DNA of 64,000 bases from Methanosphaerula palustris E1-9c. GTDB lineage: Archaea; Halobacteriota; Methanomicrobia; Methanomicrobiales; Methanospirillaceae. The translations under genes were made by a program, and so were the position numbers. The stretch covers positions 248,001-312,000 of the forward strand of contig NC_011832.1 in the NCBI RefSeq assembly GCF_000021965.1, in the 5' to 3' direction. This document shows positions 1-64,000 of this stretch, piece after piece. Within the stretch, counting starts at the first letter, position 1; every line of letters starts with the position of its first letter. The notes under the pieces are model-generated. The model had not been told where the DNA came from and searched no databases. It saw only the letters and a list, made by a program, of their open reading frames with translations.

Positions 1-779
1 CCGGTCCCCTTGCCACCGGCCTCGACACCAACCAATCTGACCGATGGGTCGTTCACGAACGGGTGGAACATCCCGATTGCGTTCGAGCCGCCGCCGACGC
101 AGGCGATGGCCATATCCGGCAGCCGGCCGTAGCGGGAGAGGAACTGTTCGCGGGTCTCGTTCCCGATCACCGCCTGGAAGTCCCGGACCATCGTCGGATA
201 TGGGTGGGGTCCGACTACCGAGCCGAGGACATAGTGGGTGGTGTCCAGTTCGCTGACCCATCCCCGCAGCGCCTCGTTGACTGCATCCTTCAGGGTTCTG
301 GTTCCGGTTTTTGCCGGGATCACCTCGGCCCCCATCAACTGCATCCGAAAGACGTTCAACTGTTGCCGTTCGATATCGACCTCGCCCATATAGACCTGTA
401 CTGGCATCCCAAGTACTGCACCAACGATGGCCGTCGCGACCCCGTGCTGCCCGGCCCCTGTCTCGGCTATCAGCCGTGTCTTGCCCATGGACTTTGCGAG
501 CAGCCCCTGGCCGAGGGTGTTGTTCAGTTTGTGTGCCCCACCGTGCATCAGGTCCTCCCGTTTCAGGTAGACCTTACAGCCGAGATCCGCCGACATCCGC
601 GGGCAGAAGGTGAGCTGGGTCGGCCTCCCGGCGTACTCGGTCAGCATCTGCCTGAGTGCCGTGACAAAGGCCGGGTCGTTCCGGGCCCTGATGTAAGCCG
701 CCTCAAGTTCATCGAGTGCCGCGATCATCGTCTCAGGGACATATCGCCCTCCAAATTCTCCAAATCTTCCGTTATCCAT
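1..779 (-). CDS. trpB: Tryptophan synthase beta subunit (3' part beyond window edge)
   Basis: Condenses indole with serine to give tryptophan, using PLP, in complex with TrpA. The start ATG lies at 779-777 on the minus strand and about 259 residues are visible before the window ends, so the gene is cut by the edge and not truncated biologically. The N-terminus ([19 protein letters not shown]) is the classic TrpB opening. The PLP-lysine segment reads [14 protein letters not shown], followed by [12 protein letters not shown]. This is the standard trpB1 type. It follows trpC by 11 bp and is last visible in the trpEGDCB operon; trpA would be expected next, beyond the edge. No frame damage was seen in the visible part. 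Confidence 0.95.
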
Positions 780-790
780 GGTATCGTCCG

Positions 791-1594
791 TCAATCTCTG
801 GTCTCCCTCTTCTCATTCTCATCATTTTCCCCCTGATAGCCTGCATGGATGAACCCTTTCAGGGCCGTCACCGGGTCCGGCGCGGCCATCACCGCCGTCC
901 CGATCAGAAATGCGTCGGCGAACGGAGTCAGTTCCATCAGGTTCCCGGGGGTTTTGATCCCGCTCTCGCTGATCACCACCCGGCCGGCTCCGGCAGCCAG
1001 GTGCGCCAGCCTTCTGGTGACAGATCGGTCGATCTGAAGGGTGGCCAGATCCCGATTGTTGATCCCGATCAGCGGGGTGCTGGTCGCGAGTGCTGAGTCC
1101 ATTTCCTCTTCTGTGTGCACCTCGACCAGCGGCTCCAGCCCGGCATCCAGGGCTGCCCTGACGAAGGTGGGGAGGTCATCCCCGAGGAGGCGTGCGATCA
1201 ACAGCACGGCGTCGGCGCTGATCGCCTGTGTCTCGGCGATCTGCCGGAGGTCGGTGATGAAGTCCTTTCGGAGGATCGGGATGGTGGTTCTGGCCCGCAC
1301 CTGCTGTAGGGCCTCCACCGACCCCCCGAACAGTTCCGGTTCGGTCAGCACCGAGAGGCCGACGCAGCCGCCTCCGGCCAGCGCTGCCCCAAGTTCTCCT
1401 GGGTCCGGGATCATCCTGATCGCTCCCATGGACGGGGATGCAGGTTTGATTTCCGCGATCACGGCGTGCCGATTGGAGGCGTTTCTGATCGCCCCGGCCA
1501 GGCTGACCGGCCGATGGGCGGAGGGTGGATATCCCCCGGTTGGGAGGTGGGCGCCCCTCACCCGGGAGGCCGCTGCCAGGTGATCGAGGATCAT
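791..1594 (-). CDS. trpC: Indole-3-glycerol-phosphate synthase
   Basis: Closes the indole ring from CdRP in tryptophan biosynthesis; cytosolic (beta/alpha)8 barrel. The 267-residue protein has the expected catalytic lysine segments AEIKPASPS and ILRKDFI, the GINNRDL strand and the phosphate-binding VISESGI and FLIGTAVM segments, and full family length. Its ATG overlaps the trpD stop by four bases (ATGA), indicating translational coupling. Only the TrpC domain is present: the protein ends after the barrel with a charged tail, so there is no TrpF fusion here. Confidence 0.95.
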
Positions 1595-2610
1595 GTCTCA
1601 CCTCTGCTGGTCGAGATCAGTGTCTGAAGGGTGACAGCCGCTGCCCCCGAGTCGATCGATGTCGCGGCCAGCCTGACTCCTTCATTGAGGTCAACAGCCC
1701 TGCCACCGAGATAGATCGCCGCCGCCGCATTGAGGAGGGTGATCTCCCGGCACGCCCCCCCTTCTCCATCGAGGATACCCTTGATGATTGCGGCGCTGGT
1801 GTGGACGTCCCCGCCCTGCAGTTCGGCGATGTTCACTGGGGGAATCCCGAACTGTTCCGGAGTCAGGGTGTATCGGAGGATCTCGGTCCCCTTCACCTCT
1901 ACCACCTCAGTGGCGGTTGCTGTGCTGATCTCGTCGAGTCCTCCGCCGCAGACAATCATCGCATGATCGACACCGAGGGTCTGCAGCACCGGGGGGAGCA
2001 GGTCGAGGAGTGACGGTTCCGGCACCCCGAGGAGCTGCGCGTCGGCCCCTGCCGGATTGGTCAGCGGGCCGAGGATGTTGAAGACGGTCCGAATCCCGAT
2101 CTCCTTACGGGCCGCTGCGACATGCTTCATCGCAGGGTGATGGGTCTGGGCGAAGAGGAAGACGATCCCTGCCTGTTCCAGGGTCGCCTGCTCCTGCGCC
2201 GGCGTCATCGCCAGGTTTACACCGAGTTCCTCGAGCACATCAGCCGATCCGCATCGCCCTGAAGCCGAACGGTTACCGTGTTTGACGATCCGGACCCCTG
2301 CTCCTGCCGCGACGATCGCCGCAGCCGTACTGATGTTGAAGGTTCCTGCCTGGTCTCCTCCGGTGCCGCAGGTGTCGACAAGCCGTCCCTGCCCACCTCT
2401 GACCTGGAACTGCACGGCATGGACACGCATCACCGCTGCAAAGGCCGCGACCTCGGCGGGGCTCTCTCCTTTCATCCGGAGTGCCGTCAGAAACGAACCT
2501 ATCTGGGCATTGGTGGCCGCCCCTGTCATGATCGCCTCCATCGCCCCTGCAGCCATCTGTTCAGGAAGGTCCTGTCCGGCGATCACCCTGGCCAGCGCCT
2601 CCTTGATCAT
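1591..2610 (-). CDS. trpD: Anthranilate phosphoribosyltransferase
   Basis: Transfers phosphoribose from PRPP to anthranilate, the second step of tryptophan synthesis. The 339-residue protein matches the stand-alone TrpD length. Visible motifs are the PRPP-binding GTGGDQAGTFNIS, the anthranilate-site KHGNRSASGRCGSADVLE and the NILGPLTNPAGA segment. It overlaps trpG upstream by four bases (ATGA) and trpC downstream by four bases, so the operon is tightly coupled. It is not fused to TrpG, unlike some bacterial enzymes. Confidence 0.95.
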   Translation of the reverse strand: MIKEALARVIAGQDLPEQMAAGAMEAIMTGAATNAQIGSFLTALRMKGESPAEVAAFAAVMRVHAVQFQVRGGQGRLVDTCGTGGDQAGTFNISTAAAIVAAGAGVRIVKHGNRSASGRCGSADVLEELGVNLAMTPAQEQATLEQAGIVFLFAQTHHPAMKHVAAARKEIGIRTVFNILGPLTNPAGADAQLLGVPEPSLLDLLPPVLQTLGVDHAMIVCGGGLDEISTATATEVVEVKGTEILRYTLTPEQFGIPPVNIAELQGGDVHTSAAIIKGILDGEGGACREITLLNAAAAIYLGGRAVDLNEGVRLAATSIDSGAAAVTLQTLISTSRGET

Positions 2611-3203
2611 ACGCTCCTCCTGCCGAGGTACGGCTGCTCCAGAAAGTTTCTGATCAGTGCCTCCCCTGCCGGGGAGAGGATACTCTCCGGGTGGAACTGG
2701 ACCCCTTCAATTGGGAACTCCCGGTGGCGCACCCCCATCACCTCGTCATCGTCCAGACTGGTCGCCGATATGATCAGCGAGTCCGGGAACATGTCTTTGT
2801 CTGCGACCAGCGAGTGGTACCTGGTCGCGGTGAACGGTGATGGGAGGCCGGCGAAGACTCCTGTCTGGTCGTGGACGATCGGGGAAGTCTTTCCGTGCAT
2901 CAGTATCCTGGCCCGGACGATCCGGCTGCCGAAGGTGGCGCAGATTGCCTGATGGCCCAGGCAGACCCCGAGGGTCGGGACGGTGTGACTCAGCGTTTCG
3001 AGCACGGTCCGATACAGAGTCGAATCTTCAGGCTTTCCCGGCCCGGGGGAGAGGAGGATCCGATCGCAGCCAGCGGCCGCAGCAAAAGTATCCTCTGTGG
3101 TGGCATCCTTTGTGATCACTGATACCACGGCACCGAGCATGCCGAGGAGCTGGCAGAGGTTGTAGGTGAACGAGTCGAAACTGTCGATCACGAGCACCTT
3201 CAT
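2607..3203 (-). CDS. trpG: Anthranilate synthase glutamine amidotransferase subunit
   Basis: Supplies ammonia from glutamine to TrpE for anthranilate synthesis. The class I amidotransferase triad is visible: nucleophile Cys in LGVCLGHQAIC and the His-Glu pair in GVQFHPESIL near the C-terminus. The ATG at 3203 is chosen because it follows a GGAGGGAG ribosome-binding site and overlaps the trpE stop (ATGA). A 22-residue N-terminal extension in the same frame is trpE coding sequence and is not expected to be translated as TrpG. The product is 198 residues, normal for a stand-alone TrpG. Confidence 0.95.
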   Translation of the reverse strand: MKVLVIDSFDSFTYNLCQLLGMLGAVVSVITKDATTEDTFAAAAGCDRILLSPGPGKPEDSTLYRTVLETLSHTVPTLGVCLGHQAICATFGSRIVRARILMHGKTSPIVHDQTGVFAGLPSPFTATRYHSLVADKDMFPDSLIISATSLDDDEVMGVRHREFPIEGVQFHPESILSPAGEALIRNFLEQPYLGRRSV

Positions 3204-4708
3204 ACACTCCCTCCTGCCAGGTCGAGTGCCTGCATCATCGCTGCTGCCTTTGCTTCGGTCTCCTTCCACTCGTGCTCCGGCACCGAGTCGGCGACGATCC
3301 CTGCACCGACCTGTATCGCAGCGATCCCGTCTCTGATCACGACCGTCCGTATGGCAATGGCAAAGTCCAGGGTCCGATCGAAGCCGATGTACCCGACTGC
3401 CCCAGCATAGAGGCCGCGATCCTGCGGTTCAAGATCGTTGATGATCTCCATTGCTCTGACTTTTGGAGCCCCTGAAACGGTCCCTGCAGGGAAGCAGGAG
3501 GTGAACGCATCGAAGCAGGTCAGGTGATCGGCGAGGGTGCCCTGGACGGTCGAGACGATGTGCTGGACATGGGAGAAGCGCTCGATCGTCATGAAGTCCC
3601 TGACCCTGACCGAGCCGTAGGTGCTGACCCTGCCGATGTCATTTCTGGCCAGGTCTACGAGCATCAGATGTTCAGCTCGTTCTTTGGGATCGTTGAGCAG
3701 GTCCGTGGCCAGTGCCAGGTCCTCCTCCTCGTTCTTTCCCCGTCGTCTGGTCCCGGCTATCGGAACGGTGGTGACTGTTCTCCCCTCCACCCGAACCAGC
3801 ATCTCAGGGCTCGAACCTGCGATCTGGTGGTCCTGAAAGTCCAGGTAGTAGAGGTAGGGTCCCGGGTTGATCGCCCGTTGGGCACGGTAGAGGAGGAATG
3901 GATCCCCGGCATACGGGCAGGTGATCTGCCGCGAGATGACGGCCTGCAGGATGTCGCCTGCATGGATATGCTCTCTGGCTTTGAGGACCGCGTCTTGGTA
4001 GGCTGCGGGTGAGAGGGAGGAGATGTAGGTCTCCGCGTTTCTCCTCCTCTCCTCTGGAAAGATCTGGCGGGGTGTCTCTTTCCGAAGTTGGTCCAGGGTT
4101 TTGCAGAGGAGGCGTAGATGCTCACGGGCCTGTTCGTAGGCTGCACCAGCGTCCTGTTCCTGACCGAGCATGGGGGTCGTGAAGAGGGTGATGGTCCCTG
4201 CAAGGTGTTCGAAGACGGCTCCCCCGGTGACCAGCATGAAGGTGCCGAGGAACGGTTCCTCCCTGATCTGTCGTAATGAGGGCCTGAGTCCTGGATGGAT
4301 CTGTGGTGCCAGTTCATATGAGAATGAACCGATCATCCCGCCGGCAAATGGGGGAACCCGTATCCCTGCATAGGTGAACCGGCTCATCACCGATTCGAGC
4401 TGTTCTACTGGATTCCTTCCTTTTGGTGCCGTGGCGATCGCGATGAATCGAGAATCTCCGTCAAGCTCCACTCCTCCATTGCCTCTGAACTGGATTTTCA
4501 GAGGCGGGTCGATGGCGATGAACGAGTAGCGTGCCAGTCTGGTCGGTCCTTCGACCGATTCGAGCAGTGCTCCCACCCCTTTTGCCAGCGCACGGTACCC
4601 CACGGCCGGCGAGAGGTCATCGATCGGGATCGTGCAGGTAAGAGGGATCAGCAGCGGCTTCGCCAGGTCTCTTGCCAGGGTGGTGTACTCCTCCTTAGAG
4701 AGGTTCAT
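3200..4708 (-). CDS. trpE: Anthranilate synthase component I
   Basis: Converts chorismate plus TrpG-derived ammonia to anthranilate, the committed and usually feedback-inhibited step. A chorismate-binding domain fills the C-terminal half (SSPEMLVRVEG, VPIAGTRRRGKNEEED, FPAGTVSGAPKVRAMEII and the terminal GAGIVADSVPEHEWKE). The start at 4708 (MNLSKEEYTTLA) is preferred because GAGGATG lies about ten bases upstream. An in-frame ATG at 4753 would place two candidate TRP boxes inside or touching the coding region, although it could serve as a leaderless start. First gene of the operon. Confidence 0.93.
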   Translation of the reverse strand: MNLSKEEYTTLARDLAKPLLIPLTCTIPIDDLSPAVGYRALAKGVGALLESVEGPTRLARYSFIAIDPPLKIQFRGNGGVELDGDSRFIAIATAPKGRNPVEQLESVMSRFTYAGIRVPPFAGGMIGSFSYELAPQIHPGLRPSLRQIREEPFLGTFMLVTGGAVFEHLAGTITLFTTPMLGQEQDAGAAYEQAREHLRLLCKTLDQLRKETPRQIFPEERRRNAETYISSLSPAAYQDAVLKAREHIHAGDILQAVISRQITCPYAGDPFLLYRAQRAINPGPYLYYLDFQDHQIAGSSPEMLVRVEGRTVTTVPIAGTRRRGKNEEEDLALATDLLNDPKERAEHLMLVDLARNDIGRVSTYGSVRVRDFMTIERFSHVQHIVSTVQGTLADHLTCFDAFTSCFPAGTVSGAPKVRAMEIINDLEPQDRGLYAGAVGYIGFDRTLDFAIAIRTVVIRDGIAAIQVGAGIVADSVPEHEWKETEAKAAAMMQALDLAGGSV

Positions 4709-4733
4709 CTTCAATTCATCCTCAAAGTTTTGA

Positions 4734-4790
4734 TGTACATTTGTGATCTTCATTGTACATAAGTACGAACAGTGTTACATAAAAATGCTT
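4734..4790 (-). promoter_or_regulatory. trp operon promoter with two TGTACA (TRP-box-like) repeats
   Basis: Two exact TGTACA hexamers lie at 4734-4739 and 4754-4759, 20 bp apart (about two helical turns), with a degenerate GTAC and a TGTTACA further upstream at about 4762-4779. On the minus strand an AT-rich TATA-like element (TTTTTATG) sits at about 4775-4788, which would put transcription start near 4752, on top of the proximal box. TGTACA is the TRP-box consensus reported for the TrpY repressor of Methanothermobacter. No trpY-like gene is seen nearby, so use by a TrpY homologue is inferred. Confidence 0.6.
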
Positions 4791-4842
4791 TGATGTGTAT
4801 ATATTCTGAGAAGGGAAAAAGAGAAATTGGTATAGGCAGCAC

Positions 4843-6141
4843 TCAGTGCTGCTGCCGTCCGCGCTCGATCAGGTTTCCGATCAGGGTTAAGGAGGCCCCT
4901 TCCTCGGGGGATCTGAGCGTGGCCTTCTCGATCGTCATCTGCCGTCTGGATCCATCGGGGAACTGCAGGGTTGCCTCGTATGTGCTGGTGGACGGTTCCA
5001 GAAATAGGTCGTCGTCCCCCTGCTCGTACACTGCTAGGTCCTCTGCAGGGAAGACGTCAGCCGTCTTGGCTCCGATGATCACGGCCCGGGATCGCCCGAC
5101 CATCTCTTCAAAGGCCTGGTTGCATTCGAGGAACCGCCGGTCCGGATTCAGACAGTAGATCGGGCGAGGGAAGGCATCGATGAAGTGGTGGACAAACAGG
5201 TACTGCCGTTTCAGTGTATCTTCGGCCTCCTTCCATTCGGTCATATCGGTCAGCACGATATATGCGATATGATCCCCCTCATGATCGATTGAGGAGAGGC
5301 GGGCGGAGAGGTACCGCCGTTTTCCGCTCTTCTGGACGATCCAGAATCGAAGCTCTTTGGGCACCCCGCCTGACTGATTGTATTCATCGACCAGGGGCCT
5401 GACCCGCTCTTGCTCTTCAGAAGCAATCACATCAAGGGCAGTCATCGCAAAGATCTCGTCACGCGGATAACCGAGGATTGCGGCAGCCCGCTCGTTGACG
5501 TAGACCATCTCCCGGTCCCTGCTGATGACCAGCCCATCCTGAATGTTCTCAGCCATCCCCCGAAAGAGCGCTTCGCTCTGTTTCAGTGCCTGCTCTGCCT
5601 GCTTCTGGGCGGTGATATCCTCAAGGATCACAGTCATCCCCTGTGTCCCATCATCGAATACCGTCGCAACAGCTTTTAATTTAAATATTCTGGCCGGGTC
5701 GGTGGGAATCTCAAGTTCGTCCGCGACTTCCTCCCCGTTCAGTGCAGCGAGCAGTTGTAGGACGAGGTCATGGACCGCTGGGTTTGGGACTGGCAGGTAT
5801 TCCAGTTGCCGTCCGACTACCTCTCCGCGCTCAATCTGCAGGAACTGTAGGAACTGGTCGTTGATCTGTCCGATCCGGTGCTCCTGGTCGAGGACCATGA
5901 TCATCTCAGAGGGAAAGGAGAGGAGGGCGCTGAGTGGAATCCGCTGGGAGAGGGTGAAGACTTTGGCCATCCCGTAGTTCCTCATCTCGACATGACCGGA
6001 GACTCGCAGAATGTCCAAGTACCTCCCGACAGAGTGTTTATTCTTTCCGAGGGCGCGTGCAATCTCGGTCACACTCATCCCCTGCGGTATCTGCTTCAGG
6101 ATCTCCCTGATCCTCCGCAGTTCCTCTGAAGGTGGTTTCAT
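4843..6141 (-). CDS. HTH-PAS sensory regulator (three PAS domains, no kinase)
   Basis: A one-component-style sensor of 432 residues. Residues about 1-70 form a winged/HTH domain (GMSVTEIARALGKNKHSVGRYLD) followed by tandem PAS/PAC domains at about 75-190, 190-305 and 310-430 (MVLDQEHRIGQINDQF, VYVNERAAAILGYPRDE, IYCLNPDRRFLECNQAFEEM). There is no HisKA or HATPase, so output is presumably through the HTH domain on DNA. This architecture is common in Methanomicrobiales. It is divergent from the CARDB/RND exporter genes, with repeated ATGTGTAACC motifs between them, so local control of the exporter is a reasonable inference. The sensed ligand is unknown. Confidence 0.85.
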   Translation of the reverse strand: MKPPSEELRRIREILKQIPQGMSVTEIARALGKNKHSVGRYLDILRVSGHVEMRNYGMAKVFTLSQRIPLSALLSFPSEMIMVLDQEHRIGQINDQFLQFLQIERGEVVGRQLEYLPVPNPAVHDLVLQLLAALNGEEVADELEIPTDPARIFKLKAVATVFDDGTQGMTVILEDITAQKQAEQALKQSEALFRGMAENIQDGLVISRDREMVYVNERAAAILGYPRDEIFAMTALDVIASEEQERVRPLVDEYNQSGGVPKELRFWIVQKSGKRRYLSARLSSIDHEGDHIAYIVLTDMTEWKEAEDTLKRQYLFVHHFIDAFPRPIYCLNPDRRFLECNQAFEEMVGRSRAVIIGAKTADVFPAEDLAVYEQGDDDLFLEPSTSTYEATLQFPDGSRRQMTIEKATLRSPEEGASLTLIGNLIERGRQQH

Positions 6142-6181
6142 CCATATTCAATTGGGGTCTGAAAATTTAAAGATATATGAA

Positions 6182-6251
6182 ATGTGTAACCAGTATGTGG
6201 GGCCTTCACTTGAATCAATTATGTGTAACCTATAACGCATTAATTTAAATA
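6182..6251. promoter_or_regulatory. Divergent promoter region with direct repeats and TATA box
   Basis: The sequence ATGTGTAACC occurs exactly twice, at 6182-6191 and 6221-6230 (39 bp apart), between the HTH-PAS regulator and the exported-protein gene. A TATA-like TTTAAATA at 6244-6251 on the plus strand is suitably placed for a start near 6275 and the ATG at 6311. A second TTTAAAT on the minus strand near 6160-6170 could serve the regulator. The repeats are candidate operators; binding by the regulator is inferred. Confidence 0.45.
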
Positions 6252-6310
6252 TTGAAGCCTCTAACCTCTATACCAGCGATCTCGTCAGCGTGCTGATCTG
6301 ATCAGATGGA

Positions 6311-7633
6311 ATGAAGCTTATGTCAGCGAATAGATATTCATCAGGTACAGTCTGGGTTCTCTCCCTGCTGCTGCTCATCGCCTGCGTGCTGGTCTCTCCA
6401 GCCATGGCCGGTACCAAGTATCTCTCCGGCGGCCCGTCGCTCTCAGCGGCGGTCACCGGCACCAACGAACTGATCTCCGGCCAGACCGTGCCATTGCAGG
6501 TGACGGTCCAGAACAGTGGTCTGATCGACTCCAAGTTCTCCCAGACCGGACTGGTCGACCGGACCGATCTACCGAACACCGCCAAGACGGTGACGGTCGG
6601 GCTTGGTTCCGGTAGCGCACCGGTCACGATCCAGTCGGATCCGCAGATGATCGGGGATATCCTCGGAGGTGCTTCCGGGCAGTCCAAGTTCAATGTTAAG
6701 GTCGAAGCCGATGCTCCATCAGGCACCTACACCCTGCCGGTCTCAGTGAATTACACCTATCTCGAGTCTGCAGAACAGGTCGGGACCGATTCGCTGAACT
6801 ATAACTATGTGACCAAGAGCCTGATCATCCCCCTGACCGTCACGATCAGGTCCGAAGTGATCGTCGACGTCCAGAAGATCTCGGCAGAGCAGTTGAACGT
6901 CGGCACTGAGGGATATCTGAACCTGACCCTGCAGAACACCGGGAACGAGAATGGTAAGAATGCCATCGTGAAGATCGTCAGAAACGGTGCCAGCCCGATC
7001 ACCCCGACCGACTCCTCGGTCTACATCGGTGACTTTGCAAAGGGCGCCGTCGTGAACTGCAGGTACCGGGTCGCGGTCTCCACCGAGGCAGCCGCCCAGA
7101 CCTACCCGGTCGACGTCATCGTCGCCTATGAGGACCATGACGGGATTAACAGGACCTCCCGGCTCCAGACGATCGGCGTCCCGATCGGCGGCAAGATAGA
7201 CTTCAAGGTCAGCTCTGAGGCACCATCGATCAACCCCGGCCAGAAGAAGGTGCTCGATGTCCAGTACACCAACGTCGGTGCGACCACCGTCTACAGCGCC
7301 CAAGCCCGACTCTCAGCGGTGGACCCGTTCACCTCCAACGATGACACGGCCTACCTTGGGGATATAAAGCCCGGCGACTCGGTGATGGCACACTTCGAGG
7401 TATCGACCACATCAGACGCGACCATCAAGCAGTACGGCCTCGACTCTGAGATACGGTACCGCGATGCACTCGACAACTCCCAGATCTCGGATACCATGAA
7501 GGTCCCGGTGAACGTCGTGGCCAAGACAGGGACCAGTGCAATCCTCGGCAACCCGATTATCCTTGCCGTGATCGCGGCCATCATAATCGGTGTCGGCTAC
7601 TTCCTCTACACCAGGAAGAAGGGGTCAGCGTGA
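6311..7633 (+). CDS. Exported CARDB/COG1361-type surface protein with C-terminal anchor
   Basis: A 440-residue exported protein: signal peptide at about residues 10-33 (VLSLLLLIACVLVSPAMA), three or four beta-sandwich repeats of the CARDB/NEW3 type (repeated LQVTVQNSG, LNLTLQNTGN and VLDVQYTNVG strands) and one C-terminal transmembrane helix (residues about 414-434) followed by RKKGSA. It is therefore displayed on the outer face and anchored at its C-terminus. It lies 57 bp upstream of an RND-type exporter gene, which suggests a partner or adaptor role for that transporter. Such proteins are often labelled 'S-layer domain-like protein'; a structural S-layer role is not supported by size or copy number. 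Confidence 0.8.
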   Translation: MKLMSANRYSSGTVWVLSLLLLIACVLVSPAMAGTKYLSGGPSLSAAVTGTNELISGQTVPLQVTVQNSGLIDSKFSQTGLVDRTDLPNTAKTVTVGLGSGSAPVTIQSDPQMIGDILGGASGQSKFNVKVEADAPSGTYTLPVSVNYTYLESAEQVGTDSLNYNYVTKSLIIPLTVTIRSEVIVDVQKISAEQLNVGTEGYLNLTLQNTGNENGKNAIVKIVRNGASPITPTDSSVYIGDFAKGAVVNCRYRVAVSTEAAAQTYPVDVIVAYEDHDGINRTSRLQTIGVPIGGKIDFKVSSEAPSINPGQKKVLDVQYTNVGATTVYSAQARLSAVDPFTSNDDTAYLGDIKPGDSVMAHFEVSTTSDATIKQYGLDSEIRYRDALDNSQISDTMKVPVNVVAKTGTSAILGNPIILAVIAAIIIGVGYFLYTRKKGSA

Positions 7634-7690
7634 GCAACGCTCTCTCCAGAGCCTCCCCTTCAGGTATGATCTCTTCAGGAGATGTTCTCC

Positions 7691-9931
7691 ATGCGTTCAG
7701 TGTTTGAACCGATCGGTCATCTGATATCCCGACACCCGGGTGCCGTAGCGGTAGGCTTCCTCTGCCTGCTGCTGATCACCCTCTATGGGACGACGATGAT
7801 CACGATGAACACGGGGTCCAGCACCTATATGGACAAGTCGACCGAGGCTGGGATCCTCTTCGATACCTATACCCGGACCTTTGACTCCAATGCGGTGGTG
7901 CTGCTGGTCGAGTCCTCAGACGTGCTCAGCCCCGACATCGTCCGGTATATGGACCAGGTCGAAACGGCGCTCCGTGAGCAGCAATACATCGGGCAGGTCA
8001 GTTCTGTCTCTGATCTGATGCGCCAGATGAACCAGGGAAACCTCCCGACCTCTGAAGGGGAGATCCTCGCCATTGAGCAGAATGTTCCGGCCAGTGTCCT
8101 TTCACAGTATGTTCCTTCGAAGGACACGACGATGGTGAAGATCAGTCTGCAACAGGGTATCTCTGACGACCGCTCCACCAGTGTGCTTGGGAATATCCAG
8201 TCGGTGATCTCGTCGGTCGAAAAACCCCCAGGTGTCACCATCTCGATGACCGGGAACGCTGCGTTTAATAAACAAATGCAGAGTGAAATCGGGAAATCTA
8301 CCGCGGTGCTGGTTGCTGCTGCGATGCTCCTGATGGTCCTGACACTCGGACTCCTCTTCTCCTATGTGAGCCAGAGGTTCCTGCCGGTGCTGGTCGTCGC
8401 GTTCGGGCTGATCATGACGTTTGGGACCATGGGGCTCGCTGGGATCCAGATGAACCTGGCGGTGGTCGGAGCATTCCCGATCATCATAGGGCTCGGGATC
8501 GATTATGCGATCCAGTTTCATGCCCGGTTCGACGAGGAGGCCGGGCAATCGTCCCGGGAAGAGGCTGCATTTACCACGATCACCAAAACTGGCCCTGCTG
8601 TCCTCTATGCGATGCTCGCGACCTCGCTCGGGTTTGCAGCCCTCTCGATCTCCCCGGTTCCGATGGTAAGGTCCTTCGGATTCGTTGCGATCCTCGGGGT
8701 GATGTTCTGCTATCTGTCGTCCCTGATCTGCGTGCCGATGATCGCACTGTTGACCAAGTACACGCCCAAAAGAAGCCACCAGCCCTCTGCCGGTGCCGGT
8801 GGATACAGTCGGTTCCTTGCATCGATGGCGGTGAAGATCGCCCATAATCCGGTGCCTGTGATCCTGATTGCGGCCCTGGTGGCCTTTGCCGGAGTGCAAC
8901 TCGACAGCAGCATTCCGATCGATACCAATCAGAACACCTTTGTCCCCGGGGACATGCCGGCCCGACTCAGCCTGAACAAAGTCACCTCGATGATCGGCTC
9001 CACTGATCCGCTCCCTCTCTATGTGTCCGGCGTCGGACTCAATGATCCGGAGGTTCTCAAATGGATGGACACGTTTGAGAGTACTGAGATGACGAAACAC
9101 AGCGAGATGCTGGGGGTCACGAGCATCGCCAGTGTCATCAAGGAGTACAATGGTGGGGTGCTGCCGACGACCTCTGCAGGTGTGGACGCCGTGATGGCCA
9201 GGATTCCCTCCTCGGTCAAGGACCAGTACCTGGATGGAACGAGTGCGGCCCTGATCACCTTCAGCACTGTCCAGATGGAGATGCCTGAGAAGAACTCGCT
9301 GAAAGAGCAGATTCTCAGTGAGATCACGTTCTCTGAGCCGCCGGTAGGGATTCAGGTCAAACCGACCGGGAACTTCGACCTGTTCACCTCGCTGATCAAT
9401 GATATCGCGTCAGGGAAGGACAGGATGACCGGGCTCGGGTTCGGGCTGATCCTCGCCTTCCTGCTGCTCGTCTATCGGAAGCTCGATGCCGCGACTCCGC
9501 TGATCCCGATCATCTTCATCGTCGGCTGGAACCCGGTGGCGATGACGATCCTCGGCCTCGACTACACCCCGATCACCGCGGTGCTCGGGTCGATGACGAT
9601 CGGGGTCGCCGCAGAGTACACGATCCTGATCATGGAGCGGTACCTCGAGGAGCGAGAGAAGACCGGGGATGTCTATGATGCGATCCAGCAGAGTGTCCAG
9701 AAGATCGGGACCGCGATCACCGTATCCGGCCTGGCGACCTTCTTTGGGTTCTCTGCGCTGATCCTCTCCTCCTTCCCGGTGATCAGCAACTTCGGGATAT
9801 CGACCATCGTCGCGGTCCTCTTCTCGTTGATCGGCGCGATCGTCGTGATGCCGGCGGGCCTGTCGCTGATGGATACATTAGAGCGGTATGTGCAGAGGCA
9901 CCGGGCAGGAGCGGCTCATCCGACTGCCTGA
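7691..9931 (+). CDS. RND-superfamily exporter (HAE3/MMPL type)
   Basis: A 746-residue membrane protein with duplicated halves: an N-terminal helix, a roughly 150-residue extracytoplasmic loop, and a cluster of about five helices in each half. The RND signature of half one is GLGIDYAIQFHARFDEE and that of half two is VAAEYTILIMERYLEERE. It resembles archaeal HAE3 transporters, which move hydrophobic or amphiphilic molecules. The start at 7691 (MRSVFEPIG) is preferred because AGGAG at 7677-7681 is correctly spaced from it; the ATG at 7682 is too close. It forms a pair with the preceding CARDB-type protein and ends before a T-rich terminator. Confidence 0.88.
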   Translation: MRSVFEPIGHLISRHPGAVAVGFLCLLLITLYGTTMITMNTGSSTYMDKSTEAGILFDTYTRTFDSNAVVLLVESSDVLSPDIVRYMDQVETALREQQYIGQVSSVSDLMRQMNQGNLPTSEGEILAIEQNVPASVLSQYVPSKDTTMVKISLQQGISDDRSTSVLGNIQSVISSVEKPPGVTISMTGNAAFNKQMQSEIGKSTAVLVAAAMLLMVLTLGLLFSYVSQRFLPVLVVAFGLIMTFGTMGLAGIQMNLAVVGAFPIIIGLGIDYAIQFHARFDEEAGQSSREEAAFTTITKTGPAVLYAMLATSLGFAALSISPVPMVRSFGFVAILGVMFCYLSSLICVPMIALLTKYTPKRSHQPSAGAGGYSRFLASMAVKIAHNPVPVILIAALVAFAGVQLDSSIPIDTNQNTFVPGDMPARLSLNKVTSMIGSTDPLPLYVSGVGLNDPEVLKWMDTFESTEMTKHSEMLGVTSIASVIKEYNGGVLPTTSAGVDAVMARIPSSVKDQYLDGTSAALITFSTVQMEMPEKNSLKEQILSEITFSEPPVGIQVKPTGNFDLFTSLINDIASGKDRMTGLGFGLILAFLLLVYRKLDAATPLIPIIFIVGWNPVAMTILGLDYTPITAVLGSMTIGVAAEYTILIMERYLEEREKTGDVYDAIQQSVQKIGTAITVSGLATFFGFSALILSSFPVISNFGISTIVAVLFSLIGAIVVMPAGLSLMDTLERYVQRHRAGAAHPTA

Positions 9932-9935
9932 CCCT

Positions 9936-9950
9936 CCTTTTTTTCTGTTT
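9936..9950 (+). terminator. Oligo-T terminator after the RND exporter
   Basis: A run of seven T at 9938-9944 plus a further TTTT begins five bases after the exporter stop codon, as expected for archaeal intrinsic termination. No strong hairpin precedes it. Confidence 0.5.
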
Positions 9951-10215
9951 TAAGATGGTCCGGGCCGAATTGAAGAAGACAATACTGACCCAAAGTGAAC
10001 CAGGAGAACTCTTTTATCATTCATGATTACAATTGGGATTGATTGGAACAGTGTACCACCTGGGAGGTGCACAAATGGTTTGTTCCCTGGAAAGAGGGAA
10101 TTCCAGCAGTATCATGACGAACCAGCCGGTACCGTTGACCGGGGATCTCGTGTCCATGCCTATGATAAAAAAAGGAGGCCCTCTTCTGTGTTGATCGTAC
10201 TTGAATCGATCTGAT
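9951..10215. other. Intergenic stretch without a supported gene
   Basis: About 265 bases between the exporter and the next small frame. A 63-codon plus-strand frame at 10023-10214 has no recognisable motif, ribosome-binding site or protein-like composition. Short hairpins such as CACCTGGGAGGTG occur, but nothing identifiable as an RNA gene. Confidence 0.4.
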
Positions 10216-10437
10216 TTAGATCTTATCTTTGTTGGAGATATAGTTCAACGGTTTCTGTCTCTTGCCCTTCACCAGATCAAGACCCTGTGTCCTTTTCAAA
10301 TGTTTTATTTCGTTCTGCAGATCTTCAATGATCTCCACTAACCGGGATATCATCTCCGGGTCAGAATTTCTGGCGATCGTATCAGGGGTAATTTCCTTCA
10401 GATATTCACTATCTACTGATTTCATACGGCCGATCAT
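10216..10437 (-). CDS. Small hypothetical coiled-coil protein
   Basis: A 73-residue frame with a predicted helical, charged middle (MISRLVEIIEDLQNEIKHLK) that looks like a short coiled coil, and a basic tail. The composition is protein-like, more so than the shadow frames, and no gene opposes it. The start could also be the internal MKSVDSEYLKE (residue 5). No family was recognised and no operon partner is evident; it may be a gene remnant. Confidence 0.4.
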   Translation of the reverse strand: MIGRMKSVDSEYLKEITPDTIARNSDPEMISRLVEIIEDLQNEIKHLKRTQGLDLVKGKRQKPLNYISNKDKI

Positions 10438-10580
10438 ACATGAATGGGGTTCTATGGATAAGTAATCTGGGGATCAGTCCCTGATTCCTTCCTTCTCCCA
10501 TAACGATGGTGACGTGTGATGAGTTCATAGGGAAAAATGGGGATGTGCCTGACTTGTAACCATATCGAATGCGATAATGA

Positions 10581-11225
10581 TTACTTCAGGGCCGCTATGC
10601 CGGCGAAATCGATGGCGTTGATGAAGGCATCATAGTCCGCTTTCGTGCCGTTCTGGATGGATACATACACCATGAATCGATCGTTCACGGAGACCCAGGT
10701 GCCAAAGGTCTTCCCTGCTATAGAGTGTGTCTCCCATGCCGGGTTCCCCTTTATTGTAGTACTCTTAAAATAACCGTCACTGGTCTCTGCATCTTTAAAA
10801 CTATTCCAGATGTTCTTGTAACCGACCTGTCGACCAACTGTATCCTGGTACGTGACCGATGCCGTTGTCTCTTTGTTCGTGGTGCTGACATATGTCGCCG
10901 CCGATGATGTCCAGGCATTGTTATCCTGGTCCAGTCTGGTCGACCCCACCGGTTGCTGATCCGTCACCCAGCCGGCGGGTGCCGGGGGAAAGAGGGCGTT
11001 CAGCGTTTTGACGTCCACGGCCTGACCGGACGTCCCGCTCTGTGCTGCTGTTGGTGTCGTTCCGACTGCTGCTGTAGGGGACTGCCCTGCGGTCATGGTT
11101 GTGACTGGTGTTGTCGTCTGAGATGGGTTCGATGAGGTACATCCAGCTATCATCATCAGACCGGCAAGGATCAGGATCAGCAGAAGGGTCAGACTTTTCT
11201 TATACTGTTGTAGTACTCGTGCCAT
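10581..11225 (-). CDS. Predicted lipoprotein of unknown function
   Basis: A 214-residue secreted lipoprotein. The start at 11225 (MARVLQQYKKSL) gives a proper signal peptide: a basic N-region, a hydrophobic LLLILILAGLMMI core and the lipobox IAGC, with Cys as lipidation site. A Thr/Pro/Ala-rich linker follows (about residues 30-65), then a globular domain of about 140 residues with the segments WTSSAATYVST and AWETHSIAGKTFGTWV. This is the style of methanogen surface lipoproteins of unassigned function. An in-frame codon at 11255 adds ten residues that would spoil the signal peptide. It is downstream of and co-oriented with mgtA-like, but its function is not known. Confidence 0.7.
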   Translation of the reverse strand: MARVLQQYKKSLTLLLILILAGLMMIAGCTSSNPSQTTTPVTTMTAGQSPTAAVGTTPTAAQSGTSGQAVDVKTLNALFPPAPAGWVTDQQPVGSTRLDQDNNAWTSSAATYVSTTNKETTASVTYQDTVGRQVGYKNIWNSFKDAETSDGYFKSTTIKGNPAWETHSIAGKTFGTWVSVNDRFMVYVSIQNGTKADYDAFINAIDFAGIAALK

Positions 11226-11300
11226 ACAGACCACCTCGATGGTCAGTTCTGTCAATGATATCTCAATGGATTAAGATTCCGTATTGTATGGCGGGAAAAA

Positions 11301-13886
11301 TTAATGGGAATTGGGCATCTCTCTCTTTCTCTCAATGAAGAGAGAATATCTCCTGTAGAACCACTTCTTCGTCAGTTCAACAAGGATGAGATATCCGATG
11401 ACCAGTCCGGCAAGTACTGCAAAGAACGACACAGGAGGATGGACGAAACCAAAGAGCGTTCCTATGACGGTAAAGGGGAGGATACAGGCGATGGCCACGA
11501 TCACCAGGGTGCTCGCAAGGAGAAGCATACTCGGTCTGCTCTTATAGAAAGGAACGATCCTGGTCCTGATCACAAAAATGATCAGAGTCTGGGTGCAGAT
11601 CGATTCGATAAACCATGCGGTCTGAAAGAGTGCTGCATCAGCTTTGAAGATGAAGAGCAGGATAAAGAACGTGATGAAGTCGAAGATGGAACTGATCGGG
11701 CCGAAGGCAAAGATAAATTTTTTAATAAATTCAATGTCCCATTTCTTCGGTGTACCGAGATAGGATTCATCGACATTGTCGGTTGGAATGGTGGATTCCG
11801 ATATGTCATAGAGGAGATTATTGAGCAGAATCTGAATAGGGAGCATGGGGAGGAACCCGAGGAAGAATGATGCCCCGGCCACGCTGAACATATTCCCGAA
11901 GTTCGAACTCGTGCCCATCAGGATATACTTCATCGTATTGCTGAATGTCTTCCTTCCTTCCAGCACTCCCTCGTGCAGGACTCGGAGATCATTCTTGAGG
12001 AGAATGATGTCTGCTGATTCCTTTGCGATGTCCACCGCGTTCTCAACCGAGATCCCGACGTCCGCCTCCCGGATCGACGGGGCGTCGTTGATACCGTCAC
12101 CCATGAAACCGACGACATGGCCATTTCGTTTCAGGGAGTTCATGACACGGTTCTTCTGAACCGGGGTCATTCGGGAGAAGATCGTAATATTCCCCACCAC
12201 TCGGGAGAGGGTCTCCTGATCCATATCTTCTATCTGATTGCCCGAGAGCACACCCTTGACCGCCAGGCCGATCAGTTCACAGGTCTTCTGGGTGACGAGT
12301 TCGTCGTCGCCGGTAAGAATCTTCAATTCTATGCCTGATGCGGCCAATAACTTCACCGATTCCTTTGCACTCTCCTTTGGGGGATCGATGAAGGTGACGA
12401 GCCCTAACATGGTCATCTCCTGCTCATCGCCGGCTGAATACCGGCTCTGATCCACTGTCATGGTGCGGTAGCATACAGCAAGTGTCCGGAACCCTTCCCT
12501 GCTCTGATTATTATATAACCCAAGAATCTGTTCCCGATCGGCATCGGTCAACCTGGTGACGATACCGTTCTTTTCCACAGAGGTGCATATCGCCATGGTC
12601 TCCTCTGGTGCCCCTTTTGTGATCAGCAGGTGACCTGATGCTCCGGATACCACCACTGATGTTCGCCGGCGAATGAAATCGAAGGGAATCTCATCAATCT
12701 TCCGATATGTTCCGAGATCTTCTGGTTGAAAGGCGATGATCGCCTCGTCGAGGGTATTCTTCAGACCAGTATGGAAATAACTGTTGATATACGAGAAGAG
12801 CAGAACCTTTTCACTGTCATTTCCCCCGGTGTCCAGATGTTTCATGAGGGCGATCTTATTATCCGTCAACGTACCCGTTTTATCGGTACAGAGCACATCC
12901 ATGCTTCCGAAGTTCTGGATCGATTCCGGGTGCTTGACGATGGCCCCCTTCGTCGACATGGCAATGGCTCCCTTTGTCATATTCAAGGACAGGATCATCG
13001 GGAGAAGTTCGGGTGTCATGCCGACGGCAAGGGCCACCGAGAAGAGAAGTGACTGAAGGATGTCCTGCTTGAAGAGTGCATTGACAAAGAATACCAGGAT
13101 GACGAGGCTGAAGACAAACTTTGACATCAGGTAACTGAACTGTTTGAGCCCGTGCTCAAAATCAGTCTCAGGAGGTCGCTCAACCAGCGTCTTCGCTATC
13201 TTTCCGTATTCTGTGGAAAGTCCGGTTTTGGTAATGATGGCCCGTGCAGTTCCGCTAATGACCGAGGTCCCGAGAAATACATAATTATCTGCCTGGGCCA
13301 GAGGTTTTCCTGGATCCTGAAGTGTTTCACTCTTGGAGACGGGGTACGGTTCACCGGTCAGTGACGATTCATTGACAAAAAAATCTCGTGCAGTGAGCAA
13401 CCTGGCATCGGCAGGGATCATATCCCCTGCTGTGAGTGAGATGAGGTCACCAGGGACCAGGTCGCCAATGGGGATCTCCTGCTCTTCTCCATCCCTCTGC
13501 ACACTTGCCTGAGTGATGATCTTTTTTATCAGCAACGCTGCAGCATTTTCTGCCTTGTATCTCTGGAAAAAATCGAGAACGACACTGATCAGAATAATAC
13601 TGATGATGATCACCGCATTGGTGACCTCGCCAACCGTTATTGAGATCAGAGCGGCAAACAGCAGGATGAGAACAAGAGGATTGGTGAATTGTTCTAAAAA
13701 CTGGAGAAGTGCTGAATGCTTTTTCTTACCTGAGATATCATTTCGTCCATACTGCAGCCTCTGTGTTTCGGCCTCCCCGGTGGTCAGTCCTTCTGCAGAT
13801 GAAGTGAGCGCTGAGTACAGATCTTCAATCGGAAGGGTGTGGAAGTTCGCACCGGATTGTATACCATTTTTTGAGTCAGTACCCAT
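11301..13886 (-). CDS. mgtA: Mg2+-importing P-type ATPase (P3B, MgtA/MgtB type)
   Basis: ATP-driven import of Mg2+ across the cytoplasmic membrane. The 861-residue protein shows all P-type hallmarks: TGE loop (SSLTGEPYPVSK, about residue 175), phosphorylation motif CTDKTGTLTDNK (Asp about 337), hinge MGDGINDAPSI (about 595) and the P3B signature GMTPELLPMI in the fourth helix. There are about ten transmembrane helices, six of them in the C-terminal third. The family's regulatory N-terminal domain is short here. No Mg2+ riboswitch or MgtC-like gene was recognised upstream. It may be accessory, since neighbouring genes are decaying. Confidence 0.92.
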   Translation of the reverse strand: MGTDSKNGIQSGANFHTLPIEDLYSALTSSAEGLTTGEAETQRLQYGRNDISGKKKHSALLQFLEQFTNPLVLILLFAALISITVGEVTNAVIIISIILISVVLDFFQRYKAENAAALLIKKIITQASVQRDGEEQEIPIGDLVPGDLISLTAGDMIPADARLLTARDFFVNESSLTGEPYPVSKSETLQDPGKPLAQADNYVFLGTSVISGTARAIITKTGLSTEYGKIAKTLVERPPETDFEHGLKQFSYLMSKFVFSLVILVFFVNALFKQDILQSLLFSVALAVGMTPELLPMILSLNMTKGAIAMSTKGAIVKHPESIQNFGSMDVLCTDKTGTLTDNKIALMKHLDTGGNDSEKVLLFSYINSYFHTGLKNTLDEAIIAFQPEDLGTYRKIDEIPFDFIRRRTSVVVSGASGHLLITKGAPEETMAICTSVEKNGIVTRLTDADREQILGLYNNQSREGFRTLAVCYRTMTVDQSRYSAGDEQEMTMLGLVTFIDPPKESAKESVKLLAASGIELKILTGDDELVTQKTCELIGLAVKGVLSGNQIEDMDQETLSRVVGNITIFSRMTPVQKNRVMNSLKRNGHVVGFMGDGINDAPSIREADVGISVENAVDIAKESADIILLKNDLRVLHEGVLEGRKTFSNTMKYILMGTSSNFGNMFSVAGASFFLGFLPMLPIQILLNNLLYDISESTIPTDNVDESYLGTPKKWDIEFIKKFIFAFGPISSIFDFITFFILLFIFKADAALFQTAWFIESICTQTLIIFVIRTRIVPFYKSRPSMLLLASTLVIVAIACILPFTVIGTLFGFVHPPVSFFAVLAGLVIGYLILVELTKKWFYRRYSLFIERKREMPNSH

Positions 13887-13987
13887 AGGAAAAGCCTTCA
13901 GTGCCCTGGTATCAGATCCTTTGAGGAAGTACTTACATCTTTTTAAAAAAGATCCATAGAGGGGTCATTCCATTGGAGGTCTCTTAG

Positions 13988-14644
13988 TCACTTCAGCCAG
14001 GTGATTACCTCCTCGGCAGGTGGTCGGATTGAGGGGGGCAACTCTTCGACGGGGTATCCGATGGCACATCCCATCAATGCCCATTTTCCAATTTCAAGGC
14101 CCAGAACCTTGCAAAACTCCTCATTGTCAGCCATCTGGGCCGTGATGGAGACGAGTTGAAATCCGAGGCCGAGATCTGTCGCTTTCAACCACATGTTCTC
14201 CATGCAATGGGCAAGGGATTGTTGTTCCACGGGTGGGATCCCCTTCTTCTCAGCGGCTATAATAGTGAGTGGAGCTGTGCCGACGCCGGGTACAGATCCC
14301 ATCCTCTTCATCATGGCGAGACGGTTCATAAATCCGGCTGCCTGAACCTGAAGTTCTTGATTCTTCGCCATGGCATCTTCGAGATCGGTTATTGTTCTCA
14401 TAACCTCTCCGAAGATCAGTGGGATCACTGCGGCCATCGTTTCTGAATCCTTTCGAATAACAAAGAATCTTCGGAAGTAATCCTTATCGTTGCCTACTGC
14501 GGCGGCGGCAAAAGGAGCATGGAGGCCGGCATGGATGATATCCACAATCATCTCATCTGAAGGGATATCCTGTTTAAATCTCCGATGAGTCCGTCGTTCC
14601 AACAGAATCCTGTCGAGAACATCATTGCTCGTTTCGTTGTTCAT
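13988..14644 (-). CDS. Nitroreductase-family flavoprotein
   Basis: A 218-residue FMN-dependent reductase of the nitroreductase fold. The N-terminal FMN-phosphate segment is RRTHRRFKQDIPSDE, followed by the family's AGLHAPFA helix; the C-terminal half has ENMWLKATDLGLGFQL and the terminal MGCAIGYPVEE, matching the usual arrangement. Methanogens encode several such proteins with undefined substrates. It is monocistronic here: a 100-bp gap separates it from mgtA and more than 400 bp lies upstream. Electron donor and substrate cannot be deduced. Confidence 0.85.
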   Translation of the reverse strand: MNNETSNDVLDRILLERRTHRRFKQDIPSDEMIVDIIHAGLHAPFAAAAVGNDKDYFRRFFVIRKDSETMAAVIPLIFGEVMRTITDLEDAMAKNQELQVQAAGFMNRLAMMKRMGSVPGVGTAPLTIIAAEKKGIPPVEQQSLAHCMENMWLKATDLGLGFQLVSITAQMADNEEFCKVLGLEIGKWALMGCAIGYPVEELPPSIRPPAEEVITWLK

Positions 14645-15057
14645 AACGATCAGAGTACTATCATTTCTTTTATAGTGTGTAGTGTTGAGCGCACCGTCCT
14701 TGCTCTAAGGGAAATGGACTCTCTTCCGGCCGGCAGTTTCTTTCAACCTCTTCACTACTCTGCTTCTATCGGATTGGTGATGAGCGATGAATATTGAGGA
14801 ATGTCTCGCTATTCTTTTAAGAGCCCTCCCCTCTCGCGGCGCTCGGCCTGACGTCGGAGAGCCCTGAACTGGTCCTCTTCCGTATCGCAACAGGGGAGGC
14901 CTACGTCTGGACGATGACGACAATCTTTGAGAAGAAGCACAAAATTCGGTTTGGGGGCTGAAGTGTTCTTCAATCTGATCATGTCCAAAACCAGATGATG
15001 CTTGCCGGGGAGCTGAATCGTTTCGATGATAAAAAGATGGTCGGTTCCCTCGATCGG
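14645..15057. other. Gene-poor stretch containing a decayed fragment
   Basis: About 410 bases upstream of the nitroreductase. The only coding-like signal is the remnant listed separately at 14821-14961. A basic 72-codon minus-strand frame at 14705-14923 is antisense to it and is not credible. The rest shows AT-rich promoter-like sequence near 14650-14690 and nothing else recognisable. Confidence 0.5.
14821..14961 (+). pseudogene. Remnant of a PPOX-family (flavin-binding) protein C-terminus
   Basis: The plus-strand frame ending at the TGA at 14959-14961 reads SPELVLFRIATGEAYVWTMT, then a charged IRF tail. This resembles the usual C-terminus of pyridoxamine-5'-phosphate-oxidase-like proteins, where the last strand carries an F-R-I-x-x-G-E-A-Y-x-W-T-M pattern. 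Two stop codons (14788-14790 and 14818-14820) lie directly upstream in frame, and no start or N-terminal domain is present. It is therefore the tail of a lost gene. An intact member of the same broad fold is encoded on the other strand at 15058-15513. Confidence 0.6.
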
Positions 15058-15513
15058 TTAGAACTCTCTGATCCTGGCCGACAGACCGGGCGAGTCGACC
15101 ACATCCACGGTTCCATGCTCGATGTAGAATACCTCAAAGACCGGATTATCTGCCCTCTGGTAGATACTCCTCACGAGATCGTTGCCAGCGATGATCCGCT
15201 CTTTGATCGATCGGTCACCACTGAATACCACGTCACCACTGATCCGCATCGTTTTAGTCTCTTTTGAGACCGAACAGAACTCAACCGATGGATCCTCCTG
15301 TAACTGGTGGAACATATTCTTGGCGTTTGCCGTGCAGAAATACAGCCGCCCGTTCTCCTCCAGCATGAACAGGACCGGTCTGACCCGTGGCTTTCCATGA
15401 TCGATGGTGGCAAGGCTTACCACTGGGTTTTCCTGGAGAAATGATACAATCTCTGAAACTGTTCCCTGTTCATCAGCCTCACTGAAGTTCCTCTGGAGTG
15501 CTGGGCTGAACAT
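15058..15513 (-). CDS. PPOX-class flavin-binding protein
   Basis: A 151-residue split-beta-barrel protein of the pyridoxamine-5'-phosphate-oxidase-like class, which binds FMN, F420 or haem. Visible family features are VVSLATIDHGKPRVRPV, GRLYFCTANAKNMFHQL and CSVSKETKTMRISG. The ATG at 15513 is chosen over an in-frame TTG at 15522. It lies nine bases downstream of an operator-like motif shared with the adjacent marR gene, so it is very likely MarR-regulated. Substrate and cofactor are not determinable; a role in redox or xenobiotic response is inferred only from the MarR pairing. Confidence 0.82.
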   Translation of the reverse strand: MFSPALQRNFSEADEQGTVSEIVSFLQENPVVSLATIDHGKPRVRPVLFMLEENGRLYFCTANAKNMFHQLQEDPSVEFCSVSKETKTMRISGDVVFSGDRSIKERIIAGNDLVRSIYQRADNPVFEVFYIEHGTVDVVDSPGLSARIREF

Positions 15514-15522
15514 GGTGACCAA

Positions 15523-15542
15523 TTATTAGATCTCTAATTATT
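15523..15542 (-). promoter_or_regulatory. MarR operator candidate, copy 1 (upstream of PPOX gene)
   Basis: TTATTAGATCTC at 15523-15534 continues into TAATTATT, giving an imperfect palindrome centred near 15531 (18 of 22 positions symmetric over 15521-15542). The same 12-mer recurs at 15997-16008. The site overlaps the marR stop codon and ends nine bases before the PPOX ATG. Confidence 0.6.
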
Positions 15543-15989
15543 ATACGCTTCCTCACCGATCCCCTGAGTGAACCGTGCATACCTCGAGGTTAATAGTTCT
15601 TCAAAGAACGTTGCATCCTCATCAGAGAGGTCTCCATAGACAATCGTGTTCAACTTCTCGGAGATCTCACGAAAAGCTGGCTCTAACGTTCTCCCTGAAT
15701 CAGTGAGGGTGACATAGGTGACCCGGCCATCGGTCTCACTCTTCGCCCGTTCCACATATCCGCACGCTTCGAGTTTGTTCACAAGGATCGTCACCGTCGG
15801 CCTGGTCCGGTGGATCTTCTCTGCCAGGTCGTTCATGGTGCATCGTTCTTCAAAAAAGAGGTGATAGAAAATGTCCCCATGGGACGGGACCAGCCCTTCG
15901 ACCCCATGCTCTTTCAGTTCGGTGATGATGAACTGGTTCGCCTCCTCCCGAATTTTGCTGATCTGTGATACCGCGTTCCTGGTGACCAT
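15534..15989 (-). CDS. MarR-family transcriptional regulator
   Basis: A 151-residue dimeric winged-helix repressor. The HTH region is CTMNDLAEKIHRTRPTVTIL, followed by the recognition helix and wing (VNKLEACGYVERAKS, DGRVTYVTLTDSGR), with flanking dimerisation helices. The ATG at 15989 is preferred over an in-frame TTG at 16010 that lies inside the operator-like motif. It precedes the PPOX gene by about 20 bp and both genes carry the same motif just before their start codons, which indicates autoregulation plus control of the PPOX gene. The inducer is unknown. Confidence 0.9.
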   Translation of the reverse strand: MVTRNAVSQISKIREEANQFIITELKEHGVEGLVPSHGDIFYHLFFEERCTMNDLAEKIHRTRPTVTILVNKLEACGYVERAKSETDGRVTYVTLTDSGRTLEPAFREISEKLNTIVYGDLSDEDATFFEELLTSRYARFTQGIGEEAYNN

Positions 15990-15996
15990 AGCAATT

Positions 15997-16018
15997 TTAT
16001 TAGATCTCAAACTATTAT
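15997..16018 (-). promoter_or_regulatory. MarR operator candidate, copy 2 (upstream of marR)
   Basis: The 12-mer TTATTAGATCTC at 15997-16008, followed by an AT-rich half (AAACTATTAT), lies seven bases upstream of the marR ATG. It matches copy 1 over its left half exactly and over most of its right half. Confidence 0.6.
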
Positions 16019-16024
16019 CAACAC

Positions 16025-16754
16025 ATGGATGGTGTCAAGGCGGATAACTGGGCCTCTATTCCGGAGATCACACTATCTATATCGCCTGGCAAATGGTATG
16101 GTGAGCATGGATCAACAGAGATGTATCCCGGGGTGACCAGGGCATTTCCGGTCATCAGGGTCAGTGGGGACCAGGTCAGTGAGGGATATATCAGTTCTCT
16201 GACGCAGATCATCAGCATCAGCATCGATCTTCCACTGATCAGGGTCACTGCGTCATGCGGTCAGGACAGACCCTCACCGGGCAGTTCTCGAAGAACTGTT
16301 CTGGGGGATCCTGCCGGGATCTGCTTCCTGTCGGTCTCCTTCTTGATGGCTGAGACGATCCTCGAATCCATGGATAGGGTCAATGACTATTCAGTCATCT
16401 GGAAGCGGACCGCGGGGGGATGCACTGCAGCCTGATTCTTCAGGAGGGTGGGGAGGTGGTCTGTGGTGTCGAGGATATGGGAAGGCATACGACAGTGGAC
16501 AAGGCCGTCGGCATCGCCCTCTTGCAGGGGGTCAACCTTGGTCGCTGTTACCTCGTCTGTTCTGGCCGGCTCCCGATCGATATGGTTGCAAAGGTATACC
16601 GGGCCGGTATCCCGGTGATGGTCAGTAACAATGCCGCCTTTGCTGGTGGGATCGGATTTGCAGAGCTGGTCAACATGACGCTCGCTGGCTCTGTCCGCCC
16701 CCCCGGATGACGCTCTATACCGGGGCGCATCGCATCCGGTTTTCATCAGAGTAA
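16025..16754 (+). pseudogene. fdhD: fdhD pseudogene (formate dehydrogenase sulfurtransferase), two frameshifts
   Basis: Degenerate copy of FdhD, which transfers sulfur to the molybdenum/tungsten cofactor of formate dehydrogenase. Frame 1 (16025 to about 16412) carries EGYISSLTQI and ends near SVIWKRT. Reading then moves to another frame at the G-run 16414-16419, giving GGMHCSLIL, CGVEDMGRHTTVDKAVG, CYLVCSGR and AKVYRAGIPVMVSNNAA. A second shift at the C-run 16698-16704 restores the family's MTLYTGAHRIRF ending, with a stop at 16752-16754. The N-terminal half also looks shortened and scrambled, so this is probably true decay and not only sequencing error at homopolymers. Confidence 0.82.
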
Positions 16755-17011
16755 CTGAAAAATGACTTGGAGGAGGATCGGTGATCCTTTATTCAGAGGT
16801 GCGAGACTGTTCTGGGATAATCCTGCTCAATGGATTGGAGGACACTGATAATTGCTGAGGACGTATCGGAACGACCGTCATTCGATGATCGCGGGATCTG
16901 TTCTGATCAAGGCAGACGGTAAAAAAGGAAAAACACCGGGAACTGGGATATGGTGAGGTCCAGTCGGTTGAATTCTCATATCCGTTACCCGGTAGAATCA
17001 TAAGAACTCTA
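16755..17011. other. Intergenic stretch, no gene recognised
   Basis: About 255 bases between the fdhD pseudogene and a small membrane-protein frame. Only short frames without recognisable content are present. Confidence 0.4.
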
Positions 17012-17329
17012 TCACATACTCGGCATGCAGGTGATGGGTGCCATCATCATCTGGTCTGGGGAACGCTGTGATATGGTGTCTATAAGATTATATTTATCGA
17101 TCTTGTACGAGTCTGTATTTTTTCCGGCAGGTAATGATGTGGGACGGGTTCGGGTGAGAATCCCTCCAGAAATACCCAGGAGGGTGATCAATGCCAGAAC
17201 GCCCCGGTCATTCCTCTCCGGTAAGTGCCCCTCGTGCACTTTTTCAGCGAATACGAACACCGTGAGGACCAGTGTGAGGACCCAGAGTGTAATCACTGAA
17301 GTGACGAGTTTATTTCGTTTCGATTTCAT
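17012..17329 (-). CDS. Small hypothetical membrane protein
   Basis: A 105-residue protein starting at MKSKRNKLVTSV (17329): a basic N-terminus, a strong transmembrane helix at about residues 9-28 (VITLWVLTLVLTVFVF), a short charged loop (EKVHEGHLPERNDRG) and a second, weaker hydrophobic helix (VLALITLLGISGGIL). The C-terminal 50 residues are polar. An in-frame upstream codon at 17371 adds 14 residues. Helical-hairpin topology is plausible; no family was recognised, and the tail may be out of true frame. Isolated between the fdhD pseudogene and tRNA-Cys. Confidence 0.45.
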   Translation of the reverse strand: MKSKRNKLVTSVITLWVLTLVLTVFVFAEKVHEGHLPERNDRGVLALITLLGISGGILTRTRPTSLPAGKNTDSYKIDKYNLIDTISQRSPDQMMMAPITCMPSM

Positions 17330-17520
17330 GCTCAATTCTACATTCACAATGGTGAATGGATGGTACAGCATAGGATGGCTCTCTATTTAGTGCCTGATCT
17401 GTCGACATAATTTGCCGCAATTCTTTTGAATATGGTCGTATCTGAACGATAGGAGAAGAACGTTATCTAGAGAGTGTCATCATCTCTGATCTCTCAAGGA
17501 TCAGTCAGGAATCATAAAAG

Positions 17521-17591
17521 AGCCATGGCCCGGAATCGAACCGGGATATGCTGATCTGCAGTCAGCTGCGTAGCCATTCCGCCACCGTGGC
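17521..17591 (-). tRNA. trnC: tRNA-Cys (anticodon GCA)
   Basis: The minus strand folds as a complete cloverleaf: acceptor 5' GCCACGG with 3' CCATGGC and discriminator U; D-stem GCG/CGC; anticodon stem GCTGA/TCAGC with loop CTGCAGA (anticodon GCA); T-arm CCCGG-TTCGATT-CCGGG. There is no intron and CCA is not encoded. The fifth acceptor pair is a C-A mismatch; the other six are Watson-Crick. U73 and GCA are the expected CysRS identity elements. Confidence 0.93.
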
Positions 17592-17873
17592 ATGGTTGTT
17601 CACAATTGTGACTTCAACATACTATCGTTGTCGCGGTGAATATTTATAGGGTTTTTTACTGGCAAATTTTTCCGGTTCCTCTTTTGTCGCGGGAACTGGA
17701 TGTTGTCATTTCGAAACCCTGTCACTTTTTTTATGACGGTGAATGGAGAGAACAGAAGAGGATTGCTCATTTTCTAGAGCATGGTCGTTTGAACCAGTGG
17801 ATTGGGCCAAAAAAGGAATCAAACCCGATCGAAGAAGAATAGCCACCCGTCTTTTAAAAGAAGACGTCATCCT
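17592..17873. other. Intergenic stretch between tRNA-Cys and MFS gene
   Basis: About 280 AT-richer bases. A 68-codon plus-strand frame (17636-17842) has no ribosome-binding site or recognisable motif. T-rich sequence near 17650-17680 could terminate converging transcripts. Nothing else is supported. Confidence 0.4.
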
Positions 17874-19016
17874 TTATTCGATCTCTCCAGCCCGAATGAA
17901 GAGGATCAGGATGCCAACCATTCCCAGTGCAAAGAGGAGAAAGGCAGCAGAGTATCCGCAGACCGGGATGATCATCCCGAGGAGAGCGGTCCCGACCCCT
18001 GCACCCCCGAAGAGCCCGAGCCCCACAAGGGCAGAGGGGAGCCCTTTCGATCCGGGTGCGATATCGAAGACGAGCGTGGCGATGGTCGACTGCATACAGA
18101 TGTAGCCGAGACCAAGACCTGCTGCTGCAATCCATCCGGTCCCCCACCCCGGGAATAATGCCAGCAGGAGGGTCGAGAGTGTTGCCACGCCGGCCCCACC
18201 CGTGACCATCGCTCTGCGCCCGATCCTCTCTTCGAGGAACCCGGCCTGTGTTCCTCCGATCAGGCAGGAGAAGCCGAAGAACATCACGATACAGCCGATC
18301 TGCAGATAATCAAGTCCGACGATCTGGTGGAGGAATGCCCCAAGAAAGCTATACACCCCGATGAGGAGGAGCCCGATGAGGAAGGCCATCGGGAAGAGCC
18401 TGGATCTTCTGTCCTTGCAGATGGAGCGTAATTCGTCCTGTACAGACCTGACTGAAGATTCTGGAAGGGTCTTTGGAATCCGCTGGAGGAGCAGGACAAC
18501 GATGACGGCGATGACAGAGAAGATCAGGAATGCAATCCGCCAGGAGAGGGTGGTAGCAAGGATCCCCTCGACGCCGACACTCAGCCCCTGACCGAAGAAT
18601 ACGATCCCCATGAAGATTCCGACATAACGCTGACGCTCTGATTCCGGCACGGTGTCCCCGATGAGTGCGAGGGAGACGGCGATGATACCGGCGGCGAAGA
18701 ACCCGGTGCATGCCCGCCAGATGGTCAGGGATGTCAGAGATTCTGCAAAAGCGCATGCTCCGGACCCGAGTGCAAAGCCAGCGAGGATGCACTGGAGCAC
18801 CTGGACCTTTCCTACCCGGTCGCCGATCACCCCGAAGACCGGCTGCATGAACCCGTAGGGGATCAGGTATGCGGTCAGGATCACGCCGGCGAGGGGGATG
18901 GCGATGCCGAAGTCTGAGGCGATGGCGGGGAGGACCGGGGAGATGAACCAGTTGTCCGCGGCTGATATGAACCCGGCGAGGCCGAGGATGGTGATGAGGG
19001 TACGGGGTGAAACCAT
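17874..19016 (-). CDS. Major facilitator superfamily transporter
   Basis: A secondary transporter of about 380 residues with 12 predicted helices in two halves of six. The MFS loop 2-3 motif is present as GVIGDRVGKVQVL and a second-half counterpart as GFLEERIGRRAMV. The helix-1 region (FISAADNWFISPVLPAIASDFGI) resembles drug-efflux-type MFS proteins of the DHA1 group. The ATG at 19016 is used; an in-frame GTG at 19034 is an alternative. It is last in the minus-strand run below the nitrogenase-like genes, 82 bp after the methyltransferase, so it could be co-transcribed, but its substrate is unknown. Confidence 0.88.
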   Translation of the reverse strand: MVSPRTLITILGLAGFISAADNWFISPVLPAIASDFGIAIPLAGVILTAYLIPYGFMQPVFGVIGDRVGKVQVLQCILAGFALGSGACAFAESLTSLTIWRACTGFFAAGIIAVSLALIGDTVPESERQRYVGIFMGIVFFGQGLSVGVEGILATTLSWRIAFLIFSVIAVIVVLLLQRIPKTLPESSVRSVQDELRSICKDRRSRLFPMAFLIGLLLIGVYSFLGAFLHQIVGLDYLQIGCIVMFFGFSCLIGGTQAGFLEERIGRRAMVTGGAGVATLSTLLLALFPGWGTGWIAAAGLGLGYICMQSTIATLVFDIAPGSKGLPSALVGLGLFGGAGVGTALLGMIIPVCGYSAAFLLFALGMVGILILFIRAGEIE

Positions 19017-19116
19017 GGACCCTTCTGGTTTCACTCAGCAGCACCCTGTCGATCTGATCATAACGATCAGATTAGCTCTTCTCCACGATCAAGGATCTGG
19101 TGAACCGGAGGGATCT

Positions 19117-19851
19117 CTACAGTGCCGGCTCAAAGAGGTACATCCCCCATCCGGCGTACTCCCGCCCGTAGCCGAGGTACTCGTCCTGCACCTGGTGCAG
19201 GTACTCGGCAACCTCTCCGTACTCCGGGTGATCGGGGTTCGCCTTCAGCCAGGTCCTGCAACACTGCCAGATGCCGGTCTCGTATCGCTCCCAGTCCGCA
19301 TCATCGGCCCTCACCAGGAAACTGAGATCGAACCCCGCCTCACCGGCGATCCGAGCCAGTTCGAACTCGGTCAGAATGTCCTCCCAGTCGCGGGCGAACT
19401 CCGGTGGCACCAGTTCGGTCTTCCAGTACCGCTCGCCGAGGAGCACCGCCCCGTTGTCGGTGGTGAGGGTGGTCAGCGTCTCCAGAGCGTCGGCCAGGCC
19501 GCCGTAGATGAATGCGGCACCCATACAGACGACCAGGTCATACCGGGCCTCCGGGGTGTAGGTGGATGCATCGGTACAGATGATCCTGACCCTGTCGCCG
19601 AGCCCCTCTTTGGCAAGCATCCGCTCTGCCCAGGCGCATGCCTCTGGCCTGATCTCGAGGCCCGTGCCGGTGATCCCGAACTTTTCAGCGAGGATCGCAA
19701 GGACCGTCCCGTTGCCGGCCCCGACCTCGAGCACCTGCATCCCCGGTTTCAGCCCTGCCGCCTCCCCGACCGCGACGATCTTCTCAGGTGTGACCGGGTT
19801 CATGATCGCCAGCGCTCCCTGGGAGAGGGTGACCAAGTCTAAAAAATCCAT
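19117..19851 (-). CDS. SAM-dependent class I methyltransferase
   Basis: A 244-residue protein with a Rossmann methyltransferase core: motif I VLEVGAGNGTVLA, motif II acid in GTGLEIRPEA, and the DLVVCMGAAFIYGGL strand of motif IV. The C-terminal 90 residues are acidic and aromatic (ADWERYETGIWQCCRTWLK, then EYLGYGREYAGWGMYLF), an extension seen in a group of uncharacterised methyltransferases. The ATG at 19851 (MDFLDLVTLS) was chosen because upstream residues in frame are not conserved-looking. It lies 73 bp below ywbE and may belong with the nitrogenase-like cluster; a small-molecule acceptor is likely but unknown. Confidence 0.8.
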   Translation of the reverse strand: MDFLDLVTLSQGALAIMNPVTPEKIVAVGEAAGLKPGMQVLEVGAGNGTVLAILAEKFGITGTGLEIRPEACAWAERMLAKEGLGDRVRIICTDASTYTPEARYDLVVCMGAAFIYGGLADALETLTTLTTDNGAVLLGERYWKTELVPPEFARDWEDILTEFELARIAGEAGFDLSFLVRADDADWERYETGIWQCCRTWLKANPDHPEYGEVAEYLHQVQDEYLGYGREYAGWGMYLFEPAL

Positions 19852-19924
19852 GGGTACAAGTTGTTTTCGCCCCTCATTATTCCACCCTCCCACCTGGATG
19901 GAGGTGGTGGATAACAGCAGGAGT

Positions 19925-20158
19925 TCAGGACTTCTGACCCGCATCAGCGCCGGTGTTGATGATCGCCTGCACCCTGCCGACTCGACCGTCGGTCAGCCGG
20001 ACCTTGATCCCATGCGGATGCGTCGCCGAGTTGGTCAGGATCGCACTGACCACACCGCGGGTCAGGGTCCCGCTCCGCTGGTCCTGCTTCTGTACCACGT
20101 CGACGGTTATCCCCGCCTTGATTGCACTTCTGGTTGTGGCCTGCCGCTCCGGTCCCAT
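19925..20158 (-). CDS. ywbE: YwbE-family protein (DUF2196)
   Basis: A 77-residue protein almost fully covered by the YwbE signature: VDVVQKQDQRSGTLTRGVV, then LTNSATHPHGIKVRL and a GRVGRVQAI end. It looks like a small beta-barrel with a KOW/SH3-like pattern. The family occurs in bacteria and methanogens and has no established function. It begins 36 bp after the stop of the second NifD/K-like gene and is on the same strand, so it is probably co-transcribed with the trio, but a functional link is only inferred from position. Confidence 0.88.
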   Translation of the reverse strand: MGPERQATTRSAIKAGITVDVVQKQDQRSGTLTRGVVSAILTNSATHPHGIKVRLTDGRVGRVQAIINTGADAGQKS

Positions 20159-20194
20159 CAGAAGAGATTGGATGGTCGGGTTGAACTCTGTTCC

Positions 20195-21358
20195 TCACCG
20201 GTGAGCCCGGGCGTGGTCGATGGAGGCGTTCAGCACCGCTTCGATCAGGGCCAGCGCACCCTCAACCCCAGCTGACGGTCTCGCCGAAAGCCTCACCTGC
20301 CCCCGGATCGGGGGTGCGTAACCGACGAAGGCTGCGCCCGGGCAGAGCCTTTCTTCGAATGAGGAGCCGAGGACCAGGTCGGGGCCGGCTCTCTCAAGCA
20401 ACCGGGCGACCTGATCGAGTCCGGTGGCCTCGCTGACACCGGGGCCAGCTTCTGGTGGCGGTGTGCCGCGGACCCCAATCGCGACTACCTCTGCACCCAG
20501 GTACTGCTTCAGCAGATCAGTGGCTGCCATGGCATACGCATACCCCCCAAAGACCGCAACCGTCGGGGGGTCGAACCGCACCAGGTACTTGTCGCAGGCA
20601 CGGACGATCCGTTCCTCTGCGTCGGTGATCTCGTTGACGATCGCCTCGCAGTCCACCCCGGGGTCCCGATCGGCCAGTCTGGCAAAGGTCGTTCTGACCT
20701 GGTTGAGGCCGAGGAGCGACCCGCAGGAGTCGCCTGCCGGGGCGGCGAGGTCTGGATTGGTGCTGACCGAATACCGGGAAGCCTGGTCGACCGCCGATAT
20801 CGTATCGGCGGCGAAGATCGTCCCTGGTCCGACCCCGGCCAGCCTGAGCAACCGGATTGCCTCGTCTCGGTTCCCCCGCCAGAACGGGTCGATCCGGGAG
20901 ATTCCGTCGATTCCGATCCCGTCCGCCTCTGGGTCGACCTGTGGGGCCAGCGCAGCAAGGGCGGTGAGATACCCGGCGTCGGCCCCGCCGGTGAACCCGG
21001 GGCAGTCGATCACCATCACCGGCAGATCGCCGAAGAGCGAGGAGAGATCCTCACCCATGATCGCCGGCACACATGTGTTCATAACGGCGAGCCGGGGATA
21101 CCGTGGGGCCAGTTCCTGTACAAGGGAGAGGAGTCGCTCTTCGGCACCGAAGACCACCTCCTCCTCAGTCAGATAGGTGCAGAACAGGTCTTTTGAATGG
21201 AGGAGCGAGGCCGGGTGATAGAAACATCCGCTCGCCCCGTGGACGATCACTCCGATACCGGAAAATCCGCAGAGGCAGGCGGCCGCCCCGGTCATCGCAC
21301 ATGGGACCAGCGGTCCAGCACAGCCGGGACCAGGGCCTGACTTCGGTTCTTCAGGCAT
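20195..21358 (-). CDS. Nitrogenase component 1-like subunit (NifK-like position)
   Basis: A 387-residue member of the nitrogenase MoFe-protein/protochlorophyllide reductase superfamily. P-cluster-like cysteines are visible at about positions 20 (PLVPCAMTG), 45 (VHGASGCFYH) and 96 (VMNTCVPAIMGED), with FGAEERL between them as in the family. The ATG at 21358 overlaps the upstream gene's TGA by eight bases; 29 further in-frame residues upstream read antisense-like, low-complexity sequence and are excluded. The N-terminus is unusually Cys-rich (C13, C20, C28, C30). No typical FeMo-cofactor Cys/His pair was identified. With the next two genes it forms a three-component reductase of unknown substrate. 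Confidence 0.85.
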   Translation of the reverse strand: MPEEPKSGPGPGCAGPLVPCAMTGAAACLCGFSGIGVIVHGASGCFYHPASLLHSKDLFCTYLTEEEVVFGAEERLLSLVQELAPRYPRLAVMNTCVPAIMGEDLSSLFGDLPVMVIDCPGFTGGADAGYLTALAALAPQVDPEADGIGIDGISRIDPFWRGNRDEAIRLLRLAGVGPGTIFAADTISAVDQASRYSVSTNPDLAAPAGDSCGSLLGLNQVRTTFARLADRDPGVDCEAIVNEITDAEERIVRACDKYLVRFDPPTVAVFGGYAYAMAATDLLKQYLGAEVVAIGVRGTPPPEAGPGVSEATGLDQVARLLERAGPDLVLGSSFEERLCPGAAFVGYAPPIRGQVRLSARPSAGVEGALALIEAVLNASIDHARAHR

Positions 21359-22397
21359 CGATCGTCCGCCTCCACTGCTGCAGCATCCGGCGGATGCCGG
21401 CGGTCCCGACCGGGAGCGGCACCGGAAGCCGGACCGGTGCGCCATCGCTACTGATGATGAGACCGAGTCGGTCTACCAATTCTGCAGTGAATCGGTCGGA
21501 GGGCTGGCTGAACCGGACCCGGGCGCCTCTGATCCGCTCGAACTGATCGAGCATCTGAGCCTGGAAGATCTCCTCCTCCTCGACTGCGGTGGTGCCGTCG
21601 ACAGCACAGCGGTCAGCCGTCTCCTGGACGAATCGGAGAGTTCCCGCAAGGCCGACCGGGAACCCTTCCAGGTACGGGATGGAGAACTGCTGCTGCAGTT
21701 CCTCGCCGAACGCGACAAGCGAAGGTTCACGGAGGATGTTCAGGTCAGCCCTCCCAAGCCTGGCGATCTCGTCGGTACTGATCCCCCTGACAAACCTGAG
21801 GTTCACTTCGATCCCTGCCCGATCGAGCAACCGGGTCACCTCGGCAGCGTTCTCATCCACTTCGTACTCCAGGTTCTTCTCCCCGATAAGGTTCACGCGA
21901 GGTTCAACTCCTTGCCCATCCCTCTTCTCCTGGCCTGTCGGTGCGAGGCCGGCCAAGGCTGAGAGGGCGTTGAAAAACCCGGTCGAGAAGACCCCTCCCA
22001 GAAACCCCTGGGTCTTCACCGGGATCACCGGAACCGGCCAGTCCTGTCCACAGATCGAATCGATATCGTCGCCGATGGCAGCGGTCACGCAGGTGCCGAG
22101 GACCATGACAGAGGTGTACCCGTCCCTGACGGCGTTTCTGATTACGGCGGTCAACTGCTCCTCGCCGCCGAAGATGATCTCCTCTTCGCCAATCCGGTCA
22201 GAGCAGAGCGCAGGAAGCGGGCCGCTCTCATGGTCGAGCAGCGTCGCATAGATCAGCGAAAGGTTATGATGGGCACAGCCCGCCGGGCCATGGATAATAC
22301 TGATCCCATCGGTGATCGCGGTCGTGACCGAGAGTGCTCCGGTCAGCGTGCACCCTTCATATCGATATGTACTTGAATGCGAGGTCTTCGAGTTCAT
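21351..22397 (-). CDS. Nitrogenase component 1-like subunit (NifD-like position)
   Basis: A 348-residue paralogue of the next gene. The three cluster-ligand cysteines are at about 16 ([10 protein letters not shown]), 41 ([10 protein letters not shown]) and 103 ([14 protein letters not shown]), and [11 protein letters not shown] matches the family. It is short compared with NifD (about 480) and closer to BchN/BchB or CfbD size. The start ATG at 22397 lies 41 bp inside the 3' end of the NifH-like gene in a different frame; no later start retains the first cysteine. Having two distinct component-1 genes implies a heterotetramer, unlike the CfbD homodimer of F430 biosynthesis. Confidence 0.87.
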
Positions 22398-23175
22398 CCA
22401 GCTCTAAAGGTTTCGGGATCGTCAGTGTGGTGTTCGTCAGCACCACCTCTGCAAGGGTTCGGTACGTTGCGGCCTGGGCTGAGTCGGGGGCATATTCAAG
22501 CACTGTCTGCTTGTGCACCTCGGCCAGCTGCACGATGCGGTCGCGGGGGATATAGGCGACCAGGTTGCTGCCGACCCGTTCGGCGAACTCCCTGACCAGA
22601 TCCTCCTCGCGGTCGATGTTCTTGGCATTGCAGATCACCCCTGCGAGCCGGCAGGTACACTTCGGTCGCTGGGAAAGCCGGTTGATCGCCTTGCAGATGT
22701 TGTTGGCTGCGTACAGGGACATCAACTCGCCTGAGGTGACCAGGTAGATCTCCTCGGCGTACCCCTCGCGCATCGGCATCGCAAACCCGCCACAGACCAC
22801 ATCCCCGAGGACGTCGTAGACGACCACGTCGGCTGAGAATGCTTCGAGTTTCTCGAGCACCTGGAAGGTCGCGATGATCCCACGGCCGGCGCAGCCGATC
22901 CCCGGTTCAGGTCCACCGGCTTCGACGCAGCGTATACCCCGATATCCGGTGTACACTACATCGTCGATGGTCAGGTTGGTCCCTCCGCGTTCCCGAATCA
23001 GGTCGAGCACGGTCGGTATCCAGGTGCCATGCATCAGCATCCGGGTACTATCGTGCTTGGGATCGCATCCGATCTGGAGGACACCGAGCCCTTGCTCAGC
23101 GAGTGCTGCGGAGAGGTTGGCCGAGGTCGTAGACTTGCCGATACCGCCCTTGCCGTACAGGGCAATCTGCTTCAT
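22357..23175 (-). CDS. Nitrogenase Fe-protein-like reductase (NifH/CfbC/BchL superfamily)
   Basis: A 272-residue ATP-dependent electron donor. Walker A is GKGGIGKST (residues 8-16), switch I region GCDPKHDST (36-44), and both 4Fe-4S ligands are present: Cys95 in GIGCAGRG and Cys128 in [12 protein letters not shown]. Arg98 corresponds to the ADP-ribosylated arginine of nitrogenases. GCDPKHDST, as opposed to GCDPKADST, is typical of BchL- and CfbC-like members. It opens the trio, 75 bp after the cupin gene, and an AT-rich element upstream (CTTATTTTGG) could be its own promoter. It should reduce the two component-1-like subunits encoded next. Confidence 0.92.
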
Positions 23176-23250
23176 TGCATATCGGTTGGTCTCCGGAAAT
23201 ATTCAACCTGCTGGTGTTAACCCAAAATAAGTTGTGTTCTCCCGGGTAGG

Positions 23251-23586
23251 TCAGGCATGAATCATCGTCAGCATCATCTTGAACCTGCTGACCGCCTCGA
23301 CGGCATGGGGCTTCTCTGCCGGCATGATCATCATCTCCCCGGCGGTAAGGGTGAACGGTTCACCCTCGATTGTAATCCGGGCCTCCCCCTCAAGAATCAT
23401 CACGATCGCGTCATACGGGGCCGTATGCTCGGAGAGCCCCTCCCCCTGGTCGAACGCGAAGAGGGTGATGGTGCCGCTCTTCTTAAAGACCATCATCCTG
23501 CTGACGACCGACCCGGTTTGGTACCCGACCAGGTCAGCTGGTTTGAGGATCTGTCCTGATAGATCTTCACGCTGCTCATCTGTCAT
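23251..23586 (-). CDS. Small cupin-domain protein
   Basis: A 111-residue single-domain cupin. The two cupin motifs are recognisable: motif 1 around GEGLSEHTAPYDAIVMILEGEA and motif 2 around TAGEMMIMPAEKPHAVEA, with one His in each region and a Glu as possible metal ligands. Such proteins bind metals or small ligands or act as isomerases; this subgroup is often annotated only as 'cupin'. It lies 78 bp below aqpM and 75 bp above the NifH-like gene on the same strand. Confidence 0.87.
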   Translation of the reverse strand: MTDEQREDLSGQILKPADLVGYQTGSVVSRMMVFKKSGTITLFAFDQGEGLSEHTAPYDAIVMILEGEARITIEGEPFTLTAGEMMIMPAEKPHAVEAVSRFKMMLTMIHA

Positions 23587-23664
23587 AATTCATTGCTTAC
23601 TGCCCAGCAGGGAAGAACCTTGCCCGGACTGACCATCGGGATGCTGGAGAGGAAGAGGAGAGGA

Positions 23665-24408
23665 TCAATCTTCTGCATTCAGGTAATCATACAGGAACGC
23701 TGCGATCAGGGCCCCTGCAATCGGCCCGATGACATAGATTGGGTAGTTCGCCCAGAGGTTGGAGCCGCCGAGCAGCAGGTCGCCGAGGAACGGCCCGAAG
23801 GTTCGTGCCGGGTTTAAGGAGGCACCGGAAATGTTCCCTATGGTCGTGATCATCCCGGCCACGGTCAACCCGATGATCAGCCCGGCGAACCCTTCAGGCG
23901 CCCGCTTGTCGACGGCGACCCCCATGATCGTCAGCATCAGCACGAACGTCCCGAGCAGTTCAGCCAGGATCGCAGCACCCATCCCGATCCCCGGGAATGG
24001 GGCAGTGGCCCCGAGCCCGCCGATCATAACGGCGTCCATGCCGGCTGTCGCTGCAAAGAGCAGGCTGCCGACGGAGGCGCCGATCAGCTGTGCGATGATA
24101 TAGGCGACCATATCACCTGTCGGGAACCGCTTCGTCGCCCAGAGGGCGATCGAGACGGCTGGGTTGAGGTGGGCCCCTGAGATCCGGCCGAAGGCATAGA
24201 TCACTGCAGCGATCACAATTCCGAAGGCCAGCCCTATTGCGAGCCAGTCACCCAGACCCCCGAGGGCCCCGATACCGATGTTGAACTTGTTGGGGGGGGT
24301 GGCCCCGTGCGCGATCATCAACGTGACCGCCGCCGCCCCCGCCCCGAAGTAGACGAGCAGGAGTGTCCCGACCATCTCGGCGAGGGACCGTTTCATCAGT
24401 GATGGCAT
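23665..24408 (-). CDS. aqpM: Archaeal aquaporin AqpM
   Basis: A 247-residue MIP-family channel with six helices and two half-helices carrying the NPA boxes (GAHLNPAVS and ASLNPARTFGP). The recalled sequence of Methanothermobacter AqpM matches closely in several blocks (VYFGAGAAAVTLMIA, GLGDWLAIGLAFG, GGLGATAPFPGI, IMGVAVDKRAPEGFAG). AqpM conducts water and, weakly, glycerol; small uncharged gases have been proposed. The ATG at 24408 is two bases after the DUF2180 stop, so the genes are coupled. An in-frame codon at 24438 lies inside the DUF2180 gene and is rejected. Confidence 0.93.
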   Translation of the reverse strand: MPSLMKRSLAEMVGTLLLVYFGAGAAAVTLMIAHGATPPNKFNIGIGALGGLGDWLAIGLAFGIVIAAVIYAFGRISGAHLNPAVSIALWATKRFPTGDMVAYIIAQLIGASVGSLLFAATAGMDAVMIGGLGATAPFPGIGMGAAILAELLGTFVLMLTIMGVAVDKRAPEGFAGLIIGLTVAGMITTIGNISGASLNPARTFGPFLGDLLLGGSNLWANYPIYVIGPIAGALIAAFLYDYLNAED

Positions 24409-24410
24409 GA

Positions 24411-24620
24411 TCAGGCCTTCCGATAGACGCTGACGCATTCAGGGCAGAGCATCCGGGGAATCTTCTTCGGGAGTTTTTTGGAGGGGAATGGATAGCCTCC
24501 CTCCCAGGTCTCGACCTCTTCCCTGATAACATGGTCCATGCAGACACCCATCCCGCAGACGACGCAGGTCGCCACTGCGTCAGTATCCTTTCCCTGCTGC
24601 GCACAGATATAACACTTCAT
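24411..24620 (-). CDS. DUF2180-family small zinc-ribbon protein
   Basis: A 69-residue protein with two Cys pairs (KCYICAQQG and TCVVCGMGVC), a following His (MDHVIREE) and a C-terminal MLCPECVSVY pair, suggesting a double zinc-binding or B-box-like fold. It matches DUF2180, a family restricted largely to methanogens. The ATG at 24620 lies two bases after the DUF2193 stop; nine extra in-frame residues upstream belong to the DUF2193 gene. Sandwiched between DUF2193 and aqpM with essentially no spacing, so the three are one transcription unit. Function unknown. Confidence 0.88.
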   Translation of the reverse strand: MKCYICAQQGKDTDAVATCVVCGMGVCMDHVIREEVETWEGGYPFPSKKLPKKIPRMLCPECVSVYRKA

Positions 24621-24622
24621 CT

Positions 24623-26122
24623 CTAGACCGCCTCTTTCCACTGGCAATACTGGTGCCTAAAATCGATCAGAGCTGCTGAGGCGCAGTTCTTGCATCCCCT
24701 GACAGGGGCTGCCGGGTCTTCCTTGTGGAGTGCGATGATGTTGGTCATCATCGTGGCTGTTACTGGTTCACTGGTCAGTAGGCATGGGTAGTCGGCCAGC
24801 CGCATCAGGGCTGAGAACCGGACCGTTATCGCACAGGCTGGGTAGGCATACCGCTGCGGGTTCATCAGCACTTCGCTCTCTCTAATCGGGGAGAGGTCCA
24901 CCGGGAAGTCCCCCACCTTGGGGGCCAGCAGGTCTGAGGTACAACATTGCCCCCGCCTGGCCTTGTCCAGGTACTTCCAGCCGCGGTAGATCATATCCAT
25001 GAAGTCGCAGTTGTGCAGTTCGGCTGCCGCTCCCCTGGTCGGGTTCAACTGTACATAGTTGTGGTACCGCTTGGTCAGCAGGTCCACGACCATGATCGCA
25101 TTGAACCCATCCAGTTCAAGGATGTATTCGGTGGCACAGGCCGAGGAACCGGTGGCGAGGGCCAGCACATCGTACTCGCTCTTGAACTTTGGCAGCGAGG
25201 CGCGGAGGGACTTTTCCATCACCTCGGTGGCCGCCTCGATGGTGGCCATGATCACATCGTCCTTGCACATGTTGAAGGTGGACTGGGAGATGTGGTGGGC
25301 GATATCGCCGACACAGTAGGCTGGGATAGTCAGGATGTTCCCGTAGTGAACACCATCATCGATTGCAGCCTTCACTGCCCCCTCCATCTTCTGTCGATAG
25401 CCGGCCATGTACTTTCTCTGATCGAATGAGGTCATGCCGGCCGCGTCCATCAACTTCGCCTGTGCCTCGACCGGTTCATGGTAGATCGACTGGAACATGG
25501 CGATCTCCCGCTGGATGGCGTCCGAGAGCGTCGCCCCTTCCTCGATGGCGTGGGCGAAGACATCCCCGACTCCGTACGAGGTGTTCATTCCCCAGGACTT
25601 GGCTGCGAGGATCGCCTGCTTGTGGGCGTCGGGGATGTCTGTGGTCTTTAGGATCCGGTTCACCACGTTGCTGGTTGACCCCGGGACCAGGGCAAAGTCC
25701 ACCACACAGGTCGGACCGTAGAACCCGCCGTACCGGCGTGTGGACTCGAGCCCCATCAGCGCTTCAGATTTCCCGATCCGGGCTACGAATGTGTCAACAC
25801 TCTTCTTGAATGCAGGATCCTGGTCACAGAGGATCTCGAGGACCACCGGTGTCTGGTAGTGCTCGACGAACGGGTCGTCCTCAGGCCGGATAGTGTTTGT
25901 CAGCCCCTCAAGTGTCGAGAAGTGTGCCTTCACAGAGCCTGTATGGAGATCGATCACCGACTGTGCCTGTCCCTCGGCTACGGTCATCTTCTTCACCGCG
26001 TCGAGGTAGGCCTCGGCGTCCTTGAGCACAAACTGTGTTCCACGCTTCCTCTTCACGGTCTCGACATCGGCGCGCTGAGCTGCCATCGCCTCGTCGATCA
26101 TCTTCTCGTACAGTGCTGTCAT
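24623..26122 (-). CDS. DUF2193-family protein
   Basis: A 499-residue soluble protein recognised as DUF2193, found mainly in methanogens and of unknown function. Characteristic blocks include RPEDDPFVEHYQTPV, RRYGGFYGPTCVVDFAL, KSWGMNTSYGVG and a C-terminal cysteine group (RGCKNCASAA and the nearby QYC). There are further conserved-looking cysteines (ARRGQCCTSDLLAPK). The mixture of Cys and acidic residues suggests a metal or cluster site. It heads a coupled set with DUF2180 and aqpM, 52 bp below malic enzyme. No signal peptide or membrane helix was seen. No enzymatic role can be stated. Confidence 0.88.
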   Translation of the reverse strand: MTALYEKMIDEAMAAQRADVETVKRKRGTQFVLKDAEAYLDAVKKMTVAEGQAQSVIDLHTGSVKAHFSTLEGLTNTIRPEDDPFVEHYQTPVVLEILCDQDPAFKKSVDTFVARIGKSEALMGLESTRRYGGFYGPTCVVDFALVPGSTSNVVNRILKTTDIPDAHKQAILAAKSWGMNTSYGVGDVFAHAIEEGATLSDAIQREIAMFQSIYHEPVEAQAKLMDAAGMTSFDQRKYMAGYRQKMEGAVKAAIDDGVHYGNILTIPAYCVGDIAHHISQSTFNMCKDDVIMATIEAATEVMEKSLRASLPKFKSEYDVLALATGSSACATEYILELDGFNAIMVVDLLTKRYHNYVQLNPTRGAAAELHNCDFMDMIYRGWKYLDKARRGQCCTSDLLAPKVGDFPVDLSPIRESEVLMNPQRYAYPACAITVRFSALMRLADYPCLLTSEPVTATMMTNIIALHKEDPAAPVRGCKNCASAALIDFRHQYCQWKEAV

Positions 26123-26174
26123 GTTTATCTCCTCTCTGCAGGATCATTGGTATCATGATCCCGCGACATAGTGA

Positions 26175-27419
26175 TCACGTTCCTCCTCTTTTAACCTTCT
26201 CTTCTGTTACGATCAGTGCTACCCCGGATGCGATCGCCGCCTTCCTGACCGCATCAGCGACGGCCCTGGCCACCCCCCTGTTCAGAACCGAGGGGAGGAT
26301 CCGGTCCAGGGAGGGATGCCTGACCATAGAGGCCAGGGCGGTGGCGGCGGCCAGTTTCATCTCGTCGGTGACCCTGGCCGCCCTCGCATCCAGGGCACCC
26401 CGGAAGAAGCCGGGAAAGACGAGGACATTATTGATCTGGTTTGGAAAGTCACTTCTACCGGTGCCAACCACCGCTGCCCCCGCCCGGACCGCTTCGTCGG
26501 GCAGGATCTCAGGGACTGGGTTAGCCATGGCGAAGACGATAGGGTCGCTGTTCATCGACCGGATCATCTCCCCGGTCACCACCCCGGGGCCGGAGACCCC
26601 GATGCAGACATCGGCCCCGTTCAGGGCGTCGGCGATCGATCCGGTTCGGCCGGCCGGGTTCGTCTCCTCACCGATGATGAATTTGTACTTGTTACTGTAC
26701 AGCCCGGGCCGGTTGCGGTGGATGATCCCTTCCCGATCACAGACAAGGAGTTCCCGGATCGGCTGGCAGACCCGGCTCTCGTACCCGATACACCGGAGGA
26801 GCCTGGTGATGGCGAAACCTGCCGCTCCTGCCCCGATGACGACGATCCTAAGGTCTTCGACTTTCTTCCCTGTCGCGGTGCAGGCGTTTTTTAGGGCTGC
26901 CAGCACCACGATGGCAGTACCGTGCTGGTCGTCGTGCATCACCGGGATGTTAAGGTCCTGCAGTTCCTCCTCGATCTCAAAGCAACGGGGGGCCGCGATG
27001 TCCTCAAGGTTGATCCCCCCGAAGACCGGAGCCAGATTCCGGATCTGTTTGACGATGTCGTCGGACTGTTCTGCAAAACAGATTGGGAACGCATCGATCC
27101 CGGCGAACCGCTTGAAGAGAGCGGCCTTCCCCTCCATCACTGGAATGGCGGCGGTCCCGCCGATGTTCCCGAAGCCGAGGACGGCTGAGCCGTCGGTGAC
27201 GACTGCCACGGTGTTCCCTTTGATCGTATAGGTGTACGCCAGCGAAGGATCCCGTTCCAATTCTCTGCAGACCGCGGCGACCCCCGGGGTGTAAGCACGG
27301 CCGAGGTCTTCGCGGGTGTTGAGCGGCACTGTCGCCTGGACGGCGAGTTTGCCGTGGTAGGTCCTGTGCAGGGTGAGGGCCTCAGCGTAGACATCCTTCT
27401 TCTCTTCACGGTCTGTCAT
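26175..27419 (-). CDS. NAD(P)-dependent malic enzyme (short type)
   Basis: Oxidatively decarboxylates malate to pyruvate, or the reverse. The 414-residue protein fits the short archaeal/bacterial type without a phosphotransacetylase tail. Visible: PLNTREDLGRAYTPGVAAVC, the tyrosine region and metal-binding MHDDQHGTAIVVLAALKN, the NAD-binding VVIGAGAAGFAITRLL and the GVSGPGVVTGEMI and MANPVPEI segments. It is followed by DUF2193 after 52 bp on the same strand. In methanogens lacking a complete TCA cycle it may balance C4 and C3 pools; direction here is not determinable. Confidence 0.92.
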   Translation of the reverse strand: MTDREEKKDVYAEALTLHRTYHGKLAVQATVPLNTREDLGRAYTPGVAAVCRELERDPSLAYTYTIKGNTVAVVTDGSAVLGFGNIGGTAAIPVMEGKAALFKRFAGIDAFPICFAEQSDDIVKQIRNLAPVFGGINLEDIAAPRCFEIEEELQDLNIPVMHDDQHGTAIVVLAALKNACTATGKKVEDLRIVVIGAGAAGFAITRLLRCIGYESRVCQPIRELLVCDREGIIHRNRPGLYSNKYKFIIGEETNPAGRTGSIADALNGADVCIGVSGPGVVTGEMIRSMNSDPIVFAMANPVPEILPDEAVRAGAAVVGTGRSDFPNQINNVLVFPGFFRGALDARAARVTDEMKLAAATALASMVRHPSLDRILPSVLNRGVARAVADAVRKAAIASGVALIVTEEKVKRGGT

Positions 27420-27473
27420 GTTTCTCCTGTTTCCCTGAGTGGGGGCTGGAGGGTTAAGGGTTCGCCCTGGTTG

Positions 27474-28466
27474 TTATAGCCAGGTCCGTTTCGGGAGGAG
27501 GGCTGCACCTAACGCGAGCACCGGTCCAATGATCACTCCAGCCCAGGTGACGAGGCCGACGGTCCCAACCATGAGCATCAACAGTCTGAACCGTCCCGGG
27601 GTCGAATCGCCGGCCTTCACCGAGGTTCTGATCGCGATCGACCCCACCCCAAGAGCGATCCCGGCCAGGACCAGCGGAACCACGATTGATGGGCCGACCG
27701 GGGCGAGGCGGAGGGCGATCCCGGTCTGAAGGATCGTTTCGACACCGGAACCGAGGAAGATGAGCCCGGCGATGAGGCCTACCCCGGCTGCAGGGATCAT
27801 GCGTTCCCTTCTCTGCCTCATAAAAAAGAGGAGAAGGCCGACTGCAAGCACCACCAGATACGGTCCGCCGATCAGCAGGAACGACTGTCCCTGCCAGAGT
27901 CGGATCCCGATCACGTCGACAGGGATACGGACCCACTCGATCGGGGAGAAGGACTCAAGCGTGCCGGATGCAAGGGTGTACGGCCCGGTCTCGCCGGGGG
28001 TGTAGACGGCGATCACATAGATGCCGTCAGCCGGAGCTGGGGCCGAGTAGTTCGCTGTCCGGAACCCGGCGATCGGGGTGAACGGTTCGAAGTCAGCGGT
28101 GGTCGGGCGCACCCCTCTGACCACCACGGCCCCTTCGCCGGCGGGCAATTTCACGGACTCAGGTACGGTTCCCTGCTGTACGATATCAGGACCGGCGATC
28201 ACCAGCCACGGGGCGAAGGTCTCTCCAACGGGGGTCGAGACTGAGAACCGGAGAAGATCGCCTTTCTGCAGGTCGACCGTGTAGTAATCCGCCTCGCCAG
28301 CCTCGTGGAGGGTACCATAGATCGCATAGGAGATGGTCCGGTCCTGGATCTGTGTGGCCGTGGTCAGGGTGGTGTGATCCCCTTGTAGGACCGGGACATG
28401 GGCAGCCGCCGGCAGGACCAGCATCAGAATCAGCAGCACGAGCACTGCCTGGAGAGCGTGGCGCAT
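27474..28466 (-). CDS. Membrane protein with N-terminal extracytoplasmic domain
   Basis: A 330-residue protein: signal peptide (residues 1-22, VLVLLILMLVLPAAAHVP), an extracytoplasmic beta-rich domain at about 23-180 resembling a PPC-type module (YGTLHEAGEADYYTVDLQKGD), then about five transmembrane helices from residue 195 to the end. This looks like a surface sensor or assembly protein of methanogens without an assigned function. Single gene, 54 bp downstream of nothing co-oriented except the malic enzyme gene that follows it. No catalytic motif was recognised. Confidence 0.7.
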   Translation of the reverse strand: MRHALQAVLVLLILMLVLPAAAHVPVLQGDHTTLTTATQIQDRTISYAIYGTLHEAGEADYYTVDLQKGDLLRFSVSTPVGETFAPWLVIAGPDIVQQGTVPESVKLPAGEGAVVVRGVRPTTADFEPFTPIAGFRTANYSAPAPADGIYVIAVYTPGETGPYTLASGTLESFSPIEWVRIPVDVIGIRLWQGQSFLLIGGPYLVVLAVGLLLFFMRQRRERMIPAAGVGLIAGLIFLGSGVETILQTGIALRLAPVGPSIVVPLVLAGIALGVGSIAIRTSVKAGDSTPGRFRLLMLMVGTVGLVTWAGVIIGPVLALGAALLPKRTWL

Positions 28467-28533
28467 ACCTGCTATCGGGACGGTGTAAATATATTAATCT
28501 GTGGGTTTTTCTGCAGGGATGCCAGGTCAGAGT

Positions 28534-28585
28534 ATGTTAGAAATAAATAACATTAAAACCGATAAATGTTAGAAATAAATAACAT
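28534..28585 (+). promoter_or_regulatory. Tandem identical palindromes upstream of the DUF2178/XRE operon
   Basis: The 20-mer ATGTTAGAAATAAATAACAT occurs identically at 28534-28553 and 28566-28585. Each copy is an inverted repeat (ATGTTA, 8-bp spacer, TAACAT). Starts are 32 bp apart, about three helical turns, so bound dimers would face the same side. The second copy ends just before the AAGGAG at 28587-28592. Best explained as the operator of the XRE regulator encoded last in this operon; the binding is inferred. Confidence 0.7.
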
Positions 28586-28598
28586 CAAGGAGTTTACC

Positions 28599-28985
28599 AT
28601 GAAACAGAGAAACCTCAACCGGCTGGTCGTCGGGGTACTGATGATCATCAGCGGCATCGCTGCACTGGTGCTGAATACGGGTGAAACGGCCGTCGGTACC
28701 ACCCTGTTCTTCGCAGGGTGTGCCTTCCTGGCGGTCGGGATCGTCCGGCACCGGCAGTATGGTGATGATCTTGAATCTGACGAACGGTCCAGAAAGACCG
28801 GCGCCTACGGCCTTTCGTATGCCTGGCTTACCGGCCTCTTCTTTATGTTCGCCCTCTTCTGGCTGGACTACCTGAACCTGCTCAGGCTGGGCACCCAGGG
28901 CGCTCTCGCCCTCTCAATCGTCGTCCTCGCCTTATCAGGCCGCCTGTACCAGGTGTACCTGTTCTGGAGAGGGGATGTCGAATGA
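28599..28985 (+). CDS. DUF2178-like small membrane protein, copy 1
   Basis: A 128-residue protein with four predicted helices in two hairpins (LVVGVLMIISGIAALVL and TLFFAGCAFLAVGIV, then after a cytoplasmic [19 protein letters not shown] loop two more). The D-E-R-S/T-x-x-x-x-x-A/G-x-x-S-Y-x-W pattern is characteristic of DUF2178 membrane proteins usually paired with XRE regulators. The ATG at 28599 is preceded by AAGGAG; an ATG at 28566 lies inside the operator palindrome and is rejected. It overlaps the next gene by four bases (ATGA). Function unknown. Confidence 0.8.
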   Translation: MKQRNLNRLVVGVLMIISGIAALVLNTGETAVGTTLFFAGCAFLAVGIVRHRQYGDDLESDERSRKTGAYGLSYAWLTGLFFMFALFWLDYLNLLRLGTQGALALSIVVLALSGRLYQVYLFWRGDVE

Positions 28986-29404
28986 TCGGCGTGCCGGTGA
29001 TGAAGCGTAGAAACCCCTTCTCAATCATCGCCGGCGGGCTCTTCCTGCTCTGCGGGATCCTGGCCCTTACCATGCGATGGGGAAACTCCGTTATCGGGGG
29101 CTTCCTGCTGCTGGTGGGGCTCTGCTTCCTGGCGGTTGGATTCGCCCGACCGGGAATGTTTGGGGAGAACCCCGAGTCCACGCTCTTTGGATTATGGGCC
29201 GATGAACGGTCGAAACAGATTGGTGCCCTTGGCCTCTCATATGCCTGGCTTACCGGCCTTCTCTTCATGCTCGGTCTCTTCTGGCTGGACTCCATGAGCA
29301 TACTCAGACTCGGAACACCGGTCTCTCTGGCCCTGTCGATCGTGGTGCTGGTCTTCTCGGCCCGCCTGTACCAGATGTACCTGTTTTGGAGAGGAGACCT
29401 GTGA
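28982..29404 (+). CDS. DUF2178-like small membrane protein, copy 2
   Basis: A 140-residue paralogue of the preceding gene with the same four-helix layout and the same central motif ([20 protein letters not shown]), and near-identical C-terminal segments ([20 protein letters not shown]). Clearly a tandem duplication. The ATG at 28982 overlaps the previous stop; MKRRNPFS at 29000 is an alternative start. The two products might form a heteromer. It precedes the XRE regulator by about 30 bp. Confidence 0.8.
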
Positions 29405-29435
29405 CAAAAACTATCAGTTACTGGTGTGCAAGGCT

Positions 29436-29645
29436 ATGCAGACCAGAATAAAAGAGTACCGGGCCCGGGCAGGCCTGACCCAGGAAGACCTGGCCAGAAG
29501 TGTTGGGGTGCGGCGGGAGACGATCGTCTTCCTCGAACAGGGGAAGTACAACCCATCGCTCAAACTCGCCCATGATGTCGCCGTGGTTTTCCACGCCACG
29601 ATCGACGACCTCTTCATCTTTAAAGAGGACGAGCCGAAGACCTGA
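29436..29645 (+). CDS. XRE-family HTH regulator (short, single-domain)
   Basis: A 69-residue Cro/CI-type protein: [20 protein letters not shown] is the usual first helix and turn, [20 protein letters not shown] the recognition helix and following turn, and [11 protein letters not shown] the C-terminal helix. This class (YgzD-like) commonly sits beside DUF2178 membrane genes and represses its own operon. The ATG at 29436 is preferred over 29424, which adds MCKA only. The upstream double palindrome is the likely target. The inducing signal may be sensed by the membrane partners. Confidence 0.9.
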
Positions 29646-29862
29646 TGCACTCTATAAGTCCTGGGGTCTCAGGTACAGGCCGGTCCACCCGCCTCCGTTC
29701 GGTGATGTCAGATCTCTTCATCGCCTCGGTTGACCTGGCGAACATCGTCAAGAGGGTCTCATCATCGTTGACATTGGCGAGATAACCGATGGAACTGGCT
29801 GTAATCTTCACGGCCTTCTCGATGGCAAAAGTCATCAGTTCCTGGAGCAGGGCCGGGATCAT
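29620..29862 (-). pseudogene. Fragment of a GAF-domain signalling protein
   Basis: The minus-strand frame from 29862 down to the stop at 29620 reads LMTFAIEKAVKITASSIGYL and NDDETLLTMFARSTEAMK, which matches the first half of the GAF domain found in many methanogen sensor kinases (a pattern of alanine-rich helix, T-x-S-x-I-G-Y-L strand, then N-x-D-E-x-x-L-T-M). Upstream the frame meets a TGA, and no PAS, kinase or remaining GAF sequence is present. It overlaps the 3' end of the XRE gene. This is best read as a leftover from a deleted sensor gene. Confidence 0.5.
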
Positions 29863-29910
29863 CTGGTTGGATCATTCGATGAGGACCTCATCGGTCTCTC
29901 CAAGGCCGGC

Positions 29911-30363
29911 TCACTCGCTTGACCTTGGACAGGTGACACCCTTGTTATCACAGGGGATGCACCGCTCGAGCTTGTCATCGATCACCCGGTAGGCGTTGGC
30001 CAGCACCGACGAGTTGGAGATCAGCCCGGCGAGCAGGATCACCTCGAGGATCTCCTCACGGCTCGCCCCCATCTTCAGGGCGGCCTGCATATGGTATCCA
30101 GTGCAGTGGGTGCATTTCAGGGCCGCTCCTACAGCGAGACAGATCAGTTCGACGTACTTCGGATCCAGCGTGCTTGTTTCTGCTACTGTCCCCTTATAGA
30201 GCAGGTGCGAGATGAGCACCTCCGGCCGTTCTGCCATCCGCCGGAAGATCAGCGGGACCTTCCCATATTCCTGCTCGATATCCTTCATCCAGTTCACACA
30301 GGTCTGATCGACGCCGTTGTTAGCGATCCCCTGCAACAGTTCCTCAAACGTATCTTTCGCCAT
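29911..30363 (-). CDS. AhpD-like/carboxymuconolactone decarboxylase family protein
   Basis: A 150-residue alpha-helical protein with the AhpD-like active-site pattern LKCTHCTGYHMQAALKMGAS: a CxxC pair with a downstream His, the redox-active triad of alkylhydroperoxidase-like members. The C-terminal tail has an additional CIPCDNKGVTC cluster that could bind metal or form disulfides. It starts four bases after the mmp7 stop and is therefore the last gene of the MCR-maturation operon, suggesting a thiol-redox job there. That role is inferred; the family is functionally diverse. Confidence 0.85.
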   Translation of the reverse strand: MAKDTFEELLQGIANNGVDQTCVNWMKDIEQEYGKVPLIFRRMAERPEVLISHLLYKGTVAETSTLDPKYVELICLAVGAALKCTHCTGYHMQAALKMGASREEILEVILLAGLISNSSVLANAYRVIDDKLERCIPCDNKGVTCPRSSE

Positions 30364-30367
30364 TGTT

Positions 30368-31306
30368 TCACACCATACAGTTGGTCTCAGAGAACGGCAG
30401 GATTCTGACCATCATATAGTCCCGCATCCGGGAGGGCTCGATCGTGGCGATCGAGCCGAGCGTGATCCCGTCCTCCAGTTCCAGTTCCCGGAGCCGGCCT
30501 GCAAACATATCATACGGGAGTTTAACCCGGAGTGCCGCGATCTGCACGGTGATCGGTGTTGGCGAGGTCACCTCCCTGATCTCGGGCACCTTCTCATTGA
30601 TGACAGCCATCAGTCGTGCCGGTGAGATCGAGAGCGGATCCTTTGCAATATCAGCCCGCCGTTTGTCGAGCACATGGATGATCTCGGCGATGACCGTGTC
30701 GAGCTTACCCAGTTCATCGGCCTCCCGCGTCCGGTGCATGAACCGCCCGATCTCTCCGACATATCCGGCCACCGGTGGATCGGTGATCCGCTTCAGGGTC
30801 TCCTTGCTCGGTCTTCCGGTCAGGATGATTGGGACTGTTATGCCACGTATGAGCACCGGCATTTTCTTCTTGATACAGGTTTCGAAGTTGCCGAGCAGGT
30901 AGACCGCGATGTCGTGCTCATTGATCACGTCCCGCTCCTCGTCGTTCAGCATCGCAATCCGTTTGCCAAAGCCCCTGGCGAGGCCGACCATGTTGGACTT
31001 GGCCCCAAGTCTCCGTACATACTCGGCGATGTCACAGGCTGGATGGGGAAGGTGATGAATCTCGAGAGATGGGGTCACGATGGCGATCTCGGTACCGACC
31101 AGCGGGGACTCGGTCAGCTCCCCCATCAGCGGTTTTCCGATCTTTCGGATCAGTTCGATGTCGTCCTTCGGGACAAGTGCCAGCAGTACCACCTCGGTCG
31201 CGATCAGGTGCTTCTGGATCACGTACCCGCCAAGGTCCTCGATCAGGTCGACGATCTCGTCATGCCGGTAGAGGCCACCCCTGTAGGTGACGGGGACCAG
31301 GATCAT
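30368..31306 (-). CDS. mmp7: Methanogenesis marker protein 7
   Basis: A 312-residue protein recognised as methanogenesis marker 7, present in nearly all methanogens. The N-terminus is MILVPVTYRGGLYRHDEIVD; later blocks include HHLPHPACDIAEYVRRLGAK and GLARGFGKRIAMLND. Mmp7 has been reported with Mmp17, Mmp3, McrC and A2 in the ATP-dependent complex that activates methyl-coenzyme M reductase. The ATG at 31306 overlaps the mmp17 stop (ATGA). Cysteines are few, so a direct cluster-binding role would have to use those in ACDIAEY and ETCIKKK. Confidence 0.9.
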   Translation of the reverse strand: MILVPVTYRGGLYRHDEIVDLIEDLGGYVIQKHLIATEVVLLALVPKDDIELIRKIGKPLMGELTESPLVGTEIAIVTPSLEIHHLPHPACDIAEYVRRLGAKSNMVGLARGFGKRIAMLNDEERDVINEHDIAVYLLGNFETCIKKKMPVLIRGITVPIILTGRPSKETLKRITDPPVAGYVGEIGRFMHRTREADELGKLDTVIAEIIHVLDKRRADIAKDPLSISPARLMAVINEKVPEIREVTSPTPITVQIAALRVKLPYDMFAGRLRELELEDGITLGSIATIEPSRMRDYMMVRILPFSETNCMV

Positions 31307-31884
31307 GGGTGCTCCCCCATCGTGGCCCACTGTTCATTGAGCAGGTCGTCGGCTGGGACAAGGAGCGTGTTCTCGCTCGCCACGTACGAGAACCGGTCGC
31401 CGCCGTACCGTTCTCTGCGCACCTTGAACCCTTCGGGCGCGATGTTGGTCATCGCGTAGATCAGATCCTTAAAGAGCGTCTCACTCGGGTCCTTGACGAT
31501 CATATCCTGCAGATTCGGATCGATCGGCTGATCGGCCGTGATGGTGATGTTGAACCGGTCCGGCTGGTCGACGGCCGACTTGCCGTACTTCTCCCAGAGG
31601 ATGTCGAGCAGCGGAGCCAGGTAGGTCTCGTCTCCGATCGCGATCGTTGCGGTCTGTCCCTCAACCGCAACCGAGGAGAAGTCGCGGAGGCGCACCTCGG
31701 TCGGCAGCTTCCTGAGCACCCCGACCGCAATAAAGATCGGGATCTCCGGGTCGATGTAGATGCGCAGCTTCTCGATCACCCTGACCAGGTTGTGGTCGAG
31801 GAGCACGTCCGCAGCGATCTCCTTGTAGACGGCCCCTCCATCAGGTTCGGTCGACTCCACCTCGAAGTACTCAAGACCTGCCAT
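31303..31884 (-). CDS. mmp17: Methanogenesis marker protein 17
   Basis: A 193-residue protein matching methanogenesis marker 17 (MAGLEYFEVESTEPDGG at the start; DLIYAMTNIAPEGFKVRRER near the end). It is reported as a component of the MCR activation complex. The ATG at 31884 lies one base after the mmp15 stop; a 43-residue in-frame extension upstream is mmp15 sequence in another frame and is excluded. It is coupled to mmp7 downstream by an ATGA overlap. No transmembrane segment or known catalytic motif was seen. Confidence 0.9.
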   Translation of the reverse strand: MAGLEYFEVESTEPDGGAVYKEIAADVLLDHNLVRVIEKLRIYIDPEIPIFIAVGVLRKLPTEVRLRDFSSVAVEGQTATIAIGDETYLAPLLDILWEKYGKSAVDQPDRFNITITADQPIDPNLQDMIVKDPSETLFKDLIYAMTNIAPEGFKVRRERYGGDRFSYVASENTLLVPADDLLNEQWATMGEHP

Positions 31885-31885
31885 G

Positions 31886-33127
31886 TTATGCTCCCTTTTC
31901 GATGAACCCTGAGGCGAGGAGTGCAGATCCGACCGCTCCGATGTACTGCGAGTACTTCGGGACCAGCACCTCGGTCTGGAGCAGTTCGCCCATCGCATGG
32001 ACCAGCCCCTCAATCAGGGAGGTCCCTCCGACCATGATCACCGGTTCTCTGATATCCACTTCCTGCAATTGCTGCTCAAAGACCTGCTCGGCGACCGAAT
32101 GGCAGGCAGCGGCGGCCACGTCCTCTGGCCGTGAGCCGGTGGCCAGGGCGTTCACCAGACTCTGCGTCCCAAAGACGATACAGTAACTGTTCATCGGTAC
32201 CTTCTCGCCGAATCCTTTCATCGCCAGTGGCCCGAGTTCGGTGATCTCTACACCGAGTCGTTTCGCTGTCATCTCCAGGAACCGGCCGCTTGCGCCGGCA
32301 CAGATCCCGCCCATTGTGAAGACCCCGGGGATCCCGTCCTGGACCGTGATCGCCTTGTTGTCCATCCCGCCGATATCGATCACCGTCGCAAACCCGTGCT
32401 GCCGATCAGCCAGGTAGACAGCTCCCTTGGAGTTGACGGTCAACTCCTCCTGGACCAGGTCGGCCTTGAACGAATTCCCGATCAGGAACCGCCCGTAGCC
32501 GGTGCACCCGATCGCCTGGATCTCGTCCATCTTGATCCCGGCCTCTTCGAGGGCCAGGGCGACGACGTCATCGGCACTCTTCTGCACCTCGGTCGTCGGC
32601 CTCCAGCCGGTGCCGATGATTTTGTTGTCCTTCATGATCACGGCCTTGGTCGTGGCCGATCCGCTGTCCAGGCCGAGGGTGATCCCTTCCTGCCTCTCTC
32701 TCGCCAGCAGGGCCCGCCTCCTCGCGATGGTGGTCAGCGCCTCCATCCTGGTCAACAGCGTCCCCGATGTGGTTCGCTCGGTGAACGAGTAACTGACCAC
32801 CGGCAGGTGCGAGTTCTCATGGATGTACCGCCTGAGTTCGTTCCTGACGATGGCAGCCTCAGCACAGCGGAAGCAGGTTGCAATGAAGACCGCGTCTGCC
32901 TCGACCTGCCCATCGACCAGCGCCCTGGCCCTGGCTATGGCGAGTTTTAAGTCGGCACTCTGCACCTCAAGGCCGAACTCGGTGAATGACTTCTTGATAT
33001 CGGCGAGTTTGATGTCCGGGAAGAAGATCTCGGCGTCCACGGCATGGGCAGCCTCCTCGATCTCCTTCTGCACACCTGAATACTCGGCCCCGCATGAGAG
33101 TTGGGCGATCCTGACTGGCTGGCTCAT
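31886..33127 (-). CDS. mmp15: Methanogenesis marker protein 15 (BcrA/BadF-type ASKHA ATPase)
   Basis: A 413-residue ASKHA-fold protein of the benzoyl-CoA/2-hydroxyacyl-CoA dehydratase activator type. The phosphate-1 loop is [15 protein letters not shown] (about residue 150), the phosphate-2 region [13 protein letters not shown], and the cluster ligands characteristic of dimeric activators are in [13 protein letters not shown] and the nearby SYCIVFG. The N-terminal 140 residues are an extra domain with Cys residues ([17 protein letters not shown]). By analogy it should use ATP to drive low-potential electron transfer to a partner, possibly during MCR maturation. Coupled to mmp5 (ATGA overlap) and mmp17. 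Confidence 0.9.
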
Positions 33128-33573
33128 GCCGACCCTCCAGGTAATGACTTGAGGAACTCCCTGATCGCTTTGACAAATAGGATCCCTTCATCCTCATTCT
33201 TGGGGTATTTCAGTTCGAGCAGCGGCATTCCTCGCTTGTGGAGGAGGAACTTGATCAGTTCATCGGTCCTGGCACAGCCCATGCACCCGAACGAAAAATC
33301 CGCTTCATTGACGATGATCCCTGCTTCGGCCTCATCGATCATCGGACCGTACAGCGACATCCGCCCCCGGACCCCGGAGGGGATCTCGACGGCCGCGTAC
33401 CGGAGCCCTTTCTTTGGTTCCTCCGGGGTGATCTGCAGCGGCGGGGATTCCACCCCAGCGGTCTGGATGCGTTCCCTGATGGCGAGGGCTGCGCCGAGCG
33501 GCTTGTGCCCCCACCGTGCGACCAGATCTGAAAGGATCAGGCTTGTTGCGGGGTAGATGAATACCTTGGCCAT
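33124..33573 (-). CDS. mmp5: Methanogenesis marker protein 5
   Basis: A 149-residue protein matching methanogenesis marker 5. It begins [20 protein letters not shown] and carries a CxxC motif in [14 protein letters not shown], followed by [13 protein letters not shown]. It resembles the small partner of 2-hydroxyacyl-CoA-dehydratase-type systems less than a stand-alone metal- or cluster-binding protein. The ATG at 33573 is one base after the mmp6 stop, so a 26-residue upstream extension is discarded. Function unestablished; its place between mmp6 and mmp15 suggests it works with the mmp15 ATPase. Confidence 0.88.
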
Positions 33574-33574
33574 T

Positions 33575-34048
33575 CTAGGACTCCTGGTTGATGATCTTTC
33601 GGAATGTATCGATGTCAAGCGGTTCGTCATTAGAACCGGTCTTCTGTTCACTGTGCCTCTTCTGTTGATCGGTGGAGGCCGGCTCCCGGTCGTCCAGGGT
33701 AGTTATCCCCTTGGCGATGAACCGGATCAGCTTCATCTCGTTCTCATGGCCGTAATACCCCGGGCGTGCCCCGCCGAGGTTCGCCCTGCACCGACGGTGA
33801 TCGCCTGGTGGGAACCCCCGGTCCTTGACGAAGATATGGGTCGGGTCGACGGTCCGGAGATCTGCGATCACATGCTCGACCTCAGTCTCATCCCCGGTGA
33901 TCTGCAGTCCAAAGCAAGTCTCCTTGATCATCACCCCTTTTGAGATCTCATAAGCTCGCTGAGCCAGATCTGCAGGGGTGGTGTCGGAAGACTCGACAAA
34001 GACGTACTTGGTGACGGATCCAGGATAATCTGGAACATATTCGGTCAT
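33575..34048 (-). CDS. mmp6: Methanogenesis marker protein 6
   Basis: A 157-residue protein matching methanogenesis marker 6. Core sequence: KYVFVESSDTTPADLAQRAY, CFGLQITGDETEVEHVI, then RGFPPGDHRRCRANLGGARP and GYYGHENEMKLIRFI. The C-terminal 45 residues are polar and low-complexity (REPASTDQQKRHSEQKTG) and probably disordered. Overlaps mmp3 upstream by four bases (ATGA). No assigned biochemical activity; conserved co-occurrence with MCR genes is the basis of the name. Confidence 0.9.
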   Translation of the reverse strand: MTEYVPDYPGSVTKYVFVESSDTTPADLAQRAYEISKGVMIKETCFGLQITGDETEVEHVIADLRTVDPTHIFVKDRGFPPGDHRRCRANLGGARPGYYGHENEMKLIRFIAKGITTLDDREPASTDQQKRHSEQKTGSNDEPLDIDTFRKIINQES

Positions 34049-35559
34049 CGCTTCGCCTCCCGTATATAGACGATCTGTCCCTCTTTGAGGGTTTTGAGTT
34101 TATCGGTGTTGATGACCGTGCCGATCAGATTGGTCCCATCGAACGGCTCGGAGGTCGGCCCGAACTCTGAATTTTCACTCAGTCGGATACCAACCATCCC
34201 GGCCCCTTTCCGGGCATCATTGGTCAATCCGAGGGCTGCAGCTGGCGCCCTCTCCACCGGGATGTTCTCCGGGGTGATCAGCACCCCGGTTGGGATCTTC
34301 GGCTTGAAGAGGAAGACATCCTCAAACGTGAAGAAGAGCGGAAGGGTGCCAATATCATGCCAGAAGAGCCCGGTCAGCCGCCGGAAGATGGCAGTAGAAT
34401 CCGGAGCGTTCTGGTCGTCGAGGATCAGGTCGATCACCTGTGAGAGCGGGACCGTCTGAAACGCTACCTCCCCGGCCGCCAGCACCTCAAGGGTGGTCGG
34501 GGGAGTCTGGTCGATCACCACCCGGTCGGGTTCTTCACTGTCTGCGGTCACCTTCAGTCCGCGTGCCTCACCACTGCTGATCGCCTCGTCGAGCGACCTG
34601 CCAAGCATGTCGAACCGCGAGGGGGTCACTTGGATCGCAATCCGTTCCCTGGCCTTTGCAAGTTTGATCAGTTCAAGGCCGTGAGTGACCTGTCCAACGA
34701 CCGTATGGCTTGCGATCCCGGGCACATCCTCCTTGTAGATGTAGATACACCCGGATCCACTCCCCCGGGTCCTGACCGTGACTGTTCCTTCCCGCCTTCC
34801 TTTTGTATGCTCGGACGGAACCTGTGAGCCGGCCATTCGCTCGTCTCGGAGGTGGGTGGAGGCCACCCGGTCTGCAGTCAGGTGCCCGCTGTCCAGAGCC
34901 AGCAGCAGGTGCTCCACCGAGGTCGCGGTCCGGGTGCTGATTCCGTCAGGGTCATACCCCTCGGCAGTCACCTCGATGTGGGTGATGATCGCCATCCCGT
35001 CCTCAAGAAGGAGGGTGGAGTCATGGGTCGTGAACGACCGGCTTGTATCGGCCCAGGAGAGGATCGGACTGATCGCCTCGATATGGTCTCCAGAGGTCCA
35101 CCGGTCCAGTACCCCTCTGCCGCTGACGACCCTGCCGATCACGCCGCCGCCCACCGCCGCCCCATGGTCTGCGGTGTGCCGGGTCCTGGAGAAGACCAGG
35201 TGGGATTCTGTTGGATTGTAGCCCACACAGCCGAGGATCAGATCGCCCCGTTCATACAGATGTGGTCGCCTCTCGGGTGCCAGATCAGAGACGAACGGCC
35301 CAAAGGCCGCACTGTTCCGGTCGGCATAGTGAAGGGGCGGACCCGTGATCTTCAGGATCCAGGTTGGGTCCGCCAGCATCTCGACGACGATCTCGCCACT
35401 GGTCGTCTTGATCTGCAGGTTCCTGGTGGTCTCCTGTGCGAACGTGCCCGGGCGTATCACACCGATAACGGTGGATTGGTCCATGTCAGGCAGCAGATCG
35501 CCGAGCGTCATCGTCCCGGTGATCTCAGTGCTGACTCCATCCAGAAGGATCGATTCCAT
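34045..35559 (-). CDS. mmp3: Methanogenesis marker protein 3 (UPF0288, cyclophilin-like domain)
   Basis: A 504-residue protein recognised as methanogenesis marker 3. Middle blocks such as DLILGCVGYNPTESHLVFSR and the region around GQVTHGLELIKLAKARERIA carry a peptidyl-prolyl isomerase-like pattern that gives the family its frequent PPIase annotation. The ATG at 35559 is chosen for the GGGAAGG just upstream; a GTG at 35574 overlaps the atwA stop. Mmp3 has been reported in the MCR activation complex. It is coupled to mmp6 by ATGA overlap and lies 11 bp below atwA. Confidence 0.9.
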   Translation of the reverse strand: MESILLDGVSTEITGTMTLGDLLPDMDQSTVIGVIRPGTFAQETTRNLQIKTTSGEIVVEMLADPTWILKITGPPLHYADRNSAAFGPFVSDLAPERRPHLYERGDLILGCVGYNPTESHLVFSRTRHTADHGAAVGGGVIGRVVSGRGVLDRWTSGDHIEAISPILSWADTSRSFTTHDSTLLLEDGMAIITHIEVTAEGYDPDGISTRTATSVEHLLLALDSGHLTADRVASTHLRDERMAGSQVPSEHTKGRREGTVTVRTRGSGSGCIYIYKEDVPGIASHTVVGQVTHGLELIKLAKARERIAIQVTPSRFDMLGRSLDEAISSGEARGLKVTADSEEPDRVVIDQTPPTTLEVLAAGEVAFQTVPLSQVIDLILDDQNAPDSTAIFRRLTGLFWHDIGTLPLFFTFEDVFLFKPKIPTGVLITPENIPVERAPAAALGLTNDARKGAGMVGIRLSENSEFGPTSEPFDGTNLIGTVINTDKLKTLKEGQIVYIREAKR

Positions 35560-35570
35560 ACCTTCCCCTT

Positions 35571-37193
35571 TCACTGGCCTGGTTGGCTGCCTGGCTGATC
35601 CATCACCTGGCGTTCGTCCTCGGTCAGGTGCGCCAGCACCGCACTGGTCTCCCCGATCTCGATGATCTTGCCGCCTCGCATCAGGGCTACCCTGTCGCAG
35701 ATGTCCCGGACAAACTCCATGTCATGCGAGACGATCACAAAGGTCTCATCGATCCCTTCACGGGCGTGTAAGATCGAGTGCTTGACGTCGATCTTTGTGA
35801 TCGGGTCGATCGTCCCGGTCGGTTCGTCCAGGATCACGAGCGAGGGTTCCCGGATCAGCACCTGTGCCATGGCGACACGGTGCCGTTCTCCCTCGCTGAG
35901 GTGACCGGGCAGTCGGTCCAGGATCTCCCTGCTCTTCTCCTCGGTGAACCCGGCCATCTTCAGGGTTACGACTGCCTTGCGCACTGCCAGTTCTTTTGGG
36001 AACTCCAGCCCGATCGCATCGGTCAGGTTGTCGATGACAGTTCGGTGTGGGTAGAGGTCGTACTCCTGGTGGAGGAGTCCGATGTAACTCTTCGCCCTGC
36101 CGCGGAACTCGATCCCTGGTTTGGTCATATCGATCCACTCATCCCCGACCTTCATTGCCATCTCCCCGGCGGTCGGCTCGACTACCCCGGCGATGATCCG
36201 TGAGAGGGTGGTCTTGCCGGCCCCGCTCTTTCCTATGATTCCGAAGATCTCCCCGCGTGAAACATCGAACGTGACCCCGTTGACGGCCCTGACCACCCCG
36301 CGGTCCACAGAGATATACCGTTTCTCGATATCACGGGCCATCAGGATCTTCTCCCCCAGTTTCACCTGCTCGAACTGCTCCACGTCAGAGTAGTCCTTCA
36401 TGAAGGTCTCAATCACCTCTTTTGGCGTTCCAATGGCGGTTATTGCACCGTCAGCGAGGAGGATCGCCCGATCTGCAACGTCCTCGATTACCGATGAGAA
36501 GTGGGAGGTGACGATCATCCCCATCTCGCCAGACTCGACTGAACCTTTCAGCATCTTATGGACGACTCCGGCGGTCTCCGGGTCCAGTGTCCCGGTCGGC
36601 TCGTCGGCCAGCAGCAGGTATGGTTCCCGGGCCAGCTGGCGGGCCAGCACTACCCGCTGCTTCTCACCTCCGGAGAGATCCCGGGCGATGTGCATCATCC
36701 TGTGCGAGAGCCGGACCTCGTCGAGCAGGTCGGCCGCACGGTTGACCGCTTTCTCTGAAGGGTAGTTGATGTCGTCGAGGGCATGGAGCACGTTCTCGAT
36801 CACCCGGTCATTGCCATACAGGGCGAAGGAACGCTGGAACATGATCGCCGTCCGGTTCATGATCCGTCGTTTGAGGGCCTCATTATCTGGGGCCCAGAGG
36901 TCGACGTCCTGCGGTTGCAGCACACCCCCGCAGTGGGGGCAGGCCGAACCTGCTTTGGACTGAACGTCGACATAGTCACAGGTTTCACAGCGGGCGATGT
37001 GGTAGATGATCGACCCACTGGTCGGCGGTTCGTCGACACCCCGGATCAGGTGCATCAGCACCGTCTTGCCGGCGCCGCTCCGACCGATAATCCCAACTAT
37101 CTCTGCCTCTGCGAGAGAGAAACTGATGTTGTTCAAGACACGTTTCCCTTCAAAATCCATGCAGAGGTTCTGAATCGTGATCAATGGGGTCAT
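35571..37193 (-). CDS. atwA: Methyl-coenzyme M reductase activation component A2 (double ABC ATPase)
   Basis: A 540-residue soluble protein with two ABC ATPase domains and no membrane part. Domain 1: Walker A GRSGAGKTVLMHL (about residue 37), signature LSGGEKQRVVLARQL (about 178), Walker B LLADEPTGTLDPE. Domain 2: Walker A GKSGAGKTTLSRII (about 318), signature LSEGERHRVAMAQV (about 445), Walker B VILDEPTGTIDPI. A zinc-ribbon insertion (CETCDYV and CPHCGG, about residues 69-92) distinguishes A2 from transport ATPases. A2 supplies ATP-dependent work in reductive activation of MCR. It starts the mmp part of the operon, 46 bp below the HAD gene. Confidence 0.94.
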   Translation of the reverse strand: MTPLITIQNLCMDFEGKRVLNNISFSLAEAEIVGIIGRSGAGKTVLMHLIRGVDEPPTSGSIIYHIARCETCDYVDVQSKAGSACPHCGGVLQPQDVDLWAPDNEALKRRIMNRTAIMFQRSFALYGNDRVIENVLHALDDINYPSEKAVNRAADLLDEVRLSHRMMHIARDLSGGEKQRVVLARQLAREPYLLLADEPTGTLDPETAGVVHKMLKGSVESGEMGMIVTSHFSSVIEDVADRAILLADGAITAIGTPKEVIETFMKDYSDVEQFEQVKLGEKILMARDIEKRYISVDRGVVRAVNGVTFDVSRGEIFGIIGKSGAGKTTLSRIIAGVVEPTAGEMAMKVGDEWIDMTKPGIEFRGRAKSYIGLLHQEYDLYPHRTVIDNLTDAIGLEFPKELAVRKAVVTLKMAGFTEEKSREILDRLPGHLSEGERHRVAMAQVLIREPSLVILDEPTGTIDPITKIDVKHSILHAREGIDETFVIVSHDMEFVRDICDRVALMRGGKIIEIGETSAVLAHLTEDERQVMDQPGSQPGQ

Positions 37194-37239
37194 GCGCTAC
37201 GTCCTTGTATCTAATTGAGCAGTCAGATCATATTACCTT

Positions 37240-38064
37240 TTATATCTCCTGGGTGGAGATCTGTAACCGCTGCACAATCGGCACCACCTCGCGGACCTCG
37301 GCGATCACCTGGTTGGCGACATCGTACAACCGCTTCGGCCGTTCGCCCGGCTGTTGCCCGGTCAGCACTGCGTAGTCCGCCTTCTTCATCGCTGCGATGT
37401 CGTTGATCCCGTCGCCGACCATCACGACGGTGTCGTATTCCTGTTTCAGATCCTCGATGATCCCGGCCTTGATCGAAGGGGTTGCGACCCCAAAGACCCG
37501 GTCTCTGGGGATCCCGAGGTAGTCGGCCATCCGTTCGAGCTTGGTCACCCGGTCGCCTGAGGCGATGAAGGTCGGTACCCCCATCTGATGGAGCGTGGTG
37601 ATCGTCTCCTTTGCCCCGGAGAACGGTCGGCCGCCGACGGTCAGGGTGAACTCGATCCCGGGTAACCCCATATTGACGATCACCCCGCTGTTCATCGTCA
37701 GCACCGACTCCTTTCTGCAACAATTCCAGACGTCCCGGATACATTCGCTCAGATCCTGGATCCTGGCATGGGTGTCGGAATAGAGGACCTCCCCGACCTC
37801 ATCAGCAGTCAGCACCTTTCTGGTACAGCTGATCCCGAATCCAATCTGATGCTCGACCAGATACGCTGAGACGAGCATCGACTGGTCCGCGTCGATCACC
37901 TCCCTGGAGTGGATGTTCAGGGCGATCAGCACCCGCTCATCTGAGGAGAAGGTCAGGTTCGTTGTCTCCACATGGGGGATCACCTCCCCAGTGATCACAT
38001 CCTTTGCAGTCCTGTAGGTCCGAAGCAGTGTACCAGCACTGTCAAATACCACGGCGATCGACAT
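37240..38064 (-). CDS. HAD-superfamily protein with P-type-ATPase-like core
   Basis: A 274-residue soluble HAD-fold protein. Motif I is VVFDSAGTLLRTYR: the nucleophile Asp8 is present but the +2 acid is Ala10, as in phosphonatases and unlike ordinary HAD phosphatases. Motif II is TFIASGDRVTKLERM and motifs III/IV are VVMVGDGINDIAAMKKADYAVL, close to the P domain of P-type ATPases. The cap region (residues about 15-135) contains Cys residues (ISCTRKVL, VWNCCRKES). The ATG at 38064 follows GGTGATG. It is the first gene of the MCR-maturation operon by position. Substrate unknown. Confidence 0.83.
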   Translation of the reverse strand: MSIAVVFDSAGTLLRTYRTAKDVITGEVIPHVETTNLTFSSDERVLIALNIHSREVIDADQSMLVSAYLVEHQIGFGISCTRKVLTADEVGEVLYSDTHARIQDLSECIRDVWNCCRKESVLTMNSGVIVNMGLPGIEFTLTVGGRPFSGAKETITTLHQMGVPTFIASGDRVTKLERMADYLGIPRDRVFGVATPSIKAGIIEDLKQEYDTVVMVGDGINDIAAMKKADYAVLTGQQPGERPKRLYDVANQVIAEVREVVPIVQRLQISTQEI

Positions 38065-38091
38065 CACATCACCATTTTCACTCAATCGAAA

Positions 38092-38109
38092 ACCAGATAT
38101 TTATCTGGT
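38092..38109. promoter_or_regulatory. Perfect palindrome enclosing the divergent TATA region
   Basis: ACCAGATATTTATCTGGT: 8-bp arms ACCAGATA/TATCTGGT around TT, midway between the HAD gene start (38064, minus) and the ribose-1,5-bisphosphate isomerase start (38140, plus). The AT-rich centre is a plausible TATA element about 40 bp upstream of the isomerase ATG. Candidate operator for either or both promoters; the regulator is not identified. Confidence 0.55.
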
Positions 38110-38139
38110 GCTTACTGATCTCACTGGCTGGGATATTAT

Positions 38140-39096
38140 ATGCTGGTTTCTACTGTAGAACAGATCAGACAGATGGAGATTCGGGGTGCGGGCCGGATAG
38201 CCCGTGCTGCTGCCGGGGCGCTCGCTGATCACGCAACCGTAGTTCAGTCAACTGAACTGAACGATTTTGTTGGAGAGATGGAACAGGCCGCGAATCTCCT
38301 CGTCGCCACCCGACCGACGGCGGTCTCGCTTCCGAATGCGGTGCACCTGGTGATGGCCGGTGTTCAGACGGCCCGTACCCTCGAAGAGGCACGGTCAGGG
38401 ATCATCGCATCGGCCAGCCAGTTCATCACCTCCTCAGAACAGGCGGTTCAACGGATTGCATCGATCGGAGCCCGACATATCCGGGACGGGGATGTGGTGA
38501 TGACCCACTGCAACTCGGAGGCCGCCCTGGCCTGTATCCTGGAAGCTCATCGACAAGGAAAGGAGATCGAGGTATATGCCACCGAGGTTCGACCGAGAAA
38601 TCAGGGACTGGTTACGATCAGAACCCTGAATGATGCCGGGATCCGGACCAGTTACATTGTTGACTCTGCGGTCCGTTCGTTCATCAACGAGGTGGACCTG
38701 GTGCTGGTGGGGGCTGATGCCATCTCGGTTAATGGAGCGGTCGTCAACAAGATCGGGACCGCTCAGATGGCCCTGGCAGCCCACGAGGCGCGCGTGAACC
38801 TGGTGGTAGCTGCGGAGACCTATAAGTTCGCACCACTGACGATCCTTGGGAACCTGATCGAGATCGAGGAGCGGCCGGCGGAGGAGGTACTGACTGCTTC
38901 GATTGCATCGACCCTTCCCCATGTCAGGGTTCGGAACCCGGCTTTCGATGTGACCCCTGCTGATTACGTGGACCTGATCATCACCGAGGAGGGAGCGATC
39001 CCGCCAGAGATGGCCTATATTATCATCAGGGATCATCTGGGATGGTCAATCGAGCAGTTCGACCGTCCGGCCCATGGGGCGGATCAGAAAGAATAA
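38140..39096 (+). CDS. e2b2: Ribose-1,5-bisphosphate isomerase
   Basis: Converts ribose-1,5-bisphosphate to ribulose-1,5-bisphosphate in the archaeal AMP/nucleoside pathway that feeds type III RuBisCO. The 318-residue protein belongs to the eIF2B-alpha-like family: VMTHCNSEAALACILEAHRQ, VYATEVRPRNQGLVTIRTL, VDLVLVGADAISVNGAVVNK and the C-terminal VDLIITEEGAIPPEMAYI. The Cys in THCNSE and the Asp in GADAI are at the positions expected for the catalytic pair. It lies 43 bp upstream of the RuBisCO gene, which settles its role against the eIF2B and methylthioribose-phosphate isomerase alternatives. Confidence 0.93.
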   Translation: MLVSTVEQIRQMEIRGAGRIARAAAGALADHATVVQSTELNDFVGEMEQAANLLVATRPTAVSLPNAVHLVMAGVQTARTLEEARSGIIASASQFITSSEQAVQRIASIGARHIRDGDVVMTHCNSEAALACILEAHRQGKEIEVYATEVRPRNQGLVTIRTLNDAGIRTSYIVDSAVRSFINEVDLVLVGADAISVNGAVVNKIGTAQMALAAHEARVNLVVAAETYKFAPLTILGNLIEIEERPAEEVLTASIASTLPHVRVRNPAFDVTPADYVDLIITEEGAIPPEMAYIIIRDHLGWSIEQFDRPAHGADQKE

Positions 39097-39139
39097 TACC
39101 CGTTCCCGATAAAGAAGCCGCAACAGGAGATCTGAGGAT

Positions 39140-40339
39140 ATGTCTGATGTTACTGCAATCTACTACTTCCGCCCCCGAGCCGATACCTCGCCAGAGCAGG
39201 CCGCCCAGGCGATCTGCGAGGAGGAGACGACCGGAACCTGGACCGATATCTCGACCACCACAGAGTACGTCCGCAGGCTGGACGGGGCGGTCGAGAGCGT
39301 GGAACCGAAGGGCCAGGGGTACCTGACCAAGATTACCTATCCTGCGGAGATCTTTGAGCCGGGCAATGTTCCGCAGTACCTCTCCGTGGTGGCAGGGAAC
39401 CTCTTCGGGCTCGGCCGGGTTGAGGCGGTCAGGCTGCTTGATGTCGAGTTTCCCAGGGAACTGGTGACCTTTTCAGGGCCAAAGTTCGGGATCGATGGGG
39501 TGCGCCGGCTGGTTGGTTCACAGAACCGGCCGCATGTCGGTACGATAATCAAGCCCAAGGTGGGACTGAATCCGACCGATACGGCCGAGGTAGCCTACCA
39601 GGCTGCTATCGGGGGCGTAGACCTGATCAAGGACGACGAGACCCTGACTGATCAGCAGTTCTGTCCGCTCTTCGAGCGGCTCCCTGCGGTGATGGCCCGG
39701 CTCGATCAGGCGAAGACGGAGACTGGCAGAAATGTGCTCTATGCAGTGAACGTCACTACCAGAGCCGACAAGATCCTGGAACGGGCTGAACACGCTCTTG
39801 AACTCGGCGCCAATATGCTGATGGTCGATGTGATCAGTGCCGGGTTCAGCGCTGTGCAGGCCCTTGCCGAAGATCCCTCGATCAAGGTGCCGATCCATGT
39901 TCACCGGACCATGCACGCCGCGATGACCCGGAACCCGGAACATGGGATCGCGATGCGAACCTTTGCGAAACTGGTCCGGATGCTCGGCGGCGACCAGCTC
40001 CACACAGGCTCGGTCTCCGGGAAGATGAGCCACGACGCAGAGGAACTGCTTGGAGACAATAGGGCCCTCACCGACCAGTGCTATGGGTTGAAGTCGACGT
40101 TTCCAGTCTCAAGCGGTGGTCTTCACCCGGGGAAGGTCCAGACTGAACTCCGGGTGCTCGGGACAGATCTGATCCTTCAGGCCGGCGGCGGGATCCACGG
40201 CCATCCAGATGGAACTGCGGCCGGGGCACGGGCGATGCGCCAGGCCGTCGATGCGTTCATGGAAGGGATCCCAACGGTCGAGTACGCGAAGGATCACTAC
40301 GAACTGGATCGGGCTCTTAAAAAGTGGGGAACTTCGTAA
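39140..40339 (+). CDS. rbcL: Ribulose-1,5-bisphosphate carboxylase, type III
   Basis: Carboxylates ribulose-1,5-bisphosphate to two 3-phosphoglycerate. The 399-residue archaeal form III enzyme has the active-site elements TIIKPKVGLNPTD, the carbamylated-lysine segment GGVDLIKDDETLTDQ, HVHRTMHAAMTRNPEHG and the loop-6 lysine region GSVSGKMSHDAEE, plus phosphate-binding QAGGGIHGHPDGTAAG. It is slightly short for form III because of a compact N-terminus. It works with the upstream isomerase in AMP salvage; the partner AMP phosphorylase (deoA) is not in the window. No phosphoribulokinase is adjacent. Confidence 0.95.
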   Translation: MSDVTAIYYFRPRADTSPEQAAQAICEEETTGTWTDISTTTEYVRRLDGAVESVEPKGQGYLTKITYPAEIFEPGNVPQYLSVVAGNLFGLGRVEAVRLLDVEFPRELVTFSGPKFGIDGVRRLVGSQNRPHVGTIIKPKVGLNPTDTAEVAYQAAIGGVDLIKDDETLTDQQFCPLFERLPAVMARLDQAKTETGRNVLYAVNVTTRADKILERAEHALELGANMLMVDVISAGFSAVQALAEDPSIKVPIHVHRTMHAAMTRNPEHGIAMRTFAKLVRMLGGDQLHTGSVSGKMSHDAEELLGDNRALTDQCYGLKSTFPVSSGGLHPGKVQTELRVLGTDLILQAGGGIHGHPDGTAAGARAMRQAVDAFMEGIPTVEYAKDHYELDRALKKWGTS

Positions 40340-40351
40340 TAGTACACCAGT

Positions 40352-41185
40352 ATGGTATACACAACGATCTCAATCCCTTTTTGTAAACTGCATGGCAACG
40401 GCAACGACTTTCTGCTGATCGACGAACTTGAGGGTACCCGGATTCCTGACCAGATGAAGGGCGAGTTTGCGGAGTTGTACTGCGATCGTCGGTTTGGGGT
40501 CGGCGCTGACGGCGTTCTCTTTCTCTCTGCGGGTACCGAGGGCGATCTCCGGATGCGTATCTTCCAACCGGACCGAAGTGAGGCCGAGATGTGTGGCAAC
40601 GGGATCCGATGCTTTGCCCGGTATGCTTTCGATCAGGGATACTTCACGGAGACCTGCAACGTCGAGACCCCGGCCGGAGTGCTCCCGGTTCATGTCTCCA
40701 TAGGTGACAGTACGTTTCTGGCACAAATTCATATGCCCGATCCGGCGTTCGACTGTCCAGGGATCCCGGCCACAGGAGAGGGCGTCTACCAGCAGACGAT
40801 CGCAGGGCTCACCGTCCATGCGACCAACACCGGTGTCCCGCATGCGGTCGTGATCGTCGACGATCTCGCGGCAGTGGATGTCCCGGGGCTCGCCCCCCAG
40901 ATCCGGCACCACCCCTCTTTCTTGAAGGGAGCGAATGTGAACTTTGTCCAGGTGACGGGTCCTGATGCGATCAGCGTTCGTACCTTTGAACGCGGTGTCG
41001 AGGATGAGACCCTCTGCTGTGGGACCGGTGCCACCGCCTCGGCCGCCGTCGCCCACCGCCTTGGCCTCGTTGGGGACCATGTCGCGGTCGAGACCGCTGG
41101 CGGGCCACTCTGGATCACCCTCGGCAAGGAGACCCTGATGGAGGGGCCTGCGGTGACCGTCTTTGTTGGGGAGATCCCTCTCTGA
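40352..41185 (+). CDS. dapF: Diaminopimelate epimerase
   Basis: Interconverts LL- and meso-diaminopimelate in lysine biosynthesis. The 277-residue protein has both catalytic cysteines in their standard contexts, EMCGNGIRC in the N-terminal half and CCGTGATASAA in the C-terminal half, and the opening FCKLHGNGNDFLLID. It starts 12 bp after the RuBisCO stop, so it may be read from the same transcript. The ATG at 40352 is the only reasonable start. Followed by T-rich terminators that also face the convergent radB gene. Confidence 0.95.
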   Translation: MVYTTISIPFCKLHGNGNDFLLIDELEGTRIPDQMKGEFAELYCDRRFGVGADGVLFLSAGTEGDLRMRIFQPDRSEAEMCGNGIRCFARYAFDQGYFTETCNVETPAGVLPVHVSIGDSTFLAQIHMPDPAFDCPGIPATGEGVYQQTIAGLTVHATNTGVPHAVVIVDDLAAVDVPGLAPQIRHHPSFLKGANVNFVQVTGPDAISVRTFERGVEDETLCCGTGATASAAVAHRLGLVGDHVAVETAGGPLWITLGKETLMEGPAVTVFVGEIPL

Positions 41186-41188
41186 ACT

Positions 41189-41211
41189 GTTTTTTTGGTA
41201 TCACTTTTTTT
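41189..41211. terminator. T-rich terminator between convergent dapF and radB
   Basis: Two runs of seven T (41190-41196 and 41205-41211) lie directly after the dapF stop on the plus strand. A shorter T5 run serves the minus strand near the radB stop. Typical of archaeal oligo-T termination between convergent genes. Confidence 0.55.
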
Positions 41212-41219
41212 GAAAAATA

Positions 41220-41897
41220 TCAGGGGAGGTCGACGGTGCGGATCCCGTCCTCGGTGATGACGAAGTCGAGGACAGCTCCCTCAGGTTTCGAGCGGTGCTT
41301 GACGAGTCGTGCCCGCCGCTGGCTGTCCGTCTTCTCGACCTGTACGATCACCTTGGAGATATGTTCGAGTGCATTGCCACCGAGGCCGCTGACCCGATTT
41401 GTCCCCGGGTCCGTATAGATCTGGTTGGTGATGATCACCGGGAGGTCGTACTTGCGGGAGAGACCGAGCAGACAAACCATCTGCCGGGTCAGGGCCCGCA
41501 GGGCATCCTGCCCCCGCTCCAGGTCTGTCCTGTACAGGGCCGTCGCCGAGTCCATAACGACGAGACCACTCTCCTTTGACTTGAGCACCTGCTCAGTGTT
41601 CCCGATCATCAGCCCCTGCTCCTCGAAGTCGAGGGGTTCGAAGAGGAAGAGGTTCTCGGCGAGGGCATCGGTCTCGTCCCCGGCGATCTGCCTGAACCGC
41701 TCGGTCGAGAACCCCTCAGTATCGATATATACAACCGCTTTTCCGGACCGAAGGCATGAAACGGCTGCAATCTGACAGAGCGTACTCTTTCCGCCGGCGG
41801 GCTCTCCGAAGTACTGGGTGATGATCCGCGGCTCATATCCCCCACCGAGTAACCGGTCGAGGTCGCTGTTTCCACTGTTCAGTTTATACTCCATCAT
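41220..41897 (-). CDS. radB: DNA repair and recombination protein RadB
   Basis: A 225-residue RecA-fold paralogue of archaeal RadA. Walker A GEPAGGKSTLCQIA is intact, Walker B is GLVVMDSATALYR, and GLGGNALEHISKVIVQVEK closes the core. The N-terminal HhH domain of RadA is absent, which is diagnostic of RadB. It modulates RadA in homologous recombination. Two ATGs in tandem (41897, 41894) could start it. Its 5' end overlaps the larC stop by 11-14 bases, so larC and radB are transcribed together. Confidence 0.93.
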   Translation of the reverse strand: MMEYKLNSGNSDLDRLLGGGYEPRIITQYFGEPAGGKSTLCQIAAVSCLRSGKAVVYIDTEGFSTERFRQIAGDETDALAENLFLFEPLDFEEQGLMIGNTEQVLKSKESGLVVMDSATALYRTDLERGQDALRALTRQMVCLLGLSRKYDLPVIITNQIYTDPGTNRVSGLGGNALEHISKVIVQVEKTDSQRRARLVKHRSKPEGAVLDFVITEDGIRTVDLP

Positions 41898-43074
41898 CGC
41901 TCCGTCTGACCGCCTGCCAGGCAGCCTCTTCGACCTGCCTGGCGACGATCCGCACCGGTACCCCGAGGTCGTTCGCCCAGGCTGCTACCTGATCAAACTC
42001 TGCTTTCACGCTATATACTTTCCCTGCCATCCTGCCAATCTTCACTTCGATAGTCCGCTCTTCTCCCCGGACCCGGGTGGTGACCTGTTCAATCGCCCGC
42101 TCTGCGACGAACCGGTGGATCAGCGGCGAGCATCGGACGCCGAGCGTCCCGAGTTCCTCTGCCATCACGCGAGCTAAGGCACCACTCCTGTCCGGACTGC
42201 AGATCACCCTGATCAGGTACCCGGCCCGCCCCTTCTTCATCAGCAGCGGGGCGGCTGAAGCGTCGCGTGCACCGGCATCGATCAGGTGCGAGAGGGTGTT
42301 GGCCAGTACCTCCCCAGTCACGTCGTCGACGTTCGTCTCAAGCAGATCGACCGTATCCCCTGATGTGACCTCCCCAGTCTCGACGAGCATCACCCGCAGC
42401 ACGTTGGGGGTCTTTTCTGGGTTCCTGGTCCCTGCCCCATACCCGATCCGTTCGACTCGGAACGACGCCACCTGTTGTCGGGAGATGGTCTGAAACGCAG
42501 CGAGCAGGGCGGCTCCGGTTGGGGTACAGGTCTCCCCCTCCTCTCCGCTGAACAGGACTTCGAGCCGGCCGTCCTCGATCAGGGCCAGGGTCGCCGGGGC
42601 CGGGAGGGGGTACCTCCCATGAGCCCCATCGACCGTCCCGGTCCCGAGCAGCACCGGGAGGACCACGACCCCCTCAAGGTGGAGGGAATGAAGGGCTGTA
42701 CAGGCCCCGAGCACATCGGCGATCGCGTCATCTGCCCCGACCTCATGGAAGTGGGCATGGTCTCCATGGATCGCAGACTCTGCGGTATGAATCCGGTGGT
42801 ACACCCCTTCGGCCATCCGGATCGCCTCCTCTGGTGCGTCGGCTGCCCTGACGATCGCGAGCACCTGCTCCAGGGTCCGAGGAGCCGGGCCGGCATGGGT
42901 GACCACGTGGACGGCCCTGATCCCTGCCCTGTCCACGATTGAGATGGTCGGTTCCCCGACCACCGACCGCATCGCCTGTATGACCAGGGACTGATCCGCC
43001 CCGCAGTCCAGCAGTGCCCCGGTCACCATATCCCCTGCTGCGCCGTGCAGCGGGTCAAAGAAGAGTACGCGCAT
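41884..43074 (-). CDS. larC: LarC-family nickel-pincer cofactor / nickel insertion protein (UPF0272)
   Basis: A 396-residue protein beginning MRVLFFDPLHGAAGDMVTGA, the LarC signature (usual form D-x-x-x-G-x-x-G-D-M), with the region AIHGDHAHFHEVGADDAIADV as the His-rich metal-binding core and LLETNVDDVTGEVLA in the second half. LarC inserts nickel into the pyridinium pincer cofactor of lactate racemase, using CTP. LarB and LarE are not seen nearby; methanogens often carry LarC alone, where another nickel-related role is possible. It is upstream of radB and divergent from CDC48. Confidence 0.9.
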   Translation of the reverse strand: MRVLFFDPLHGAAGDMVTGALLDCGADQSLVIQAMRSVVGEPTISIVDRAGIRAVHVVTHAGPAPRTLEQVLAIVRAADAPEEAIRMAEGVYHRIHTAESAIHGDHAHFHEVGADDAIADVLGACTALHSLHLEGVVVLPVLLGTGTVDGAHGRYPLPAPATLALIEDGRLEVLFSGEEGETCTPTGAALLAAFQTISRQQVASFRVERIGYGAGTRNPEKTPNVLRVMLVETGEVTSGDTVDLLETNVDDVTGEVLANTLSHLIDAGARDASAAPLLMKKGRAGYLIRVICSPDRSGALARVMAEELGTLGVRCSPLIHRFVAERAIEQVTTRVRGEERTIEVKIGRMAGKVYSVKAEFDQVAAWANDLGVPVRIVARQVEEAAWQAVRRSDDGV

Positions 43075-43087
43075 ATCTGAACAGTAC

Positions 43088-43095
43088 TTATAAAT
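43088..43095 (+). promoter_or_regulatory. TATA box of the CDC48 gene
   Basis: TTATAAAT at 43088-43095 predicts transcription start about 25 bases downstream, near 43118-43121. This coincides with the ATG at 43121, favouring a leaderless transcript and that start over the ATG at 43106. Confidence 0.55.
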
Positions 43096-43120
43096 CCAAC
43101 CATATATGATGGTTAAGGTG

Positions 43121-45538
43121 ATGCCGGAAATATATCTGAAGGTGGACAGTGCCTATCCCGAGGACCAGGGAGGCGGAAAGGCACGTCTGGACCCTGAGAC
43201 GATGCTCCAGCTTCGTGTCTCACCAGGTGATATCGTGATGATCGAGGGGAGGCGCAGGACCGTCGCCAAGGTCTGGCGTGCCCTGGTCACTGACTGGAAC
43301 CAGGGGAAGATCAGGATCGACAACCTGACCCGTGCCAATGCCGGTGTGAGTATAGGGGATCGGGTCAGGATCACCTCTATCACCGATGAGATCGAGGCGA
43401 AACGGGTCGTGCTGGCCCCGCCTGAGGATCTTCCACATAATATTCCGATCAACTACGATCATGCGATCAACGGTCTGATCGACTTTCCGATGATGATGAA
43501 CGACTCGGTCCCGATCAGGCAGGGGTTCCCGTTCATGCAGCCGCAGATCATCGCTTTCAAGGCGGTCGTCGTCGAGCCCGAGGAGGCGGTGATCATCACC
43601 CGGAATACCGAGATCGAATTCAGCGAGAAACCGGCCGTCGGGTTTGAAGGGTTGAAGCGAATCTCATACGAGGACATCGGCGGGCTCAGTTACGAGCTGC
43701 AGCGGGTTCGTGAGACGATCGAGCTGCCGATGCGCCACCCGGAACTCTTCCGGAAACTCGGGATCGAGCCGCCGAAGGGTGTGCTGCTGTACGGCCCGCC
43801 CGGCACCGGCAAGACACTGATCGCAAAGGCGGTGGCCAGCGAGAGCGGTGCCCATTTCATCGCGATCGCCGGGCCTGAGGTGATCTCCAAGTACTACGGT
43901 GAGAGCGAACAGCGGCTTCGCGAGGTCTTTGAGGAGGCCCGCGAGAACGCTCCGGCGATCATCTTCATCGACGAACTCGACTCGATCGCACCACGGCGCG
44001 AGGACGTGACCGGCGAGGTGGAGCGGCGGGTCGTGGCCCAGTTGCTGACGATGATGGACGGGCTTGAGGAGCGGGGCGAGGTCGTGGTGATCGGAGCCAC
44101 AAACCGGGTCGATGCGATCGATCCCGCACTCCGCCGTCCCGGCCGGTTCGATCGGGAGATCGAGATTGGGGTGCCCGGCGAGGGTGACCGGGCCGAGATC
44201 ATGAAGATCCATACCCGGGGGATGCCGCTCGCCCCTGACGTGAACGTCGACGACCTGGCCCAGCAGACCTTCGGGTTCGTCGGTGCCGACCTGGCCGCTC
44301 TGGCCCGTGAGGCCGCAATACGGGCACTCCGGCGATACCTGCCGGATATCGACCTGGAGGTCGACGAGATCCCTGAGGACATACTCGACCGGCTCGAGGT
44401 CCAGAGCCGGGACTTCCGGGCGGCCCATCGGGACGTCGGCCCGAGTGCCATGCGGGAGGTGATGCTCGAGGTCTCGCATGTGACCTGGGCTGACGTCGGT
44501 GGTCTCGAAGCAGCCAAGCAGGAGGTTCGGGAGGCCGTCGAGTACCCGCTGACCGACCGCACCCGGTTCGAGGTGCTCGGGATCGAGCCACCGAAGGGTG
44601 TGCTGTTGTACGGCCCGCCCGGCACCGGCAAGACGCTGATCGCGAAGGCCGCAGCCCATGAGAGCGGAGCCAACTTCATTCCGGTCCGGGGTCCGCAGCT
44701 CCTCTCCAAGTGGGTCGGCGAGAGCGAGCGGGCTGTTCGAGAGATCTTCAAGAAGGCCCGGCAGGTCGCCCCGTCGTTGATCTTCTTCGACGAGATGGAC
44801 GCGCTCGCCCCGACCAGGGGAGGCGGGTCCGACTCGCATGTGATCGAGAGCGTTCTGAACCAGATCCTGACCGAGATGGACGGTCTGCAGGAGCTCAAGG
44901 ACGTGGCCGTAATGGGGGCCACGAACCGGCCCGACATTGTCGACCCAGCCCTCCTCCGGCCCGGCCGTTTCGACCGGCTCGTCTATATCGGAGAACCCGG
45001 GCCTGATGACCGGAAGATGATCCTTCGGATCCACACCCGGCTGATGCCGATCGAGGGATCCCCGATGGAGGATCTGGTGGCCGACATCGAAGGTATCGGT
45101 GAGCAGGAGATGGAGGCTGCTGTGAACCGCCTCGGTAAGGGAAGAACCTTCACCCTTGAGGAGGCGAAGGCCGTCTTCGCTGGCATCCCGCGGGAGAGTA
45201 AAGAGAAGATCTCCTCAATTGATCTCCGTCGGCGGCTGGTAGAGCATCTGGTCTCCCGCCGGCTGGTTCTGCAGGATCCTGCCCGGGATGAGTTGATGGC
45301 CACCCTTTCAGCACAGACCGAGGGTTTTGTCGGTTCCGACCTTGAGGCCCTCTGCAGGGAGGCAGGGATGTTCGCCCTTCGGGAAGGGGCCACCACCCTG
45401 GCCCCCCGTCACTTCACTGCAGCGGCGGCGAAGGTGCATGCAACGATGAACCAGCGGGTCCGGGACTATTATCAGAAGATCCAGCAGTTCTTCAAGGGCG
45501 GTCTCCCGCAGGAAGTCCAGCCTCCCGAGTATCAGTAG
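43121..45538 (+). CDS. CDC48/VCP-type double AAA+ ATPase with D2 insertion
   Basis: An 805-residue archaeal p97/CDC48 unfoldase: N domain ([20 protein letters not shown] onward, about 1-185), D1 (Walker [16 protein letters not shown], Walker [15 protein letters not shown], arginine finger [13 protein letters not shown]) and D2 (same Walker A, Walker [15 protein letters not shown], then [13 protein letters not shown]). Odd feature: the D2 lid is interrupted by about 70 extra residues between [11 protein letters not shown] and [16 protein letters not shown], where ordinary CDC48 has about 18. The C-terminal [12 protein letters not shown] tail is conserved. The start at 43121 is supported by TATA spacing. 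Likely unfolds substrates for the proteasome. Confidence 0.93.
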
Positions 45539-45572
45539 ACCCGGAACACCTTCTTCTTTTTCAGATGATCCT

Positions 45573-46406
45573 ATGGAACTGACGTTCTTCTTTCTCGCCG
45601 CCCTGCTGCTGACCGGCCTGCTGGTCGGGACGGCCTCTGGCCTCTTTGGGGTCGGCGGCGGGTTCATTCTGGTCCCGATTCAGTACTGGCTGCTGACCGC
45701 GTCCGGCCTCTCTGCTGATCTCGCCATCAGGATCTCATTTGCAACTAGCCTGGCAGTGATCCTCCCGACCGCTGTCAGCGGTACCTATGCTCACCACTGC
45801 CGAAGGTGTATCCACTGGGACGCTGTCGTCTGGATGGGTGTCACGGCTGCTGTGGTCTCGTACCTCGGGGCTCTGCTCGCCACTCACCTCCCAGCTCGGC
45901 CGCTGGAGGTGATCTTTGCGGTAGTGCTGATCCTTGGTGCGTTCAGAATGTACTTCGCCGATCTTCCCTCCTGCGAAATAGCCTCAGTGGTCAACAGCCG
46001 GCGCACCTATCTGCTCTGGGGGATCCCGGTCGGATTCATATCGGGGCTGCTCGGGATAGGCGGCGGGATCCTGATGGTCCCGGTGATGGTCGTGTTCTTA
46101 AGGTTCCCGATCCATCATGCCATCGGTACCTCGACCCCGATCATCCTCTTCACCGCTGCGGGCGGTCTCATCTCATACATCATCAACGGCATTGGGGTAG
46201 CCGGCCTCCCCCCCTACTCGCTCGGGTACGTGAATCTGATCAACGCATTGATCCTGGCAGTTGCGACGATTCCGATGGCCCAGGTCGGGGCCTGGTTGGC
46301 CCACCGGGTTTCGGGTCTCCAACTCCGGGGTGCGCTTGTCTTCGTGATGTGCTTCTTTGGACTGAAGATGCTCGGTCTCTTCTCCTGGCTCGGTCTTCCG
46401 CTCTGA
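45573..46406 (+). CDS. TauE/SafE-family anion exporter-like membrane protein
   Basis: A 277-residue integral membrane protein with about eight helices and the two family repeats, GLFGVGGGFILVPI near the N-terminus and GLLGIGGGILMVPVMV in the middle. Each is followed by a helix with the S-x-A-T-S or A-I-G-T-S pattern (RISFATSLAVI; HHAIGTSTPIILF). The TauE/SafE (DUF81) family moves sulfur-containing or organic anions, with substrates mostly unproven. It stands 34 bp downstream of CDC48 on the same strand and is preceded by GATCCT, a weak ribosome-binding site. No specific substrate can be assigned. Confidence 0.9.
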   Translation: MELTFFFLAALLLTGLLVGTASGLFGVGGGFILVPIQYWLLTASGLSADLAIRISFATSLAVILPTAVSGTYAHHCRRCIHWDAVVWMGVTAAVVSYLGALLATHLPARPLEVIFAVVLILGAFRMYFADLPSCEIASVVNSRRTYLLWGIPVGFISGLLGIGGGILMVPVMVVFLRFPIHHAIGTSTPIILFTAAGGLISYIINGIGVAGLPPYSLGYVNLINALILAVATIPMAQVGAWLAHRVSGLQLRGALVFVMCFFGLKMLGLFSWLGLPL

Positions 46407-46445
46407 TGGGAATCCATAGATATCAGCAGGTGATATGATGGGATT

Positions 46446-46958
46446 ATGCAGATTTCATCCCGATTGAAGACCCTATTGACTCTGGCAGGGTTCGTCCTCC
46501 TCCCGCTGCTGGTGGGTGCAATTGGAGCATTCTTCACCACTCCGGCGATCCCGATCTGGTTCGCCACGCTTACCAAACCCTGGTTCGCTCCGCCGAACTG
46601 GCTCTTTGCGCCGGCCTGGACGGTGCTGTACTTCCTGATGGGGGCTGCCTCGTTTCTGATCTATCAGAAGCGGGAGATAGACCCCCGTGTTGATGGCGCC
46701 CTGAAGGTCTATGGCCTTCAACTGTTTCTCAACCTTCTCTGGTCGGTGATCTTCTTTGGGTTTCGATCTATCATCGGCGGTTTCATTGCGATCGTGCTGC
46801 TCTGGGTTCTGATCGTCGTGACCATCTGGCGATTCCATAGGATCTCCCCAACCGCAGGGATGCTGCTCGTCCCGTACATCGCCTGGGTCACCTTTGCAGC
46901 CGTCCTGAACTTCGGCATCCTGCAGTTGAACGTCCCGTTTATGATCATGACTAAATAG
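46446..46958 (+). CDS. tspO: TspO/MBR-family membrane protein
   Basis: A 170-residue five-helix tryptophan-rich sensory protein / peripheral benzodiazepine receptor homologue. Family marks: LTKPWFAPPNWLFAPAWTVL between helices 1 and 2, LFLNLLWSVIFFGFRS in the middle and the aromatic face of helix 5. TspO proteins bind tetrapyrroles and are implicated in porphyrin handling and stress response. Forty bases after the TauE gene, preceded by GGGATT. Tetrapyrrole binding would fit a methanogen making F430 and corrinoids, but this is inference. Confidence 0.92.
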   Translation: MQISSRLKTLLTLAGFVLLPLLVGAIGAFFTTPAIPIWFATLTKPWFAPPNWLFAPAWTVLYFLMGAASFLIYQKREIDPRVDGALKVYGLQLFLNLLWSVIFFGFRSIIGGFIAIVLLWVLIVVTIWRFHRISPTAGMLLVPYIAWVTFAAVLNFGILQLNVPFMIMTK

Positions 46959-46970
46959 AGTTCTGGACAT

Positions 46971-47002
46971 AAATATACACTAACGAACCACATTGGTGGT
47001 TC
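46971..47002 (+). promoter_or_regulatory. Acyl-CoA ligase promoter: TATA element plus perfect palindrome
   Basis: AATATACA near 46972-46979 resembles a TATA box. GAACCAC-ATTG-GTGGTTC at 46985-47002 is a perfect inverted repeat with 7-bp arms, covering the expected transcription start and ending 14 bases before the ligase ATG at 47016. A repressor site at this position would block initiation; the regulator is unidentified. Confidence 0.55.
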
Positions 47003-47015
47003 TTGGATCTGATGT

Positions 47016-48554
47016 ATGCCAAATGTTACCACGCTCTTCGATGCCGCCAGTGTGCCTGAGGCGAAGGTAGCGATCCACTGCCCGTCCCGGGGCACCTCAT
47101 ACACCTATGGTGATGTCCGGGGGCAGATGAACCGACTCGCCCAGGGCCTCCTTGCCGTTGGGATCCGACGGGGGGACCGGGTCTGTATCTATCTTGAATC
47201 ATCCCCCGAGTACCTCTTCAGTTACTTTGCGATCTGGCGAATCGGGGCGGTTGCGGTCCCGACCAACAGGGTTTACCGAGGTGAGGAACTGCTCCATGCG
47301 ATCACCAACGCTGGAGCGGTGGCTGTCATCACCGACTCGGAAGGAGCTGCTGTCGTCTCCTCGGTCCGGGACAGGGCCGGTTGCTTGCAACAGGTGATCT
47401 GCACCGAAGAGGGGATTTCCGGGACGGTCCCCTGGCAGCAGTTCGCCAGCTACCCGGCAGCGATGCGGGCCGTGGACTGCTCGTTCGATCATCTCTGTCA
47501 GTTGCAGTACACCTCGGGGACGACAGGTCTGCCCAAAGGGGCGATGCTGACCCATGGTAACTGGATGTCGGCCCTGGACGCCGAACGTGAGGCCCTGGGA
47601 ATGACTCCTGACGATATCTACCTCGGGATCTATCCGATGGGACATGTCGGCATCTCCTGGGGGCTGGCGGCGCTGCGGGCCGGCGGCACCTTTGTAATCA
47701 TGGAACGGTTCCACCTCGATCAATACCTGGCTCTGATCGAACGCTACCAGGTGACGGTGCTGGCCGGAATGCCGCCGGTGATCCATTCCCTGGTCCACAG
47801 TCCAGCAGGGATAGAGGCGGCTCTCTCGTCGGTGAAGGTTATCATCAGCGGCGGCGGTTCGCTCCTCCCCTCGGTCTGGGAGGCTTTCGATCGCCGGTTT
47901 CATATCCCGATTGCCAACTCCTACGGCCTCTCGGAGACGATCGTGATCGGTTCAGGGACGACGACCCTTCCGAACTACTCGTTCCTGACCCGGGAGTACC
48001 GGTCGGTCGGGGTACCGGTTGGGTACACCGAGGTGAATATCGTCTCCCCTGAGGATCCGGATGAGGATCTCCCGCCTGACACGCCAGGTGAGATCGCGCT
48101 CCGCGGGCCGTCGGTGGCACAGGGCTACTGGCAGATGCCTGAGGCGACGGCCGCAGTCTTTCGTCCGGGAGGCTGGTTTCTGAGCGGGGATATCGGTTAC
48201 CTGGACACCGAAGGAGTCCTCTTCATCACCGACCGCAAGAAGGACATGATCATCATGTCAGGGTGGAAGGTCTACCCAACTGAGGTGGAGAATGTGCTGG
48301 TCCAGCATCCCAAGATCCGGGATGTGGCGGTTTTTGGCTCGCCAGACGAGCGGCGGGGGGAGATCCCGGTCGCGGTGGTGGTCCCTGCAGGGGATGAACC
48401 CCCAACCTATGATGAAATCTCCACCTTCTGCAGGTCCCACCTCGCCGGTTATAAGATCCCCCGCGGTCTGATCATCGTCGAGTCACTTCCGCGGGTGAAC
48501 GGCTGGAAACTTCTCCGACGGACGCTCCGCGAGGAGTACGGCTCTAAACTCTGA
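47016..48554 (+). CDS. AMP-forming acyl-CoA synthetase (long-/medium-chain type)
   Basis: A 512-residue adenylate-forming enzyme that activates a carboxylic acid with ATP and CoA. P-loop YTSGTTGLPKGAMLTH (about residue 169), A5 NSYGLSETIV, A7 LSGDIGYLDTEG, A8 ITDRKKDMIIMSGWKVYPTE and A10 SLPRVNGWKLLRRTL. In A10 the usual Gly before the catalytic Lys is Trp, though the Lys remains. Length and FAD-/long-chain-like motifs suggest a fatty or aryl acid, not acetate. In a hydrogenotrophic methanogen a role in lipid or syntrophic acid use is uncertain. Sits behind a palindromic operator candidate. Confidence 0.88.
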   Translation: MPNVTTLFDAASVPEAKVAIHCPSRGTSYTYGDVRGQMNRLAQGLLAVGIRRGDRVCIYLESSPEYLFSYFAIWRIGAVAVPTNRVYRGEELLHAITNAGAVAVITDSEGAAVVSSVRDRAGCLQQVICTEEGISGTVPWQQFASYPAAMRAVDCSFDHLCQLQYTSGTTGLPKGAMLTHGNWMSALDAEREALGMTPDDIYLGIYPMGHVGISWGLAALRAGGTFVIMERFHLDQYLALIERYQVTVLAGMPPVIHSLVHSPAGIEAALSSVKVIISGGGSLLPSVWEAFDRRFHIPIANSYGLSETIVIGSGTTTLPNYSFLTREYRSVGVPVGYTEVNIVSPEDPDEDLPPDTPGEIALRGPSVAQGYWQMPEATAAVFRPGGWFLSGDIGYLDTEGVLFITDRKKDMIIMSGWKVYPTEVENVLVQHPKIRDVAVFGSPDERRGEIPVAVVVPAGDEPPTYDEISTFCRSHLAGYKIPRGLIIVESLPRVNGWKLLRRTLREEYGSKL

Positions 48555-48581
48555 TCGTCGTCGCCCATGAGAATTCGGCAT

Positions 48582-50792
48582 CTATCTTTGGTTCTCCTTT
48601 TTTATCCGGTACCCCCCTGCAGGGATGGTGATCTCGAACCGGGCACCTTCTCCCTCCTTCCCGGTCTCCCTGATATGGATCCTGGTGATTGAGAGGATCT
48701 CCCTGATCAAAAAGAGGCCAAGACCTGTATTGCTTCCAAACCCCCGCTTGAATATCTGCTCCTTTTGAGTCAGGGGGATCCCGACTCCATCGTCCAGATA
48801 TACCAGAACGACCTCTTCTCCGACCTCCTCATACCAGAATCTGATACTGGTGATCGTTTCACCATGCCGGATTCCGTTTTCGAGCAGATTATAGAAGACC
48901 TTCTCAAGCATTGGGTCTGCGAAGATCTCAAGCCCTTGGAGGTCGACGTATGCATCTATCCCCTCCAGGTCAAGGGATACGATCGCTGCTGAGAGCACCT
49001 CTGTTGCATTCCGCCATGTCGGGGCCTCCGCTCCCAGGTTCTGATAGGCCTTGGTGAACTCGATCTGATGATTGATCAGTTCTGCCGCGTGCTGCTGCCT
49101 GTGAAGGTAGCCAAGCAGCACTGGATCGGTGATCTCTGTCTGCATTATCTCAAAGTAACCTGAGATCACGGTCAACTGGTTCTGGATGTCGTGTCTGGTC
49201 ACGCTGTTCAATAGATTCAGCTTCTGGTTGGCCTGTGCGAGCGCTGCCGAATATTGCTTCAGTTCCTCGGTCTGTCCCGTGATAGCCTCCTCCAACCTCT
49301 TCCGATCTGTGACATCCCGTGACGAGGTATAGATTTCGATGGGGGCATCGGAGACGGGGTCCCTGATCGCCCTGCAGGTGGTCTCGAACCAGATGTAGGT
49401 TCCATCGATCCTTCTATACCGATAACTGATCCGGAGGACATCCGGTACCGAAAGAATGTCGAGATAGGCCTGTTGCACGATGCTGATATCGTCGGGATGG
49501 ATGAATGCTAAGGAAGACCTGCCAATCATCTGTTCGGGGATGTACCCGAGCAGGGTCGTACAGGCCGGTGAGACATACCAGAAGGTACCGTCCAGCGCAT
49601 GCCGTGCGATCATGTCAGATGAGTTCTCAGCGAGCAGCCGGAAACGTTCTTCACTCTCCCTGAGTGCCAGTTCCGCCCTTCTCCGGGCGGTCACGTCGCG
49701 GCCGACTCCGAGGATCCCGCTTGGATGCCCTTCTTCGTCCCGGATCACGGTCAGTTGTACCTCTGCCCGGATTGTGGTGTCGTCCTTTCGCTGGAATTCG
49801 AGGTCGAAGGTTCTGGAGGCAGCCCCCCTCTCTTCTGGTTTCTCGAAAACTGCCCTGTCAATCAGTATCTGAGACTCCCAGGTCAGGTGCTCCCTGAGCG
49901 GGACCGCCTGCAGTTCCTCGAATGAGTACCCAAGCGCCCGTTCCATCGACGGGCTGATGAAGAGGTTCGAGTGGTCCGGCCTCATCATCCAGACCAGGTC
50001 TTCCATATTATCGGCGATCAGGCGGTACCTGTCTTCGCTTCTGATCAGCGCCTCCTCGAGCTGCACCGTTTCGGTTACATCTTCGACCACCATGACCATC
50101 TGCTGTCTTCCCTCAGGACCTGTCTGCAATGGGGCACCATTGATTCTGAACACCCGCTCCTGCTCACCTTCGCCGATAGTGTAATGCTGATCCCTGATGG
50201 GGGAGCCGGAAGCGATCACCTCAGCGAACGGGAACCCAGCGAGGGATCCGGCTCCCTGGCCGGCACCGGTGGATTCGGATCCCAGGATCTCCTTTGCAGC
50301 CCGGTTTTCAAAGGTGACGATCCCATTCTGGTCCACCACTAGAATCCCTGCTGTACTGGTCTCCATGATCTGCGCCAGCAGGTTCTGCTCATATCCAGGC
50401 TCCTGATGCTCCGTGCATCTCATCACAGCGATCCTGATCGTCTCTGCGAGTTCCAGAAGAAATCGGGCGTTGGGCTTTATTGGTCTCTCCAGGCATAGAG
50501 CAATCAGAGGGTGCTGAGCAATGATATTCTCCTCGTTCTCTGATCCGTCGGTGATGATGACCACTGGGATGGCGGGATACTTCTTCCATAGTTCTCTGAT
50601 CAGCGCCGGTCCTTCCTGGCTGGTCTTCCAGTACCTGGCTACGATCACGTCAGGAACTTTCTGGTGAATGACTCTGAGAGCCTCACCTGTCGAGGTGACG
50701 AAATGAACGGTGATGTCGCAGACCCTGGCAAGGTGCTGCCTGATTGATGCAAAAAAGTCATGATCATCATCCAACAGCAGTACCGTGATCAT
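48582..50792 (-). CDS. Multi-PAS sensor histidine kinase with degenerate receiver domain
   Basis: A 736-residue cytosolic sensor. Residues about 1-120 are a receiver-like domain (VLLLDDDHDFFASIRQHL) whose phospho-acceptor Asp is replaced by Arg53 (PDVIVARYWKT), so it is a pseudo-receiver. PAS/PAC domains follow at about 130-250, 255-375 and 380-500 (LVVDQNGIVTFENRAA, LFISPSMERALGYS, WYVSPACTTLLGYIPEQ). The transmitter has VTRHDIQNQLTVISGYFEIM (His in the HisKA-like helix) and HATPase motifs (NLLENGIRHGETI, LDDGVGIPL, GFGSNTGLGLFLI). This H-D-I-x-N-Q type is common in Methanomicrobiales. Partner regulator not in the window. Confidence 0.9.
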   Translation of the reverse strand: MITVLLLDDDHDFFASIRQHLARVCDITVHFVTSTGEALRVIHQKVPDVIVARYWKTSQEGPALIRELWKKYPAIPVVIITDGSENEENIIAQHPLIALCLERPIKPNARFLLELAETIRIAVMRCTEHQEPGYEQNLLAQIMETSTAGILVVDQNGIVTFENRAAKEILGSESTGAGQGAGSLAGFPFAEVIASGSPIRDQHYTIGEGEQERVFRINGAPLQTGPEGRQQMVMVVEDVTETVQLEEALIRSEDRYRLIADNMEDLVWMMRPDHSNLFISPSMERALGYSFEELQAVPLREHLTWESQILIDRAVFEKPEERGAASRTFDLEFQRKDDTTIRAEVQLTVIRDEEGHPSGILGVGRDVTARRRAELALRESEERFRLLAENSSDMIARHALDGTFWYVSPACTTLLGYIPEQMIGRSSLAFIHPDDISIVQQAYLDILSVPDVLRISYRYRRIDGTYIWFETTCRAIRDPVSDAPIEIYTSSRDVTDRKRLEEAITGQTEELKQYSAALAQANQKLNLLNSVTRHDIQNQLTVISGYFEIMQTEITDPVLLGYLHRQQHAAELINHQIEFTKAYQNLGAEAPTWRNATEVLSAAIVSLDLEGIDAYVDLQGLEIFADPMLEKVFYNLLENGIRHGETITSIRFWYEEVGEEVVLVYLDDGVGIPLTQKEQIFKRGFGSNTGLGLFLIREILSITRIHIRETGKEGEGARFEITIPAGGYRIKKENQR

Positions 50793-51099
50793 CGGTAGGT
50801 TCGCTCCTCAGCGTCTCCTTTTTACCTCATTAATGTAATTGTGGTATATAAACCATCCCCAACACCGTTATGGTCCCTTCGATGATGAGTGAGACGCCGG
50901 CTCGATATATAAAGTTGAGAACCTAATATTCGATAGATGTCTGGTTCCCTCGTACAGGGGAACCTGACCTGGGAGGAATCCTATAGATTCTTCGAGTGTC
51001 TGAATGATCTGTACATTGTGGGAGAGTGGACCGATAGAACCTGTCCAGAGGGACATTTTCTATAACCATGGACTGACAGAGTCTTTACAGGGAATGATC

Positions 51100-51669
51100 A
51101 TGGAGAAACGGAGCACAGGGATTAGTGGACTGGACCAGGTGCTCGAAGGCGGCCTTCCGTGCGGAACCATCGTGCTGATCCAGGGTAACCCCCTATCAGG
51201 CAGCGATCTGCTGGCCAGGCAGTTCTGGAACGCTGCCGCAGATTTCGGTACCTATCTGATGCTGGATGGGGAGGTTGAATCCGGAATGCTCTCCGAATTT
51301 TCACCTGAACGCACCGAAGAATACGGGCGGGGGGAGGTGATCATCGTCGACTCCCTCTCGACGATCTTGTTGGAGCATGGGATTGATATCACCCTGGCAT
51401 TTCTCCGGTCGATGAAGGAGCAGATCCGGCGGACGGGGGGAAATCTGATCGTGCTGACCTACCCCGGGCTGCACACTCAACTTGAGGAGGTCAGGCTGTT
51501 GCGAGCTGTGGACCTCTTCTTTGAGATGCAACAGGAGGTCGTGATGAATGAAGTCAGCCACCTGCTGATCATCCATAAGGTGGTGGGGATGCCGGTGCCG
51601 CTCCGGGTCTTCCCTTACTTTGTCACCGAGCATGGCGTCGAGCTCTCGACTTCGATCTTCATTGTCTAG
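51100..51669 (+). CDS. RAD55/KaiC-like ATPase-fold protein with degenerate P-loop
   Basis: A 189-residue protein with the KaiC/RecA-like beginning STGISGLDQVLEGGLPCGTI. The Walker A site, usually G-x-P-G-S/T-G-K-S/T, reads GNPLSGSD: the catalytic Lys is Ser35 and the following Ser/Thr is Asp36, so nucleotide hydrolysis is unlikely. The Walker B-like EVIIVDSLSTILLE remains. Such pared-down RAD55-family proteins occur near signalling genes in euryarchaea. The ATG at 51100 is used; frame-compatible ATGs at 51094 and 51004 would add residues without similarity. Its 3' end is overlapped by the antisense extension of the thioesterase frame. Confidence 0.78.
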   Translation: MEKRSTGISGLDQVLEGGLPCGTIVLIQGNPLSGSDLLARQFWNAAADFGTYLMLDGEVESGMLSEFSPERTEEYGRGEVIIVDSLSTILLEHGIDITLAFLRSMKEQIRRTGGNLIVLTYPGLHTQLEEVRLLRAVDLFFEMQQEVVMNEVSHLLIIHKVVGMPVPLRVFPYFVTEHGVELSTSIFIV

Positions 51670-52110
51670 GGTCAGTACACCCCCAGTCTCTGGCAGTTTA
51701 TTGCCCCTGTTTAAGCAGAAAGCGTTCCCGTAAAAAAGTGCGATCTGCCGACCCTTCTGGGAGACCGTGACCCGGTACGCGACCGTCGTTCCAGCCTCCC
51801 CAGCTCTGGTGGCAGTTGCAACCAATGGGCCGCCGGTGGCTGTGGCAGGGGATAGATAGGTTATCTGCGAGGTGACACCGACCTTTGGTCTTCCATCAAG
51901 GTTGGAGGCGACCCCAAACGCATGATCTGCCACTGAAAAGATCGCACCGCCATGCACGCTCCCGTGGGCGTTCAACTTGTCATCTATCTTCATCGTGACC
52001 ACAGCACTCAGATCCTCTCTGACCTCGGTGATCACGATCCCGTTCAACACGGCGAACGGTGCAGCGTTGAAGAACGCAATCAGTTCTTCTCTCTTTTCCA
52101 TATGGTGCAT
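51301..52110 (-). CDS. PaaI-type hotdog thioesterase with aberrant antisense extension
   Basis: The first 140 residues are a hotdog-fold acyl-CoA thioesterase: GSVHGGAIFSVADHAFGVAS carries the active-site Gly/Asp helix, followed by SQITYLSPATATGGPLVATA and a strand ending RQIALFYGNAFCLNRG. The frame then runs about 125 residues further, into sequence antisense to the RAD55-like gene, giving His/Pro-rich, unprotein-like residues. A one-base gain in the G-run at about 51705-51710 would give an immediate TAA (ending CLNRGQ), the usual family length. So the coding region probably ends near 51700, by mutation or sequence error. Start is one of three clustered codons (52113, 52110, 52101). Confidence 0.75.
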   Translation of the reverse strand: MHHMEKREELIAFFNAAPFAVLNGIVITEVREDLSAVVTMKIDDKLNAHGSVHGGAIFSVADHAFGVASNLDGRPKVGVTSQITYLSPATATGGPLVATATRAGEAGTTVAYRVTVSQKGRQIALFYGNAFCLNRGNKLPETGGVLTLDNEDRSRELDAMLGDKVREDPERHRHPHHLMDDQQVADFIHHDLLLHLKEEVHSSQQPDLLKLSVQPGVGQHDQISPRPPDLLLHRPEKCQGDINPMLQQDRREGVDDDHLPPPVFFGAFR

Positions 52111-52187
52111 CACATCTCAAAAAAAGTTGGAGATGAGAGGGGTTATGCCTTCTTCTCTCCTGCCTGCTTTTGGCTTGGGTCCGGTCG

Positions 52188-53480
52188 TCACTCGTGGCGG
52201 AGTGCGTCGATCGGATTCATCTTGGAAGCCGTCCATGCCGGGTAGATGCCGCAGATCAAACTGATCAGGATCCCGAAACCGATCCCGTATACCACCTGTA
52301 TCAGGCTGGATGGGGCTAGAGCATAGGCTCCGGTCTTGAGGAACATGGTACAAACTATATACCCGGCTCCCAGACTGAGCGCTCCGCCGATCGCACTGCC
52401 GATGATCCCCAGGAAGAGCGCCTCGTACATGAACATCATCAGCACTTCCGGCTGCTGGCTGCCTAAGGATCGCATGATCCCGATCTCCCGGATCCGTTCG
52501 TTCACCGACATCATCATGATGTTCAGGATCGAGACCCCTGCGACAATGAGGGAGATCCCGCCTATCGCACTGACAAACGTCGTGACTGTCGAGAATGAAT
52601 CGTAGATCCGGGCCAGACTCGTCTTAGTCTCCTGGACTTCGATGACCCGTTCCTTGTGATTCATCGATGTGGTGAGTTCTGATGCGAGCGTATCGACGTC
52701 GTTGATGTCTTTGGCCTTGACGATCACCTGGTCGTAGAGGTTGCTCCTGTCGCTGTAGGTCTGGAAGAACCAGGTGTCAGTGACAACGACGGCATTGTCG
52801 GTGGAGACGTCCATACTCATCCCCCGGGATCCGATGATTCCGAGAACTCTGAGTGTCCCGCCGCTCCCAACGCTGATCCGTGATCCGATCGTCAGGTTGT
52901 ACCGGGTCGCGAGGGTCGTGCCGATGATGCATCCTGAACCGCCGGACTTGAGCATCGTCCCTGATTCCATGTCGCTACCAAGGAGGGATTCAGCATCAGC
53001 CGGTTTCAGACCGTAAATCCGCGTCGTCGCGTTCTTCTTGCCGAGGGAGACCGTGTCACTGGTTGAGGCGACATTGATGACTGACCCGTTCGTGCTGATG
53101 ATCCTCGCTATCTCCTGGGCCTGAGACTCGGTGAACCTCGGCGTGGTGCTTGAACTGCTACTGCTGCCACCACCTCCGCCGCTCGGGGGCTCTCCGCCGC
53201 CTCCGCCGCCAAAGATTCCGCCGCCAGCGCCCGACCGGGTTCCACCACCGCTACTGCTTGACGTGGAACTGCCGATGGTGTGGCTGGTCTCACTGACCGG
53301 CGAGACGATGATCGTGTTCCCCGAGGCGGTGATGCTGTCTGTGACTGAGAGGACCATGCTGTTCCCGAGGATCCCCATCGCTGCGATGGCAGCGACCCCG
53401 ATCACAATCCCGAGGACGGCCAGTGTGGACCGGAGCGGGTGAAGTCTGAGGTTTCTGATCGCCAGGTCGACGAAGATCAT
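52188..53480 (-). CDS. MacB-type ABC transporter permease
   Basis: A 430-residue permease with the MacB/FtsX layout: one N-terminal helix (STLAVLGIVIGVAAIAAMGI), a large extracytoplasmic domain (about 45-300) and three C-terminal helices with VSILNIMMMSVNERIREIGI and the final DALRHE. The extracytoplasmic domain contains a striking Gly/Ser low-complexity stretch (about residues 65-110, runs of five or six Gly and of Ser). The gene overlaps the ATPase gene by four bases. With the ATPase and the CARDB-like protein it forms a tripartite-like export module. Substrate unknown. Confidence 0.88.
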   Translation of the reverse strand: MIFVDLAIRNLRLHPLRSTLAVLGIVIGVAAIAAMGILGNSMVLSVTDSITASGNTIIVSPVSETSHTIGSSTSSSSGGGTRSGAGGGIFGGGGGGEPPSGGGGGSSSSSSTTPRFTESQAQEIARIISTNGSVINVASTSDTVSLGKKNATTRIYGLKPADAESLLGSDMESGTMLKSGGSGCIIGTTLATRYNLTIGSRISVGSGGTLRVLGIIGSRGMSMDVSTDNAVVVTDTWFFQTYSDRSNLYDQVIVKAKDINDVDTLASELTTSMNHKERVIEVQETKTSLARIYDSFSTVTTFVSAIGGISLIVAGVSILNIMMMSVNERIREIGIMRSLGSQQPEVLMMFMYEALFLGIIGSAIGGALSLGAGYIVCTMFLKTGAYALAPSSLIQVVYGIGFGILISLICGIYPAWTASKMNPIDALRHE

Positions 53481-54163
53481 ACGATCCGACCATCCTCGAT
53501 CATGATCGTCCGGTCTGCATACTCGGCAGTGGTGGGGTCATGGGTGACCATGATGACGGTCGTCCCTTCGCTGTTCATATCTGCCAACTGCTTCATGATC
53601 CCCATTCCTGTCTTTCTGTCCAGATTCCCGGTCGGCTCGTCGCAGAGAAGGAGGACCGGGTCATTAACGAGGGAGCGAGCGATCGCCGCCCGCTGCTGCT
53701 GCCCGCCGGAGAGTTCTGCCGGGGTATGGGTGTACAGCTTCGGATCGAGTCCTGCTGTAGCCAGTGCCTGTTCTGCTCGTCCTTGTGGAATGTTTCCCCC
53801 GTACTTCATCAGCAGGGGGAACTCGACATTCTCCAGGATCGTCAGCGAGGGGATCAGGTTGAACTGCTGGAAGATGAACCCGATCGTATCCCGCCTGAGG
53901 CTCGTCAGTGCACGATCGCTCATCTCCTTGGTGTTGATCCCATTGATCATCAGATCACCCGATGTAGGGGTGTCGAGGCACCCGATCATGTTCATCGTCG
54001 TCGACTTTCCTGATCCCGAGGGACCCATGATCGCGACGAACTCTCCCTTCATGATCTTAAGGGAGATGTGATCGAGGGCGATCACATCTCCGGCAGGGAG
54101 CTTGTACACCTTGCTGACCTCGCTGAATGTGATCAGCGGGGTCTCAGCCATTGCCTCACTCAT
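53477..54163 (-). CDS. MacB/LolD-type ABC transporter ATPase
   Basis: A 228-residue nucleotide-binding subunit: Walker A GPSGSGKSTTMNMIG, Q-loop FIFQQFNLIP, signature LSGGQQQRAAIAR, Walker B VLLLCDEPTGNLD and the H-loop VTHDPTTAEYADR. It is of the LolD/MacB exporter class, not an importer. Coupled by four-base overlaps to the permease downstream and the CARDB-like gene upstream, so the three proteins are made together. MAETPLITFSEVSKVY (residue 5) is an alternative start. Confidence 0.92.
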   Translation of the reverse strand: MSEAMAETPLITFSEVSKVYKLPAGDVIALDHISLKIMKGEFVAIMGPSGSGKSTTMNMIGCLDTPTSGDLMINGINTKEMSDRALTSLRRDTIGFIFQQFNLIPSLTILENVEFPLLMKYGGNIPQGRAEQALATAGLDPKLYTHTPAELSGGQQQRAAIARSLVNDPVLLLCDEPTGNLDRKTGMGIMKQLADMNSEGTTVIMVTHDPTTAEYADRTIMIEDGRIV

Positions 54164-55611
54164 TGCCTTCTTCTCCGGATGTACAGGGCTGCACCTCCGA
54201 TGACCACTAAGATCGCAACAATCGGAAGGGCGAGTCCCTCGAGGGTTCCGACGATCCCGCCACGCTGCCCGGGGGCGCCCATGGCCCCGGATGGTGCGCC
54301 ACCTGCTGATTCCCTGCCACTACCGGCGGTCATGTTGGAGGTGGATGATTTGATATCCACGTTTATCGTCTGGGTGAGGGAGTTTCCGTTGGCGTCCTTA
54401 TAGGTGATCACGAGGGGGACGGAGGCGCTGTTCGTTCTGTCGGTGAAGGTCACTTCAAAGCTGGAGAAGTCATTCGCTGCGAGCGATCCGATCACTGCCT
54501 GTTTGTAGGGGTCGACAGGGGTTACACTCCCTCCAGTCGTCACCACGACGCCGTTGGCATCTTTGAGCCCTGCATTGTTGACATTCCCAGTGATATGAGT
54601 AGTTCCGGATGACTGGGTGACCACAGTGTCGGAGATCAGGAGATCTGCCTGGGTCTTGTCCTCAGAGAAGGTGATTGGAATGGTCAGGGATGTGGTGTGG
54701 GCATTCAGCCCGTTCAGGTATTTGACCTGGAATGTGATGTTTCCTTCACGTGTAGGTGTCACACTGAAGGTCTTGGTGACCTCGGTGTTTGAAGAGATGG
54801 CTCCGATGAAGGTCGATCCCGGGGTGATGGTGGTACCGTCTCCTGATGGAATGATCTGCACTCCTGATACACTGTTCTGCCGGGGGTTCCCGATCGCAAG
54901 GACCAGACTGTCCTTGAATCCCTGCACATAGGCGTCAGGCTGGGAGGCCACCGAGACTGCGAGATCAGTGCTGGCCACCTTCACGGCGATTGGATACCGA
55001 AGGGAGCCGGAATCCAGGTCAAGGGAGAACTCGGGGTACTGGGTTCCGTCCTTTGACCCTGCCTGGATAGGGAAGGTGAAGACCATTGTTGAACCCGCGT
55101 TGATGGTCCCGCCTGAAGAATACTGGGTGGTGTCCATGTTCGTCACTGAAGAGCCGGCGAGGGTGGCATGGTTGTACGTGACAGCGGTGTTCCCACCGTT
55201 GCTGACTGTAACAGTCAGGGTTCCGGTGTCTCCTGGCATCAACACCTCAGGATCGAGGCTGGTCTCTTTCACTGAGAGCCCTGCACTTGTCGACGATCCC
55301 GTGGCCGCTGTGGTGGTTGCAGTTGTCACCTGAGATACGCCGGTGTAGGATCCTGAGGAATCTAAACTGCTGTTCGTCCCGGTTGATACCGATGTGTTGC
55401 TCACAGTAGCTGCTGAGGCTGCCATGATCAGGACACAGAAGGCTAGGGGGATCAGCAGCACAGTGGCGAACCGCCGTACTGTCTCGCGTCTTCCTGATCG
55501 CCTGGTTGCTCCGTTTCTCTGTACAGAGACCGGACTCTGTACTGCTTTTTTGCCTGATGCACCCTGACCGGTTGCAGGGGTGCCGGTATTCTGGTATACT
55601 GTTGATTTCAC
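54160..55611 (-). CDS. Exported CARDB/COG1361-type protein, partner of the ABC exporter
   Basis: A 483-residue protein: a basic N-tail (residues 1-47), a signal-anchor helix (VLLIPLAFCVLIMAASAA), a Ser/Thr-rich linker, then tandem beta-sandwich repeats (DTGTLTVTVSNGGN, KDSLVLAIGNPRQNSV) and a C-terminal helix (VGTLEGLALPIVAILVVIGG) with YIRRRRQ tail. A Gly/Met-rich linker (SGAMGAPGQRGG) precedes the last helix. Layout parallels the protein at 6311-7633, which is paired with an RND exporter. It begins the ABC operon, facing a divergent TrmB regulator across two palindromes. An adaptor role is inferred. Confidence 0.83.
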   Translation of the reverse strand: MKSTVYQNTGTPATGQGASGKKAVQSPVSVQRNGATRRSGRRETVRRFATVLLIPLAFCVLIMAASAATVSNTSVSTGTNSSLDSSGSYTGVSQVTTATTTAATGSSTSAGLSVKETSLDPEVLMPGDTGTLTVTVSNGGNTAVTYNHATLAGSSVTNMDTTQYSSGGTINAGSTMVFTFPIQAGSKDGTQYPEFSLDLDSGSLRYPIAVKVASTDLAVSVASQPDAYVQGFKDSLVLAIGNPRQNSVSGVQIIPSGDGTTITPGSTFIGAISSNTEVTKTFSVTPTREGNITFQVKYLNGLNAHTTSLTIPITFSEDKTQADLLISDTVVTQSSGTTHITGNVNNAGLKDANGVVVTTGGSVTPVDPYKQAVIGSLAANDFSSFEVTFTDRTNSASVPLVITYKDANGNSLTQTINVDIKSSTSNMTAGSGRESAGGAPSGAMGAPGQRGGIVGTLEGLALPIVAILVVIGGAALYIRRRRQ

Positions 55612-55646
55612 GATCTCTCCTCGTCCTCGCGATCTGCTGCGAGTAT

Positions 55647-55666
55647 GTAGTAATTTAGTTTACTAC
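55647..55666. promoter_or_regulatory. TrmB-type operator candidate, site 1
   Basis: GTAGTAATTTAGTTTACTAC: arms GTAGTAAT and TTTACTAC are inverted repeats in seven of eight positions around a 4-bp centre. It lies 36 bp upstream of the exported-protein start (55611, minus). Nearly the same sequence is found at 55708-55727. Confidence 0.7.
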
Positions 55667-55707
55667 CATTCTGTTATGCATCATCAGAGATAAATCTGTC
55701 TGTGGCG

Positions 55708-55727
55708 GTAGTAAATTATTTTACTAC
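55708..55727. promoter_or_regulatory. TrmB-type operator candidate, site 2
   Basis: GTAGTAAATTATTTTACTAC: perfect 8-bp arms (GTAGTAAA/TTTACTAC) around TTAT. It lies 21 bp upstream of the regulator ATG at 55749. Centre-to-centre distance to site 1 is 61 bp, close to six helical turns, which would allow cooperative binding or looping across the divergent promoters. Confidence 0.75.
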
Positions 55728-55748
55728 TTGACTCAAACAGTCTCTGGT

Positions 55749-56612
55749 ATGATGACGATCACCCCGGCGCTGGTGAAGGCACTGAAGGTGCTTGGGCTCT
55801 CCGAGTACCAGGCAAAGGTCTATGCGGCGCTGGTCCTCCTCGACCAGGCGCAGGCGAAAGAGGTGATCGAACTGCTCGGGATCTCCAAGCCGAGTGTGTA
55901 CGAAAGTCTCGACTCCCTGGATGACCTCGGGCTGGCCGTCCGGATCAGCGCCAAGCCGGCGGTCTTTCAGGCGATATCCCCTGAGATAGCCGTTAAGATC
56001 CTGATGGATACCCACACCCGGGCCGGAACTTCGGCCCTGACCGAACTGCAGGCCCTTCAGCAACAGACCTTCTCGGGGAGACGCTCCGGCCGACTCTGGG
56101 CGATGTACGGAAAGGAGAATCTGGATTACAAAATCGACGAGATGCTCAGAGAGGCGAAGGAGAGTGTATTTGCGGTGATCTCGGACCGGTATCTCGATCT
56201 CTTCAAACAGATCGCAGGTCGTGGTCTCCAGGTCTGGCTGGTGGTGATCTCTGAAGATCCAGAGATCGAGGAGGAACTCCACACACTCTTTTGCGGGGAC
56301 CACGAGGAGGTGCTGGTCACCTCCCCCATGGTGTTGATGATACCGCTGACGACGGATCCTGACCTGGCAGAGATGACTGACGAGTTCAGGTTCTCCAACC
56401 AGCTCGACCTGATCGTCGACGATGCCGAGGCTCTCTCGGTGCCGCCGATCGAGACCGACCTGCTGACCGGTCTTGACTCCCAGAACAGGACTGTTGTGCT
56501 GCTCGCTAAGAACAGGAACATGATGATATGGCAGATGTTGCAGCAGATGGTGAAGGAGGAGCTATCGACGGGGGATGATCGGGATGAGTCCATGAGCCCG
56601 CTCTCTGACTGA
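55749..56612 (+). CDS. TrmB-family transcriptional regulator
   Basis: A 287-residue regulator: an N-terminal winged helix (LGLSEYQAKVYAALVLLDQA, then KEVIELLGISKPSVYESLDS) and a C-terminal TrmB sensing domain with the phospholipase-D-like AKESVFAVISDRYLDLF region. The ATG at 55749 is preferred over an in-frame TTG at 55728 that abuts site 2. Divergent from the ABC/CARDB operon with two matching palindromes between them, so it very probably controls that operon and itself. TrmB proteins usually sense sugars, but in methanogens many sense other signals; the ligand is unknown. Confidence 0.9.
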   Translation: MMTITPALVKALKVLGLSEYQAKVYAALVLLDQAQAKEVIELLGISKPSVYESLDSLDDLGLAVRISAKPAVFQAISPEIAVKILMDTHTRAGTSALTELQALQQQTFSGRRSGRLWAMYGKENLDYKIDEMLREAKESVFAVISDRYLDLFKQIAGRGLQVWLVVISEDPEIEEELHTLFCGDHEEVLVTSPMVLMIPLTTDPDLAEMTDEFRFSNQLDLIVDDAEALSVPPIETDLLTGLDSQNRTVVLLAKNRNMMIWQMLQQMVKEELSTGDDRDESMSPLSD

Positions 56613-56656
56613 CGTGGCCCACAAGGTATTAACCTGATGGGGGACTCTCATCTGCT

Positions 56657-56842
56657 ATGCCCTTGTCTGGTTCTCTCCTCTGGTACCTCACCTTCCGACG
56701 GAATCGGCGCCGAATGGTACCGGTGGAGACCCTCGCCCCTCCTCGGATCGTCCCTCTATCGAACCGCTGCCCGTTCTGTGGTCATCCAGTGCAGCCCGGG
56801 ATCAGCATCTGTCCCTACTGCCGGGAACATATCTGGGTATGA
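56657..56842 (+). CDS. Zinc-ribbon mini-protein
   Basis: A 61-residue protein with a C-terminal zinc ribbon (NRCPFCGHPVQPGISICPYC, residues about 37-56) and a basic, hydrophobic N-terminal half (LLWYLTFRRNRRR). The spacing of the two CxxC knuckles is that of double-zinc-ribbon domains. It is 44 bp downstream of the TrmB gene on the same strand and is followed by a T6 run after about 15 bases. Possibly membrane-associated via its N-terminus. No specific function recognised. Confidence 0.65.
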   Translation: MPLSGSLLWYLTFRRNRRRMVPVETLAPPRIVPLSNRCPFCGHPVQPGISICPYCREHIWV

Positions 56843-56906
56843 ACTGGTTCAACCTTTTTTATATAAAAATTTCATATCTATGATGGAGATCGCGAAAACA
56901 GCCGGA

Positions 56907-59690
56907 TCAGACCGTGTTGGTACCAGGTGACCTCGAACCGTTCACCGGGAGGTAGAACGTAAAGGTGCTCCCCTCTCCGATGACAGAGTGGACCTCGATC
57001 CCTCCACCATGGTTCCTGATGATCGAGAGGCTGCTGGAGAGACCGAGTCCCCGCCCGACAGAATGAGTCGAGTAATATGGGTCGAATATCTTCCCCATCA
57101 AATCAGAGGGAATTCCGATCCCGGTATCCTCCACCGATATTGCCACGTACTCTCCGGAAGGGAGGGAGAGAGTTCCTTTTGCCTGGGTCACTACCTCCCC
57201 GGTGATGATCACCGTCCCCCCTGCCGGCATCGCCTGGTCAGCGTTCATCACGAGGTTGCTGACCACCTGGCTGATCTGGTCGAGGTCCACGTCGACGGCA
57301 GGTAGGGACGCTGAAAGTCGGAAGAGTGCTCGGGACTTCGATCCCCTGAGAGCGAAGGTGGCTGTCTCCTCGATCATATCGGAGAGGTACGAAACCGTTC
57401 TGACCGGCGCACCGCCCTGGGCGAAGGTGAGGAGTTGCGTAGTCAACCCCCGTGCACGGAAGAGTGCCCGGGTCGCCTTGTTGAGCTGGAGCGTGACAGG
57501 ATCGTCATCAGCGAGGTCCATCCCGGCAAGTTCCAAATGCCCGACAATGATCGTCAGAATATTGTTAAAATCATGGGCGATCCCTCCGGCCAGTACCCCA
57601 AGCGATTCGATTTTCTGATTTCTGAGCAACTCCTCTTCCATCTGTCGAAGGGATGTGATATCCTGGAAGACGATGATGGATCCACCCTGATCTCCTTCAT
57701 GACCTGGAACCTCGGCTGAACTGGCAGCGATCGTGTGCCAGGTTCCATCAGTTCTGAGCAGTCGGCTCCCCCAGAGCCGGGAGGGGGTACCGGAACTCTG
57801 TACTGCTATGGATGGGGATGGTTCAGTTTCGTCCCGGGGGACTTCGTCTCCAGTGACGAAGACCCGGGCGAGCGGCAGACCCATCGCCTCTTCCTGCCGC
57901 CAACCGGTCAGTTCCTCTGCCACTGGATTCATCATCCGGACCAGCCCTGCAGCGTCGGTGGTGATCACCCCGTCGGCGATGGACTGGAGGGTGATGGCCA
58001 GCCGTTCCTTCTCGGCTGCAAGAAGAGTCTCTGTTCGCCTCCGCTCTTGGACCTCGGTGGTCAATCTTGCTATCGCCGTCTCCAGGTCGGCCGTCCGCCT
58101 CATCACCTGTTCCTCAAGATGCTGTTGATGCTGGTGCAGTTCTTCCTCCACCTGTTTACGTCGGGTGATATCGCTGATCACCACGACAAAATAGTCGGCT
58201 GATCCGTCTGTATGCTTCACAACGGCCACTGCCTCCTCGATGGCGATCACCTGGCCGTCCTGACGGATCAGCCGCTTCTCAACCGAGAAGGTCTCCTGCT
58301 CTCCCCGGTACATCTCTGCTATCCTCGCCTCCTCCCCAGGAAGGTCTTCCTGCAATGAGAGGTCACGCCAGGTCCTCTTCATCACCTCGGCATGGGAGAA
58401 CCCGGTGATCGAACAGAGTCTCTTGTTCGCCATTAACATCTGGCCCCCCGATGCGATGATGGCGATCCCTATCAGGGGGAGGTCGAAGATACTCCGGAAA
58501 CGCTCCTCACTGATCCTGAGCCGTTCGCGAGCGGTATGGGTACGACGGTTGGTGGTGAAGAGAGCAAGGATGATGACGAAGAGACCGATACAGAGAAGGA
58601 TGGTTACCATCACGGTCATTTTTGGAAACACCATCATGTTGGATGGCTGATTGATGATCACACTCCCAGCAGGGAGATCAATCGGGTCGATGTTGAAACG
58701 CTGGAGTTGCTGATAATCGAAGATCCCGGCGTCGGGGCGTGCGATCGTCACCGGGATATCGGTGACATTCCTCCCTGCAAGGATCTCCTGCGCCATCTGA
58801 CCGGCAATCTTTCCCTGAATCTCACCGGTCGTCATCATCCCGCCAACGATCCCCTTTCCGAGATAAAAGTCCCAGACCCCATAGACCGGGACGTTGCAGT
58901 TCGCTGCGATTGTTGCGGCGCTCTCATCGTAAGAGACCGTCCTTCCCTCCCGGTCCTGGTTGAAGGTGAGGAGGAGAACGATACTGTCTTTATCGATGGC
59001 AGCCACCTGGTCCCCCAGTTCCTGCAGGGTCACATTGCTGATGAACCTGATATTCATCCTCTCTGCATAGGCCGGGAGGACCGGTTTGAGGATCTGTTGG
59101 TTGGCCACCCCAGCCGAGGTGACGTTATCGTTGATGATCACCAGGTTTTTGGTCCCAGGATGGAGGCGGAGGGCGAGGTCGATGGTCCGGTTGATCTGGT
59201 AGTCCTCAAGCACACCAGTGAAGTCAGGGCGGGGTGGTTGGGCTGTCCCTGGCACATAGTTCACCCCGATGAAGACCACCGGGACTCCGGGGAAGAGGAC
59301 GTCATGATGCTGAAGGAGGAAATTATAGGCATCCTCTTCGTCGGCGAGGATCAGATCCGGTGGTTTGCCTGCGTACTTCACCTGATAGAATGAGAAGAGG
59401 GCTCTGAAGTAGGCCTCATCATGGTACCGTTTGGTATCCATGAACTCGACCGGCATATCCAGGGTTCCGTTTGGAGTGAGCACCTCGTTGATTCCGGTGG
59501 TCACTTCGTCGGTCCAGGCGAACCCCTGGTGGTATGAATGAATGATCAGCACTGACTGAGTTTGAGGATATGCCCCAGCAACGGCTGGGGTCATGGTCAA
59601 GAAGACCAGCGCACAGAGCAGAGAACAGAGCAGTGACCTGCCCTGGGGGGAGATCCACATTCGTATATTATCATCTATCTGACCACTCAA
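56907..59690 (-). CDS. Membrane sensor histidine kinase with ABC-substrate-binding-like input
   Basis: A 927-residue sensor. After a signal-anchor helix (LLCSLLCALVFLTMTPAVAG) comes an extracytoplasmic domain of about 300 residues resembling ABC substrate-binding proteins of the tryptophan/tyrosine type (VLIIHSYHQGFAWTDEVTTG, DLILADEEDAYNFLLQHHD). A transmembrane helix (MTVMVTILLCIGLFVIILAL) is followed by two PAS domains (about 395-515 and 550-690), HisKA with GGIAHDFNNILTIIVGHLEL and HATPase motifs (NLVMNADQAM, DTGIGIPSDLMGK, GRGLGLSSSLSI). No receiver domain. MWISPQGRSLL (residue 11) is an alternative start. Probably senses an external small molecule. Confidence 0.9.
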   Translation of the reverse strand: MSGQIDDNIRMWISPQGRSLLCSLLCALVFLTMTPAVAGAYPQTQSVLIIHSYHQGFAWTDEVTTGINEVLTPNGTLDMPVEFMDTKRYHDEAYFRALFSFYQVKYAGKPPDLILADEEDAYNFLLQHHDVLFPGVPVVFIGVNYVPGTAQPPRPDFTGVLEDYQINRTIDLALRLHPGTKNLVIINDNVTSAGVANQQILKPVLPAYAERMNIRFISNVTLQELGDQVAAIDKDSIVLLLTFNQDREGRTVSYDESAATIAANCNVPVYGVWDFYLGKGIVGGMMTTGEIQGKIAGQMAQEILAGRNVTDIPVTIARPDAGIFDYQQLQRFNIDPIDLPAGSVIINQPSNMMVFPKMTVMVTILLCIGLFVIILALFTTNRRTHTARERLRISEERFRSIFDLPLIGIAIIASGGQMLMANKRLCSITGFSHAEVMKRTWRDLSLQEDLPGEEARIAEMYRGEQETFSVEKRLIRQDGQVIAIEEAVAVVKHTDGSADYFVVVISDITRRKQVEEELHQHQQHLEEQVMRRTADLETAIARLTTEVQERRRTETLLAAEKERLAITLQSIADGVITTDAAGLVRMMNPVAEELTGWRQEEAMGLPLARVFVTGDEVPRDETEPSPSIAVQSSGTPSRLWGSRLLRTDGTWHTIAASSAEVPGHEGDQGGSIIVFQDITSLRQMEEELLRNQKIESLGVLAGGIAHDFNNILTIIVGHLELAGMDLADDDPVTLQLNKATRALFRARGLTTQLLTFAQGGAPVRTVSYLSDMIEETATFALRGSKSRALFRLSASLPAVDVDLDQISQVVSNLVMNADQAMPAGGTVIITGEVVTQAKGTLSLPSGEYVAISVEDTGIGIPSDLMGKIFDPYYSTHSVGRGLGLSSSLSIIRNHGGGIEVHSVIGEGSTFTFYLPVNGSRSPGTNTV

Positions 59691-59751
59691 GAACTCTTCC
59701 GAACGGGTTGAGGATGGTCAGGTTAGATAAAATGGGGGTTGATATAAATGA

Positions 59752-60885
59752 TTATTCTCGCTTTCTGAGCACGAGCGCGATCCCGAGGATCCCGAGGGCT
59801 GCGAGCGGTGTCCATCCGGGAACGCCTGCCTTTGTCTTCACCGATCCATTGAAGTCGTACTGCTTCTCAGCATTGTCGGCGGTCGTCTGGGTGTAGACCA
59901 CCTGCGAGGAGGCGGTCTGGACGGCCAGGGTACCGACACCTTTCTGGTTGACAGTCTGTTGTGTGGTAGCTGATCTGACCGTGGCACTACCTGCGACTGT
60001 TGCCTGCTGCCCGGTGCCAGTCGAAGCCACACTGGTCTGTCCGGAGACGTCGACCGGGGTCTGTGTCTCTTCAGGTGTCGGGTGTGCCTTCTCAGAGGCC
60101 GGTGCTGCGGTCGGCGTGATCGGTGGGGTCTGTGGGGTCTGGTTGAAGGATGTCAGCAGCGTGCCTGCGGCTGCATGGTCGACCAGCTGGCAGCGCTGAT
60201 TCACCGCTGAGATCCCGAGTTGCTGCTTGGGACCGACGATTCTCCATCCGTCCTGCTCTTTGTAGACCTCGTTGTAGTAGTAGTCAGATCGCTCGATGTA
60301 CTGGATCTGGATATAGAAGGAATTGTCATGGACGATGTCCCCTGGTGCGAATTTTGGGTTCTCGACGAAGACCTGTTCGTCCCGATATCCCTGGTAGTTG
60401 GTGGACTTGAACTGTGACTCGACCGTCTTCTTATCGGTCGTGACCTTCTGATCGTTCACAATCCTGTACACACTGTTCTGTGCTGGGTAGACATACACCC
60501 GTGAGAGGATGTATGCGTCCGGAGCAGTGGAGACATCCCAGACCACATAGAGTTCGTTACCGTTGGTGATCACATCATTGATCTTGAAAGTGAAGTCAGC
60601 GTCCTTTGAACCCTGCGTGACGGTGGTCGTCATGGTGACGATTGGTGTCGTTGCTGGTACCGTTACCGTTGGCGACGGTACCGATGTCGTGGTCGCTGGC
60701 GTAGTGACAACAGACGTGACCGGGGCGGTGGTCTGCGCGGTGGTATTCGATGGATTACTGGTCTGGGTGGTAAGCGCGGGTGTTGTCGTGTCTATCTGGG
60801 CTGGCGTGGTGTTGTCGGCCAGCACGCTCTGACAGAGTGCCATAATTAGCACAGTCAGAATCAAAAAAAACTTTTTACTCTTCAC
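59752..60885 (-). CDS. Surface protein with Thr-rich stalk and PGF-CTERM-like sorting tail
   Basis: A 377-residue secreted protein: signal peptide (FFLILTVLIMALCQSVLA), a Thr/Pro/Val-rich stretch (about 25-95) likely glycosylated, a globular domain (about 100-245; DFTFKINDVITNGNELYVVW, IQIQYIERSDYYYNEVYKEQ), a second Thr/Gln-rich stretch and a C-terminal tail GVPGWTPLAALGILGIALVL ending RKRE. The tail is built like PGF-CTERM (motif, hydrophobic helix, basic end) with PGW in place of PGF, so archaeosortase processing is plausible. Follows a sensor kinase gene's start region divergently to nothing else; role unknown. Confidence 0.75.
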   Translation of the reverse strand: MKSKKFFLILTVLIMALCQSVLADNTTPAQIDTTTPALTTQTSNPSNTTAQTTAPVTSVVTTPATTTSVPSPTVTVPATTPIVTMTTTVTQGSKDADFTFKINDVITNGNELYVVWDVSTAPDAYILSRVYVYPAQNSVYRIVNDQKVTTDKKTVESQFKSTNYQGYRDEQVFVENPKFAPGDIVHDNSFYIQIQYIERSDYYYNEVYKEQDGWRIVGPKQQLGISAVNQRCQLVDHAAAGTLLTSFNQTPQTPPITPTAAPASEKAHPTPEETQTPVDVSGQTSVASTGTGQQATVAGSATVRSATTQQTVNQKGVGTLAVQTASSQVVYTQTTADNAEKQYDFNGSVKTKAGVPGWTPLAALGILGIALVLRKRE

Positions 60886-61044
60886 AGATCTTTAATTTTT
60901 GAGGGATCACCAGATAAGGTATTTGGTTGAATCACCCCATTTTGTGGGTTTTTTGGTCTTAATCTATCTGATGGTCAAGACTGGGGATCAACTATCATCG
61001 ATCTCCAAAAAGGTGGGCCCGCCTCAGAGGCAGGTTTGTCACCT
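60886..61044. other. Intergenic region between surface-protein and methionine synthase genes
   Basis: About 160 bases with AT-rich promoter-like sequence (CTTTAATTTTTGAG, minus-strand TATA candidates) near the surface-protein start and a GC-rich GTGGGCCCGCC hairpin-like element near 61010-61024 downstream of the methionine synthase stop that may act in termination. No coding content. Confidence 0.4.
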
Positions 61045-61941
61045 TTAGAGTTCGCTCCGGACAATCCCGGTCGCTTCGACCATATGTACAAGTTTGGCAG
61101 ATGCGGCCTCCCTGATCCGCATCCGCATCCCACAGTCGGGATCGATCAGCAGCCGATTGGCTCCGAACCGATCGACGCCATTTCTGATCAGCCGGGCGAT
61201 CACGTCGACGCTCTCGACTGAATCTGAGGACGAGTCCAGGCACCCGAGTCCGATCTTTTTCTTCCCGAGATCCCTGGCTGAGAAGAGGTCCAGGTTGGCC
61301 GGGCAGGTCGCGAACTCACAGTCATGGATGTCGACCCGGATCGAGAGGATCCGGTCGATTACCTGTGAGAGATCTCCGCAGGTGTGGAGCGCTACCGGTA
61401 CGGAGACCTGATCTGCGATCAGCTCCACCGCTCGCCCCCCGATATCCAGATCGGGGGCACCGGTCGAGAAGATCGGTTCGTCGATCTGAATCATTGCAAC
61501 GCCGGCCTCCTCAAGGGCGATCGCCTCGACGACCAGGGCGGTTGCGATGTCTGGGACCAGTTCCTCCCTGGACCTGTAGTGAGGGGTCGCCAGCTGCAGC
61601 CCATGGGCAAGCGTCGACGGTCCGGTCAGGATCCCCTTCACATATCGAGTCTTTGTCAGCGCGAACCGGGTATCGTGCACCGTGATCGATCCGGCCGCAG
61701 GCAGCACCTTCCCGATCACCTGCTGCCCCCGAACCCCCGGGAGATGGGTGGTGAAGATCTGGATCATCTCGCCTCTGACCTGCCCATCAGAGATGATGTC
61801 GACCCCGGCGTTCACCTGGTCGTTGATGGCTGTTTCGAGGGCCGGGCGGAGGGGATCGAGGAGGGCACGCAGCCCCTTTCCCCTGACGACGGGGTAACTC
61901 CCGACGACTGTTGTCGGTAGCAGCAGATCAGTCAACGGCAT
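61045..61941 (-). CDS. metE: Cobalamin-independent methionine synthase, C-terminal-domain type
   Basis: A 298-residue protein equal to the catalytic half of MetE. In methanogens this short form transfers a methyl group (from methylcobalamin or a corrinoid protein in vitro) to homocysteine. The opening is LLPTTVVGSYPVVRGKGLRA; zinc ligands are in VALHTCGDLSQV (His, Cys) and DPDCGMRMR (Cys), with the family's IQIDEPIFSTG. Lacks the folate-binding N-terminal domain, as expected. It lies eight bases below the aspS stop on the same strand, so the two are co-transcribed. Confidence 0.92.
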   Translation of the reverse strand: MPLTDLLLPTTVVGSYPVVRGKGLRALLDPLRPALETAINDQVNAGVDIISDGQVRGEMIQIFTTHLPGVRGQQVIGKVLPAAGSITVHDTRFALTKTRYVKGILTGPSTLAHGLQLATPHYRSREELVPDIATALVVEAIALEEAGVAMIQIDEPIFSTGAPDLDIGGRAVELIADQVSVPVALHTCGDLSQVIDRILSIRVDIHDCEFATCPANLDLFSARDLGKKKIGLGCLDSSSDSVESVDVIARLIRNGVDRFGANRLLIDPDCGMRMRIREAASAKLVHMVEATGIVRSEL

Positions 61942-61949
61942 AGTCCAGT

Positions 61950-63242
61950 TCAGGGGACCAGCCGGTGGCGGTCACGCGGGAAGAGCACGGCTTCTCGAAT
62001 ATTCTGCAGCCCAAGCATCGTCATCACGAGCCGCTCGGCACCGACACCGAATCCGGCGTGCGGAGGCATCCCATATCGGAACGGTCGAAGGTAGAACTCG
62101 AAACTCTCTGGAGAGAGTCCTTTGGCGATGATCTGTGATACGAGCAGGTCGTACTGGTGGACCCGCTGCGCCCCACTTGAGAGTTCCATCCGCGGATGCA
62201 TCAGGTCGAATGCCTTGCAGATGGAGGGATCGTCCTCGTAGGGCATCGCATAATACGGCCGGATTGAACTCGGCCAGTCCGTGATGAAGTAGTGGGCTCC
62301 CATCTCTTCTCCAACCGCCCGCTCTGCAGCAGAGCCGAGATCGTCGCCGTATTTGATCGGTTCATCGATCTTCTTTGCGGCGATCTCGATCGCCTCTGCA
62401 TACGGCAACCTCGTGAACGGTCCCTTTGGCACCTCGAACTCCTCGATCTCAAGGTTGGCGAGCTGGTCCTGACAGGTCTGGGAGATATGCTCGTACGTGG
62501 TGATGATCATCTCCTCAAGGAGTGTCATCATGTCGTAATGATCGGCAAATGAGACCTCGACATCGATCGAAGTTGCCTCGTTGAGATGCTTGGTGGTGTT
62601 GTGCTCCTCTGCACGGAAGATCGGGCCAATCTCATAGACCTTCTCAAATCCGGCGGCCATCATCATCTGTTTGTACAACTGCGGGCTCTGGTTCAGAAAC
62701 GCCTCCTTCTCAAAGTAGGCGATCGGGAAGAGTTCGGTCCCTCCCTCGGTGGCTGCTGCCACGATCTTTGGGGTGGTGATCTGGGTGAACTCCCGCTTAT
62801 GAAGGAACTGCTGGACTGCATGGAGGACTGCCGACCGGATCTCAAATACCGCGGCCACCCGGGGCCGGCGTGCATCTAAGAATCTGACGTCAAGCCTGGT
62901 GTCCAGATCGGCTGGCACCTTTTCGACCACGTCGAGGGGCAGCGGGCTGTCGCTTCTGCTCAACACATCGAACGAGGATGGCAGGAGTTCGCGGCCGCCC
63001 GGCGCTTTTTCCATTGCTTTCACCTGGCCGGTCACCTGTACGACCGACTCGCGGGAGACCCCTTTGATGGCTGCGAGGACCTCTTCTGATGCTTTCTTCT
63101 TTGGGATGGTCACCTGGATGATCCCTGTTCGATCCCTGATCAGGAAGAAGGCCAGGCCGCCGAGGTCCCTGACCTCATGGACCCACCCGATGATCTTCGC
63201 ATGCTCTGTATCAGGGGTTACCATATTGATTGGAGTCCTCAT
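61950..63242 (-). CDS. aspS: Aspartyl-tRNA synthetase (archaeal type)
   Basis: Charges tRNA-Asp (and, in organisms without AsnRS, tRNA-Asn) with aspartate. A 430-residue class IIb enzyme: N-terminal OB fold (HAKIIGWVHEVRDLGGLAFF, about 1-100), motif 2 FRAEEHNTTKHLNEATSID and motif 3 HAGFGVGAERLVMTMLGLQN. No bacterial GAD insertion, so it is the short archaeal/eukaryotic form. The ATG at 63242 is the only sensible start. Whether it is non-discriminating depends on whether the genome encodes AsnRS or GatCAB, outside this window. Confidence 0.95.
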   Translation of the reverse strand: MRTPINMVTPDTEHAKIIGWVHEVRDLGGLAFFLIRDRTGIIQVTIPKKKASEEVLAAIKGVSRESVVQVTGQVKAMEKAPGGRELLPSSFDVLSRSDSPLPLDVVEKVPADLDTRLDVRFLDARRPRVAAVFEIRSAVLHAVQQFLHKREFTQITTPKIVAAATEGGTELFPIAYFEKEAFLNQSPQLYKQMMMAAGFEKVYEIGPIFRAEEHNTTKHLNEATSIDVEVSFADHYDMMTLLEEMIITTYEHISQTCQDQLANLEIEEFEVPKGPFTRLPYAEAIEIAAKKIDEPIKYGDDLGSAAERAVGEEMGAHYFITDWPSSIRPYYAMPYEDDPSICKAFDLMHPRMELSSGAQRVHQYDLLVSQIIAKGLSPESFEFYLRPFRYGMPPHAGFGVGAERLVMTMLGLQNIREAVLFPRDRHRLVP

Positions 63243-63359
63243 ATCAAACTGATAATAATGGGGTGGGATAGGTATTTGGCTTTGTGGCTAATGGTCGTGT
63301 CGACCTGCATAGAGAAGGATAGGTTTAACTGCCGTTCGTTCGAAGATTCCTGCGATACA

Positions 63360-63944
63360 ATGTACTGCAGGGAATGTGGGGCAGAGAACGGAGTGGATGC
63401 AGTGTTCTGCAGAAGCTGCGGGGCCAGACTGGTCCCGGATACGCTAAACGGTGTGGAGCGATCGCTGTCAGTGGGAGATGATGGTGCCCCTCTGGTGGAG
63501 TTCGCCGGGTTCTGGCTTCGGTTTGGGGCGTACCTGATCGATTCGTTCCTGTTGCTGATCGTCTATGGGTTGCTGGCGATTCCAGCCGTTCTCTTCGTTG
63601 AAGACTGGGAGAGTGCCGAGGCCGTAGTGGCCGTGCTGGGCTGGTACATTGCGGTGCTGATCATCACGGTCGCCTACTTCACCTACTTTGAGAGTTCCGC
63701 CGCTCAGGCGACTCCCGGCAAACGGGCCGTTGGGATCTTTGTCACGGATCGGGATGGCAACAGGATCACCGGGTACCGTGCCTTTGGGAGGTACTGGGCC
63801 AGGGTGCTCTCGTTCCTGATCCTGTACCTCGGCGTCCTTTTGATCGGGTTCACCGATCGGAAGGAGGGGCTCCATGACATCCTGGCTGGAACTCTGGTCT
63901 ACCGGCAACCTTGCCTGACCACGTTCAAGGGGCGTCTCCCCTGA
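63360..63944 (+). CDS. Zinc-ribbon plus RDD-domain membrane protein
   Basis: A 194-residue protein. Residues 1-22 form a zinc ribbon (MYCRECGAENGVDAVFCRSC); residues about 48-185 are an RDD domain with helices starting FAGFWLRFGAYLIDSFLLLI (R and D at the signature positions), AVLGWYIAVLIITVAYFTYF and SFLILYLGVLLIGFTDRKEG, and the family's TPGKRAVGIFVTDRDGNR loop. The ATG at 63360 is used; a 61-residue upstream extension in frame runs into the aspS promoter and is not credible. RDD proteins may be transporters or envelope proteins; no substrate is known. Ends at a hairpin terminator. Confidence 0.88.
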   Translation: MYCRECGAENGVDAVFCRSCGARLVPDTLNGVERSLSVGDDGAPLVEFAGFWLRFGAYLIDSFLLLIVYGLLAIPAVLFVEDWESAEAVVAVLGWYIAVLIITVAYFTYFESSAAQATPGKRAVGIFVTDRDGNRITGYRAFGRYWARVLSFLILYLGVLLIGFTDRKEGLHDILAGTLVYRQPCLTTFKGRLP

Positions 63945-63968
63945 AAAGAGCAGGGTCTCCGATTTTTT
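63939..63968 (+). terminator. Stem-loop and T-run terminator after the RDD gene
   Basis: CCCTG (63939-63943) can pair with CAGGG (63951-63955), followed by TTTTTT at 63963-63968. The stem starts on the last codons of the RDD gene. Confidence 0.5.
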
Positions 63969-64000
63969 ATGCAGCCCCACCCTTTTCTTCTAACAGTTGG

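Follow-up and report, generated by a model that had tools for sequence, protein, structure and literature searches.

A nitrogenase-like H-D-K locus kept across nearly all Methanomicrobiales, with an Fe protein that appears to serve F430 synthesis as well

Three overlapping minus-strand open reading frames lie in the window, the 64,000-nt stretch of DNA analysed here (positions 248001-312000 of a closed genome of 2,922,917 bp; Table 1). The initial annotation had read them as a NifH-like gene followed by two NifD/K-like genes, and both the positions and the matches to PF00142 and PF00148 agree with this reading; we refer to the three as H, D and K. An alternative, longer start would give K 416 aa, with the ORF extending to 21445. 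The H-D-K order recurs in most of 51 distinct loci of the order and is therefore not due to chance, and the overlap of H with D, 34-43 nt long in most of these loci, suggests translational coupling. Upstream of H-D-K, at window positions 24623-26122 and beside an aquaporin-like gene, lies a gene for a DUF2193 protein (499 aa, 925 bits) that is not a conserved neighbour among the relatives.

Table 1. Features of the H-D-K locus (window coordinates)
Feature	Position	Strand	Description
H	22357-23175	-	NifH-type Fe protein, 272 aa; PF00142, E=2.3e-110
H motifs	in 272-aa H		Walker motif; [4Fe-4S] cysteines 95 and 128
D	21351-22397	-	NifD/E-like component-1 subunit, 348 aa; PF00148, E=2e-52
K	20195-21358	-	NifK-like component-1 subunit, 387 aa (conserved start); PF00148, E=4.7e-36
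H/D gene overlap	22357-22397	-	~40 nt; kept in most relatives
D/K gene overlap	21351-21358	-	8 nt; similar overlaps in most relatives

The cysteines to which the initial annotation had given cluster-binding roles are all present and conserved. Cys95 and Cys128 of H, described there as intact, are invariant in 70/70 relatives. The three P-cluster-like cysteines proposed for each component-1 subunit are likewise invariant: in D, Cys16 and Cys41 are each conserved in 65/65 residues (a single row has gaps at both positions) and Cys103 in 66/66, and Cys20, Cys45 and Cys96 of K are found in 64/64 sequences; K also has Cys13. In HMMER alignments, the cysteines of D and K fall onto the P-cluster cysteines of NifE and NifK, and the two subunits together carry the nitrogenase-type ligand set, to which the alpha and the beta subunit contribute three cysteines apiece. 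Ligands of FeMo-cofactor, which the initial annotation had failed to find, are indeed absent. The position of alphaCys275 is occupied by Arg223 in 66/66 D sequences, and the alphaHis442 region is lost with the missing C-terminal part of the 348-aa D.

AlphaFold models of D and K (pLDDT 86.6 and 87.6, respectively) both have the component-1 fold. The K model comprises all three domains, whereas the D model consists of two domains and a remnant of the third (domain III). Both subunits had been called short; this is true of D, which has lost domain III, but not of K. Among the solved structures nearest to D are NifEN, a cofactor-deficient MoFe protein and an alkaline-inactivated MoFe protein. In cofactor-free MoFe protein, the alpha-III domain is disordered. 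Both genes are under purifying selection, with dN/dS of about 0.13 for D and 0.08 for K in one pair of loci (L072/L116), and comparison of pairs shows that both evolve faster than H.

Because D lacks the FeMo-cofactor ligands and most of the third domain, N2 fixation by H-D-K is very unlikely, as the initial annotation had argued. No nifE, nifN or nifB is adjacent, which had also been observed; the same genome has a separate nifHDKEN cluster (L018) at 547-555 kb, and the missing ligands together with this cluster led us to reject N2 fixation for the locus. A further cluster in this genome (L017, 102671-106705), with gene order D-K-H, is separate from H-D-K of the window and resembles methylthio-alkane reductase (Mar); the best PDB matches of its D and K proteins are methylthio-alkane reductase chains, with 263 and 285 bits.

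Phylogenetic analysis places D and K in separate clades (support 100/99) away from CfbD, MarD/K, NifD/E and NifK/N. D falls on the side of the tree that holds NifD, NifE and MarD, and K on the side of NifK, NifN and MarK; the deep branches are weak, and no supported node joins either subunit to CfbD, Nif or Mar. MarD and MarK of R. rubrum group with the L017 proteins at 100, not with D and K. The position of D outside both the CfbD clade and the methylthio-alkane reductase clade, and a separate cfbD in the genome, agree with the earlier proposal of a heterodimer-type component 1 distinct from CfbD. We reject the identification of D as CfbD, given its own clade and the real cfbD elsewhere, and the identification of the locus as methylthio-alkane reductase, given the absence of D and K from the Mar clade. 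Scores against curated family models all lie below the cut-offs: 115.3 bits (D) and 44.6 bits (K) for the NifE equivalog (cut-off 505), 39.3 and 43.2 bits for the CfbD model TIGR03282 (cut-off 268.4) and, for D, 81.1, 44.6 and 33.5 bits for BchB, BchZ and BchN (cut-offs 490, 529 and 420).

The Fe protein H scores 426.5 bits against the NCBIfam CfbC model NF033200, above the cut-off of 402, which the other two NifH-type proteins of the genome, NifH of L018 (388 bits) and the Mar-like H of L017 (349 bits), do not reach. Scores of H against BchL (235 bits, cut-off 345) and BchX (204 bits, cut-off 331) are below both thresholds. In a tree calculated without an outgroup, the CfbC proteins of other orders form one clade and the NifH proteins another, each at 100/100. 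H of the Methanomicrobiales lies outside both, including H of genomes that lack D and K, and belongs to an Fe-protein lineage specific to the order. Thus, H resembles CfbC in its family score, and D is close to CfbD in length (348 vs 352 aa), but H is not found within the clade formed by the cfbD-adjacent CfbC genes. The deep placement of H relative to CfbC and NifH is ambiguous; H may either descend from CfbC or have replaced it.

The cfb cluster of this genome (L019) consists of cfbA, cfbE, cfbD and cfbB, of which cfbD, at 676 kb, was named by its score against TIGR03282 (493.8 bits) and the others by reading of their sequences. Dos Santos et al. (PMC3464626) list Mpal_0679 as a single-subunit NflD, which would fit this cfbD. 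The initial annotation had suggested looking for a separate cfbCD pair; cfbD is there, but the cluster contains no cfbC. Of 12 cfbD-bearing genomes from other orders (Methanosarcina-type and Methanocella-type), 10 have a CfbC-like gene immediately next to cfbD. Exactly one NifH-type match is found in 123 of the 185 genomes of the class/order, or about 116 when those without a full D are subtracted, a hand count from the match tables; wherever a complete genome was checked, D comes immediately after this one gene and cfbD is elsewhere. Since F430 synthesis needs a CfbC, and H is the sole NifH-type protein in about 116 genomes whose cfbD lies elsewhere without a cfbC, H appears, by elimination, also to act as CfbC, the reductase for CfbD. 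Canonical CfbC would then be replaced or absent in this order. The absence of cfbC from the cfb cluster, the CfbC score of H and its status as the only NifH-type protein in so many relatives argue against treating H as a subunit dedicated to D and K.

Although the system had been described correctly as one in a methanogen, it is not peculiar to this organism. Profile searches detect D in about 167 of the 185 genomes (E<=1e-100, counted by hand from the match table) and K in 171 (E<=1e-35), and the pair is present in six families of the order. Across 393 genomes of the phylum, the D profile yields at least 342 bits inside the order, and no D at full score occurs outside it: the next matches reach no more than 182 bits, and the best of them are NifH-NifD fusions about 735-807 aa long. 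Both D and K are absent from all nine genomes of genus g10, which we take to be Methanospirillum-type, and from G109 and G117. The Methanospirillum-type genomes keep H in the same place. Apart from the lack of D and K between H and the gene for a 140-aa protein, the surroundings in G166, G161, G164 and G109 are largely unchanged. In G029, G031 and G035, K has moved away from H-D and is still present. D and K behave as one unit that is separable from H and is kept and lost together, because they are jointly absent where H is kept and K is retained when unlinked. Methanospirillum-type genomes and G109 possess cfbD and H without D and K, so the pair appears dispensable for F430 synthesis.

The usual neighbours of H-D-K encode a flavodiiron-type protein, a phosphoribulokinase-like kinase, TrkH, LeuBCD and the 140-aa protein. 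These conserved neighbours offer no clue to the substrate; no cfb gene is found among them and no sulfur gene recurs nearby. The family of ~140-aa proteins (L093:7313-7753 and relatives) has no Pfam match; its gene directly follows K in many genomes and directly follows H in genomes without D and K. A functional link to ABC transporters was rejected: the shared ATPase family F16 mixes unrelated systems (MsbA-like exporters, an ECF-type ATPase, an oligopeptide/nickel-type system in L109 and a FecCD system in L131), and no conserved association is left.

We favour, with moderate confidence, a model in which H-D-K is an ATP-driven reductase that relays electrons through a P-cluster-type centre to an organic substrate in an open, cofactor-free site, and in which H is shared with F430 synthesis. 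The analysis shows how the genes are ordered and overlap, which residues are conserved, where the proteins fall in the trees, in which genomes they occur and that most of these genomes have a single Fe protein. From the sequences, we infer that a homodimeric H would hydrolyse ATP and pass single electrons to a D2K2 component 1, in which a P-cluster-type Fe-S centre, bound by the three cysteines of D and the three of K, would sit where the two subunits meet. Because the ligands and the lid domain (III) are gone, D probably binds no FeMo-type cofactor. The Fe-S centre would therefore hand its electrons straight to an organic substrate in D's open cavity, much as dark protochlorophyllide reductase (DPOR) does. 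The same H would also drive CfbD in place of canonical CfbC. As a first guess, which we hold weakly, the substrate might be a tetrapyrrole or another planar conjugated acid. The tetrapyrrole or small organic-sulfur substrate preferred by the initial annotation gains no support from the data, nor do they contradict it. The working analogy is to BchLNB, whose component 1 also lacks FeMo-cofactor and has an open substrate cavity; the K model matches BchB with a TM score of 0.85 on the query. Sequence similarity to BchLNB is low, however (profile probability 95 for D and 12 for K against BchN), and the six cysteines of D and K differ from the three cysteines and one aspartate of DPOR. Against the proposed reductase, the six-cysteine set is otherwise a feature of nitrogenase and methylthio-alkane reductase, both enzymes with a large active-site cluster; DPOR does not have it, nor does CfbD, in which just two cysteines are invariant among 31 sequences. 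The faster evolution of D and K relative to H, and conserved neighbours that give no hint of a substrate, also count against it. A bolder version is possible but doubtful: a minimal P-cluster enzyme with the full set of P-cluster ligands and neither cofactor nor lid domain would reduce its organic substrate straight from the P-cluster, and one Fe protein, having replaced canonical CfbC, would serve two component-1 enzymes.

Several other functions have to be weighed against this model. H-D-K could act next to CfbD on an intermediate of the sirohydrochlorin/F430 route, a side product or a modified F430. That H is the sole candidate CfbC in most of these genomes, that the open site of D resembles tetrapyrrole reductases, and that D and K are limited to one order within methanogens, which fits a methanogenesis cofactor, all speak for such a role; we nevertheless consider it unlikely, given the genomes that have cfbD and H without D and K and the lack of recurrent cfb neighbours. 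D and K might instead form a NifEN-style scaffold or maturase on which H, as the reductase, remodels a cluster; the [8Fe-9S-C] clusters found in the MCR activation complex would be one example. Among curated families, D is closest to NifE by score (115 bits), and it is so in the PDB by sequence and fold; yet an invariant Arg replaces the cofactor-anchoring Cys and domain III is missing in D, and K has three P-cluster cysteines. NifN has one. The MCR activation complex contains centres that resemble the L-cluster, and methanogens cannot do without NifB (PMC12176620), but other orders have no D at comparable score and Methanospirillum-type genomes no D or K, although they too are methanogens. 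This function seems quite improbable.

A C-S or S-O reductase of small molecules for sulfur assimilation, akin to methylthio-alkane or isethionate reductase, is rather improbable too. Such a role would agree with the activity of group IV D/K-pair enzymes with a known role, which act on organosulfur compounds (PMC12552129, PMC11423573), and with the architecture of MarHDK, which has two component-1 subunits with the same six-cysteine set, three in each. Unlike Mar, however, D and K are shorter, lie outside the Mar clade and have no Cys at the cofactor position of D, and the genome has its separate Mar-like D-K-H genes. Isethionate reductase IsrHDK has one conserved P-cluster Cys in D and three in K (PMC11423573), a pattern at odds with the three invariant cysteines in D of the window, and sulfur genes do not recur nearby. 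That D and K are decaying passengers of a cfbC gene without a catalytic role is hardly credible: their absence from several lineages and their faster evolution compared to H would be expected, but invariant cysteines, a dN/dS far below 1 and the occurrence of the pair in six families, with K kept even when unlinked, all tell against it.

The general kind of system has been known since 2012: Dos Santos et al. (PMC3464626) describe group IV pairs that have three cysteines in each subunit and lack ligands for FeMo-cofactor as unassigned clades in Archaea, Firmicutes and Proteobacteria, and the features of H-D-K match that class. Their text names neither the H-D-K family nor its order-wide range, and mentions neither an Fe protein used in common nor a D without domain III. 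Among open-licence papers, we found no description of an order-wide H-D-K family, of the domain III loss or of an Fe protein shared with CfbD. H-D-K is a nitrogenase-like enzyme without an assigned reaction, and almost every genome of the Methanomicrobiales, one of the major orders of hydrogenotrophic methanogens, carries it. D resembles a natural cofactor-free nitrogenase alpha subunit with intact P-cluster ligands and bears on the evolution of the P-cluster and cofactor sites. H appears to be one reductase with two clients, which would correct the assumption that every component 1 in these organisms has its own Fe protein.

Some relatives carry additional nitrogenase-like genes. In L120 and L122-L124, from one family of the order, a NifX-like protein (PF02579, 47 bits in L123) with a cysteine-rich C-terminus is encoded convergently to K. 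In G015, a second nifH-like gene, broken by one in-frame stop, lies beside two component-1-like genes (L091 region, 1049891-1052562). Fused NifH-NifD proteins of 723-728 aa, each followed by a K-like gene, are present at L131:3994-7448 and L132:4289-7743, and similar fusions exist in other families of the phylum. The fusion genes adjoin a FecCD/periplasmic-binding-protein transporter in L131 and a corrinoid adenosyltransferase gene in L132, and possibly represent a cobalamin- or metal-linked nitrogenase-like system.

Follow-up and report, generated by a model that had tools for sequence, protein, structure and literature searches.

Paired inverted repeats as candidate operators of a TrmB-family regulator at a divergent exporter locus in Methanosphaerula palustris

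Genes and paired repeats at the divergent locus

The stretch of Methanosphaerula palustris DNA analyzed here, 64,000 nucleotides in full and referred to below as the window, contains a TrmB-family regulator gene (trmB) that diverges from a three-gene exporter operon (Table 1). The first gene of the operon encodes a secreted COG1361-like protein, and its GTG start is preceded by a GAGGAG ribosome site. The COG1361-like protein of the window gave no Pfam match; its counterparts elsewhere, encoded by a homologous gene at the same place in relatives, carry CARDB or NPCBM-associated domains, as do proteins usually annotated as COG1361. For the ABC ATPase the nearest NCBIfam models are DarD, MacB and LolD, all under their cut-offs. 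Much like Gram-negative MacB, the system combines MacB_PCD and FtsX permease domains with a MacB/LolD-like ATPase. Unlike MacB, the ATPase and permease are two separate proteins, which score 209.7 and 87.5 bits against a cut-off of 966 for the MacB equivalog PRK10535, and the operon carries the secreted COG1361-like protein instead of MacA or TolC genes; neither a MacA adaptor nor a TolC-type channel is found among the annotated ORFs adjoining it. On the trmB side, the longer mechanical reading frame starts at TTG 55728, directly at the end of the second repeat, and the ATG at 55749 was chosen as the start because homologues align from that methionine.

Table 1. Features of the trmB-exporter locus and of the related repeat at a TrmB paralogue (window positions unless stated otherwise)
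Feature	Position	Strand	Basis
MacB/FtsX-type permease, 430 aa	52188-53480	-	PF12704 E 3.9e-24, PF02687 E 3.4e-20, both above cut-off
LolD/MacB-type ABC ATPase, 228 aa	53477-54163	-	PF00005
Secreted, C-terminally membrane-anchored COG1361-like protein, 483 aa	54160-55611	-	ORF; first gene of divergent operon
Exporter-side putative operator O1, GTAGTAATTTAGTTTACTAC	55647-55666	.	Inverted repeat, 8/10 pairs
Weak candidate TATA element of exporter promoter, GCATAAC	55673-55679	-	Position only; low confidence
Candidate TATA element of trmB promoter, ATAAAT	55690-55695	+	Counterpart of conserved TAAAAA(G/A)GT block
trmB-side putative operator O2, GTAGTAAATTATTTTACTAC	55708-55727	.	Inverted repeat, 9/10 pairs
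TrmB-family regulator gene, 287 aa	55749-56612	+	PF01978 E 1.6e-18
Repeat at TrmB paralogue, GTTGTTATTATTATAACAAC	6801-6820 of L098 (G000:C1:1229000-1240000)		

Two 20-bp inverted repeats, designated O1 and O2, lie within the 137 bp that separate GTG 55611, where the COG1361-like gene starts, from the likely start of trmB. The outer seven bases on each side (GTAGTAA and TTACTAC) are identical in the two, giving a common core of GTAGTAA-N6-TTACTAC. An earlier reading made from the letters alone (the sequence-only reading) had placed both repeats correctly in the divergent promoter region, but was wrong in the details of symmetry and spacing: it took the second repeat to be perfect, where one of its ten pairs fails and two fail in the first, and it set the two six helical turns apart, where the centre-to-centre distance of 61 bp corresponds to 5.8 turns at 10.5 bp per turn. 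The motif GTAGTAAN6TTACTAC, searched at up to two mismatches, had zero matches in 100 dinucleotide shuffles of the window, and neither two such repeats nor a pair with one arm in common appeared in any of 20,000 shuffles of the 137-bp gap. Since shuffles of the window and of the gap never reproduced the pair, the paired repeats between trmB and the exporter operon are not a chance occurrence. An RNA element was considered as the identity of the repeats and set aside, with no Rfam match; a bacterial-type promoter was looked for and none was found. A further inverted repeat, GTACAGAGACCGGACTCTGTAC, with 8-bp arms, lies at 55521-55542 of the window, in the 5′-terminal part of the COG1361-like gene.

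In a pattern search of the genome, a 2.92-Mb single contig (2,922,917 bp), the exact motif occurs only at O1 and O2, and the next-best matches are one site with one mismatch and one with two. Because there is no other exact site in the genome, the circuit appears local to the trmB-exporter locus. A wider regulon in the Methanosphaerula palustris genome was likewise rejected, the one- and two-mismatch sites being all that there is beyond O1 and O2. The one-mismatch site (G000:C1:2694007-2694026) has arms of only 6 bp and is found some 32 bp upstream of an operon encoding both a DrrA-like ABC-2 transporter and a MarR regulator; it may be a MarR operator or a weak further target.

Conservation of the sites with the regulator

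Searching 199 genomes of the order returned 24 regulator matches at E <1e-39, located in 23 genomes of one family, with the next match only at 7.7e-19. In Methanoregula, Methanolinea and other Methanoregulaceae, the motif stands upstream of orthologues with 34-43% identity, in most cases as a pair. We aligned 22 distinct loci, the Methanosphaerula palustris locus included, and found O1 conserved at the same position on the exporter side (consensus GTAGTAAAAATTTTTACTAC), while the positional counterpart of O2 has the trmB-side consensus GTAGTAAAATTTTTAACAAC. Conservation at orthologous loci, which the sequence-only reading had named as a test of its own proposal, is therefore borne out by paired sites in the 22 aligned loci. 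Its emphasis on the second repeat as the symmetrical one does not carry over to relatives, most of which are reversed, with a symmetrical exporter-side site and a degenerate trmB-side site, whereas in Methanosphaerula palustris both are symmetrical. A less symmetrical trmB-side site could make autoregulation weaker than repression of the exporter.

The site also follows the regulator across the 75 genomes of the family. A symmetrical site is found in 15 of 23 genomes with an orthologue and in 1 of 52 without (Fisher p=3e-9, a value that overstates independence, the 75 genomes being related), and each of the remaining eight orthologue genomes has a site that departs from the motif at one to three positions. 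The sole genome with a site and no orthologue (G059) has a site with a G+C-rich core, probably a chance match. At one locus (L049) GTTGT replaces GTAGT in both sites, a paired change to be expected of two sites read by one protein. The layout differs in one genome (G157), where the exact site lies at -164 and a second, weak one at -39. In another (G121), the operator and the COG1361-like gene are separated by a DDE transposase gene (L075:8259-9416).

Elsewhere in the Methanosphaerula palustris genome, a TrmB paralogue (G000:C1:1235886) diverges from a COG1361-like gene of its own, with an inverted repeat between the two (Table 1), and similar repeats precede several relatives of this paralogue in the order. 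The combination of a TrmB gene, a divergent COG1361-like gene and a repeat thus seems to recur in Methanomicrobiales. This bears on whether a different DNA-binding protein might read the motif, the adjoining trmB being incidental, as the one-mismatch site upstream of the ABC-2 operon with its MarR gene could suggest. That site, however, has short arms, and its operon encodes a MarR regulator itself; site and orthologue co-occur strongly, also where the divergent genes encode MMPL or CotH proteins; and a related but separate repeat is found at the paralogue, in a comparable position. We consider a different reader extremely unlikely.

Promoter geometry and mode of control

In the 22 aligned loci, a TATA-like TAAAAA(G/A)GT block lies at -19 to -11 from the trmB-side operator, and its counterpart in the window is weaker than this consensus. 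Because the usual distance from TATA to start is about 25 bp, the trmB start site is predicted to fall inside O2, and an operator over the start site points to repression. On the exporter side, the TATA region shows low column conservation in the same loci, which leaves the exporter start site uncertain; on this strand, most loci have a GAGG ribosome site at about +26 and the start codon at about +37 from the operator. For TrmBL1 and Tgr, binding downstream of TATA inhibits polymerase recruitment (PMC10817205, PMC4158304). Speaking against autorepression, a haloarchaeal TrmB has been reported not to be autoregulated in vivo (PMC10817205).

It is very probable, in our judgement, that O1 and O2 are operators of the adjacent TrmB-family protein, one for each divergent promoter, through which it represses its own gene and the exporter. 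The sites, their conservation, the gene order, the trmB-side TATA spacing and the domain fold were computed; from these we infer that this protein binds the sites, that binding represses and that an effector releases the regulator. In the proposed mechanism, a regulator dimer would bind each 20-bp site, and each site would cover the transcription start region downstream of TATA, such that recruitment of RNA polymerase would be blocked. The regulator would in this way repress both its own gene and the operon for the secreted COG1361-like protein and the exporter. Its release would come from a signal that acts at the PLD-like C-terminal domain. The pair would probably represent specific and conserved operators for a local, probably autoregulated TrmB-family repressor.

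TrmB-family proteins can activate or repress depending on site position, and TrmBL1, Tgr and VNG1451C do both according to where the site lies relative to TATA (PMC4158304). One possible alternative is therefore that the regulator binds O1 and O2 but activates the exporter, or activates one side and represses the other. The exporter promoter has a poorly conserved TATA, as activated promoters can have, and the trmB-side site lies upstream of it. Each gene's own site, however, lies downstream of the TATA region and ahead of the start codon, which is the repressing position, and in most loci the sites end about 15-25 bp before the start codon. On this geometry, activation is an unlikely mode of control.

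The sequence-only reading had additionally suggested looping or cooperative binding, in which a regulator tetramer would bind both sites cooperatively on one helix face and loop the promoter DNA. Two near-identical sites 61 bp apart, with a narrow spacing of 66-71 bp in relatives, would suit such an arrangement. The phase, however, is not conserved, being 5.8 turns here and 6.3-6.8 in relatives (most commonly 6.6); across the 22 loci the spacing is 69 bp in nine, 67 in five, 68 in three and 70 in two, with 61 (the window), 66 and 71 occurring once each. In the genome G184, moreover, a whole sensor kinase gene separates the two promoters, each with its own site. This order (trmB, operator, sensor kinase gene, operator, secreted protein, ATPase, permease) is obtained by joining two contigs (L063 and L064) across an exact 117-bp overlap. 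In several loci of one clade, only one site can still be recognized, and bending about 60 bp into a loop is unfavorable on steric grounds. Same-face looping is very unlikely on these grounds, and the O1-O2 distance probably reflects back-to-back promoters instead.

The regulator, its known relatives and its varying partner genes

The TrmB winged-helix domain PF01978 was detected at 66.7 bits against a cut-off of 25.6, and in 29 of 29 homologues as well, which confirms the family originally assigned to the regulator. The effector domain PF11495 gave a partial match (profile positions 2-64 of 233) of 17.5 bits, under its cut-off of 22.2; a sugar ligand should not be assumed from a match that is only partial and sub-threshold. 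The AlphaFold2 model has a mean pLDDT of 84 and a pTM of 0.57, so that the domains are credible while their relative orientation is not. Foldseek places TrmBL2 and TrmB at the top of the fold matches, followed by PLD-type nucleases (PLD/NucT folds). The C-terminal effector domain is, as modelled, PLD-like, and the sugar-binding half of PF11495 is not recognizable in it. The recognition helix, SKPSVY, is nearly invariant. In the tree the Methanosphaerula palustris protein sits on a long branch, which makes its exact position unsure.

Much like TrmB of Pyrococcus furiosus and Thermococcus litoralis, the regulator pairs a PF01978 winged helix with a palindromic site at a neighboring ABC operon. 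At the trehalose-maltose ABC operon, TrmB uses a palindromic operator at BRE/TATA and represses by preventing polymerase recruitment (PMC4158304). Unlike in those species, each of two divergent promoters has one site, and the genes concerned encode an exporter and a secreted protein, where TrmB serves a sugar importer. The motif found here also matches neither of the published operators, TACT-N3-AGTA for that TrmB and TATCAC-N5-GTGATA (TGM) for TrmBL1 and Tgr. Against the NCBIfam equivalogues for sugar-sensing TrmB and TrmBL1, the protein scored 46.9 bits versus 650 and 36.8 versus 600, the former being its best match, to TrmBL1/Tgr, far under the cut-off. Position-dependent action at promoters, as proposed here, would be shared with TrmBL1 and Tgr, which control glycolysis and gluconeogenesis genes from many sites with a different operator, whereas exact sites here are confined to one locus. 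The top full-length fold match is TrmBL2 (5bpd, 5box; Foldseek E 1.4e-13), a protein of similar size (about 262 aa), with a whole-chain TM-score of only about 0.4, the domain orientation differing or being uncertain. TrmBL2 is a chromatin protein according to the titles of its structure entries, whereas the protein here has a specific palindromic putative operator. In the open-access literature searched, we found neither this regulator described nor any operator of a Methanomicrobiales TrmB-family protein. With a conserved 20-bp motif at some twenty loci, the regulator can be put to a direct test, which opens a way to the signal to which an uncharacterized archaeal exporter responds and perhaps to what that exporter carries.

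The genes facing the regulator vary between clades. Methanoregula loci with enough flanking sequence have a divergent operon for a secreted protein, an ATPase and a MacB-like permease. In the Methanolinea/g5 clade and in G187, the gene after that for the COG1361-like secreted protein encodes an MMPL/RND transporter (PF03176), and this partner occurs with the same regulator and operator at L079, L080, L082 and L084-L086. The MacB-like exporter of the sequence-only reading accordingly holds for this locus, where a MacB/FtsX-type operon is divergent from trmB, but the exporter type is not fixed, as in one clade an MMPL/RND transporter is found opposite the same regulator and operator. In the tree, that clade falls within the group with ABC exporters, at moderate support (94/91 with its sister), which suggests that the exporter was replaced in place. 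That an RND-type exporter takes the place of an ABC exporter while the regulator stays the same suggests a common signal for the two.

A broader hypothesis, which we regard as possible but doubtful, is that the signal sensed by this TrmB subfamily is a condition of the cell surface or membrane instead of a sugar, and that the subfamily acts through one conserved operator on exchangeable cassettes. The cassettes would be MacB-type ABC, MMPL/RND or CotH-VTC-DUF4956, mostly with a COG1361-like secreted protein. In a distant genus (g12; L073 and L078), the divergent genes encode a CotH kinase, VTC and DUF4956 proteins, and the nearby operator-like sites are degenerate.
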